Shown here piece after piece: positions 1-39,077 of a stretch of 39,077 nt of DNA. The position numbers and the translations under genes are program-made. Positions within the stretch are counted from its first letter, which is position 1. Each line of letters begins with the position of its first letter. Source of the DNA: Leptolyngbya sp. Heron Island J (GTDB taxonomy: Bacteria > Cyanobacteriota > Cyanobacteriia > Phormidesmidales > Phormidesmidaceae); NCBI RefSeq assembly GCF_000482245.1, contig NZ_AWNH01000014.1, positions 1-39,077 of the forward strand, in the 5' to 3' direction. Below the pieces are notes generated by a model, which did no database searches, was not told where the DNA came from, and worked only from the letters and a program-made list of their open reading frames with translations.

Positions 1-378
1 GAAAACATGGGAGGCTTAGTGACGCCTGCGGCTTCTGGCGCAACAGATCGGATCAAATTAGCCGGAGATTTAATCTATCAAGTGGCTAATCTATCTCATG
101 AAGAGCAACTGCAATTTATGCGCGATTTAGTCGCAGGAACTAACAATGCCATGACTCGAGATTACGGATGCCTGACTAGCAACAACAAACTGGCATTTTG
201 GTATCAGTTAGCCGAGTGGATGCGCTCTGGAGATGTTGTTCCAGTACCGCAGGACTATCAGCTCTCTGCACCGGCAACAGCAGTCCTGAATAAGCTCATA
301 GTACTGGGTTTCAATCAACAGATTGCAGTCCTACGCCTTATTGCTGGCAAGATGGGCATTAACCCATTAACAGCTTAA
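1..378 (+). CDS. Helical carotenoid protein (OCP N-terminal-domain family), 5' end outside window
   Basis: The frame is open from base 1, so the gene starts left of the window and only the last 125 codons are seen. The protein matches the all-helical carotenoid-binding N-domain of the orange carotenoid protein. Visible marks are a Thr-Arg-Asp-Tyr step, the motif LAFWYQLAEWM, then VVPVPQDYQLS and FNQQIAVLR, in the same order as in OCP. It stops after this domain, without the C-terminal NTF2-like domain, so it is a helical carotenoid protein (HCP) rather than full OCP. Members bind keto-carotenoid and quench singlet oxygen or phycobilisome excitation. It acts in the cytosol or at the thylakoid face. 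A small ORF follows 61 bases downstream. Confidence 0.8.
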   Translation, partial: ENMGGLVTPAASGATDRIKLAGDLIYQVANLSHEEQLQFMRDLVAGTNNAMTRDYGCLTSNNKLAFWYQLAEWMRSGDVVPVPQDYQLSAPATAVLNKLIVLGFNQQIAVLRLIAGKMGINPLTA

Positions 379-439
379 AAGTCGGCTTAAGCGCTTATTT
401 TCTAGCAAGCAAGTTAATGCTCACGAGCGACACCAGACC

Positions 440-613
440 ATGCAAATTTATTGGCCTAAATTCCTTTTGAAAATTCTGTTCTGGTTAAGTGCAGAAATAG
501 CATTGACTTGCTTAGGCTTAGACGATTTAGCCGACTATAGCGAATTTCTTCTCCAAGATCGCAATAATTTCTTATCGCCTGCAACACCTATTGAGCTTGT
601 CACTGAAATTTGA
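440..613 (+). CDS. Small protein of a 'LDDLADYSE' family (57 aa), unknown function
   Basis: A 57-codon ORF starting MQIYWPKFLLK. It has a hydrophobic stretch (about residues 8-27, ILFWLSAEIALTCLGL) followed by the acidic motif LDDLADYSE at about residues 28-36. I do not recognise the family. The evidence that it is real is a second, diverged copy at 34378-34541 with the same opening (MQI), a similar hydrophobic stretch and an identical LDDLADYSE. Its end overlaps the alternative TTG start (591) of the MATE fragment. The single hydrophobic segment suggests a membrane-associated small protein, which is inference. Confidence 0.55.
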   Translation: MQIYWPKFLLKILFWLSAEIALTCLGLDDLADYSEFLLQDRNNFLSPATPIELVTEI

Positions 614-647
614 TAAGCCGCAGCCTGCCAAACCCTCCAACTTAGTA

Positions 648-929
648 ATGCAGTCTTCTCTCACAACAGGTCGAGTTTCTCATCAGCTCCTCAAGCTATC
701 ACTTCCCATGGTTTGGGGTGTCTTAGCAATATTGGCGTTTAGTCTGGCTGACACATACTTTATTGCTCAGTTAGGCACGAATGAACTAGCAGCTATCAGT
801 TTTACTTTTCCAGTAGTGTCCATTTTGGCAAGCGTAGCCATGGGCTTAGGCACAGGTGCAGCCTCTGTTATTGCTAGAGAAATCGGTAAAGAGCATCAGG
901 CTAGCTATGATAGTAGAACAACTGAGTAA
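648..929 (+). pseudogene. MATE-family efflux transporter, truncated to its first third
   Basis: From an ATG at 648 (a TTG at 591 is also in frame) the protein reads as the N-terminus of a MATE Na+/H+-coupled drug antiporter. It has LLKLSLPMVWGVLAILAFSLADTYFI, then the QLGTNELAAISFTFPV loop, and a glycine/alanine-rich helix ending near AREIGKE. Family members run about 440-460 residues; this stops at 93. The homology ends at about base 900, just before a repeat at 944-990 and an integrase remnant, so the 3' two thirds were lost in a rearrangement. It is unlikely to be functional. Confidence 0.75.
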
Positions 930-943
930 CGAGCAACTCATCT

Positions 944-990
944 GCTTCTCAACGAATTCCTTACGAAGGATAACGCGAAAAAATAGTATA
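944..990 (+). repeat. Dispersed repeat copy 1, containing a small hairpin
   Basis: About 45 bases that recur, with roughly 80-85% identity, at 25184-25228. The core is a 5-bp stem, TCCTT (958-962) and AAGGA (966-970), around an ACG loop, followed by TAACGCGAA. In the other copy the stem is TCTTT/AAAGA, so the paired positions changed together. This copy lies exactly between the truncated MATE gene and the truncated integrase. Confidence 0.6.
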
Positions 991-991
991 G

Positions 992-2005
992 AAATTGGAC
1001 CAGGACAAAGCGTTTGAAGTGCAGCGGGATATTGAATATGGCGAATTTGACCCACCTATGAAGCGGTATAAACCTGAGCTAGCAATAGCTCAGGTGCCGG
1101 AATCAAAGCCCATTGAGGAGGACGTCCCCCTAGATTTACCTGATTTATGGGCCAAATATATATAGGTGCGTCAGGCGGGTAAATCGCTGTCAACTATCAG
1201 AATGTAGCGCTGGGTAGCCAAACATCTGGAGCGCTGTGAGGTCAAACAGCTGGATGAACCTCAGGCAGTTTCAAACTTGCTGATTGGCCATGTTCCAGCT
1301 GACTCGACCAAACGCATTTTGACCCAGCTATCGACCTGTTGCAAATGGGCGAAGAAATCAGGCATTCTGGACACCAACCGGTTTGAGGGCATGGCGGCGG
1401 ATATCAAGCGCAAAAAGGTGAGCAATGAAGAGTTTGAGATTTTTCCGTTTACCCATCAGGAACGCGATCTCATCCTCAAAGCCTTCAAACAAAACCGCTA
1501 TTACAACAGCTATGCTGCCATGGTAGAATCTCTGTTTTTAACCGGCTGTAGACCCTCTGAAGTTGTCGCTTTGCGATGGAAACATGTTAACGAAACAAGC
1601 ATTTCCTTCGAGCGATCGCGAGTCTATTCAGGCCATGGCTACACCCTCAAAGATGGCTTAAAAACCCAGCGGGCTCGAAAGTTTCCCATTAATGCTCAGT
1701 TAGCCAAATTGTTGGCAGAAATCAAGCCTGAGCATATGCAACGGGAATAGCTTCTTTTTCCCAGCCCCCGAGGCAATTACATCACCTGGAATAACTTCAC
1801 CAATCGTGCCTGGCAAACAGTCATGGCATCACTGAATGATATTGAGTATCGCAATCCATATCAAACTCGGCATAGCTTTTGCAATCTATGTAGAGAAGCG
1901 GGTATCTCCAGTATCCAAATTGCCAATTGGGTTAGCAACTCAGCAACAATGATTGATCGAGTGTATGCCAAAGCCATCGAAAAGATAGAGGTTCCTGAAC
2001 TTTAA
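992..2005 (+). pseudogene. Tyrosine-type site-specific integrase, broken by three amber codons
   Basis: One continuous frame encodes a phage or island integrase interrupted by TAG at 1163-1165, 1205-1207 and 1748-1750. The visible part starts inside the arm-binding region (residues like AFEVQRDIEYGEFDP), continues through a SAM-like core-binding domain (LSTCCKWAKKSGIL), and reaches the catalytic domain. There, TGCRPSEVVALRW supplies the first Arg, YQTRHSF the Arg/His box and MIDRVYAK the nucleophilic Tyr. No start codon is visible: an in-frame TAG lies at 989-991, where homology begins, so the N-terminus is lost. There are no frameshifts, so decay looks recent. It is the probable recombinase of an element once inserted nearby. 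Confidence 0.8.
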
Positions 2006-2020
2006 GGTTCTTGCTGTTCA

Positions 2021-2121
2021 GGTAAACCCGATACGAAATCCTGGTTACTTGCCCCCTATATCCAAGGGCAGCCACAAGAGATTGTCTCTACACGATTGTC
2101 CATTTTTCAATCGGGTTTACC
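2021..2121. repeat. About 100-bp inverted-repeat unit (possible MITE remnant)
   Basis: Perfect 12-base arms GGTAAACCCGAT (2021-2032) and ATCGGGTTTACC (2110-2121) face each other across 77 bases just after the integrase stop. No ORF lies inside. Either a small non-autonomous element or the terminal structure of the integrase element. Confidence 0.4.
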
Positions 2122-2403
2122 GATCTCACCACAGAACCCATAATTTAGCGCCACCAGCGAGTGCGCCAACACTATGCTGGTGACATACACCCTCCAAGCT
2201 GATTAAGGCAGCCTGGGAACGCAGGTTTAATGTACCTGATGCCCTCCGGATTGCACCTATGCAGGGGGTGGCTAATTGATTGATCTGATTTCCTCCTCGT
2301 TGTTTATTTGGAGCTCAGAGTCCATGTTTATCGATAATAGTCAGGGCACAGGTGTGCCCACAGATCTGCCTACCAGTGGAGCACTATCGGAATATCAGTA
2401 TGA
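2122..2403. other. Intergenic debris without a supportable gene
   Basis: Between the inverted-repeat unit and the terminator I see no intact gene. A short plus-strand stretch around 2200-2275 reads KAAWERRFNVPDALRIAPMQGVAN then stops, which looks like the C-terminal end of some lost protein I cannot name. An 82-codon ORF beginning at 2276 has no ribosome binding site, runs through the terminator hairpin and is low-complexity at its end, so I do not call it. Confidence 0.4.
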
Positions 2404-2445
2404 AGATGTCAGGCTAATGCTGCTGGGCAGCCTGACATCTTTTTC
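2404..2445 (+). terminator. Rho-independent terminator
   Basis: Perfect 12-bp stem, AGATGTCAGGCT (2404-2415) with AGCCTGACATCT (2429-2440), a 13-base loop and a run of T directly after. It reads on the plus strand and would end any transcript coming from the integrase region before the Uma2 gene. Confidence 0.8.
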
Positions 2446-2540
2446 CCCTGCTTCCCTACCCCTCTGCTCCTCCACTCCCCCACCTCTGCGCCCTATCTTC
2501 TACAATCAAACTAGTAACGGCTAACCTTAACCCTCCAGCC

Positions 2541-3125
2541 ATGACAGCCTTCACCATCACCCTTGACCCCATTGGCACGTTAACCGACGAAGCGTTTTAC
2601 CAGCTTTGTCGTGCCAATCCTGACGTTAAATTTGAACGTTCATCCCAGGGAGAGCTGATTATTATGTCACCCACAGGCAGCGAAAGTGGTCGTCGTAATG
2701 CCGATATCACCATTGATCTTGGCATCTGGAATCGGCAAACACAATTAGGGTATACCTTCGATTCATCCACTTGTTTCAAGCTACCCAATGGTGCAGAGCG
2801 TTCCCCTGAGGCTGCCTGGGTTGAACGTAGCCGTTGGCAAGCCCTGAGCATCACAGAGCGGCAAAATTTTCCACCCATTGCCCCTGACTTTGTTATCGAG
2901 TTATAGTCTGCTTCCGATAGTCTGACAACACTTCAGACCAAAATGCTGGAATACCAGGCAAATGGAGCGCGTTTGGGATGGTTGCTTAATCCCCAGGATC
3001 AGACCATAGAGATTTATCAACCAGGCCAGCCTGTGGAATTTTTGAAATCTCCCCAACAGATTGAAGGTGGCAATATTTTGCCTGGTTTTGTACTCAACTT
3101 GAAGGATATTCTTACGCGCTACTAA
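2541..3125 (+). pseudogene. Uma2/DUF820 endonuclease-like protein with an in-frame amber codon
   Basis: One frame from ATG 2541 to the stop at 3125 encodes a typical cyanobacterial Uma2 family protein of 194 codons, with a single TAG at 2904-2906. The first part has the usual LTDEAFYQLC, LIIMSPTGSESGRRN and SPEAAWVERSRW; the second has SLTTLQTKMLEYQANGARLGWLLNP. Uma2 proteins have a PD-(D/E)XK nuclease fold. The stop falls right inside the active-site strand, where family members have PDFVIEL-R-S-x-SDS. The upstream fragment alone would lack half the fold, so the gene is probably dead, although everything downstream of the stop is still well conserved. Confidence 0.8.
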
Positions 3126-3169
3126 CCGTCCATTTAGAAGTAAAGTCTTATCGAATAAAATCAAGCCAC

Positions 3170-3201
3170 GCATCCACAGCCTTATTCAAGGCTGTGGATG
3201 C
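3170..3201. repeat. Perfect 14-bp stem-loop, no T-tract
   Basis: GCATCCACAGCCTT (3170-3183), a four-base loop, then the exact reverse complement (3188-3201). It lies 45 bases after the Uma2 stop. No T run follows on either strand, so it is a weak terminator candidate at best; a REP-type or RNA-processing hairpin fits as well. Confidence 0.55.
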
Positions 3202-3278
3202 CGTCCCTGTTTCCTGGACCGTAGACCTCACATACTGACTTAGGAATGAGGATTCAAGTAGGTCCTATCTTTTGTCGT

Positions 3279-3302
3279 ACAGGCGTTCCATGGAACGTCT
3301 CT
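3279..3302. repeat. CATG-centred palindrome, copy 1
   Basis: The core is AGGCGTTCCATGGAACGTCT, centred on CCATGG, with one mismatched pair (C/T). It is one of four copies in the window (others at 6859, 12221 and 21409). It lies about 200 bases upstream of the binding-protein gene at 3498. Confidence 0.7.
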
Positions 3303-3423
3303 GCAGACAACATTTTTGGACTCATAAAATCCTGATCCCTTATTAGAGCAAGCGGCACCTTCCAATAAAAGAAATCTATGGATCTAATCAAAACCCTTAT
3401 TGAGCTAACACCTCGATCAAAGA

Positions 3424-3447
3424 TATCTGTAAATAGAGATACAGATA
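3424..3447. promoter_or_regulatory. Candidate operator upstream of the first binding-protein gene
   Basis: Dyad TATCTGTA (3424-3431), eight bases, TACAGATA (3440-3447), perfect in both arms and ending 50 bases before the ATG at 3498. LysR-type regulators bind interrupted dyads of this size near promoters, so the fused LysR regulator encoded at 8025-10055 is the obvious candidate ligand. That assignment is inference. Confidence 0.4.
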
Positions 3448-3497
3448 CTTTATGGTTATCATCGATTAAATGAAGCAAATTGATAGGAGTCCCCACC

Positions 3498-5069
3498 ATG
3501 AAGTCTCATTATCTTTGGTTCAGAAGACTTTCTCTCTCTTGTGCCTTGACGTTTTCTTCAGTTTTGATTGCATCCTGTTCTGGCCCCAGCGAAAATGCTG
3601 AGGGTTCAGCCAATACAGCCAGTACAGGCAATGGAGAAGTGATCCGTATTTCTATTGGTACCCAAGACCAGGTAATTAACACGGCTGTCGGTGGTGCCAC
3701 CGTACGAGAATTAGGGTTATTAGAAAAACATCTGCCAACAACAGGTAAGTACGAAAATGTAGAATACGATATTCAATGGTCTAGCTACACCTCAGGACCA
3801 CCTATTACCAACAAAATGCTTGCTGACCAGATTGATATTGGTTTAATGGGAGATTTTCCAGCCGTTATTAATCTGATTAAATTCCAAGAGGAGGTTGAGG
3901 GAGTTACCTCCACATTTATTGGCACCCTGGCTTATAGCCCTAATGGAGCAGGCAATGCGGTCGTTGTTCCCAAGGACAGTGATGTCACCTCTTTAGCGGA
4001 TCTAAAAGGAGGCTCTGTATCCGTTCCTTTTGGCTCCGCAGCTCACGGCATGGTGCTCAAAGCCTTGAGCGACGCTGGCATTGACCCAGAGTCAGATGTC
4101 AAACTGATTAGCCAAGCACCGGAAGTCGGTGGTACCAGCCTACGTACGGGTCAAATTGATGCCCACGCTGACTTTGTGCCCTTTGGAGAACTATTCCCCT
4201 TCCGAGGATTTGCCAAGAAGATTTTTGATGGAGCCCAAACAGGCGTTCCCACCCTACACGGCATTGTTGTTCGTTCAGATTTTGCCGAAGAGCACCCCGA
4301 AATCGTTCAGGCCTATCTTCAGGCAATGCTGGAAGCTAACAAAACGTTTCAAGAGAAGCCTGAAGAGATCTCTGCCCAAATTGAAGAATGGTCAGGTATC
4401 GAGAAAGAAGTCGTTTATATGTTCCTGGGGCCGTCTGGGCTACAGCCTATAAACCCAAGTATTGGTGAAGTGCAGTTAGAAGCGCTCAAAAACAGTATTG
4501 CCACGTTGATTAGTCTGGGCAAAATTGAATCCCCGGTCAACCCAGACGATGTTACCCAGTGGGTCGATGAAAGCTTCTTAAAAACAGCCATGGACAACAT
4601 GGGCTTGAACTATGACGAAGTGATTGAAGTGGGCGAAAGCTATGTCATCACCGGAAATGACGCCCTCACCAACGAGCCGATTGAAGAGCCAAAAATGGCA
4701 GCCCAGCTGTGGATTCAAGAAGAGCCTACAGTGACTAATTTTGCCACCATTCCCAACATGATCAAAAAGCTCAACGAGCTACAGACTGATGGCAAAGCTT
4801 CTGATGTGATCTTTGTTCACGATCGCAACAAAGGTTGGAAGCTGTTTGCGGAGAATTCTCACTATGTCAAAAATGGAGATGAAGTATCGGCCTTTTTGCT
4901 AGAAGCCGATGCCCAGGCGTTTGCTTCTGAGTCCGGTGGCCAGGTAACCACCTTTAAGAGTCTGTTACAGACCTATGCCAACGGACCTCAGCCAGCTCGC
5001 ATTAGCCGTTTAACTATGGAGGATTTGAAGCAGGCACTGTTGGAGGCTGTACCAGCGTTGGCGGGTTAG
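3498..5069 (+). CDS. SsuA-type ABC substrate-binding lipoprotein with C-terminal NosL-like domain
   Basis: The ATG at 3498 follows TAGGAGT at a good distance; the upstream in-frame start at 3480 has no such site. The 523-residue protein opens with a lipoprotein signal peptide ending LIASC (Cys27), so it is exported and membrane-anchored. Residues about 45-365 are an aliphatic-sulfonate/nitrate/taurine-type binding domain (ISIGTQDQVINTA, DIGLMGDFPAV, TLHGIVVRSDFAEEHPE). Family members stop there. Residues about 405-500 instead form a NosL-like domain (DVIFVHDRNKGWKLFAENSHYV, then GGQVTTF) without the Cys/Met copper motif of true NosL. It heads an operon with a permease and an ATPase. Its binding domain is closely matched by the C-terminal half of the nearby LysR regulator. 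The substrate is unknown; a sulfonate is most likely. Confidence 0.85.
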   Translation: MKSHYLWFRRLSLSCALTFSSVLIASCSGPSENAEGSANTASTGNGEVIRISIGTQDQVINTAVGGATVRELGLLEKHLPTTGKYENVEYDIQWSSYTSGPPITNKMLADQIDIGLMGDFPAVINLIKFQEEVEGVTSTFIGTLAYSPNGAGNAVVVPKDSDVTSLADLKGGSVSVPFGSAAHGMVLKALSDAGIDPESDVKLISQAPEVGGTSLRTGQIDAHADFVPFGELFPFRGFAKKIFDGAQTGVPTLHGIVVRSDFAEEHPEIVQAYLQAMLEANKTFQEKPEEISAQIEEWSGIEKEVVYMFLGPSGLQPINPSIGEVQLEALKNSIATLISLGKIESPVNPDDVTQWVDESFLKTAMDNMGLNYDEVIEVGESYVITGNDALTNEPIEEPKMAAQLWIQEEPTVTNFATIPNMIKKLNELQTDGKASDVIFVHDRNKGWKLFAENSHYVKNGDEVSAFLLEADAQAFASESGGQVTTFKSLLQTYANGPQPARISRLTMEDLKQALLEAVPALAG

Positions 5070-5112
5070 GAATACGTAAGCGTCTCAAACATTCCGTTAA
5101 TAATTCTCTCCT

Positions 5113-5973
5113 ATGGCTAGCACCCTGCCTCAATCTCACGTTCGGACTCGCAGCTCTAGTCCGATGTCAAGCTTATATCAAACCCTACAGGTCATCTTGT
5201 CAGGCCGCTCCATCAGGCGGTTGATCGCCCTAATCCTCTTTTTTGGCATCTGGCAAATCCTATGTATGATTGGCTTTAAGTTCTTTATTAACTTTCAGCT
5301 GATCCCCTCTCCATGGGAGGTGGCAAAAGCCACTGTTGATTTCTTTACCAGTGACCCCTGGGTGCATATCCGCTCTAGCGTGGTACGGGTATTGGTAGGG
5401 TTTGCTGTAGCATCTGTTTTGGCGATTGTCTTAGGGATTATCATTGGCTGGTTTCAAATTGCTGAAGATCTTTTAATGCCAGCATTAGAACTGCTTAGAC
5501 CCATACCAGCTGTCGCCTGGATTCCGCTCGCCATCTTAATGTTTCCCAACGCCGAGACGGGAATGATTTATATCACCTTTATTGGCGCATTCTTCCCGGT
5601 TTTAATCAGCACGATTCGTGCGGTTGAGAATATTCTGCACGACATTGTCTTAATTCGGGTAGGTCAATGTCTGGGGGCCAATCAATGGCATGTTTTCAAA
5701 GATATTGTCATTCCAGGAGCCTTGCCTGGTATTGCCAGTGGATTGACCATTGGCATGGGCAATGCCTGGTTTTGCTTAGTGACTGCTGAGATTTTGGCTG
5801 GCCGGTACGGTGTGGGCTACATTACCTGGGAGTCCTATGTTACATCCAACTATCCTCCCATTGTCATGGGCATGTTGCTGATTGGATTGATGGGGGCCCT
5901 GAGTTCGTGGGCGGTTGGGCGCAGCACAGCGGCCTTGATGCCCTGGCGTGTGATCAAAAAACAGGATGCTTAA
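5113..5973 (+). CDS. ABC transporter permease, SsuC/TauC family
   Basis: A 286-residue BPD-type inner-membrane permease. The cytoplasmic N-terminus is followed by about six membrane helices (the first about residues 36-58). The ATPase-docking EAA loop lies at about residues 178-200 (RVGQCLGANQWHVFKDIVIPGALPGIASGL), with the usual alanine/glycine spacing. It sits 43 bases after the binding-protein gene and its end abuts the ATPase gene, so the three form one transport operon. Length and layout are normal for sulfonate, nitrate or taurine importers; the sequence alone does not fix the substrate. Confidence 0.88.
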   Translation: MASTLPQSHVRTRSSSPMSSLYQTLQVILSGRSIRRLIALILFFGIWQILCMIGFKFFINFQLIPSPWEVAKATVDFFTSDPWVHIRSSVVRVLVGFAVASVLAIVLGIIIGWFQIAEDLLMPALELLRPIPAVAWIPLAILMFPNAETGMIYITFIGAFFPVLISTIRAVENILHDIVLIRVGQCLGANQWHVFKDIVIPGALPGIASGLTIGMGNAWFCLVTAEILAGRYGVGYITWESYVTSNYPPIVMGMLLIGLMGALSSWAVGRSTAALMPWRVIKKQDA

Positions 5974-5992
5974 ATCATTAGGAGTGCCCACC

Positions 5993-6820
5993 ATGATAAA
6001 AGAGGCTGTGACAGCATCAGCGGCAACAACATCTAAAGCCAAAGGCTCGGTCAACGTGGAAGGAATTTCGATGATCTTTAATCGAAAGGGCCACTCCACC
6101 CAGGTTTTAGATTCGGTCAATTTACACATAAAGCCGGGGGAACTGGTTTGTCTTTTAGGCCCCTCAGGATGTGGTAAATCCACGCTGCTGAATATTATTG
6201 CCGGTTTTATCAAACCCACGGCTGGCTATGTCATGGTCGACCAAAAACAAGTTAGAAAACCAGGGGCCGATCGAGGGTTTGTCTTTCAGCAGTATTCGTT
6301 ACTCCCCTGGAAAACAACCTATCAAAATGTTGAGTTTGGTCTAAAGATTAAGGGTATCCCCAAAGCAGAACGAGAGGATATGGTGGGAGAATATCTAAAT
6401 CTAGTGGGGCTGGGCAAATATCGCAATGCCTACCCCAGACAGCTTTCGGGCGGAATGCAGCAGCGAGCCAGCATTGTTAGGGCCTTGGTTAATTCACCCT
6501 CAGTATTGTTGATGGATGAGCCCTTTGCAGCCTTAGATGCTCAAACTCGTCACATGATGCAGGAGTTATTGCTCAATATCTGGGAGACATTAAAAACTAC
6601 GGTCATTTTTGTTACCCACGATATCGAAGAAGCGGTCTTTTTGGGCGATCGCATTTTTGTAATGGGTGTACAACCAGGTCGCATCAAAGCAGAGTTAGAT
6701 ATTCCCCTAGCTAGACCTCGCCATGTTGATGACATGCTAACGCCAGAGTTTAGCCAGCTTAATCGTCAGGTCTTTGAATTAATTCGAGAAGAAACACTAA
6801 AGAGTATGGAGACTCACTAG
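5993..6820 (+). CDS. ABC transporter ATPase, SsuB/TauB family
   Basis: An in-frame ATG at 5966 overlaps the permease. The start is placed at 5993 because TAGGAGTGCCCACC precedes it, nearly the same leader as in front of the binding-protein gene (TAGGAGTCCCCACC). The 275-residue protein has Walker A GPSGCGKST, Q-loop FVFQQYSLLPW, signature LSGGMQQR, Walker B LLMDEP and switch THDIEEA, all intact. It energises the permease encoded immediately upstream from the cytoplasmic face. Transcription may run on into the YeiH gene, but a palindromic repeat lies between. Confidence 0.9.
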   Translation: MIKEAVTASAATTSKAKGSVNVEGISMIFNRKGHSTQVLDSVNLHIKPGELVCLLGPSGCGKSTLLNIIAGFIKPTAGYVMVDQKQVRKPGADRGFVFQQYSLLPWKTTYQNVEFGLKIKGIPKAEREDMVGEYLNLVGLGKYRNAYPRQLSGGMQQRASIVRALVNSPSVLLMDEPFAALDAQTRHMMQELLLNIWETLKTTVIFVTHDIEEAVFLGDRIFVMGVQPGRIKAELDIPLARPRHVDDMLTPEFSQLNRQVFELIREETLKSMETH

Positions 6821-6858
6821 GAAATAAAATCAACTAGATTCATACTAATTGAATGTAC

Positions 6859-6878
6859 AGACGTTCCATGGAACGTCT
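6859..6878. repeat. CATG-centred palindrome, copy 2
   Basis: Perfect 20-base palindrome AGACGTTCCATGGAACGTCT between the ATPase gene and the YeiH gene. It overlaps the longest possible reading frame of yeiH (TTG 6849), which argues that the true start of that gene is further down. Confidence 0.75.
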
Positions 6879-6911
6879 CTCCAACATCTGGGTATTTTAT
6901 CCATACAACAC

Positions 6912-7922
6912 ATGCTTAACCTTACCGGCCCGACGACGCTGGTTGGACTAGCTTTGGCAACTGGAATAGCCTTACTTGCAACAGGCTTACAACAGCTACC
7001 AGGATTAGGATTATTTAGTCCCTTAATTTTAGCTGTCCTCTTGGGTATTTTGGTCAAAAATACAGCTGGAGTTCCCAAAGTCTGCCAGCCAGGCATCACC
7101 TTTTCGCTCAAACGCGTTTTACGGTTAGCGATTATTTTAATGGGACTACAGCTAAGCTTACTCCAGCTGATCCAGGTTGGTCCCGTCGGGCTAATGATTG
7201 TTGCCGCTACTGTCAGTTCTACCTTTGTATTTACCTGTTGGTTAGGGCGTCAGCTTGGCGTTAGCCGTAAGCTAGCCCATCTAATTGCAGCAGGTACTTC
7301 AATCTGCGGCGCATCGGCTGTAGTTGCTACAAATACTCTCGTAGAGGGAAAAGACGAAGATGTAGCCTATGCCATTACGATCGTGACAGTGTTTGGCACA
7401 ATTTCAATGTTACTTTACCCTGTGCTCTCAACTATGCTCCAGCTCACACCATCCGCTTTTGGTGTATGGTCTGGAACGTCTATTCATGAGGTGGCTCAGG
7501 TAGTAGCAGCAGCCTTTCAACAAGGAGATGTTAGTGGGGAACTAGCCACAGTAGCTAAGCTAGCTCGAATGCTATTTCTAGTTCCGATTATGCTGACGCT
7601 GAGATCTATCTCAATGGGATCAGACCTCGGTCATCGTCTGCGTTCTGCCTCGTTTAAACCCAGACAGTTACCTGTCCCCTGGTTTATTTTAGGCTTTGTG
7701 GTACTCATTGGAATCAATAGTCTAGATCTGTTCCCTTCAGCCTTAAAAGATAGTTTAATTCAAGGCAATAAATTTCTTTTGGCTATTTCATTAGCTGCCA
7801 TGGGGTTAGAAACAGACCTCCTGAAGATGAAACAAACTGGTCTCAAACCAATTTATCTAGGGGGAGCCGCATGGTTCTTTATTTCACTACTCAGTTTGGG
7901 GTTAATCAAGGTCTTTTATTGA
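6912..7922 (+). CDS. yeiH: YeiH/UPF0324 family putative sulfate exporter
   Basis: The frame is open from a TTG at 6849, but its first 20 codons run through a palindromic repeat, so the ATG at 6912 is preferred (336 residues). The protein is a multi-helix membrane protein of the YeiH (Cons_hypoth698) family. It begins with LVGLALATGIALLATGL and carries the family's LILAVLLGILVKNT and AAGTSICGASAVVATNTLV segments and WSGTSIHEVAQVVAA. Family members are annotated as sulfate exporters and turn up in sulfonate loci, where released sulfite or sulfate must leave the cell. Being the fourth gene of a sulfonate-type ABC operon fits that role. Direct evidence for the transported ion is lacking. Confidence 0.82.
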   Translation: MLNLTGPTTLVGLALATGIALLATGLQQLPGLGLFSPLILAVLLGILVKNTAGVPKVCQPGITFSLKRVLRLAIILMGLQLSLLQLIQVGPVGLMIVAATVSSTFVFTCWLGRQLGVSRKLAHLIAAGTSICGASAVVATNTLVEGKDEDVAYAITIVTVFGTISMLLYPVLSTMLQLTPSAFGVWSGTSIHEVAQVVAAAFQQGDVSGELATVAKLARMLFLVPIMLTLRSISMGSDLGHRLRSASFKPRQLPVPWFILGFVVLIGINSLDLFPSALKDSLIQGNKFLLAISLAAMGLETDLLKMKQTGLKPIYLGGAAWFFISLLSLGLIKVFY

Positions 7923-8024
7923 TATCTTGGCGTTGCTGATCCTCGATATGACTTTATCTGAAAGAGATTGGCACAGAGCATATCCAACAGTTCGGTTCAT
8001 CCTTTAAATCAGCAACAGCATCTC

Positions 8025-10055
8025 TTAGAAGGAGTTTATAGCCGTTTCTAAGAATTCAGGCTGTATCCAACTATTGACATCAATCTCACCCAGTTGCTCA
8101 TTACCTGGAACGACTTTGAGTTGTTGGATATGATCTGTAATCCAGTCCATGCGAATTTGCGTTTCTGGGAAAAACAGTCCCGTGCGATTTGACTGTTGGT
8201 AATCAAGGGTTTTAGAAACAATTTCAGGATCTAACCTGACCCAATTACTAACCAGGGAAAGAGCACTCGGTGTGTTGATATACCAATGCTGAGCGGCAAT
8301 CAAGGCTTTCAGATAAGCAACCACTAGTTCTGGATGCTGTTCAGCAAAGGACTCTCTGACAACAATCCCATGGAATGTCGGTAATTCTGTCAAATCAGGG
8401 GCATCAACTAGACGCCTGAACCGACCGTGATGACTGGCAATTTCATGGAGAGGAGCAAAATAGGCATAGCCATCGGCCTGGTCATTACGGGGGGTGAGGC
8501 GATCAATGCTCAGGTTATCAATTGAGTTTAAGGTGACTTCATGGAGTAGATTGGCCTGGAACAGCGTACGCATCACCATTCCGTGGGCAGATGATGCAAA
8601 GGGAACGGCAAGTATTCGATTTCGTAAATCATCTAAGCTACTTAGGGAAGAACGACCAGGAACAATAATGGTATTCCCTGTCCCATCAGGGTTGCTGGCA
8701 ACAAAGCTAACTAATCGAGTTTTGGTAGCAGAAGACGAGTTACTCTCTGAGGTTAGACTGTCGGCCAGACCACTGAGTAACAAAGGGTAATCTCCTAAAA
8801 TACCGATGTCTAGCTGTTGGGTTTGCAGACCTTTGGCAATGGGAGCTCCCGAAGTAAAGTCATGCCATTTAATTTGATAGTTTGTCTTGCTGTACTGACC
8901 GCTTCTGGGCAAAAAATGTTCGAGTAGTCCCAATCGTTGAATAATCACCCCCGCAGTTACCGTTTGTATGGTTTTGTTTTGGGTACCGATAGCCAGCGTC
9001 AAGGTTTCTGAAGAGGCTCCGTGAGCCTGGCGTAGCCATAGGCTAGGGGATTGTAAGTGGGCCGTCGTAGCCGATTTGGAGGATGATTTCTGTGCTCTAA
9101 TCCGCTGAGCCCGTTCAGACTCTTTGGAGACCAGCTGAATAAATTGTTGTAGGGGTTCAGTGGGTTGGATTTCGGCGCGATGTTTTTGGGCGTGGCGTGG
9201 GGTAGCCCTGGAGAGTCGTTTAGGCGTTAGCATAAACAGCTGATAATCCAGAGCAAACTCCTGCAAGGGAATGGTAACCAAGAGCTTGGCTTGACGTTCT
9301 GTTTGAAGCTGTAAGCTGGAGCCAAAGCCTAGATAGTGCCCTTGGGTCAAAAATGTGCTTAATAAGCTAGCCGATTGGACAAACTCTCGGTGGGCAAAGT
9401 CCGAGAGGTGCATACCCAACTCTGCAAGCCTTGCTTCTAAAGCCACTCGCCCTGGTGTACCCGCACCTGGAAATACCCATGCTTCTGAGGTTAGATCGCG
9501 CAGGCTCAGCCATTGGCACGGGGCCAACCGATGATCAGCAGCTACCATCAAGAAATATTGAAAACTATCAATGGGCAATGAGTCTATTTCATCAAATTCA
9601 CTGAGATTTGTCTCGGCAAAACCAATTTCAATCTCTCCCAATGTGATGGCTTGATGTAGCTGTTGCGATGTGTCAAAGGGCAAACATTTCAGCTCGATAT
9701 CAGGATATTTCTGACGATACTTAAACAGGATTTTAGATAACCATCCGCTAGCAATACTGACAGTACAGCCAACTTTTAAACGGCTATATTTTCCCTGTTT
9801 AATTTCATTAATTTCATTGATTAAACGACTCTCTAACGCCAGTAGACTAGGGCCTGCTTCGAGTAAATAGCTGCCCACCGTGGTTAGCTTTATTTTGCGA
9901 CCAAGCCGATGAAATAGATCGACACCCAGGTTGGCCTCCAGGGACTTAATTTTAGCGCTCACAGCAGGCTGGGTCAGGTTTAGAGCATCTGCTGCTTCGG
10001 TAAAGCTTAGGTAGCGTGCGACCTCTAAAAAGACTCTTAAATGATAAATTTCCAC
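8025..10055 (-). CDS. LysR-type regulator fused to an SsuA-like substrate-binding domain
   Basis: 676 residues from a GTG start (10055; no good Shine-Dalgarno seen). Residues 1-60 are a LysR winged helix-turn-helix (FLEVARYLSFTEAADALNLTQPAVSAKIKSLE), and about 90-295 the normal LysR effector domain. After a basic linker (about 300-345), residues about 350-676 form a complete SsuA-like binding domain. This closely follows the lipoprotein encoded at 3498: LGLLEHFLP against LGLLEKHLP, TSGAPI against TSGPPI, SSAHGMV against GSAAHGMV, FHGIVVR against LHGIVVR. It ends where the lipoprotein's NosL-like tail would begin. There is no signal peptide or membrane helix, so this domain must sit in the cytosol and probably senses the imported substrate. 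It is convergent with yeiH and divergent from the AprA-like operon, placed to control both. Confidence 0.9.
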   Translation of the reverse strand: MEIYHLRVFLEVARYLSFTEAADALNLTQPAVSAKIKSLEANLGVDLFHRLGRKIKLTTVGSYLLEAGPSLLALESRLINEINEIKQGKYSRLKVGCTVSIASGWLSKILFKYRQKYPDIELKCLPFDTSQQLHQAITLGEIEIGFAETNLSEFDEIDSLPIDSFQYFLMVAADHRLAPCQWLSLRDLTSEAWVFPGAGTPGRVALEARLAELGMHLSDFAHREFVQSASLLSTFLTQGHYLGFGSSLQLQTERQAKLLVTIPLQEFALDYQLFMLTPKRLSRATPRHAQKHRAEIQPTEPLQQFIQLVSKESERAQRIRAQKSSSKSATTAHLQSPSLWLRQAHGASSETLTLAIGTQNKTIQTVTAGVIIQRLGLLEHFLPRSGQYSKTNYQIKWHDFTSGAPIAKGLQTQQLDIGILGDYPLLLSGLADSLTSESNSSSATKTRLVSFVASNPDGTGNTIIVPGRSSLSSLDDLRNRILAVPFASSAHGMVMRTLFQANLLHEVTLNSIDNLSIDRLTPRNDQADGYAYFAPLHEIASHHGRFRRLVDAPDLTELPTFHGIVVRESFAEQHPELVVAYLKALIAAQHWYINTPSALSLVSNWVRLDPEIVSKTLDYQQSNRTGLFFPETQIRMDWITDHIQQLKVVPGNEQLGEIDVNSWIQPEFLETAINSF
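9015..9044 (-). repeat. Palindromic repeat inside the linker codons of the LysR fusion
   Basis: On the coding strand AGCCTATGGC, TAC, GCCAGGCT folds back on itself and is followed by CACGGAGCC, a style of short palindrome seen scattered in cyanobacterial genomes. It encodes residues 338-347 (SLWLRQAHGA), exactly in the linker between the LysR core and the binding domain. Confidence 0.45.
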
Positions 10056-10513
10056 AACAAAATCGCTAGCGAACTAGGCGACGATTTAAAGGCCTACTGT
10101 AAGACTCGATCAGGTAACCAAATCAATCAAATTTGGCACAAGTAACCTCTCTAATTAGTCTCTTAATTACCTAATTTAATGGCCGTACAGCTAAACATAC
10201 TATTTCTGATTTTTATGAGTATATAAAAAAGTTGAATCGAAAAACAGTGTTTTTTGATACAAAGGATCTTGAGGCGATCACTGAGTCTCTTTAGAATAGG
10301 GATAACGGACATGGAAAAGTATGCATATTTCCAAACAACGCCAGCTTAACGAAGCCATGTTCGACACTTGAGATTTTTAGATTAGACCGCGAGTTTTCTA
10401 TAGAAACCACACCGCTGAAGCCATGGCTTAAGAAAGTACTAGCTAATGCTTGCTTTTGATGAGCCTCCAACCGGTTGAGGTTTGATCACCTTATTGGAAA
10501 TGAGGACTTTTGT
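10056..10513. promoter_or_regulatory. Divergent control region between the LysR fusion and the AprA-like operon
   Basis: An AT-rich gap of 458 bases with no gene. Two dyads stand out: TAATTA, six bases, TAATTA at 10152-10169, and AAAAACA, G, TGTTTTT at 10240-10254 (extends outward with one mismatch). A TATAAA-like box lies at about 10221. The sites are natural candidates for binding by the LysR fusion, which would then control itself and the flavoprotein operon. No experimentally defined motif is recognised. Confidence 0.4.
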
Positions 10514-12217
10514 GTGAATACTCAGCATCTGCAAACAGACTTTTTAGTGATTGGTGGAGGTACCGCCGGTACGATGGCGGGTATCAAGGCCAAGCAGGCT
10601 AACCCCGATGCCGATGTTTTAATCCTTGAGAAAGCTAATATTCGTCGTAGCGGTGCGATCGCAATGGGCATGGATGGCGTCAACACCGCCGTGATCCCCG
10701 GCAACTCCACCCCAGAACAGTATGTGAGAGAAATTACCATTGCCAACGACGGCGTTTTAGAGCAAAAAAATGTTTACCAAACCGGGCGCTGGGGATTTGA
10801 AGTCATCCAAGAGCTGGAAAGCTGGGGTGTTAAATTTCAAAAAGACACTGAAGGTAACTACGACCTAAAACAAGTACACCGCGTGGGCAAGTACGTACTG
10901 CCCATGCCCGAAGGTAAAGACCTAAAAAAGATTCTTTCTCGCCAGGTTAAACGCCATAAGGTACGGGTCACCAACCGGGTAATGGCCACGCGAGTCATGG
11001 TAAAAGAAGGGCGGGTGATTGGAGCTGTCGGCTTCGATGTGCGCAAAGGAGACTTTGTTGTTATTCAAGCGAAAGCCGTGGTGCTGTGTACCGGGGCCTG
11101 CGGTCGCCTGGGGCTACCGGCCTCCGGGTATCTCTATGGCACCTATGAGAATCCCACCAATGCAGGTGACGGCTATTCCATGGCCTACCATGCTGGAGCA
11201 GAGCTGACCAATATTGAATGTTTTCAGATCAATCCTCTGATCAAAGACTATAACGGTCCCGCCTGTGCCTATGTGGCCAGTCCCTTTGGAGCCTACACCG
11301 CCAACGCCGAGGGAAATCGCTTCATCAGCTGCGACTACTGGAGTGGCCAGATGATGTTGGAAACCTGGAAAGAGTTGAACTCTGGTAAGGGGCCGGTACA
11401 CCTGAAGATGTATCATCTGGATGACGACACCATTTCCGAAATTGAGCGGGTGCTCTGGTCCAATGAACGCCCCAGCCGTGAGCGTTTCCATGAAGGACGA
11501 GGGGAAGACTACCGCACCAACGGGGTGGAGATGAACATTTCAGAGATCGGTCTTTGCAGTGGCCACAGCGCCTCCGGCGTTTGGGTCAGTGACAAGGCTG
11601 AAACCACCGTGCCCGGTCTCTACGCCGCTGGTGATATGGCCAGTGTGCCCCACAACTACATGATTGGAGCTTTTGTTTCTGGACGCCTGTCCGGCATCAA
11701 TGCCATGGAGTATGTCCAAGGCCTAGAGCATGTGGACCCCGACCCAGAGTTTCTTGCAACAGAAAAAGCTCGAATTTATGCCCCCTTGGACCGTCCTGAT
11801 GGCGTGCCTCACACCCAGGTGGAGTATAAGCTGCGTCGCTATGTGAATGATTATCTACAGCCGCCCAAATCTCCTACCAAGATGGATATTGGTCTTGCGG
11901 CCTTTGAGCGGTATCACGAAACCCTGGCTCTGATGGGAGCCCGAGACCCCCATGAGCTGATGCGCTGTATGGAGGTGCACTTTATCCGGGACTGTGCCGA
12001 AATGGCGGCCCGAGCATCTCTTTATCGTAAGGAGAGTCGTTGGGGACTGTATCACTATCGTCTGGATTATCCTGAGAAAAATGATGAGGAATGGTTCTGT
12101 CATGTGAACTTAAAGAAAACAGAATCGGGCAAGATGGAAATGTTTAAGCGCTCGGTAACTCCTTATATTGTGGAGGTGGATCTTCAGCAGGAAGTGTATG
12201 ACGTGGCGGTACGGTAG
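10514..12217 (+). CDS. AprA-like FAD-dependent oxidoreductase (fumarate reductase/APS reductase flavoprotein family)
   Basis: The start is set at GTG 10514, behind TGAGGAC; an in-frame TTG at 10475 has no such site. The 567-residue protein has an N-terminal FAD-binding Rossmann motif, DFLVIGGGTAGTMAGIKA. It continues with the family's RSGAIAMGMDGVN and a second FAD motif near the C-terminal third, VPGLYAAGDMASVPHNYMIGAFVSGRLSG. Order and length resemble the alpha subunit of adenylylsulfate reductase more than succinate dehydrogenase. The next gene is a small two-cluster ferredoxin like AprB. No sulfate adenylyltransferase is in the window. The context of sulfonate import suggests it oxidises or cleaves a sulfur compound, or disposes of sulfite. 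The exact reaction cannot be read from the sequence. Confidence 0.78.
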   Translation: MNTQHLQTDFLVIGGGTAGTMAGIKAKQANPDADVLILEKANIRRSGAIAMGMDGVNTAVIPGNSTPEQYVREITIANDGVLEQKNVYQTGRWGFEVIQELESWGVKFQKDTEGNYDLKQVHRVGKYVLPMPEGKDLKKILSRQVKRHKVRVTNRVMATRVMVKEGRVIGAVGFDVRKGDFVVIQAKAVVLCTGACGRLGLPASGYLYGTYENPTNAGDGYSMAYHAGAELTNIECFQINPLIKDYNGPACAYVASPFGAYTANAEGNRFISCDYWSGQMMLETWKELNSGKGPVHLKMYHLDDDTISEIERVLWSNERPSRERFHEGRGEDYRTNGVEMNISEIGLCSGHSASGVWVSDKAETTVPGLYAAGDMASVPHNYMIGAFVSGRLSGINAMEYVQGLEHVDPDPEFLATEKARIYAPLDRPDGVPHTQVEYKLRRYVNDYLQPPKSPTKMDIGLAAFERYHETLALMGARDPHELMRCMEVHFIRDCAEMAARASLYRKESRWGLYHYRLDYPEKNDEEWFCHVNLKKTESGKMEMFKRSVTPYIVEVDLQQEVYDVAVR

Positions 12218-12220
12218 GGA

Positions 12221-12260
12221 TCCTTTGTAGAGGCGTTCCATGGAACGCCTCTACAAAGGA
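12221..12260. repeat. CATG-centred palindrome, copy 3 (perfect 20+20)
   Basis: The longest copy: 40 bases forming a perfect palindrome centred on CCATGG, with outer arms TCCTTTGTAGAGGCGTTCCA. It lies in the 79-base gap between the AprA-like gene and its ferredoxin gene. In RNA it would form a very stable hairpin that could set the ratio of the two products or protect the upstream message. Confidence 0.8.
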
Positions 12261-12296
12261 CGAAAAATTTCTGTTCTTTAATTGAGAAACCCATCT

Positions 12297-12524
12297 ATGG
12301 CTCTAACCACCCAGCGTGTTGATGTCCCAGTAATTGTGGACGAATCTAAATGTCTCGAAAAATGTACGGCCTGCATCGAAGTCTGCCCCCTGGATGTGTT
12401 GGTAAAAAACCCTGAGACTGGCAAAGCCTATATGAAATACGACGAATGTTGGTTTTGCCTTCCCTGTGAGAAGGAATGTCCCACCAATGCCATTACTGTT
12501 CAGATTCCGTTTCTACTGCGTTAG
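12297..12524 (+). CDS. AprB-like ferredoxin, two [4Fe-4S] clusters
   Basis: 75 residues from ATG 12297 (a TTG at 12282 is in frame but unnecessary). Two cysteine sets are present: CLEKCTACIEVCP (C-x3-C-x2-C-x3-CP, one residue longer than the classic first gap) and CWFCLPCEKECP (C-x2-C-x2-C-x3-CP), eight cysteines in all, enough for two cubane clusters. The short C-terminal tail, ITVQIPFLLR, is shorter than in full AprB. Its position directly behind the AprA-like flavoprotein makes it the likely electron partner. It overlaps nothing and is followed after 15 bases by the HEAT-repeat gene. Confidence 0.88.
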   Translation: MALTTQRVDVPVIVDESKCLEKCTACIEVCPLDVLVKNPETGKAYMKYDECWFCLPCEKECPTNAITVQIPFLLR

Positions 12525-12539
12525 GGAGAAAAACTCACC

Positions 12540-13520
12540 ATGGCCCATACCGACCTTGATCCAGAAGTGGTGCAGTGGGTAGAAATGTTGCGATCGCAAG
12601 ACCTCAACGACCGCTTGGTGGCTGCCAAATCACTACAGCACCTGGGGGATGAAGATGCCATTGACGCCCTGATCCAGAGCTTGAATGATGAGAGTCCGAG
12701 GGTTCAGGAGATTGCCGTAACCGCTCTTTGGGAAATGGCAAACCCAGTGGTTATCCCGCCGCTGTTGGACTGTTTAAGGTCTGACCATGAACCCGAGGTG
12801 CGCGAAGAGGCCCTATCTGCCCTGAAAGAACTGGTCGCTCCTGACGATTTACTCAAGCTGTTGGATGCGATTCAAGTCGATGACGAAAATGTGCAGCTGA
12901 ATGTGCTGATCCTGCTGCGCAAAATTCACGATGCCCAGGCGTTGCCCTATATTCTGCCGTTCTTTGAGTCTGAGAATCCGGTACTGCGGGAGGCCTCTGT
13001 TGTTACCCTGCGGTATCTAAACCAGGTGGTGCGCTGTGAGCCTGCCCTCGCCCTGGCCAAAGATATCAATGATGAGGTCAGACGTTCGGCTATTTTGACC
13101 CTGGGGTATTTGAGTGATGAGACTGTGGTGCCGATGTTGTGTAGTGCGATCGCAACCGACCCAGACTGGCAGGTGCGGCGTAACGCAGCCCAATCCCTTG
13201 ACCTCCATGCCACCACTGCGGCCACACCAGCCCTAACCCAGGCATTGGCCGATGACCACTGGCAGGTGCGCAAATTTACCGCCCGCGCCCTACAAAAAGT
13301 TGCCACCAATGAGACCATTCCCACCCTGATCAAAGCCCTTTCTGACGAGTATTCCGATGTGCGACGAGATGCCGCCATTGCCCTGGGTAACTTAGGTAAT
13401 CCTGAGGTCCTACCAGCCCTAAAACAAACTCTCGATGACCCAGATCGGGATGTACAAATTTTCTCTCAGCGGGCCATCCAAAAGATTCAGGATCAGCTAG
13501 CGGAAGCGTCCAATGCCTAA
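12540..13520 (+). CDS. HEAT-repeat (PBS-lyase-type) protein
   Basis: 326 residues made almost wholly of about nine HEAT-like repeats of roughly 31 residues. Examples are LNDRLVAAKSLQHLGDEDAIDALIQSL, DWQVRRNAAQSLD, DHWQVRKFTARALQKV and YSDVRRDAAIALGNLGNPEVLPAL. These are helical scaffolds that bind other proteins. Relatives include phycobilin lyases, but this copy sits inside a redox operon, so it is more likely an assembly or scaffold factor for the flavoprotein and ferredoxin. AGGGAGA precedes the ATG. It overlaps the next gene by eight bases, showing translational coupling. No signal peptide, so cytosolic. Confidence 0.85.
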   Translation: MAHTDLDPEVVQWVEMLRSQDLNDRLVAAKSLQHLGDEDAIDALIQSLNDESPRVQEIAVTALWEMANPVVIPPLLDCLRSDHEPEVREEALSALKELVAPDDLLKLLDAIQVDDENVQLNVLILLRKIHDAQALPYILPFFESENPVLREASVVTLRYLNQVVRCEPALALAKDINDEVRRSAILTLGYLSDETVVPMLCSAIATDPDWQVRRNAAQSLDLHATTAATPALTQALADDHWQVRKFTARALQKVATNETIPTLIKALSDEYSDVRRDAAIALGNLGNPEVLPALKQTLDDPDRDVQIFSQRAIQKIQDQLAEASNA

Positions 13521-14634
13521 CCATGATTCTCCCTTTGTTCGTGCCCCTCACCAGTCCCCCGATGCCATCCCCGATAGCCCGGTGATAGCCATCCGCAAAC
13601 AGGCGGCTATTCGATGTCTCAAGCAGGTTGTTGAACCGATTCTCAACAAAAACATTGTTGACCTGGGCATGGTGCGAAACCTGCGAGTGGTGGATAACTA
13701 TGTGTATCTGAAGCTTTATATCGGTGTCCATCAACATGAGCTCAAAGAACAGGCCCAGTTAGCCCTGGGAGATTTAGAGTGGTGTCAAAAAGCCTACATT
13801 CAGATTTGCACAATTCCTGGTGTGCACACGACGCTGGCCGTATCCAGCGGCAAGGGAGGTGTTGGCAAGTCCACCACAGCTGTGAATCTAGCCGCTGCCC
13901 TGACAAAAACCGGGGCCAAGGTGGGTCTGCTCGATGCTGACATCTACGGTCCCAATGTGCCCCAGATGTTGGGACTTGCTCAAACTACGGTTGAGGTGAT
14001 TGACACACCGGAGGGGCAGCGCTTCAAACCATTGGAGGCCCATGGTATTAAGGTCATGTCGGTGGGACTGCTAGCAGAGCCTGACCATCCTTTAGCCTGG
14101 CGTGGTCCTGTCCTCCATAAGATTATTACCCAGTTTATCCAAGACGTGGATTGGGGAGAGTTAGACTATCTTTTAATTGATCTGCCCCCCGGTACCGGCG
14201 ATGCCCAGATTACTATTATTCAGGAGAGCCCCATCTGCGGCGTGGTGATGGTAACAACGCCGCAACAGGTGGCAGTCTCAGACGTGCGACGTAGCATCCA
14301 TATGTTTCGTCAGGTGGGTGTGCCCGTCCTCGGTCTGGTAGAAAACATGAGCTACTTGATCTGTGGCTGCTGTGGGGAGCGCACATCAATTTTTGGTAGC
14401 GGTGGGGGAGAGCAAATGGCCCAGGAACTATCCGTGCCGCTGTTGGGCCAGGTGCCCATCGATCCTCAGATCTGTCAGGGAGGTGATAGGGGTCAGCCTT
14501 TACCTTTAGCCGATGGAGAGGCTCCTTTGTCACAGGTATTTGCTGCGATCGCTACTGGTTTGAATCATACATTTTCTCCGTCTGTAGAGCGGACAGAAAA
14601 TCATATACTCAATCAGACAACAACAGCTCTATAA
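13513..14634 (+). CDS. mrp: Mrp/NBP35-family Fe-S carrier ATPase with N-terminal MIP18 (DUF59) domain
   Basis: 373 residues. An N-terminal DUF59 region (about 25-105, RCLKQVVEPILNKNIVDLGMV) is followed by a deviant-Walker-A P-loop ATPase domain starting LAVSSGKGGVGKSTTAVNLA. LLDADIYGPN and YLLIDLPPGTGDAQ follow. The cluster-binding site is at about residues 277-281, where the usual CxxC element appears as CGCC before GERTSIFGSGGG. Mrp proteins carry and deliver [4Fe-4S] clusters. Sitting at the end of an operon with a two-cluster ferredoxin, this copy may be dedicated to that ferredoxin; housekeeping Mrp copies normally stand elsewhere. It starts eight bases before the HEAT gene stops. Confidence 0.88.
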   Translation: MPNHDSPFVRAPHQSPDAIPDSPVIAIRKQAAIRCLKQVVEPILNKNIVDLGMVRNLRVVDNYVYLKLYIGVHQHELKEQAQLALGDLEWCQKAYIQICTIPGVHTTLAVSSGKGGVGKSTTAVNLAAALTKTGAKVGLLDADIYGPNVPQMLGLAQTTVEVIDTPEGQRFKPLEAHGIKVMSVGLLAEPDHPLAWRGPVLHKIITQFIQDVDWGELDYLLIDLPPGTGDAQITIIQESPICGVVMVTTPQQVAVSDVRRSIHMFRQVGVPVLGLVENMSYLICGCCGERTSIFGSGGGEQMAQELSVPLLGQVPIDPQICQGGDRGQPLPLADGEAPLSQVFAAIATGLNHTFSPSVERTENHILNQTTTAL

Positions 14635-14712
14635 GCATCTGTTTGTTGTTTAACGATCCTCAGACACTGAGCGCGTTGGCTTTTAGACCAGGAATGGCTT
14701 TACCTTAAATCC

Positions 14713-15573
14713 ATGTCCTATCATGCACCTGCCCTGAAAACGTCAATTCTGACTAGCTGCACGCTAATTGCGTTTGCCGCCAATTCCTTACTTACCCGCA
14801 TGGCCCTGGGTCCAGGCTCCATTGATGCAGCCAGTTTTATGACGCTGCGATTAGTTTCTGGCGCAGCCATGTTGTTAGCTATTATGACGTTCTCTCAAAG
14901 AACGTCTGTTGTAAAACTTCAGGGCAAATGGACAGCCGCATTGATGCTGTTTCTCTACGCAGTTACCTTTTCGTTTTCATACTTGCAACTAGCCGCAGGC
15001 ACCGGAGCCTTAATTCTTTTTGGCTCAGTGCAGGTAACGATGATTGTAGCTGCCTTAAAACAGGGAGAAACGCCACATCCGTTGGAATGGGCAGGATTAC
15101 TACTGGCGCTGATGGGATTGTTATATCTGGTATCACCCGGTTTGGCAGCGCCGCCAGTGGTGGGTTCTATCTTGATGGTGATGGCAGGTGTCGCTTGGGG
15201 ATTTTACTCGCTGCTCGGTCGTGGAAGCCAGGACCCAGTAGCCTATACAACGACTAATTTTGTACGGGCTGTTCCCTTTACCGTTGGGGTGAGTCTGATC
15301 AGCCTATCGGAGATGCATTTGACTCTGACGGGTGTGGTTTTAGCCTTGTTATCAGGGGCGCTGGCCTCTGGTGTGGGCTATGCAATGTGGTATGCGGCGC
15401 TAAAGGGCCTAACGGCAACGCGGGCGGCAACGGTGCAGTTAGCAGTGCCTGTGATTGCTGCATTAGGGGGGATTTTATTCTTGCAAGAGACATTGAGCAC
15501 ACGATTGGTCTTGGCGTCTTTGCTGATTTTAGGTGGCATTGGCCTAGCTGTAATGGGACGTGGCGAGCAGTAA
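14713..15573 (+). CDS. EamA/DMT-superfamily permease
   Basis: 286 residues with about ten membrane helices in two EamA halves, the layout of drug/metabolite transporters (RhaT/YdcZ type). The first half shows FAANSLLTRMAL and ASFMTLRLVSGAAML. The second shows VMAGVAWGFYSLLGR, ALASGVGYAMWYAALKGL and a closing helix ILGGIGLAVMG. Transporters of this group often export amino acids or metabolites. It lies 78 bases after the mrp gene on the same strand and may belong to that operon, perhaps removing a product, but this is inference. It converges on the BrnA-like gene with an 8-base gap. Confidence 0.85.
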   Translation: MSYHAPALKTSILTSCTLIAFAANSLLTRMALGPGSIDAASFMTLRLVSGAAMLLAIMTFSQRTSVVKLQGKWTAALMLFLYAVTFSFSYLQLAAGTGALILFGSVQVTMIVAALKQGETPHPLEWAGLLLALMGLLYLVSPGLAAPPVVGSILMVMAGVAWGFYSLLGRGSQDPVAYTTTNFVRAVPFTVGVSLISLSEMHLTLTGVVLALLSGALASGVGYAMWYAALKGLTATRAATVQLAVPVIAALGGILFLQETLSTRLVLASLLILGGIGLAVMGRGEQ

Positions 15574-15581
15574 ACGTATAG

Positions 15582-15866
15582 CTATCGCTGAGTAACTTCC
15601 CCAAGGGCTTCCTGCAAGATTTCATCACTGACACCACGGCGCTTTAAGCTAGCGATCAGCACGGATACAGTATCTCCTTCTAAACGCTCTAAATCAGCAC
15701 GAAGACCTTGTCCAATATAGGCACGAGCCAACGGTTGACACCCCGAAAAACCAAGTAAGGGGGCAAGCCTTTTCAAGTCTTCAATCACATCTTCGGGCAT
15801 CCGAATTGTGATTGTTGTCATTGGGCGATTCCTGTCTAACCGTTTTTTCAATGCGTCAGTTTTCAT
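15582..15866 (-). CDS. brnA: BrnA-like/CopG antitoxin
   Basis: 94 residues from ATG 15866 (GTG at 15875 also in frame). The central part TTITIRMPEDVIEDLKRLAPLLGF is a ribbon-helix-helix-like strand and helix, followed by QPLARAYIGQGL, as in antitoxins that partner BrnT. The start overlaps the end of the toxin gene, the normal toxin-then-antitoxin order. Such antitoxins bind DNA as dimers and repress their own operon. The toxin partner is interrupted, so this antitoxin is now an orphan. Confidence 0.7.
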   Translation of the reverse strand: MKTDALKKRLDRNRPMTTITIRMPEDVIEDLKRLAPLLGFSGCQPLARAYIGQGLRADLERLEGDTVSVLIASLKRRGVSDEILQEALGEVTQR

Positions 15867-16125
15867 AGTATTCACGTTCCTTACGTGTGGCCTTACGAGC
15901 TGAAATGATGCGGATCATGTCGTCCTCGCGCTCAATGAAAACGACGTACAAGAGATTTCAACGCCTATCTAGCCCGATAATGGCATCTCGTGCTTCGTCA
16001 TTACGGCTAGTGCCAACAATAACCAGAAGCGGACCAAAGAATGCTTCAGCAAGCCGCTGAAACGCTACGCCATCATGCTTCTGGGGATTGATTTGTACTT
16101 TTTCATTGTTCCAGATAAATATAAT
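15856..16125 (-). pseudogene. brnT: BrnT-like RNase toxin, nonsense-mutated
   Basis: On the minus strand one frame reads IFIWNNEKVQINPQKHDGVAF, later FGPLLVIVG, then RNDEARDAIIGLDRR, a TGA at 15960-15958, then NLLYVVFIEREDD and MIRIISARKATRKEREYYEN. This is the BrnT pattern from the opening (x-x-x-W-N-x-x-K) to the closing RIISARKATRxE. BrnT proteins have a Trp next to the Arg at the stop (ERW), so TGG to TGA is the simplest reading. No ATG or GTG precedes the family start, so the initiation site may be lost as well. It would have been an mRNA-cleaving toxin of about 90 residues. Confidence 0.7.
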
Positions 16126-16285
16126 ACTGTTGAGTAAAAATACACATCTATGTTAATAGTTTAGCAAATGTATTGACGATGTAAATATATTTTGAGGCAC
16201 ACTAAACCTAATATTGCCCGTGCATTTATTAGATGTTTCGGTAACAATATCTAACAGCAAGTAGCAGAAGAATATGCTGAAAGTT

Positions 16286-17257
16286 TCACTTATATGCTCT
16301 TAATGTACGAGCAGAAATAGATGATATTTTTTTAATATCACGAATTAAACTTTTGAGACTAGAAGTCTGGCAGATTACAAACTGTGTAAAGTAGTCTACT
16401 AAATCAGCTCGCATACCTTCTGCAAGACATTGACAAAGAAAGGAAGTTGAGATGGAGCTATATTCTCCAGCCTCAAATCGTTTTCTATCAAACTTATCAA
16501 GAATTTTGGACTCTATTTTCCCTAATTGAATACACTCCTTGATGCAGTGTTTTTGAAAATCTGGACCATAATCAGAATAGAGGACTAAATATGGAACAGA
16601 TTTTGAGATATCTGATAGACATTGAGCTGACTCAATCATGCTTGTATCTAAATTTCGTTTGGCTACCATTAAATCGGCAGTTGTAAGAAGAATTGGACAT
16701 ATGAGGAAAGGTATGTTGTCATCTTCATGTTTGCGCAAGTTATCTAAAGCTGTTTCTGCGAGCAAACGAGGAAGCGCATATTGCAGTTGCGAAATACCAT
16801 GTTTTAGCTCAGAATCATAAACATTTCCATTGGATTCATCTATTTCTGTTCCCTTATAACAATGTTTAATAGATGCATCGAAATCAGTTGTTGCACTTGG
16901 TCGGAAGAACTTTAACGAAAAATTATCGATGGCTCGAATTGTCCTGCCAAATGTAATAGGTGAGAAGTCAGGAGGATTTGGATCTGGGAGAAAGAGCCAT
17001 CTTACATTGGGATTTCGTTGTTTACACTCAATCAACAAATCAAGCTGAGCGGTTATTCTATCTGGCTGGGAAAAAGGCAAGTAGGCAGTGGCTTGCAGAT
17101 CAACTGAAAAATCTTTGACAACCCCAGAGTCATCACGGGCATAAGTATAATCAGCGCTAACTGAAAAACCTTGAGAAACCAAAAACTTGGCTGCTTCAAA
17201 CTCCAGAGGCAAACTGGATGAAATAAGCTTACTTTTCCATTTGCCAGACTTTGACAT
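16286..17257 (-). CDS. Hypothetical protein with a PD-(D/E)XK-like nuclease motif
   Basis: 323 residues, AT-richer than its neighbours. I do not recognise the family. The N-terminal 80 residues look like a restriction-endonuclease fold. A helix with Glu19/Glu21 (PLEFEAAKFLVSQGF) precedes a strand with Asp53 (FSVDLQA) and a strand LDLLIECKQ with Glu77 and Lys79, giving the spacing D-x23-E-x-K. The rest is mixed alpha/beta with no motif I can name. No methylase or helicase is next to it, so it is either a solitary nuclease, an Mrr-like modification-dependent enzyme, or a repair-type protein. Its position in a patch with a dead toxin gene and its composition suggest horizontal arrival. Confidence 0.6.
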   Translation of the reverse strand: MSKSGKWKSKLISSSLPLEFEAAKFLVSQGFSVSADYTYARDDSGVVKDFSVDLQATAYLPFSQPDRITAQLDLLIECKQRNPNVRWLFLPDPNPPDFSPITFGRTIRAIDNFSLKFFRPSATTDFDASIKHCYKGTEIDESNGNVYDSELKHGISQLQYALPRLLAETALDNLRKHEDDNIPFLICPILLTTADLMVAKRNLDTSMIESAQCLSDISKSVPYLVLYSDYGPDFQKHCIKECIQLGKIESKILDKFDRKRFEAGEYSSISTSFLCQCLAEGMRADLVDYFTQFVICQTSSLKSLIRDIKKISSISARTLRAYK

Positions 17258-17536
17258 TTTCTAACTAGCGAGAGGAATTAATACTTATTAAATACTCTAC
17301 CTATAAAGTTCTCTAATTTAATATCCATCTTCAAAGGGAATTTAGAGTGCCTGACTTATAATTCAATACCAGATAAGCTCCATGATGCTGATTTGCTGAA
17401 TGTTATCCGTCACGTTTGCAGGATAGTCCCAAATTCACAGAACTTATATTCAATATTTGACGCATAAATTTCAACATAGGGGAGTTATATATGTGCTACC
17501 ACAACAATATTGAAAAATATTTATTTTTGCAGATTT
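17258..17536. other. AT-rich intergenic gap
   Basis: No gene is supported here. A plus-strand ORF beginning at 17491 overlaps the end of the DNA-binding protein gene on the other strand and has no homology that I see. The gap probably holds the promoter of the minus-strand nuclease-like gene, near 17270-17340. Confidence 0.4.
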
Positions 17537-18019
17537 CTATGGTCGCACTAGTACTGGCAACTGCTCTGCTGGAATCAAAACATGCAATGAGCGCGCCTCA
17601 CCAGCGACCCGTGCTAGCAAACCCTCTTTTTCTAACTTCAAGATCATTTGATGCACAGTCGGTGGCGTTACCCTAAAAAATGACTGAATATCAGCCTGTG
17701 CTGGCGGACGTCCATGAATTTGAGTGTAATTATAAATATATGACAAATACTGCCCCTGCTTTGCTGTAAATGACGGCTGAGCATCCTTTTCTACAACAAG
17801 TTCAGGCATATTAATACTGCACCATTCAGCAATTCCCCTATCTGCCGCTGCCAATGCCTCATCTAGAGTCTCAAACTGTGCAGGACTCTCCCAAACAGTC
17901 CCTCCTTCATCAATTGCGCGAATAAACGAGTCATCATAGTAGCTAATACTGCCAATTTCCAAGCAGCCATCTTGGACCCATGAGGTGATATGGGGATAAG
18001 CCTGCTCAAAACTTGCCAT
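17537..18019 (-). CDS. DNA-binding protein with C-terminal LexA/MarR-type winged helix
   Basis: 160 residues. The first 70 form a small domain common in cyanobacteria (SYYDDSFIRAIDEGGTVWES, TLDEALAAADRGIAEW). Residues about 85-150 are a LexA-like DNA-binding domain: FTAKQGQYLSYIYNYTQIHGRPPAQADIQSFF, then the recognition helix TPPTVHQMILKLEKEGLL. There is no autoproteolysis domain, so it is not LexA itself. Proteins of this type are abundant in cyanobacteria and their targets are mostly unknown. It stands alone between the nuclease-like gene and gene debris. Confidence 0.75.
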   Translation of the reverse strand: MASFEQAYPHITSWVQDGCLEIGSISYYDDSFIRAIDEGGTVWESPAQFETLDEALAAADRGIAEWCSINMPELVVEKDAQPSFTAKQGQYLSYIYNYTQIHGRPPAQADIQSFFRVTPPTVHQMILKLEKEGLLARVAGEARSLHVLIPAEQLPVLVRP

Positions 18020-18069
18020 TCAACTAAGCCTCACTAAACCTTGAGCGATAATAACTTGCGATCGCTGAT

Positions 18070-18190
18070 TTAGGACATGGGCCAATCTGTAGCCGTTGCT
18101 ATTTGACGGACCTTATAGCTAAAACCATCCCGAGGATCAGCAATGCCAATAATTTTCTAGCGTAATTTTGCCAATGTAGCCGCACACGCC
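18070..18190 (-). pseudogene. Short protein remnant
   Basis: On the minus strand the sequence reads AATLAKLR, an in-frame TAG, then IIGIADPRDGFSYKVRQIA, continuing to a TAA at 18070-18072. The protein-like composition suggests the tail of a lost gene. I cannot name the family, and it could be chance. Confidence 0.25.
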
Positions 18191-18192
18191 TA

Positions 18193-18873
18193 TCAAGCAG
18201 CCTGTAGATTGACGGCTGTCAGCAATTGTTTAGACGTTGTTACCCAACCAAAGATTGTCTGGGTCATTTCTACCGATACCCGATGAAACTCTGGTTTTAA
18301 CGAGGCGCAACAATCTTCTAATAGCAAACACTCATAGCCTAAATCATTGGCCGTTCGCAATGTGGTATGCACACAGCACTCTGTTGTCACCCCTGTAAGT
18401 AACAGCTGCTGAATCCCTCGCTGTCTCAAGATTAAATCCAAATCCGTCGCTACAAAAGCCCCTTTCCCTGGCTTATCCAACACAATCTCTCCTGATATCG
18501 GCTGCAGCTCATCCACAAAGTCATGGCTTTTGGAACCTCGGGTTAGCAACCGCCCCATAACTCCCTCACTGCCAATTTCTGCGTTTTGTTTTTTAGAACG
18601 CGCCAACTTATGGGGCGGACAATCACTTAAATCCGGACGATGTCCCTCACGAGTATGAATAATCGTCACGGGGGTTTGCCGCAATGACTGTAGTAATGTT
18701 TGCAAAGGTTTAATCGGCTTCTGAGTCTGACTCACATCAAACCCCTTACAATCGGCCCACCCCCCCAGGGTACAAAAGTCATTTTGCATATCGATCACCA
18801 ACAGCGCTGTATGCGCCAGGTCGAGTTTTAAAGAATAGGGTCTAGCTGGAACCGTAATTTGATGGACGTTCAT
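18193..18873 (-). CDS. Isochorismatase-family cysteine hydrolase, biuret-hydrolase-like
   Basis: 226 residues from ATG 18873 (a TTG at 18879 is in frame). The family's catalytic triad is complete: Asp28 in LLVIDMQNDF, Lys in LDKPGKGAF (134 or 137) and Cys167 in GVTTECCVHTT. The length and the KPGKGAFxATDL segment fit biuret amidohydrolase and ureidoacrylate/carbamoyl hydrolases better than isochorismatase. Biuret hydrolase makes allophanate and ammonia, and an allophanate-hydrolase-like gene lies across the same locus at 23717, which supports the reading. A terminator hairpin lies just upstream of the start, so the gene is partly uncoupled from the ABC operon. It acts in the cytosol. Confidence 0.75.
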   Translation of the reverse strand: MNVHQITVPARPYSLKLDLAHTALLVIDMQNDFCTLGGWADCKGFDVSQTQKPIKPLQTLLQSLRQTPVTIIHTREGHRPDLSDCPPHKLARSKKQNAEIGSEGVMGRLLTRGSKSHDFVDELQPISGEIVLDKPGKGAFVATDLDLILRQRGIQQLLLTGVTTECCVHTTLRTANDLGYECLLLEDCCASLKPEFHRVSVEMTQTIFGWVTTSKQLLTAVNLQAA

Positions 18874-18876
18874 GAT

Positions 18877-18903
18877 CAAAAGAAAACCCTAGCAAAGCTA
18901 GGG
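18877..18903 (-). terminator. Rho-independent terminator/attenuator before the cysteine hydrolase
   Basis: On the minus strand CCCTAGC, TTT, GCTAGGG (18903-18887) is followed by TTTTCTTTT. It sits between the M20 gene and the ATG at 18873, so it would stop or thin out read-through from the transporter operon. Confidence 0.6.
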
Positions 18904-18973
18904 CGTGTGTGAGATGGACTGTCTGTTGGAATTACGCCTACCTTGAAACTTGATTGCTCCCGAGATCAGATGG

Positions 18974-20278
18974 CTAGCCCTGCTGTACCTTAAAAAAGTC
19001 CAACAGAAACAATGCATAGATTTTTGTCGCGGCGACAACCTTATCCATGTCGATAAACTCATTTACCGGCGGCCAACCATCTTCACCCGGACCAAAGGTA
19101 ATGGACGGAATCCCACTGTGGGCAAAACGGAGCGTATCGCAGTAAGCATTCTTGCGATAGAGGACTGGATCTTTACCTAAAATCTGCTGGTACGCTCTCG
19201 ATAACGCCTGTACATGTTCTGCATTTTCTGATACCTCTATGGAGGCAGGCACAAACGTTTCTCCTTCTACCTGGGTAATCGTCGCTTGGAAGGTGGGATC
19301 TTTGGCCTGTAGTTCAGCAATCACCGTTTCCATATCTTGCACAATGGACTCATAGGTCATACCCGGCACCAGACCAATGACCCACACTCTGGCTTTACAA
19401 GAAGGTGGGGTAAACTGCCCTTCCCCAATTTGTCCGGCTTCTATTTTGACGGGGCAAATGCTGGGCTGTGTGGGGCCATAAATTTGTGGTGCGTCGTGGG
19501 TAAAGGTAGTGTTGCGCAATGTCTCGATCAGCTGCGCCATGTGCAATACGGGATTGACTCCTTCATCAGGACGCCAAATGTGAGACCTTACCCCCGTGGT
19601 CTCAATATCCACCAAACATAGACCTGAGTGAGCCAGGGCGATGCCAATGCCCCAGTCGTCTCCCTCGGTCCAGGAGGTGGGCTCCGCCGTAATCTCATAA
19701 TCGGCAGTGAGGCCGTAGTCATTCAACAAATGTAGCGCTCCTGCCTTGCCATGGCGCTCTTCATCTACAGTGTAGGCACAAATCAGCTCGCCGTTGATTT
19801 TTACCCCAGCCTGACGCAGCATCTCAATGGCAATCAGCTGACAGGTCATGTTGCCACGGGTATCGGACGTGCCTCGACCGTAGAGATACTTGCCGCGAAG
19901 GGTAGCGTTGTAGGGGTTATGGCCCGACATATGCCATTCTTTTGGATCACAGGAGGGGTAAGTATCCAGATGATCGTTAAAAATGAGAGAAGGTCCAGGT
20001 AGTCCATCATTCCAGCGACCGACTACATTGGGTCTACCTTCAATGGCCGATACCCATTCCACATCTAGCCCTAGGGACTGTAGATGCTGTCCCACCTGTC
20101 GCGAGATATCTTCCTCATGGGCCATGGGAGCTTCCGGGTCAATGGAATTACCACAGCCCGGTTGTCCAGTGGGTACCAGGTCTTTGATCAGCTGCACGCA
20201 TTTCTCTTGGGTGATACCTGCGAGAATCTGTTCCTGTAGATCGGTCAGTTGTGATGGGGTAGAGAGGGTTTCTAACAT
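18974..20278 (-). CDS. M20-family amidohydrolase (ArgE/DapE-like) with an incomplete metal site
   Basis: 434 residues; start at ATG 20278 behind CCGGAG (an upstream GTG at 20287 lies within that site). The zinc-peptidase pattern is clear: FNDHLDTYP (His and the shielding Asp), YGRGTSDTRGN (bridging Asp), YTVDEERHG (catalytic Glu and metal Glu) and ITAEPTS. The last ligand, a His in the family's AHxxDEx motif near the C-terminus, is not there: the protein reads GPGEDGWPPVNEFI. The enzyme may use another residue or a single metal. M20 members here would free an amine or acid by cleaving an amide or N-carbamoyl bond. It belongs to the minus-strand operon with the ABC importer. Confidence 0.8.
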   Translation of the reverse strand: MLETLSTPSQLTDLQEQILAGITQEKCVQLIKDLVPTGQPGCGNSIDPEAPMAHEEDISRQVGQHLQSLGLDVEWVSAIEGRPNVVGRWNDGLPGPSLIFNDHLDTYPSCDPKEWHMSGHNPYNATLRGKYLYGRGTSDTRGNMTCQLIAIEMLRQAGVKINGELICAYTVDEERHGKAGALHLLNDYGLTADYEITAEPTSWTEGDDWGIGIALAHSGLCLVDIETTGVRSHIWRPDEGVNPVLHMAQLIETLRNTTFTHDAPQIYGPTQPSICPVKIEAGQIGEGQFTPPSCKARVWVIGLVPGMTYESIVQDMETVIAELQAKDPTFQATITQVEGETFVPASIEVSENAEHVQALSRAYQQILGKDPVLYRKNAYCDTLRFAHSGIPSITFGPGEDGWPPVNEFIDMDKVVAATKIYALFLLDFFKVQQG

Positions 20279-20391
20279 TGAATGCACTCCGGTAAGTGAT
20301 CAGTTGAATAATCAGTGAAATACTGAGGCCCTCCCCTACCTCTGAGTTTGATGCTGTTGGCGAAATATCCTGATGTAAGGCAAACCTATCG

Positions 20392-20498
20392 GAGGCCCCC
20401 AACCCCCCAACAATGGAGGCTTCAGAGATTATTTCTTTTAGAATTCCTCAAGGGAAAAGGTTCAAAGTCCCCCAGTATTGGGGGATTTAGGGGGCCTG
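20392..20498. repeat. About 107-bp inverted-repeat element (C-rich/G-rich ends)
   Basis: The left end, AGGCCCCCAACCCCCCAACA, faces the right end, TATTGGGGGATTTAGGGGGC, as near-complementary arms. An inner hairpin CCCCCAGTATTGGGGG lies at 20469-20484. This is a common kind of cyanobacterial repeat. It fills the gap between the permease and the M20 gene, inside the operon, and could reduce expression of the downstream genes. Confidence 0.65.
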
Positions 20499-20547
20499 GA
20501 TGACATATGCCTCATAGCCAACATTTCTAAAGATTCAATCAAAAAAT

Positions 20548-21384
20548 CTAGCCCTGCCAATGCACAACTTTTGAGGCAATCGCCCTGAGGAGAAAGTCGG
20601 ACAGCACCCCAAAAAAACCAATCATCAAAATGCCAACAAACAGTGCTTCTACATTAAAGAAAACACTGGCATCTTGGATGATGTAGCCAATGCCTATATC
20701 CCCTGCCAACAGCTCAGCGGCGACTAAAATACCAAAATCTACAGACAACGCTACCCGCATGCCGGTAAAGATATTGGGTAATGCCGCAGGTAGAATCACA
20801 TATAGAAAAATAGCTAGATCGTTAGCCCCCAGGGTGCGGGCTGCTAAAATCTTATCCTTAGGACAAGACTGCACACCGGCCATCGTATTGAGCATGACAA
20901 TCAGGGCTCCAGCATAGAGAATAATTAAAATTTTGGAGACTTCACCGATACCAAACCAGAGAATAAACAGGGTAATAAAGGCCAGGGGGGGAATCGGTCG
21001 CAGAATCTCAGTGACGATATAAAAGGCCGCCCGAACATACTTGTAGTAACCCATAAGTAAACCTAGAAGTAACCCGACAACGGTGCCAATGCTAAAGGCC
21101 GTGAATACCCGCCGCAAACTGCCTAGGACGTGACTCAGGACAGGGGTGCCAGCATATCCTTTTCGGGTCATGGCTAAGAACTCGGTGATAATGCCAGATA
21201 AACTGGGGAGAAAAAGTTCGTCGATCCAACCCATGCGAGTGGTGATTTCCCAGAGGATGAGGATCAGGGTGGGGATTGCGATCGCAACGCAAAACAACAC
21301 CCCTTTCTCACGCAATGCCTGGGTTTGCAGATCCTGCCCTTTAAAAGCAGGCACCCCGTCTTGTTTAGACACCTTCAACTGCAT
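20548..21384 (-). CDS. ABC transporter permease, nitrate/sulfonate/taurine type (second system)
   Basis: 278 residues. A cytoplasmic N-terminus is followed by a first helix, VLFCVAIAIPTLILILWEI, about five more helices and the EAA loop at about 185-210 (AARTLGANDLAIFLYVILPAALPNIFTGMRVALS). It pairs with the ATPase encoded just upstream. The sequence is clearly different from the permease at 5113, so this is an independent importer and not a recent duplicate. A copy of the CATG palindrome sits in front of it, between it and the ATPase gene. Confidence 0.88.
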   Translation of the reverse strand: MQLKVSKQDGVPAFKGQDLQTQALREKGVLFCVAIAIPTLILILWEITTRMGWIDELFLPSLSGIITEFLAMTRKGYAGTPVLSHVLGSLRRVFTAFSIGTVVGLLLGLLMGYYKYVRAAFYIVTEILRPIPPLAFITLFILWFGIGEVSKILIILYAGALIVMLNTMAGVQSCPKDKILAARTLGANDLAIFLYVILPAALPNIFTGMRVALSVDFGILVAAELLAGDIGIGYIIQDASVFFNVEALFVGILMIGFFGVLSDFLLRAIASKVVHWQG

Positions 21385-21408
21385 CAGGTTATTTCCCCTC
21401 TGACCTAC

Positions 21409-21428
21409 AGACGTTCCATGGAACGTCT
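21409..21428. repeat. CATG-centred palindrome, copy 4
   Basis: Perfect AGACGTTCCATGGAACGTCT in the 52-base gap between the second ATPase and second permease genes, identical over 20 bases to copy 2 at 6859. Confidence 0.75.
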
Positions 21429-21436
21429 CTTCGCCT

Positions 21437-22258
21437 TTAACTAATCGCCTTCATTTTCAAATAGAGATCCGTTCGATACTGATTAAACGCATCCGACACC
21501 CGATTCATCGCCGTGTAACGGGGTTCAGGCAGGTGAATCTCAATATTGTGGGCGATACCGCCTAAGTTGCGATCTAAAATCACAATGCGATCGCTTAGAA
21601 AAACAGCCTCCTCAATACTGTGGGTAACAAATAAAATAGCCCCAGCTACTTGCTCATGAAGCTTTAACAACTCCTCTTGTAACCCTTCACGGGTCTGAAC
21701 ATCTACTGCCGCAAAGGGTTCATCCATCAATAAAATCTCCGGCTGCACCACCATGGACCGAGCCACCGCCACCCGTTGCCGCATTCCCCCCGAAAGCTGA
21801 TAGGGGTACTTGCGCTCATTACCCCGTAACCCCACCAGGTTAATAATAGTTTCCACCCGATGTCGCTTTTCGTACTTTGAAAGCGATTGAAACCGAAAGC
21901 CAAACCCAACATTTTGCTCAACCGTCATCCAATCAAACAGGGCATTACTTTGAAAGACCACCCCTCGCCTGGCGGATGGCCCCTTGACCTCCTCTCCACC
22001 GTGGGCAACAGTACCCGCTAATGGTTTATAAAATCCAGCGATCAGATTTAGGATAGTCGATTTTCCACATCCCGATGGCCCCAACAACGTTAAAAACTCT
22101 CCTTGCTGAATACTCAAGTTTAGGTCTTGTAGCACCAAGCGCCTACGACTGTACCCAAAGGAGACTGCATCTAACGCAACAATCTCAGCTTGAGTTCCCT
22201 CAAGTTGACCCTGCTGCTCACGAGAGCTAACCGTTGCCTGGACAGGAGATTGGGACAT
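21437..22258 (-). CDS. ABC transporter ATPase (second system)
   Basis: 273 residues. All motifs are intact: Walker A GPSGCGKST, Q-loop VVFQSNALFDW, signature LSGGMRQR, Walker B LLMDEP, D-loop AAVD, switch THSIEEA. It has Ser in place of the usual Asp after the switch His (THS). It follows the binding-protein gene after 53 bases in the same operon. It couples ATP hydrolysis to the importer of the nitrate/sulfonate/taurine family. Confidence 0.9.
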   Translation of the reverse strand: MSQSPVQATVSSREQQGQLEGTQAEIVALDAVSFGYSRRRLVLQDLNLSIQQGEFLTLLGPSGCGKSTILNLIAGFYKPLAGTVAHGGEEVKGPSARRGVVFQSNALFDWMTVEQNVGFGFRFQSLSKYEKRHRVETIINLVGLRGNERKYPYQLSGGMRQRVAVARSMVVQPEILLMDEPFAAVDVQTREGLQEELLKLHEQVAGAILFVTHSIEEAVFLSDRIVILDRNLGGIAHNIEIHLPEPRYTAMNRVSDAFNQYRTDLYLKMKAIS

Positions 22259-22311
22259 ACTGACAAAAATTAGACAGGTCTTTAACTGGGTGTGGATGGA
22301 ACGCTAGGCGC

Positions 22312-23412
22312 TTATTTCGACTCCAGGTATTCCGCCACGTAGGAAGAATTAATCAATGGCGTCAAATCTTCTGGCGCACTATCCAATCGGCCCTGATCCA
22401 CCAGGAACACAGCATATTCCTCATAAGCCTTATACAGATTAGTGGACTCAGGCTGTCCAGGGGTACCCAGCCACTCGTCAGTCAGCTGATCTGCCATTAA
22501 CACCACTGTTGATCCTTGCCGACCAACCATGGCTCCAAACTCTTCAGGCGTCAGATTTAGACGTTCGGCTTCCCATTGTTGCCCAGATTTTAGATCGGCC
22601 AAATAATCCTGCTGGGCCATGTCCCAGGCTTCCATAAACTTGATCATCACCTCAGGGTTGGCCTCTGCAAACTCTTTACGAGCAGCCCATAGAGCAACTG
22701 CATAGGCTCCCACTGATTTTGCTGTGGCGATGTCCTTACCCCCCAGCTCATTGAGCTTGCCAGCCGCCGGCTCCCAGGTCCAAGCAGCATCAATCTGCTT
22801 GGCAGAGAAGGCCGCCGCCATTTCAGACGGTTTTAGATTTACCATGTTGATGTCGTCTTGGCTCAACCCCGCTTGATCCAGGGCAGCCAGGAGAGAATGG
22901 TGGCCGGAGGTGCCAATGGTCACCCCAACGTTTTTACCCTTGAGGCTAGGCACATCTGCTGCCGATTCACCCGCAATCAAGCGTTCTGCCGTCAGGGGAG
23001 CATGGTCTAAAAGCACTACCTCAATATCAATACCCGTGGCAAACGCTGTCAGTGAAGGGAAAGGAAAGAACCAGGTAATATCCACTTCACCCGCTGCCAG
23101 GGCAGGCACCATCGCTCCACCGGAAGAGTAGGGACTTAGTTCCACATCCAGGCCCACTTGCTCGAAGTACCCTTCGTTGTAAGCAACCATGGTGATGTTA
23201 TTAATATCACCGGTCTGAAATCCTACTCTCACCTTAGGCAAATCTGATGTCGGTGATGCAGCAACAGCGGCTGTTTTTGCTGTCTCTTCAACGGGCTGGC
23301 TAACGTCCGCTGTTGGCCCACAGGCTATTGCCAGGGTTAAGGAACAAACCGTTAAACTACTGAGTGCAAAAAACTTACGCCGGTTAAAAAAACGGGTTAC
23401 TGATCGCTGCAT
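22312..23412 (-). CDS. ABC substrate-binding lipoprotein (second system), possible Tat signal
   Basis: 366 residues from ATG 23412, behind GGAGGCGACC; the longer frame starts upstream of that site. The signal peptide carries a twin-arginine-like NRRKFFALSS and ends in a lipobox, LAIAC. A proline/alanine-rich linker leads to the binding domain: KVRVGFQTGDINNITMVAYNEGYF, then SPYSSGGAMVPALAAGEVDI, then NVGVTIGTSGHHSLLAALD. This is the TauA/NMT1-like family that binds taurine, nitrate, pyrimidine precursors or similar small ligands. First gene of the operon. With the biuret- and allophanate-hydrolase-like genes nearby, a nitrogen-rich ligand is more likely than a sulfonate; this is inference. 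Confidence 0.85.
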   Translation of the reverse strand: MQRSVTRFFNRRKFFALSSLTVCSLTLAIACGPTADVSQPVEETAKTAAVAASPTSDLPKVRVGFQTGDINNITMVAYNEGYFEQVGLDVELSPYSSGGAMVPALAAGEVDITWFFPFPSLTAFATGIDIEVVLLDHAPLTAERLIAGESAADVPSLKGKNVGVTIGTSGHHSLLAALDQAGLSQDDINMVNLKPSEMAAAFSAKQIDAAWTWEPAAGKLNELGGKDIATAKSVGAYAVALWAARKEFAEANPEVMIKFMEAWDMAQQDYLADLKSGQQWEAERLNLTPEEFGAMVGRQGSTVVLMADQLTDEWLGTPGQPESTNLYKAYEEYAVFLVDQGRLDSAPEDLTPLINSSYVAEYLESK

Positions 23413-23538
23413 GGTCGCCTCCAATGCTTATGAGTGCTGATGGCTTGATGCCAATACCTCGCACGTTAGAAAATACTTTGACAGCTGTAGAGATTTGAGC
23501 CGTATCGTTCACTACCAATCTTTATGTACGGTCGTTTC

Positions 23539-23567
23539 TATCAATCAATAAAATTTATGGATCGATA
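23539..23567. promoter_or_regulatory. Candidate operator in the divergent region between the second ABC operon and the amidase
   Basis: A 14+1+14 imperfect palindrome: TATCAATCAATAAA (23539-23552) and TTTATGGATCGATA (23554-23567), 12 of 14 pairs matching. It lies 127 bases before the binding-protein start and 150 before the amidase start, well placed to control both. No GTA-N8-TAC (NtcA) site was seen in this gap. Confidence 0.45.
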
Positions 23568-23716
23568 AAATTTGTTCTGAAAATCCATCAAAGCCCCGAA
23601 ACCCTGCCTCCCCTTGTCAGAAAACAGCGTTGTCTCTATACTGCTGTTCCCATAGCTCGCCCCATTGCACTTGATGCCAAAATCTGGGCGATACGTATTC
23701 CATAAAGAAATCAATT

Positions 23717-25156
23717 ATGGCTCAGCAAACCGACACAGATATTCTCCTTACTATCTCTTCTCTTCAAAAAAGTTATACCCAGGGAAGACTCACGCCTGTC
23801 CAGATGATTACAACCATTATCACCAAGCTGAAACAGCGCGGAGACGATGGCATTTGGATCTACACGCTATCGGAAGAAACACTAATTGAACGAGCTATGG
23901 CTCTGACTAATATGTCCGCAAGCCAGCGATCGCAACTCCCTCTGTGGGGCATTCCCTTCAGTGTCAAAGACTGTATTGATGTGGCAGGCATCCCCACATC
24001 GGCAGCCTGCCCGGCCTTTGCATACAACGCCACCCACACCAATACAGCCGTTCAAAAACTACTTGATGCTGGGGCCATACTCATCGGCAAAACCAATCTA
24101 GACCAGTTTGCCACAGGCCTCGTGGGGATACGCACTGGATATACGGCTCCCCATAACGCTTTCTCAAAAGACCATATCCCTGGTGGGTCCAGCTCGGGAG
24201 CCGCCTTATCTGTTGCCCATGGGCTAGTGGCTTTTGCCATTGGGACAGACACAGGGGGCTCTGGACGGGTACCGGCTGGATTTAACAACATTGTCGGTCT
24301 GAAGCCCACGCGAGGCTTATTGAGTACTCGGCATACGGTTGAAGCTTGTAGGACATTGGACTGTCTTTCAATTTTTTCGCTGACGGCAATAGATGCCCAG
24401 ACTGTACTAGAAATTGCCCAAGGGTATGATCCAGACAATCCTTTTTCTCGGCCAGCTATTGTTCCTCCAGCGTCTTTAAACTCTGATCAGACCCAGCAAT
24501 CCTTTAGATTTGGGGTACCTCGAGCTAATCAGCGAGAGTTTTTTGGCAATGCAGATGTAGAAACCTGCTACGACAACGCTATCAAAGCCCTCACAAATTT
24601 AGGTGGAGTCTGTATCGAAATTGATTACGAACCGTTCTTGCAGGCTAACAGCTTATTGTTTAATGGGCCTTGGGTAGCAGAGCGCTATGCCTCAGTAGGG
24701 GCATTTATCGAGGCTAATCTAGATAGTGTGTTTCCTATCACCCGTGAGATTATTCTCGGAGCCAAAGATATGACCGCATCTCAAGCATTTGAAGGTATAT
24801 ACGCAATGGAAACGCTAAAGCGAAAAATTCAGTCCCTTTGGCAAGAGATTGACTGTTTGGTGGTACCCACAACGGGGACGATCTATCGCATTGAGGAGAT
24901 TAAAGCAGAACCCCTGAGGCTAAATTCTAATCTGGGATATTATACGAATTTTGTAAATTTGCTGGATTTAAGTGCGATCGCAATCCCTAATGGCTTCCAA
25001 GGCAATGGTATTCCCACCAGCATTACATTTATAGCGCCCCCCTATAGTGAAAGCTATCTGGTAGGTCTGGGGTCAGTCTTTCACCATGTTTTCAACAACC
25101 AATTAGGAGCAACGACTTTTAACCTGGAAATCGCTCCATCTTTAGTACAAAAATAG
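23717..25156 (+). CDS. Allophanate-hydrolase-like amidase (AtzF amidase domain only)
   Basis: 479 residues of the amidase-signature family. The catalytic Lys is in GIPFSVKDCID, the cis-Ser in GTDTGGSGRVPAGFNN and the nucleophile Ser in GGSSSGAALSVAHG. The stretch NIVGLKPTRGLLSTRHTVEACRTLDCLSIFSLT is characteristic of AtzF-type allophanate hydrolases. These split allophanate (N-carboxyurea) into ammonia and CO2 units. AtzF proteins usually carry a further C-terminal domain of about 120-150 residues, which is absent here. It is divergent from the second ABC operon, whose last gene resembles biuret hydrolase: together they could turn biuret into three ammonia. Its stop is six bases before a repeat and 135 before a tRNA scar. 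Confidence 0.78.
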   Translation: MAQQTDTDILLTISSLQKSYTQGRLTPVQMITTIITKLKQRGDDGIWIYTLSEETLIERAMALTNMSASQRSQLPLWGIPFSVKDCIDVAGIPTSAACPAFAYNATHTNTAVQKLLDAGAILIGKTNLDQFATGLVGIRTGYTAPHNAFSKDHIPGGSSSGAALSVAHGLVAFAIGTDTGGSGRVPAGFNNIVGLKPTRGLLSTRHTVEACRTLDCLSIFSLTAIDAQTVLEIAQGYDPDNPFSRPAIVPPASLNSDQTQQSFRFGVPRANQREFFGNADVETCYDNAIKALTNLGGVCIEIDYEPFLQANSLLFNGPWVAERYASVGAFIEANLDSVFPITREIILGAKDMTASQAFEGIYAMETLKRKIQSLWQEIDCLVVPTTGTIYRIEEIKAEPLRLNSNLGYYTNFVNLLDLSAIAIPNGFQGNGIPTSITFIAPPYSESYLVGLGSVFHHVFNNQLGATTFNLEIAPSLVQK

Positions 25157-25183
25157 AATCGCTGAGTAATTCTCACCCCCGCC

Positions 25184-25228
25184 ACTTCTCGACAAATTCT
25201 TTACGAAAGATAACGCGAAGAATTAGCA
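25184..25228 (+). repeat. Dispersed repeat copy 2, containing a small hairpin
   Basis: Matches the repeat at 944-990 over about 45 bases. Its hairpin stem is TCTTT (25198-25202) and AAAGA (25206-25210) around ACG, with paired changes relative to copy 1. It lies between the amidase stop and the tRNA fragment. Confidence 0.6.
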
Positions 25229-25290
25229 CAGGACTTTCCATTTATCCTGCAAGCCTTTTTAGACCAAAGATTTAGCCTTTGAGCATTTCT

Positions 25291-25332
25291 TTTGTAATCA
25301 GCCGGTCATCCGTTCGAGTCGGATCACCAGCT
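25291..25332 (+). other. tRNA-Thr(UGU) 3' half, probable att scar
   Basis: From TTTGTAA (anticodon loop, anticodon TGT at 25293-25295) to the 3' end the sequence is a proper tRNA: anticodon 3' stem TCAGC, variable loop, T-stem ATCCG/CGGAT around loop TTCGAGT, acceptor strand CACCAGC and discriminator T. To the left the similarity stops abruptly: the five bases before the loop do not pair with TCAGC, and no GCTGGTG acceptor strand exists. Tyrosine integrases often recombine in anticodon loops and copy the tRNA 3' half, so this looks like one end of an inserted element. Confidence 0.7.
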
Positions 25333-25393
25333 TTTTAGTGAAAACAATCTCCAGAGGCTTTATAAGACTCTCTTCATGGGGATTGAGCCTAAA

Positions 25394-25433
25394 TACGGCG
25401 ACACCAGACAATCAAAAATCTGGCATCGCCGTA
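25394..25433 (-). terminator. Strong hairpin ending the nblA operon
   Basis: TACGGCGA-CA-CCAGA (25394-25408) pairs with TCTGG-CA-TCGCCGTA (25419-25433), 13 pairs with a small internal loop. On the minus strand it follows the stop of the 81-residue gene by 36 bases and is followed by TTTAG, a short T run. Confidence 0.6.
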
Positions 25434-25468
25434 CTTAGTAGTCAGTGATTAAAGTATCTATCGATCCC

Positions 25469-25714
25469 TTATGCTGGCTCTGAGCCATTAGACAGCGATA
25501 GCTGATTGGCCTTATCGCTGGCAATAATCTCCCAACCTTCACGCAACAGTTTTTGAAACGTGGAGAATCCTCGTGAACCAATCGCCATATGATCAGGGAT
25601 TGTAAACTGAGGGAACATGGTGTAAGGACGCCAGGGTGTTCCCTTTTCAATGCGCAAATGCAAAATTTTCTCTGTTCCCTCATCCTGGGATAGCCAAGCC
25701 ATTTGTTTAATCAT
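25469..25714 (-). CDS. Small hypothetical protein downstream of nblA (81 aa)
   Basis: 81 residues from ATG 25714, with a strong AAGGAGG seven bases ahead, which picks this frame over an overlapping one. I do not recognise the family. It begins MIKQMAWLSQDEGTEKILHLRIEKG and continues with PYTMFPQFTIPDHMAIGSRGFSTFQKLLREGWEII, so it is a compact mixed strand/helix protein without signal peptide or membrane segment. It lies 70 bases behind nblA, with a perfect hairpin between, and shares its terminator. A role in phycobilisome turnover or nitrogen-stress acclimation is guessed from position only. Confidence 0.65.
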   Translation of the reverse strand: MIKQMAWLSQDEGTEKILHLRIEKGTPWRPYTMFPQFTIPDHMAIGSRGFSTFQKLLREGWEIIASDKANQLSLSNGSEPA

Positions 25715-25733
25715 GGTAACCTCCTTAACCCAA

Positions 25734-25760
25734 GGGCTGATCGAGTAACTCGATCAGCCC
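25734..25760. promoter_or_regulatory. Intercistronic hairpin between nblA and its partner
   Basis: GGGCTGATCGAGT, A, ACTCGATCAGCCC: perfect 13-bp stem with a single-base centre, so the real RNA loop would be a few bases. No T run follows on the minus strand, and the partner's Shine-Dalgarno begins 6-12 bases later. This looks like an RNA-processing or stability element that sets the ratio of the two products. Confidence 0.6.
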
Positions 25761-25784
25761 ACTTACACGCCTTTGAGCATGGCT

Positions 25785-25964
25785 TTATAGCTTCAAATAA
25801 CATTCTTTGAACGTGTGCTTGATCCAATTATCTTTCAGCATGAGCTGACGCATGGCTTCAAGCAAATACTCTTGAGCTTGAGTGGGTGCAAGATTTTCAA
25901 CCTGTTCCCTTAGGACTTTAAGTTGAAATTCTTGCTCTAATGATAGTGTTCCAGGTGTATCCAT
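25785..25964 (-). CDS. nblA: NblA, phycobilisome degradation adaptor
   Basis: 59 residues from ATG 25964, with GGAGGATCTT ahead. The sequence matches NblA throughout: LSLEQEFQLKVLREQVENL, then the central AQEYLLEAMRQLMLKDNWIK helix and a short basic tail. NblA is induced by nitrogen or sulfur starvation, binds phycobilisome subunits and a Clp protease, and triggers pigment breakdown to recycle amino acids. A GTA-N8-TAC box with a suitably spaced -10 lies upstream. The gene's presence shows that the host makes phycobiliproteins. It fits the theme of the window, scavenging of N and S. Confidence 0.88.
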   Translation of the reverse strand: MDTPGTLSLEQEFQLKVLREQVENLAPTQAQEYLLEAMRQLMLKDNWIKHTFKECYLKL

Positions 25965-26004
25965 AAGATCCTCCTTGGGCTCCGCAAAAGCCCACGTTTA
26001 CCAG

Positions 26005-26047
26005 CTATTAGTGACTGATTCACATGGTGTGGTGTAGAGTCCTTTAC
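26005..26047 (-). promoter_or_regulatory. NtcA-type promoter of nblA
   Basis: GTA (26034-26036), eight bases, TAC (26045-26047), the NtcA consensus, which reads the same on both strands. On the minus strand, 23 bases further is TAATAG (26010-26005), a usable -10. This is the geometry of class II NtcA-activated promoters, ending about 40 bases before the nblA start. Confidence 0.65.
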
Positions 26048-26495
26048 AGGAATGTCCCAAAGAATACCTCTCTTAACTAGCGGAGCTGACCTGTTGAAAT
26101 TTAACGACTCAGGCTATGTCCAACAGCTGTTAGCGCTCTACGACAAGTGTGAATAGTACTGCCTCAATAGCTATCCAATTTTCAAGGTGACACACTCAAA
26201 ACGAACGACCTTTAGGCGCAATGAGTATGTTGGCTATCGGGACACGTAGCATCATCAGAGGTAGACCAGTCTTTTTTCGTTTCAATATAAATGTTGTAAG
26301 ACGCTCTATCTCTAAGAAAAACAAGCCTGGACAGTATTTTGTAGTATTTTGATAGACAATAGGTGTCAAGCTTGTGTTTTCTTACATTCATTATAGCAAA
26401 CACAATTTCCCTGCTTTCGCAACAGTACTTTACAGTTGTTATCGTTTCAGCAACAGGTCAATTTCGAGCTAGGGCTAGGTTCAAGTCTTTCTAGG
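26048..26495. other. Intergenic gap upstream of nblA, nothing further seen
   Basis: About 450 bases without a supportable gene. A minus-strand 63-codon ORF (26212-26403) has no ribosome binding site or recognisable similarity. The rest is AT-rich and may hold upstream control sequence for nblA. Confidence 0.4.
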
Positions 26496-28319
26496 TCATA
26501 GGTTTCGGTTTTTATACTGTCTTCGTAGTTCTCGTCGCAAAATCTTTTGGGAGGCTGTACGGGGAAGTTCATTAACAATGACAACATCTTTAATCCGGAA
26601 AAGAGGGTTTAAAGATTGTCGAATTGCCTGCTGACAGCAGTTCTGCAAATCAGCAGGTTGTTCAGATGAACTCAGCACCACATAGATTACCAGTTCGCTG
26701 GGACCATGGGATGTGCTGGCAATGGCAGCAACCTCTCGCACATTAGGCAACGCTTGCAGCACCCGTTCAATCTCAACGGCACTGACTTTGATGCCCCCCA
26801 AATTCATCGTGTCATCCACTCGTCCTTCTGCTCGATAATAGCCATTAGGCAGTTTTACCAGACGATCGCCATGACGGCGTAGCGGGCAGTACGGGGTGCC
26901 GTCAAAGTAAACCTGATGGTGATCGTGATTGAGTAACGTGGTGGATAGGCCGATGGACGGCGGGACAATAAAGGCTTCACCCGTATTGTTGGGATGGCCC
27001 TGGTCATCAAGGATAACCACCGCTAGCCCGAGGGCCGGGGTGGAAAATGTCGATGGATAAGCGGGCTGCACCAGGGTGCCGGTAATGTAACCGCCACCGA
27101 TCTCTGTGCCGCCGCAATATTCAATCACCGGCTTGTGGTCCCCCAGGGCCATCAGAAACTTCATATCCGCCGAATTTGAGCATTCACCTGTGGAGCTAAA
27201 GGCTTTGATGCGATGCCAGTCTAGATCGGTCATGCAGCCGCTGCGCCGCCAGGCACTGACTAAACTGGGAACGACTCCCAAAATGGTGACTCCAGCAGCT
27301 TGAATAAAAGCACCAAATCCGCGTTCTAGGGGCGCATCACCATATAGGGCCATCGTCGCCTGATTGAGCATAGTAGCGTAGATCAGCCAGGGGCCCATCA
27401 TCCAACCCAGACTAGTGGGCCAGGCAGCCACATCCTCTGGATGAATGTCGTGGTGCAAGTGACCATCCGTAGCACACTTAATTGGGGTGGTATGGGTCCA
27501 GGGAATAGCTTTTGGAGTTCCTGTCGTTCCAGAGGAAAAGAGAATGTTGAGGGGGGTATCTGGCTGGCACGGGACCGCCGTAAACTGATCATCCTCACTC
27601 AGAAAATCATCCCAGCTTAGATCTCCTGGACGTAGGCTACAGGGCAATTCTGTGGGCATCACCACAGCCCGGGGGGCAACAGCCATGACCAATTTGCTAT
27701 AGAGGGGCAACTCCTGACCTCGTCGTCGCAGGCTGACTTGGGTAAAGACGCCCTGCGCCTGCCCCAGGTGGAGCCGCGTAGCGATTTCTACCGGGGCAAA
27801 ACTATCGGCAATGGCAACCACCACACCCCCCATTTTGATGATGCCGAGATAGATGGCAACGGCTTCTACGGTCATGGGCATGACGATTGCGATCGCATCC
27901 CCCGCACCATAGCCCGCCGCCACCAGTCCATTCGCCACTCGGTTCACCAACCGCTCCAGCTCACCATAGGTCCAGTACTGCAGCGGCTCACCTGGCGCTT
28001 GAAAAATCACCGCCGTATCCGTCTTGGGTGCTAAAAAGCAGCTCTCCACAATATTAAATCGAGCATTCACTAACCAGTGGGGCTGTTCCACACCGTCCCT
28101 GAGGTCCAAAACAGTGGTGTAAGGCTGTTGAAACTGAATGCCCAGCCGCTGAATCATCTGATGCCAAAACTGATCGCGATGTTCAATGGACCACTGGTAT
28201 AGCTGAGCGTAGCTATCGAACCTCAGCTGGCGTTGCAGGGCAGTAATATTCGTACGCTGGATCTGGTCAGTAGTGGGACACCAGACAGATTGGTTATTGG
28301 GGAGAGTAGCAAGAGACAT
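26496..28319 (-). CDS. Acetoacetyl-CoA-synthetase-like acyl-CoA ligase
   Basis: 607 residues of the ANL (AMP-forming) superfamily. The N-terminal cap with LRFDSYAQLYQWSIEHRDQFWHQM and a C-terminal domain place it in the acetyl/acetoacetyl-CoA synthetase group. Motifs: ATP loop LFSSGTTGTPKAIPW, ATP/AMP motif YCGGTEIGGGY, hinge YRAEGRVDDTMNLGGIKVS and catalytic Lys in RTASQKILRREL. It is the last gene of the minus-strand tyrosine operon. Homogentisate breakdown ends in fumarate and acetoacetate, so activation of acetoacetate to acetoacetyl-CoA is the natural job. An activity on another acid cannot be excluded. Confidence 0.75.
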   Translation of the reverse strand: MSLATLPNNQSVWCPTTDQIQRTNITALQRQLRFDSYAQLYQWSIEHRDQFWHQMIQRLGIQFQQPYTTVLDLRDGVEQPHWLVNARFNIVESCFLAPKTDTAVIFQAPGEPLQYWTYGELERLVNRVANGLVAAGYGAGDAIAIVMPMTVEAVAIYLGIIKMGGVVVAIADSFAPVEIATRLHLGQAQGVFTQVSLRRRGQELPLYSKLVMAVAPRAVVMPTELPCSLRPGDLSWDDFLSEDDQFTAVPCQPDTPLNILFSSGTTGTPKAIPWTHTTPIKCATDGHLHHDIHPEDVAAWPTSLGWMMGPWLIYATMLNQATMALYGDAPLERGFGAFIQAAGVTILGVVPSLVSAWRRSGCMTDLDWHRIKAFSSTGECSNSADMKFLMALGDHKPVIEYCGGTEIGGGYITGTLVQPAYPSTFSTPALGLAVVILDDQGHPNNTGEAFIVPPSIGLSTTLLNHDHHQVYFDGTPYCPLRRHGDRLVKLPNGYYRAEGRVDDTMNLGGIKVSAVEIERVLQALPNVREVAAIASTSHGPSELVIYVVLSSSEQPADLQNCCQQAIRQSLNPLFRIKDVVIVNELPRTASQKILRRELRRQYKNRNL

Positions 28320-28393
28320 GGCAAAGACCTCTGGGAGAGAGTTTTAAGTGTTGGATTTTAAGTTGAAGGCCTCTATTTAGCTCACACCGAATA

Positions 28394-28418
28394 GCAACTA
28401 ACTAAGAACTAAGAACTA
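28394..28418. repeat. Heptamer tandem repeat (AACTAAG type)
   Basis: AACTAACTAAGAACTAAGAACTAGCAAC: about three units of a 7-base repeat just after the diiron-protein stop region, a short tandem repeat of the kind common in cyanobacteria. Confidence 0.45.
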
Positions 28419-29341
28419 GCAACGTCTTCTCCCTTCAGGCGATCGTCATTCAACCCATCCCAAAACACAGCAATCGCCTCTAAAATCTCTTGTCCCCCTT
28501 CAAGAAACTTGTCGTGATTAAATCCAGGATGGAAGTACACCGACTCCAGTTCTTCTAAAGTATGGCCAGCATGCTGGGCCTCTACCCGGTTATGCCAGGT
28601 GAAGAAAGCCAGCTTTAGCTGAGGATGGCGACTCTGTTTTATTTTTAAGAGACCGTCTTCTAGCTCTTGCCAGAAGCCAGCGGCGGCCCAGTTTTCGACG
28701 GCAAAACTGGATCCTTCGGCAATGTTGGGATCGTCGCTGCCATAGAGACGAATCAGCTCATCGCAAAAGTGGAGTGTTGTAGCACTGCCGTGTTTACGCT
28801 GTCCCAACTCGTCATAGGTCAGTTCCAAGCCTTCAGCGACGCTCAAAAGCCACTCAAAGTGGGCAGCCCGAAATCGGCAAATACCACCGTCAACAGTGCC
28901 TTCAGTACTAACTAAGGCTGGATCTCCCTGACGATCTTTGTCATTCTCGCTCAGGGTAGTGAGAGTCTTGTCTACAGCCCTAGGATTACGATAAATCACC
29001 CCCAGCTCATTGAGTAAAATCTCACGACTGGCCCGTGACTGGTCCAATGTGGGGGCATTGATTACCTTATTGAGGGCAGCGACTAAAAACTGATTTGAAA
29101 ATACTGAAAACTGTTGAACAAAGTGACGTAATTCTTGATCACTGGCTAAACCCTGGCTAAACCAGTGGGTATAGGCATTGTCTAAAATAATACGATGGTG
29201 TAAAAATCGTCGTTCAACCTCACTTAAAAAGCCTTGAAACGTCTCAACCTGTTGAGATGCTAGCTCACCGCGATAGAGACGAGTTTGAATTCGGGAAGAA
29301 ATTTTTAGAGGTTTAGGCGGAGAAAGCAGTGTATAGGTCAT
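28409..29341 (-). CDS. Haem-oxygenase-like diiron oxidase family protein in the tyrosine operon
   Basis: 310 residues, all-helical, of the 'iron-containing redox enzyme' (HDO; TENA/PqqC/haem-oxygenase-like) family. Possible iron ligands fall in the expected helices: Glu in REILLNELGVIYRN, His and Glu in RFRAAHFEWLLSVAEGLEL, and His/Glu/His in FTWHNRVEAQHAGHTLEELE. Which six bind iron cannot be settled by eye. It lies between homogentisate dioxygenase and the acyl-CoA ligase, 73 and 89 bases away, on the same strand. The established pathway has no step for it. It may oxidise a side product, act on a related aromatic, or replace a missing activity. Confidence 0.75.
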   Translation of the reverse strand: MTYTLLSPPKPLKISSRIQTRLYRGELASQQVETFQGFLSEVERRFLHHRIILDNAYTHWFSQGLASDQELRHFVQQFSVFSNQFLVAALNKVINAPTLDQSRASREILLNELGVIYRNPRAVDKTLTTLSENDKDRQGDPALVSTEGTVDGGICRFRAAHFEWLLSVAEGLELTYDELGQRKHGSATTLHFCDELIRLYGSDDPNIAEGSSFAVENWAAAGFWQELEDGLLKIKQSRHPQLKLAFFTWHNRVEAQHAGHTLEELESVYFHPGFNHDKFLEGGQEILEAIAVFWDGLNDDRLKGEDVASS

Positions 29342-29414
29342 GGTAGGAACTCCGGGTGGACAATTGGGGTAGATTGGGTTGCAGCAATGAAACCCAACTT
29401 AGCGAAATGTTGTT

Positions 29415-30611
29415 TTATTGAAGTGTTAATTTCCGAGATTTCAAGGGCAACCAGCTATAGACATAATCAACATCCTCAATAGCGCTGGCCTGGGTTGTTA
29501 CCCGCAGCGGTCGGAAGGTGTCGATCATAACCGCCAGTTCTTCGGTGCGAGACTTACCAATGGAAGCCTCATAGGTACCGGGATGAGGACCATGGGACAG
29601 TCCGCTGGGATGGAAGGTAATCGAACCACGCTCAATGCCTTTACGGGACATAAAATGACCCTCGACGTAGTAAATTACTTCATCCGAGTCGACATTGGCA
29701 TGGTTATAGGGGGCAGGAATTCCCTGGGGATGATAGTCAAACAAACGTGGGACAAACGAGCACACGACAAAATTAGGTCCTGCAAATGTTTGATGCACAG
29801 ATGGAGGCTGATGAACCCGTCCGGTAATGGGTTCAAAGTCTTTGATATTAAACGCGTAGGGCCATACACTGCCATCCCATCCCACCACGTCTAGGGGATG
29901 ATGGGTGTAACAGTATTGGGTGAGGCTGCCCCTGGCTTTCACTCGTACTTCAAAGACTCCAATTTCATCATGGGTCAATAGTCTCTCCGGTGGGCGAATA
30001 TCGCGCTCACAGTAGGGAGCCTGTTCTAAAAATTGTCCCTGGGGACTGAGATATTGCTGCGGTGTCCGGATATGCCCCGAGGCTTCCAGTGATAGATGGA
30101 TTTGCGCCACTCCTCTTTCTGGTATCAGCCGCCAAAGAATACCTGCCGGAATCATTAGATAGTCTCCTGAGCGATAGTGAAGTTCTCCCAGCTGACTTTC
30201 CAAACGCCCCTTGCCCTGGTGAATAAACAAAAGTTCATCCCCATGGGCAAAGCGATACCAGTAGGTCATGGGCTTGTTAGGATGGGCGATGGCAAGGGTG
30301 ACATCGGCATTGGAGAGTAAGGGAATGCGAGATGCGATCGCGTCGACCTGGCAGTTCGCATCTCCCCCGGCCTCTGCTGTTCTAAAATGTCGCGGTCGTA
30401 ATGCCTCAGACTCTTCATAGGTCAACCGGGTTACCCCAATCACATTCACCTGCGCAATCTCCGTAGGTGGGCGCAGATGGTACACCAGCGAGTGATTGCC
30501 AGCAAATCCCTGGTTACCAATCAGTTCCTCATGGTAGAGAGTGCCATCGGGCTGACGAAATTGGGTGTGGCGTTTATGGGGGATCTGGCCCAGGTGAGTG
30601 TAATAGGTCAT
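29415..30611 (-). CDS. hmgA: Homogentisate 1,2-dioxygenase
   Basis: 398 residues, a full-length cupin-fold homogentisate dioxygenase that opens the aromatic ring of homogentisate to maleylacetoacetate. Signs are the N-terminal IPHKRHTQFRQPDGTLYHEEL and the C-terminal iron site PYNHANVDSDEVIYYVEGHF, giving His and Glu, with a third His in FHPSGLSHGPHPG. It overlaps the HPPD stop by four bases (ATGA), so the two are translationally coupled. Unlike cyanobacteria that use homogentisate only for tocopherol, this organism can evidently degrade it. Cytosolic. Confidence 0.93.
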   Translation of the reverse strand: MTYYTHLGQIPHKRHTQFRQPDGTLYHEELIGNQGFAGNHSLVYHLRPPTEIAQVNVIGVTRLTYEESEALRPRHFRTAEAGGDANCQVDAIASRIPLLSNADVTLAIAHPNKPMTYWYRFAHGDELLFIHQGKGRLESQLGELHYRSGDYLMIPAGILWRLIPERGVAQIHLSLEASGHIRTPQQYLSPQGQFLEQAPYCERDIRPPERLLTHDEIGVFEVRVKARGSLTQYCYTHHPLDVVGWDGSVWPYAFNIKDFEPITGRVHQPPSVHQTFAGPNFVVCSFVPRLFDYHPQGIPAPYNHANVDSDEVIYYVEGHFMSRKGIERGSITFHPSGLSHGPHPGTYEASIGKSRTEELAVMIDTFRPLRVTTQASAIEDVDYVYSWLPLKSRKLTLQ

Positions 30612-31717
30612 GCCATCCTCCCGACCGGCTCAAGGTTGCCACGGCGGGCCTGCTCTCGCTCAATAGCTTCAAACAAAGCTTTAAAGTTACCCTCGCCAAA
30701 GCTAGTAGCCCCATGTCGCTCAATAATCTCGAAAAATAGAGTGGGACGATCTTCCACCGGCTGGGTAAAAATTTGTAGCAAATAGCCCCTGGCATCGCGA
30801 TCGACTAAAATACCTAACTCAGCCAGCTCATCAATAGGCTCCTTAATCTTCCCCACCCGTGCTTCTAAACTGTCGTAGTAAGTCAGCGGAGTCTTCAGAA
30901 AAGCCACACCGGCTGCTTTCAGCCGTCGCACCGTATGGATAATATCTCGGGTGGCTAGGGCAATGTGCTGCACTCCAGGTCCATTGTTAAATTGCAAATA
31001 TTCATCAATTTGAGACTGGCGCTGACCTGGCGCAGGCTCGTTGATCGGTAGCTTAATCTTGCCGGTTGGATCTTGGACCACCTTGGACATCAGGGCCGAG
31101 TATTCAGTGACAATGGTTTTGTCATCGAAGTGTGCCAACAGTTCAAACCCCAGGGCCTGGATAAAAAAGTTAACCCATCGGTCCATCGCTCCTAACTCGA
31201 CATTACCCACTACATGGTCAATCTCAAATAAACCGGTTTCTCTCCGGGAAGGAATAGTTTCAGAGTAGGGTACAAATCCAGGGGCAAATATGCCGTGGCG
31301 ACGTTCAACAAACTTAAAGAGCACATCTCCATAGCCATGGATAGCTGCAAACCTCCACTGACCGGCCTCAGTGTCAATGCTCGTTGGCGGAATTGCTGCC
31401 GTTGCCCCATGTTGTAACAATGTTTGATAAACCTGACGGACGTCGGTCACTGTAAACGCAATTACAGCCACACCATCACCGTGACGGGCAAGCATCTCAC
31501 TGATGGTATTGTCATCCCCTAGACCACTACTCAACACAAATTGAATGTGACCTTGCTGTAGTAAATAAGAGGCTGCCTTACGATAGCCAGTCTCTAAGCC
31601 GCGAAACGCAATGGGGGCAAAGCCAAACTGCTGCTCATAAAAGTAAGCGGCCTGTTTAGCATTACCCACATAAAATTCCAAATGATCCAAACCCACCAGG
31701 GGACAAATAGTCTTCAT
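30608..31717 (-). CDS. hppD: 4-Hydroxyphenylpyruvate dioxygenase
   Basis: 369 residues, two VOC domains. It converts 4-hydroxyphenylpyruvate and O2 to homogentisate and CO2. The first VOC half begins GLDHLEFYVGNAKQAAYFYEQQFGF. The iron-binding second half has IDHVVGNVELGAMDRWVNFF (first His), GVQHIALATRDI (second His) and FFEIIERHGATSFGEGNF (Glu), all present. It is the first gene of the minus-strand operon, with an AGGAGG about 14 bases before the ATG. A TATAAT on the minus strand lies about 200 bases upstream. Confidence 0.93.
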   Translation of the reverse strand: MKTICPLVGLDHLEFYVGNAKQAAYFYEQQFGFAPIAFRGLETGYRKAASYLLQQGHIQFVLSSGLGDDNTISEMLARHGDGVAVIAFTVTDVRQVYQTLLQHGATAAIPPTSIDTEAGQWRFAAIHGYGDVLFKFVERRHGIFAPGFVPYSETIPSRRETGLFEIDHVVGNVELGAMDRWVNFFIQALGFELLAHFDDKTIVTEYSALMSKVVQDPTGKIKLPINEPAPGQRQSQIDEYLQFNNGPGVQHIALATRDIIHTVRRLKAAGVAFLKTPLTYYDSLEARVGKIKEPIDELAELGILVDRDARGYLLQIFTQPVEDRPTLFFEIIERHGATSFGEGNFKALFEAIEREQARRGNLEPVGRMA

Positions 31718-32056
31718 AACCCCAAATAGCCTCCTCCCTAAAGCCCTATTTCGGCTTGAATCTCAGGTCAAAAGCTAGCTAGGCAATGGTTTAGAAGAGT
31801 TTATAACAAAACACCTCTAGCACAGATACTTCAAGTCTGGTTAGCGCAGGGATAATAATCGCCTCCATTAGAGGCTTATCAGCATTAGTGACACTCTTAC
31901 CAAGATGTCTCATGCCCATTATAGCGAATGCATCAGATTGGTAGGGGAGATTATAATTAGTATGGTTTGATCCATCGCTGCTATTCCTGTCAATTTTCTT
32001 TCTCCTTAATCCCCGTCACAAATTATTACGTACGCTCCATCATGCGTTGATCACCC
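31718..32056. promoter_or_regulatory. Divergent promoter region of the tyrosine locus
   Basis: 339 bases between hppD (minus) and the unknown gene at 32057 (plus). TATAAT appears once on each strand: minus strand at 31918-31923 (GCTATAATGGGC) and plus strand at about 31952-31957 (GATTATAATTAG). No regulator gene is next to it. -35 boxes are not convincing. Confidence 0.4.
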
Positions 32057-33037
32057 ATGGTCGCCCCCTCTCTCCGATTACTTCTATCAACGTTAGTCGA
32101 CTATGCAGGACTCTTCCCTCCTGCACGGTTAAATTTGCCAGCAGCGGTTGCTGCCTATGAGTATTACAACACCACTGCCCATCGTTGGATGCTCGGTAGA
32201 TTTGTTCTACCCCTGTCGCAGCTAACACAGTTTGAAGATTGTTTAAATCACTTGGCTCAACAATATGCCGCTGCCTTCTGGCCCCTTAGTGTTGTTCTAC
32301 CTCCCTCAATCCAAGCATTAGAGATGTTAGCGCCGTGGTTAGAAAACCCAAGCCGATTTACAATTTCAGCACTTGAATTTAAATTGGGCGCAGTAGATAC
32401 GAACAGACGAGTTGGCGCTGACACGATCGCATCTCTCATCCCCCACTTACCTCCCCGCAGCACTCTCTTTTTTGAAGTGCCTCTGGATGCGACACTCACT
32501 GACTACATTGCCGTCCTCCAGGGCACTCGAGCAGCTGTCAAGGTCCGTACGGGGGGGCTGACCGCAGCTGATTTTCCCACCGTTGAAGCCCTAGCCCAGT
32601 TTCTGGTCACCTGCGCTGCGGCCCGACTTCCCTTTAAAGCGACTGCCGGACTACACCATCCGTTACACAGCTGGCAAACCTTGCCCAACGGTGATTCGGT
32701 TCAGATGCATGGCTTTCTTAATCTGGCGATCGCAGCCGCTTTTGCCTATGGCTATGGGGCAACTGCAGCCGAGATTGCTAGCATTTTACAAATCGATACC
32801 CTCAATGATCTAATTTTCTCGGAACACGAGATTATTTGCCATAGCCCCCTCTGGTTACAGGAATCAGAGCTATCCACAATAGCGGGACATTTACCATTAG
32901 ATATCCTTGCCCGTGTACGCAGCCGTTATTTCTTAGGAATTGGTTCCTGTTCTTTCCAAGCACCCTTGGCCGAGCTTTACCGTTTGAAGCTGTTCAATGA
33001 TCCTGCGTCGATACCGTCCTATGTCCTCTCTACCTGA
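32057..33037 (+). CDS. Unknown protein coupled to fumarylacetoacetase (326 aa)
   Basis: I do not recognise a named domain. The 326 residues are cytosolic, with no signal peptide or membrane helix. Conserved-looking segments are TLVDYAGLFPPARLNLPAAVAAYEYY, HRWMLGRFVLPLSQL, AAVKVRTGGLTAADFP and LPFKATAGLHHPLHSW. Regular alternation of strands and helices with KVRTGG and KATAGLHHP at strand ends suggests a TIM-barrel-like enzyme; this is a guess from pattern. It is divergent from the hppD operon and overlaps the following fumarylacetoacetase gene by 17-41 bases, so it should act in the same pathway. The isomerisation of maleylacetoacetate is the one step otherwise unassigned here. Confidence 0.75.
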   Translation: MVAPSLRLLLSTLVDYAGLFPPARLNLPAAVAAYEYYNTTAHRWMLGRFVLPLSQLTQFEDCLNHLAQQYAAAFWPLSVVLPPSIQALEMLAPWLENPSRFTISALEFKLGAVDTNRRVGADTIASLIPHLPPRSTLFFEVPLDATLTDYIAVLQGTRAAVKVRTGGLTAADFPTVEALAQFLVTCAAARLPFKATAGLHHPLHSWQTLPNGDSVQMHGFLNLAIAAAFAYGYGATAAEIASILQIDTLNDLIFSEHEIICHSPLWLQESELSTIAGHLPLDILARVRSRYFLGIGSCSFQAPLAELYRLKLFNDPASIPSYVLST

Positions 33038-34331
33038 CACCACCCATGACCCACATCGACAAAGCTGGGTCGCCAGTGCCAACACTCTAGACACTGATTT
33101 CCCTATCCAAAATCTCCCCTTTGGTGTGTTTCAACGGCATCAATCACAGCCCCGGATAGGAGTGGCCATTGGTAAACACATTGTGGATTTGTCGATTTGC
33201 ATCCAACACAATATCCTGGATGATTTACCAGAACTGGTCAAAGCCGCCTGCTTGGCCACCAATTTGAATCAGCTCATGGCTTTGGGACAACCAGCTATCA
33301 AGACCTTGCGCCATCAGCTTAGCCAGTTACTTGAAATATCAACCACGCCTCCTGAGCAACAGATTTTGGTGCCCATGGCCGATGTCAAAATGTTGTTGCC
33401 TGTTCAAATTGGCAACTATACCGATTTTTATGCCTCGATTAATCATGCCACCAACGTTGGTAAGTTATTCCGCCCCGATCAACCACTGTTGTCAAACTAC
33501 AAACACATTCCCATTGCCTATCATGGCCGTGCCTCATCCATTGTGGTGAGTGACACTCCCATTTATCGGCCCCAAGGCCAACAGCACCCTGCAGCCTCAG
33601 AAAAACTCCCAGGGTTTGGTCCCAGTCAACGCCTCGACTATGAGGGAGAAGTAGGGCTATTCATTGGCCAGGGAAACCCTTTAGGACAGCCGATCGCAAT
33701 TGACCATGCCGAAGACCATTTGTTTGGCCTGTGCTTGGTCAATGACTGGTCTGCCCGCGATATTCAAGCGTGGGAATACCAACCCTTAGGCCCCTTTTTA
33801 GGTAAAAGTTTTGCCACCAGTCTGTCTCCCTGGGTTGTCACACTGGATGCGCTTGTCCCTTTCCGCTGCCCATCCTTTGAGCGCCCTGTAGATGATCCAC
33901 AACCACTCCCCTATTTAAAGATGGCTGATGATTTGACTGGAATTAAGCTGACTGTGGAGGTATGGTTACGATCAGCCCAGATGTTGCAGGAAAATATACC
34001 GCCTATACACCTCAGTCAGGCATCGTTTGCCCAACTTTATTGGACAGCTGCCCAGATGATTACCCATCACACCAGCAACGGCTGTAATCTACAGCCAGGG
34101 GATTTATTAGCCAGTGGCACGATTTCAGGCACCACATCGGATACCTGGGGTTCACTCTTAGAGATTACCCACCAGGGCAAAAAGCCCATCCAGTTACCCA
34201 CGGGAGAACAGCGCTTTTTTCTGGCTGACGGTGACGAAATCAGTTTACGAGGATATTGTGAGGCACCAGGTTACAAAAAAATTGGGTTTGGCGAATGTCG
34301 GGGACAAGTTCTCTCTGCAGTCACTAAATAA
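33021..34331 (+). CDS. fahA: Fumarylacetoacetase
   Basis: 436 residues from ATG 33021 (an ATG at 32997 is also possible; neither has a clear ribosome binding site because the gene is coupled to the one before). It hydrolyses fumarylacetoacetate to fumarate and acetoacetate. The SH3-like N-domain carries SWVASANTLDTDFPIQNLPFGVF. The catalytic domain has YTDFYASINHATNVG, YHGRASS, LDYEGEVGLFIG (metal Glu), LVNDWSARDIQAWEYQPLGPFLGKSF (metal Asp) and SGTISG near the end. Length and motifs are those of the eukaryotic-type enzyme. It closes the plus-strand half of the tyrosine locus. Confidence 0.93.
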   Translation: MSSLPDTTHDPHRQSWVASANTLDTDFPIQNLPFGVFQRHQSQPRIGVAIGKHIVDLSICIQHNILDDLPELVKAACLATNLNQLMALGQPAIKTLRHQLSQLLEISTTPPEQQILVPMADVKMLLPVQIGNYTDFYASINHATNVGKLFRPDQPLLSNYKHIPIAYHGRASSIVVSDTPIYRPQGQQHPAASEKLPGFGPSQRLDYEGEVGLFIGQGNPLGQPIAIDHAEDHLFGLCLVNDWSARDIQAWEYQPLGPFLGKSFATSLSPWVVTLDALVPFRCPSFERPVDDPQPLPYLKMADDLTGIKLTVEVWLRSAQMLQENIPPIHLSQASFAQLYWTAAQMITHHTSNGCNLQPGDLLASGTISGTTSDTWGSLLEITHQGKKPIQLPTGEQRFFLADGDEISLRGYCEAPGYKKIGFGECRGQVLSAVTK

Positions 34332-34377
34332 TATTTGCTAGGATTGAAGTACATATGCACTACCTGGAGTTTTTATA

Positions 34378-34541
34378 ATGCAAATTCCCTCTTTTTAGTG
34401 AGATCCCTGTTTCTAATTGCTACAGAGGTTTTTCTAACCTTTGTTCAGCTCGACGATTTAGCTGATTACAGCGAGTATGTCTTTAAGGTTAAAGAACCTC
34501 GCACGTTGCCCCTGTGGGCACTGGTGAAATATGAAGCCTAA
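34378..34541 (+). pseudogene. Second 'LDDLADYSE' small-protein copy, frameshifted in a T-run
   Basis: The ATG at 34378 reads MQIPSF then hits TAG at 34396-34398. One extra T in the run CTCTTTTTAG would give MQIPSFLVRSLFLIATEVFLTF, then LDDLADYSEYVFKVKEP. This aligns with the intact copy at 440-613. The downstream part (in the frame from about 34398) is well kept, with the same hydrophobic segment and the identical LDDLADYSE. A GTG at 34398 could still start a shorter version. Either a recent frameshift or slippage at the T-run. Confidence 0.6.
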
Positions 34542-34626
34542 GGATTTTTGCTAAGACATTATGTTTTTTGTCAAAATCAACACAGTATTAAATATTTTCT
34601 TCACACTATAGGTATCTCCTAATGTG

Positions 34627-34662
34627 CTCCGAATACCTTGACAGTGAAATGTCACTTCGGAG
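34627..34662 (+). promoter_or_regulatory. Hairpin sequestering the ribosome binding site of the leucine-dehydrogenase-like gene
   Basis: CTCCGAA (34627-34633) pairs with TTCGGAG (34656-34662), and inside it TGACA (34639-34643) with TGTCA (34650-34654). The outer right arm contains most of the Shine-Dalgarno CGGAGGA of the ATG at 34673. A -35/-10 candidate is TTGTCA, 17 bases, AATATT further upstream (about 34570-34600). Confidence 0.5.
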
Positions 34663-34672
34663 GAAACCTATA

Positions 34673-35806
34673 ATGAAGAATATATTTGAGTTTGGTGACT
34701 CTCTAGGGCCAAACAAAATTGTTCATATTTATGACCACCATAGCGGATTAAAAGCTATTCTCGTGGTAGATAACGTTGCTTGTGGTCCTGCCATGGGAGG
34801 CGTTCGCATGGCTCCCGATGTCACTACGGAAGAAGTCTTTCGACTGGCACGAGCCATGACGTTTAAGAATGCAGCAGCCAATCTCCCCCATGGTGGTGGG
34901 AAAGCGGCTATTCTTACTAACCCAAAAGTGCCTGCAGTAAAAAAAGAAACCTTGATGAGAGCTTTCGGGGTAGCCATTAAAGAAATAACTAGCTACATTC
35001 CCGGCCCCGACATGGGCACAGATGAAGCCTGTATGGCTTGGGTGCAGGAGGAAACAGGTAGAGCCATTGGTTTACCATCAGCAATTGGTGGTATTCCCTT
35101 AGATGAAATTGGAGCCACTGGCTATGGTCTTAGCGTTGTTGCCGATGTGGCCAGCGAATTTTGTTCTATTGATCTGAGCAAAGCCAAGTTTGTGATTCAA
35201 GGAGCTGGTTCAGTAGGGCTGCATGCAGCCAATTTTCTAACCGCCAGGGGAGCCCTTTTGATTGCTGTAACCGACTCCCAGGGCACCTTGTTTAATGCTG
35301 ATGGCATCGACATTGATCAACTGACAGAATTAAAACATCAAGGCAAGAGTGTGCTTGATTATGCTGACGGAGGTAAACTGTCTCGTGATGCTATTATTGA
35401 TGTTCCTTGTGATATCTGGATTCCTGCGGCTAGACCCGATGTTATTGACGCTGACAACGTAGATCGGCTCAAGACTAAACTGGTTATTCAAGGAGCCAAC
35501 ATTCCATTTACAGCTAAGGCAGAACAAATCTGTCATGACCGCAATATCCTGGTCATCCCTGACTTTATTGCCAATGCGGGTGGTGTGATTTGTGGGGCCG
35601 TAGAATATGGCGGTGGTACCAAGGAGATCGCGTTTCAAACCATTGAGGAAAAAATTCGCAAGAACACAACTCTAATATTGGAAAACGTTGCAAGTACGGG
35701 TAAGCTCCCTCGACAAATTGCAATTGAGATAGCTGAACAGCGCATACGCAGAGCTACAGCTTATCGCAGTAAGCGCCATGGCCCTGGATTACAGCTGATT
35801 GCGTAG
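34673..35806 (+). CDS. Glu/Leu/Phe/Val dehydrogenase family protein, leucine-dehydrogenase-like
   Basis: 377 residues from ATG 34673, behind CGGAGGA; an upstream ATG at 34622 lies outside that context. NAD-dependent oxidative deamination of a branched-chain or aromatic amino acid to its 2-oxoacid. The substrate lysines are Lys65 (TFKNAAANL) and Lys77 (GGGKAAI). The catalytic Asp is in PGPDMGTDEA, the Rossmann motif is VIQGAGSVGLHAA, and INAGG-like IANAGGVICGAVEYGG follows. Next to tyrosine catabolism and a 2-oxoacid decarboxylase, Phe, Tyr or Leu could be its substrate; the sequence does not decide. Confidence 0.85.
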   Translation: MKNIFEFGDSLGPNKIVHIYDHHSGLKAILVVDNVACGPAMGGVRMAPDVTTEEVFRLARAMTFKNAAANLPHGGGKAAILTNPKVPAVKKETLMRAFGVAIKEITSYIPGPDMGTDEACMAWVQEETGRAIGLPSAIGGIPLDEIGATGYGLSVVADVASEFCSIDLSKAKFVIQGAGSVGLHAANFLTARGALLIAVTDSQGTLFNADGIDIDQLTELKHQGKSVLDYADGGKLSRDAIIDVPCDIWIPAARPDVIDADNVDRLKTKLVIQGANIPFTAKAEQICHDRNILVIPDFIANAGGVICGAVEYGGGTKEIAFQTIEEKIRKNTTLILENVASTGKLPRQIAIEIAEQRIRRATAYRSKRHGPGLQLIA

Positions 35807-35844
35807 ATAAAGTTTGGGAAGGATGTCTTAGGTTTGTTGCAGAA

Positions 35845-35876
35845 TAACGAGTAACGAGTAACGAATAACCAGTAAC
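35845..35876. repeat. Heptamer tandem repeat (AACGAGT type)
   Basis: TAACGAGTAACGAGTAACGA, then ATAACCAGTAAC: four units of a 7-base repeat, the last two each with a change, between two convergent genes. Confidence 0.65.
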
Positions 35877-35912
35877 AAGCGAAGCCAGTTGCTAAGATAT
35901 CCTACAGTTGCA

Positions 35913-37097
35913 CTAGATTAAGCCAATTTGTTTGCCCACCTTTGTAAACGCCCCAATACACTGGTCCAGATGCTCACGGCTATGGACGGCAGAAATCTGC
36001 ACCCGAATGCGGGCCTTACCCTTAGGCACCACTGGATAGCTAAAACCAATCACATAGATGCCCTCTTTCAGAAGTTCTGCTGCCATAGTTTGAGCTAGAT
36101 GGGCGTCATAGAGCATGATTGGCACAATGGGATGGGTGCCAGGTGCAATGGCAAATCCCTGGGCTGACATGCGCTGCCGAAAATAGCGTGTATTTTCATT
36201 TAATCGCTCCCTGAGATCATGGCTCTGTTCAATTAAATCCAGAGCTTTGAGACTGGTGTAGACAATGACCGGGGCTAGGGTATTTGAGAATAGGTAAGGT
36301 CGCGATCGCTGCCTTAAAAGTTCCACTACAGATCTACACCCGGCTGTAAACCCGCCTGAAGCTCCTCCCAAGGCTTTACCCAGAGTGCTGGTGACGATAT
36401 CCACTCGCCCCATGACACCACAGTGCTCAATAGCACCGCGCCCAGTGGGTCCAAAGAATCCGGTGGCATGGCTGTCATCCACCACCACCATGGCATCGTA
36501 GCGATCGGCCAGGTTGCAAATCTCCTTGAGCTTAGCCACATCACCATCCATGCTAAATACCCCATCCGTGGCAATCAAACGTCGTTTTGCCTTCTGAGAC
36601 GCCTGTAGCGCAGTCTCAAGGTCTTCCATATCACTGTGGCCATAGCGATAGCGCTGGGCTTTGCTGAGGCGAATACCATCAATAATGCTGGCATGGTTCA
36701 GAGCATCACTGATGACGGCACAGTCAGCATCCAGCAGCGTTTCAAACAACCCACCATTGGCATCAAAACAGGAGCTATAGAGAATGGCATCCTCTGTCCC
36801 CAAAAACTGAGCAATTTTGGCCTCTAGCTGTTTATGAATCGTCTGAGTGCCACAGATAAACCGCACCGACGACAGCCCAAACCCATATTGGTCAAGACCT
36901 GACTTCGCCGCCTCAATCAAGGCTGGATGATTGGCCAATCCCAGATAGTTGTTGGCACAGAAATTCAACATTGCTTGCCCTTGAACGCTCACCTGCGCGC
37001 CCTGGGGGGACGAAAGCATCCGTTCGGCTTTGTATAACCCAGACTGTTGAATGTCTGTGAGAATGTCCTCAAAGTTAGTGGAGACAGACGTTAACAT
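35913..37097 (-). CDS. kbl: 2-Amino-3-ketobutyrate CoA ligase (glycine C-acetyltransferase)
   Basis: 394 residues from ATG 37097, preceded by AGAGGT; the longer frame to 37226 runs through a repeat and lacks a start signal. PLP-dependent alpha-oxoamine synthase. Signs are [49 protein letters not shown] (PLP Asp and His) and the Schiff-base Lys in [14 protein letters not shown]. It converts 2-amino-3-oxobutyrate and CoA to glycine and acetyl-CoA, the second step of threonine breakdown. The gene for the first step lies just upstream. Confidence 0.92.
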
Positions 37098-37122
37098 AGC
37101 AATACCTCTAGGTAGTGGACGG

Positions 37123-37199
37123 GTTTCGACTCCGCTCAACCCTCTTCTATTGACTAATCTGGATAGACAGACTTTTAGCTGGCTGAGCGGAGTCGAAGC
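37123..37199. repeat. Inverted repeat of the TTCGACTCCGCTCA type
   Basis: GTTTCGACTCCGCTCA (37123-37138) and TGAGCGGAGTCGAAGC (37184-37199), 15 of 16 pairs, across 45 bases between the two threonine genes. The right arm lies inside the threonine-dehydrogenase coding sequence and supplies its last codons. Confidence 0.7.
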
Positions 37200-38142
37200 C
37201 AGCGACAGGGAAACCAGAGCCTTCAATCCGCATTGCCAGTTGATGCAACATATCTTTCACCATGGCCGATAGGCCATAGGTGGGCTGCCAACCCCAATCT
37301 TGTCGAGCCTGAGTATCGTCAATTATCGAGGGCCAGGAATCAGCAATCGCCTGGCGGTAATCAGGACAATAGTCACAGGTGAAGGTGGGCACATGTTTCT
37401 GAATTTCTGCAAATAGCTCAGCGGCAGAGAAACTGATGGCGGTGAGATTATAGCTAGAACGCACGGTCAGTGCTGCCGCATCTGCAGACATCAGCTTGAG
37501 CATAGCGCCAATAGCATCGGGCATATACATCATCGGTAATCGAGTATCTGGCCTAACAAAACAGGTGTAATGAGTCTGTTGTAGGGCAGCGTAAAACATT
37601 TCAACTGCAAAATCTGTGGTGCCGCCACCGGGTAAGGTTTGGTAGCTAATGATGCCAGGAAACCGAACACTCCGAACATCCACGCCAAAACGCTGTGCAT
37701 AATATTGGCAAAGCAGTTCTCCCGTCACCTTAGTAATACCGTACATGGTGGCGGGATCCTCGATCGTAGTTTGGGGTGTGTTTTGTTTCGGGGTATGGGG
37801 GCCAAATACAGCAATAGAGCTAGGCCAGAACACTTTAAGGGAATATTTTTTGGCTAGTTCAAGCACATTTTTGAGACCGTGGATGTTCACCTGCCAACAG
37901 CGCTCTGGATAACACTCTCCTTTGGCAGATAAAATACCTGCCAGGTGATAAATCGTATCAATTTTATAGGCGCTAATAATTTCTCGAAAACGTTGATGAT
38001 TAGTTACATCTAGAGTTTCATAAAGATTTTTATCGCTAGCTCGACGACCACTTTCTAGAACTTGATCGACACCATAACGGTTTTGCAGCGCGGTGACTAA
38101 ATCGCTACCAATTTGACCTTGGGAACCTGTGATCAAAAGCAT
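37147..38142 (-). CDS. tdh: L-Threonine 3-dehydrogenase, NAD-dependent epimerase (SDR) type
   Basis: 331 residues of the extended-SDR family: NAD-binding [16 protein letters not shown] (GxxGxxG), then [12 protein letters not shown], the catalytic Ser/Thr region WPSSIAVFG and the YxxxK motif [14 protein letters not shown]-type threonine dehydrogenases have these marks and partner kbl. The product, 2-amino-3-oxobutyrate, goes to the ligase encoded 49 bases further. The C-terminus after LAMRIEGSG (about 20 residues, [21 protein letters not shown] apart from its last residues) comes from the inverted repeat, an acquired tail. Confidence 0.85.
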
Positions 38143-38710
38143 GGCTGCCCTATTCTCGCTAAAACAAAAGCAAAGCTGCCAACAGCTAAAAGGGAAATCG
38201 AGAAATCCTGGTTAGGTTGAGGCGTCAGAAATCAGGAGCCAGGAACCAGTGAGGGTACCAATATTGCCCCTTGGGTTTTGACCGTTTTCTTCAAGAAAAG
38301 ATTCTCCGTTTTAGGTGATGTCCCAGACGGGTAATCAAGTGCTGTTAGAAGATGTTTATTGTTACAGTTACTATCATAGCTTGTTCCTTTCTGATATCAA
38401 GGGTTCTGGCATCTCTTGTAACATGGTCACCACAGCTTTTTATGGGTACCCCTTAATCTTAAAAATCCGATGTAGGAAGAATCCAAAATTCAGAAGATAG
38501 AAGTCGGAATATAGTCACCGATTGACTTCTGACTTCTGAGCCCTGAATTCTATACCTGGAAAAACGTTTGCTTTCAACGAGTCCTCCATCATATTTTTTT
38601 TCTTAACAAAATCCACACATTCTATTTTGATTCGTCCATGATCTACATAGAAAAGAGATTAGGATCGACTTAATTCTTTAAATTAAAGTCAAGCCTTTGG
38701 GGGAAGTAAG
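38143..38710. other. Intergenic region with short direct and inverted repeats
   Basis: 568 bases with no supportable gene; a 61-codon ORF at 38315-38500 lacks a ribosome binding site and similarity. Repeats of the AGAAGT/TGACTTCTGACTTCTGA kind lie at 38490-38545 and partly fold back on one another. The promoter of the decarboxylase gene is expected in the AT-rich part at 38590-38700. Confidence 0.4.
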
Positions 38711-39077
38711 ATGCCTCAGTTGGCACCACATATTTTTAATATGTTGCATCAGCAAGGGGTGCAACATGCGTTTGGTATTCCTGGAGATTTTGCCTTAACG
38801 CTCTACGATGCGTTGGCTGAAAGTGAGATTCAACCTATTGTGATGACCCATGAACCCTCGGCTGGCTTTGCCGCTGATGCCTATTCACGCATTCGAGGTT
38901 TGGGGTTGGCTGTTGTCACCTATGGTGTGGGTGGTTTGAACATGGTGAACCCCGTGGCGGGAGCCTATGCCGAAAAGTCACCGTTGGTCGTCTTAAGTGG
39001 AGGGCCAGGACTGCAGGAACGCCATGAGAGAGACTTATTACACCACAAGGTCAAATCCTTTGATTCCCAACGGCGGG
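38711..39077 (+). CDS. ThDP-dependent 2-oxoacid decarboxylase (pyruvate/indolepyruvate decarboxylase type), 3' end outside window
   Basis: 122 codons are visible from ATG 38711, behind GGGGGAAG; the frame is open to the window end. The N-terminal Pyr domain of a thiamine-diphosphate enzyme is clear: QQGVQHAFGIPGDFALTLYDAL, the cofactor-activating Glu48 in THEPSAGFAADAYSRIRG, then VVTYGVGGLNMVNPVAGAYAE. The paired His111-His112 in DLLHHKVKSFD is the HH motif of pyruvate and indolepyruvate decarboxylases and is absent from acetolactate synthases. A phenylpyruvate, indolepyruvate or branched 2-oxoacid decarboxylase would fit the neighbouring amino-acid dehydrogenase. Confidence 0.82.
   Translation, partial: MPQLAPHIFNMLHQQGVQHAFGIPGDFALTLYDALAESEIQPIVMTHEPSAGFAADAYSRIRGLGLAVVTYGVGGLNMVNPVAGAYAEKSPLVVLSGGPGLQERHERDLLHHKVKSFDSQRR

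Follow-up and report, generated by a model that had tools for sequence, protein, structure and literature searches.

Textbooks describe the breakdown of tyrosine via homogentisate, but in none of 29 Acidobacteriota genomes that have fumarylacetoacetase (FAH) was the maleylacetoacetate isomerase MaiA found. A locus of Leptolyngbya sp. Heron Island J raises the same question: which protein isomerises maleylacetoacetate? The window, meaning the whole stretch of DNA analysed (39,077 nucleotides of contig NZ_AWNH01000014.1), encodes 4-hydroxyphenylpyruvate dioxygenase (HPPD), homogentisate 1,2-dioxygenase (HGD) and FAH, as a sequence-only reading had claimed. Profile matches confirm all three, the HGD being divergent. 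That reading also described a protein, here called X, that overlaps fahA and is divergent from hppD, and saw no glutathione-type isomerase beside it. The open reading frame bears out this arrangement, and zero of the genome's MaiA- or GST-profile matches are in the window. X is probably a maleylacetoacetate cis-trans isomerase, non-homologous to MaiA, that acts between HGD and FAH. We infer this role from linkage to and co-occurrence with FAH, the absence of MaiA where tested, a predicted TIM barrel and invariant residues at its strand ends. X thus represents one concrete, testable family for the gap, present in several phyla. If the assignment is correct, an unrelated enzyme would join the glutathione transferase known for this step, the pathway could be called complete in many genomes, and biocatalysis would gain an imine-plus-cysteine cis-trans isomerase.

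Table 1. Features of the window, codons of selected residues of X, and related features at other loci
Feature	Location	Strand	Remarks
Candidate maleylacetoacetate isomerase (X)	32057..33037	+	326 aa, ATG start; DERA-like TIM barrel by model
Fumarylacetoacetase, fahA (FAH)	32997..34331	+	TIGR01266 533 bits, cut-off 375
4-hydroxyphenylpyruvate dioxygenase, hppD	30608..31717	-	TIGR01263 424 bits, cut-off 277; divergent from X
Divergent homogentisate 1,2-dioxygenase (HGD)	29415..30611	-	Pfam HgmA_N 34 bits, HgmA_C 27 bits, both above cut-offs
310-aa protein	28409..29341	-	
Acyl/acetoacetyl-CoA synthetase-like protein	26496..28319	-	AMP-binding, ACAS_N and AMP-binding_C above cut-off
Glu/Leu/Phe/Val dehydrogenase	34622..35806	+	adjoins fahA
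K162-V-R164 codons	32540..32548	+	strand beta6 (159-164, DSSP of model); K162 proposed Schiff-base lysine
K194-A-T-A-G-L-H200-H201 codons	32636..32659	+	on/after strand beta7 (193-196); K194 proposed pKa-lowering lysine
C298 codon	32948..32950	+	directly follows strand beta8 (292-297); proposed as the protein's own thiol nucleophile
E107 codon	32375..32377	+	near end of strand beta4 (101-109)
E140 codon	32474..32476	+	end of strand beta5 (136-140)
Own-genome X paralogue	L127 4916-5917	-	G000:C103
Distant members after FAA_hydro_N_2 genes, not fahA	L018 65-1498, 1504-2382; L019 416-1483, 1480-2445		
DinB_2 protein	L122 6229-6735	+	between FAH and CoA transferase
Flavin-reductase-like gene	L216 7351-8274	+	also L189, L190, L192, L195, L206, L220, L221, L228, L229, L238

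X is a real gene, because an orthologue with 90% identity occurs in unchanged gene order in Leptolyngbya sp. PCC 7375 and the dN of 0.046 and dS of 0.22 between the two indicate purifying selection. Proteins of the orthologous cluster in PCC 7375 are 90-96% identical to those of the window. With fahA starting at its called position, 32997, X and fahA overlap by 41 nt; another in-frame ATG lies at 33021, and a start there would reduce the overlap to 17 nt. The gap between X and the divergent hppD is 339 nt. Against TIGR01015 the HGD of the window scores 61 bits, well under the cut-off of 511. The synthetase-like protein has its top NCBIfam score with an acetoacetate-CoA ligase model, below cut-off, and is a possible acetoacetate sink.

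Two other genes of the locus deserve mention. The 310-aa protein has no Pfam family and only a chance-level BesC match (E 0.12). Its homologues (70-96% identity) accompany HGD in 13 of 85 loci, each with a cyanobacterial title, and one is also on a Kovacikia plasmid; the protein is a partner of the homogentisate cluster of cyanobacteria and has no annotation. The Glu/Leu/Phe/Val dehydrogenase is below every NCBIfam cut-off and may supply an amino-acid deaminating step. The same dehydrogenase type occurs near hppD on a Tsukamurella plasmid (L171).

We rejected the assignment of X to a recognised family, since searches of Pfam (E <= 10), NCBIfam (E <= 1) and PHROGs returned no family and a sequence search of the PDB gave nothing beyond chance. 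A PDB profile search with the family alignment (A2, 78 sequences) also gave chance-level matches only (best E 0.11; 1mzh, a chain of deoxyribose-phosphate aldolase (DERA, DeoC), E 0.57). The alignment excludes six loci with a stop codon inside the extended translation (L037, L045, L053, L082, L085, L094), the window itself (L016) and a degenerate own-genome paralogue (L020). X has no match to a GST family, a DinB family or the FAA_hydrolase domain (PF01557). A Pfam search of the 78 members gave one of them a chance-level MDMPI_C score (E 6.5).

The family is widespread. At least 579 stretches in the GTDB contig collection encode relatives of X, and by record title the best 80 include Cyanobacteria, Acidobacteria, Planctomycetes, Gemmatimonadota, Chlorobi and Chloroflexi, with one locus (L025) titled Gracilibacteria. 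The family occurs on 24 plasmid records, from Streptomyces, Pseudonocardia, Rhodococcus, Tsukamurella, Nonomuraea, Priestia and one cyanobacterium; all 22 annotated matches are called "hypothetical protein" and the other two records are unannotated. One query of a phage collection found zero family members. The best matches from the open-access PMC literature treat neither this family nor any maleylacetoacetate isomerase that works without glutathione, which is not proof of absence. We conclude that the family is real and large, that its enzymes belong to homogentisate catabolism and that it has escaped annotation.

FAH lies downstream of X on the same strand in 63 of the best 80 loci, within 150 nt in 52 of these. 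Fourteen loci have no FAH in the stretch examined, though at least 400 nt downstream are covered, and three of them (L026, L029, L031) adjoin an HPPD-HGD cluster; three others of the 80 have less than 400 nt of downstream sequence. The sequence-only reading had proposed co-occurrence with fahA as a check on its idea, and this is found in two samples of genomes. Among 149 Acidobacteriota (the phylum of L046, whose record title names Acidobacteria), the family is present in 23 of 29 genomes with FAH and in 0 of 120 without (Fisher one-sided p 8e-22, relatedness ignored). The second sample comprises 148 genomes from the same phylum as L043, which is a MAG of Chlorobi type (Bacteroidota in GTDB); here the counts are 22 of 55 and 0 of 93, or 17 of 55 and 0 of 93 for the core family when five divergent paralogues are removed. 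A single-protein query of 194 genomes of the window's own phylum found FAH above cut-off in two, the window's genome and G185, and both have the family.

The association is more than linkage, since in at least one genome (G458) the core family gene and FAH are on separate contigs (C6 and C4). This genome also bears on the idea that X is a non-catalytic partner of FAH, a chaperone or channelling subunit, which would suit genes that overlap or nearly touch. Such a role is highly improbable given the separate contigs, and given the invariant charged residues and cysteine that the model places at the strand ends of the barrel.

The plasmids give a compact view of the pathway. Neighbours were taken from the annotation, or from tblastn for two unannotated records. 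In all 12 records examined, of the 24 with the family, FAH directly follows X. HGD is directly upstream of X in seven of the 11 non-cyanobacterial records examined (two Streptomyces, Pseudonocardia, Nonomuraea, Tsukamurella and two Rhodococcus), and two of these HGD-X-FAH records have a CoA transferase after FAH. The two Rhodococcus HGDs are annotated as "cupin domain-containing protein"; by tblastn they have 43-44% identity to the HGD of the window. Two more Streptomyces plasmids have X-FAH with no HGD in the stretch. One Priestia plasmid has the order hppD-X-fahA-transaminase-HGD-permease and encodes, from tyrosine on, every step except the isomerisation; the stretch from a second Priestia plasmid begins at X. 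For the plasmid gene sets of Priestia and Tsukamurella, only the isomerisation lacks a gene and only X lacks a step.

These gene sets bear on a different role for X, in which it would be an aldolase of class I (lysine type) or resemble a hydrolase, and would clear a toxic by-product such as a reduced or wrongly cleaved derivative of fumarylacetoacetate, while the isomerisation is spontaneous or brought about by free thiols. The DERA-like fold with two lysines described below would suit an aldolase equally well, and FAH can evidently run without X, as 44 of the 84 genomes with FAH in the two samples lack the core family. We nevertheless consider this role unlikely. In Priestia and Tsukamurella the isomerisation is the only unassigned step between hydroxyphenylpyruvate and fumarate plus acetoacetate, and on a Sphingobium plasmid with the order phhA-HPPD-HGD-FAH-MaiA it is MaiA that occupies a slot beside FAH. 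An enzyme for a by-product should accompany MaiA as well, yet 0 of the 24 plasmid records with the family are proteobacterial and none is among the best 60 of 231 plasmid matches to MaiA. Overall, plasmid records number 119 with FAH, 24 with the X family and 231 with MaiA relatives, and the tallies of FAH and the family are equal in Streptomyces (11 and 11) and in Priestia (6 and 6).

Searches for the MaiA profile (TIGR01262) covered the window's own genome, 49 family-bearing genomes and 149 Acidobacteriota. The genome of the window, of 8.06 Mb, was the first place in which a maiA homologue had been suggested for a search; the best of its seven MaiA-profile matches reaches 86 bits against a cut-off of 171. 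It also has 11 GST_N_3 matches. The 49 are those covered among the genomes of the best 80 loci. None of them has MaiA above cut-off. In 37 the profile finds nothing at E <= 0.001, and the remaining 12 have sub-cut-off matches (eleven cyanobacteria and one planctomycete, the last marginal). None of the 149 Acidobacteriota, including the 29 with FAH, has MaiA above cut-off. Among 14 control genomes one has a match above cut-off, which shows that the profile is able to recognise MaiA. X and MaiA were never found together above cut-off in any genome tested. The absence of maiA where the family is present, which the sequence-only reading had anticipated, is thus what we see in the genomes covered, and a normal maiA that accompanies X widely was not found.

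The AlphaFold model of X (AlphaFold2, 78-sequence alignment) is an eight-stranded alpha/beta (TIM) barrel with a pLDDT of 91.9 and a pTM of 0.91. In a VIA-align search with this model, rows 1-10 are DERAs or designs from them (Z 14.0-12.7), and the best match has Z 14.0 and an rmsd of 4.1 A over 221 aligned residues at 12% identity. The list includes an engineered DERA that catalyses Michael additions and the KE70 design, which presumably starts from DERA. Homocitrate synthase is next at Z 12.5, so the likeness to DERA is real but its margin is small. Foldseek places IMPDH first (E 7e-5); we rejected IMPDH as the closest relative, since the TM-score is only 0.39 and VIA-align ranks DERA first.

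By model and VIA-align, X therefore has a TIM-barrel fold of the DERA type. By position, K162 and K194 on model strands 6 and 7 of X may correspond to the lysines on beta6 and beta7 of DERA, an acid on beta4 and an aspartate on beta1 may likewise have counterparts there, and the G-S-C-S turn after beta8 of X resembles G-A-S-S of DERA. However, the invariant R164, H200 and C298 of X have no obvious counterpart in DERA by eye, X adjoins FAH in most loci, and the window's genome has its own separate DERA (L161). When the family alignment was compared with 27 DERAs by hhalign, the score fell short of significance (probability 1.8%, E 0.027); the lone alignment obtained weakly pairs the K194 motif with the K201 motif of DERA. 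PF01791 and TIGR00126 do not match X and are absent from the Pfam matches of the 78 members. As the profile-profile comparison is not significant, we describe a DERA-like fold and do not make X a member of DERA.

X resembles MaiA, a zeta-class glutathione transferase, in its proposed reaction and its place in the pathway, beside HGD and FAH as on the Sphingobium plasmid. Unlike the thioredoxin-like fold of a GST, X is a predicted TIM barrel; the model is neither GST-like (a thioredoxin-like N-domain and a helical C-domain) nor a DinB four-helix bundle. The mycothiol-dependent maleylpyruvate isomerase has a DinB fold. That enzyme is likewise a non-GST solution to an analogous isomerisation, according to extracts from PMC3937715. 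DinB proteins are four-helix bundles with a metal, as extracts from PMC10950700 describe them, whereas X is a barrel.

Conservation was assessed in 114 sequences, reduced to 104 at less than 90% identity; the set excludes the degenerate own-genome paralogue, the five divergent paralogues and identical copies. Invariant in all 104 are D15, A17, P22, E107, E140, K162, R164, G167, P174, K194, T196, A197, G198, L199, H200, G219, G296, C298 and P303. In the model D15, E107, E140, K162/R164, K194 and C298 are on or after the later part of strands 1, 4, 5, 6, 7 and 8, respectively. The active site of a TIM barrel is at the C-terminal ends of its strands. Judged from these strand ends, the invariant residues may converge in one pocket.

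We tentatively propose that X could isomerise maleylacetoacetate with no thiol cofactor, by reversible Michael addition, with the substrate bound as an imine to a lysine and a cysteine of the protein in the place of glutathione. The C4 ketone of maleylacetoacetate would form an imine with K162 (beta6), whose pKa would be lowered by K194 (beta7). The iminium would activate C2=C3, and C298 would add to C2 in a Michael addition, doing from within the protein what glutathione does in MaiA. C2-C3, now a single bond, could then rotate; expulsion of the thiol would leave a double bond in trans, and fumarylacetoacetate would be set free once the imine is hydrolysed. R164, H200 and H201 may hold the carboxylates and E107 and E140 may move protons. 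For DERA, extracts from PMC6244999 describe a Schiff base on Lys167, the pKa of which is probably perturbed by Lys201, and an attack of the Cys47 thiol on the beta carbon of lysine-bound crotonaldehyde, again a Michael addition. By analogy, this Cys47 chemistry is the addition half of the isomerisation proposed for X. If the thiol-free reading is true, a textbook step would have a second chemical solution, widespread in bacteria and plasmid-borne too.

Alternatively, X may isomerise maleylacetoacetate with a bound low-molecular thiol (bacillithiol, mycothiol or glutathione) in place of its own cysteine. Priestia use bacillithiol and actinobacteria use mycothiol, and both are among the carriers of X. 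Such isomerisations use a thiol cofactor in the examples described in extracts from PMC10950700 and PMC3937715. The same invariant residues, including C298, occur across lineages that use different thiols, and a common thiol-binding site would be odd, which makes this variant decidedly unlikely.

Some copies of X have lost parts of the proposed active site. The genome of the window has a second copy with 69% identity (G000:C103:112996-113916), which has lost K162, R164, E140, A197 and H200 and keeps K194, E107 and C298. No FAH is near it in the surrounding 11 kb, and it looks like a degenerate or repurposed paralogue. The five divergent paralogues of the second sample (L239-L243) lack R164, H200 and C298 and keep K162 and K194. 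They are away from FAH, near a HemN-like gene by eye, and all five genomes have FAH.

No family match was found in six of the 29 FAH-containing Acidobacteriota genomes and 33 of the 55 in the second sample (39/84). The X family is thus either one solution among several, with other isomerases in these genomes, or the step is open to a bypass and not strictly needed. A recognised substitute is present in only one of these 39 FAH neighbourhoods, few genes of which are annotated, and in the 33 second-sample genomes no family member is within ~6 kb of FAH, even with a wider profile. The one case is G282, a FAH-containing Acidobacteriota genome in which FAH and a CoA transferase flank a DinB_2 protein; this protein is a possible thiol-dependent isomerase of a third kind and a plausible substitute. 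The cyanobacteria keep many GSTs, and one of their sub-cut-off matches to the MaiA profile could also isomerise maleylacetoacetate.

A flavin-reductase-like gene (PF01613) is close to FAH in seven of the 33 family-negative neighbourhoods of the second sample and beside FAH in three genomes that hold only a divergent X paralogue. In these ten genomes, none of which has the core family, the gene is next to FAH or one gene away. It is absent from the core-family loci of the second sample, of which ~4 to 12 kb each were examined. This neighbour may represent a different solution for the isomerisation, or have an unrelated role.

Distant members of the family occur in a related setting. In the window's own phylum, those of G001 and G016 directly follow a FAH-superfamily gene with a FAA_hydro_N_2 domain, and they keep the invariant residues. 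This arrangement hints at a sister pathway that includes a related isomerisation.
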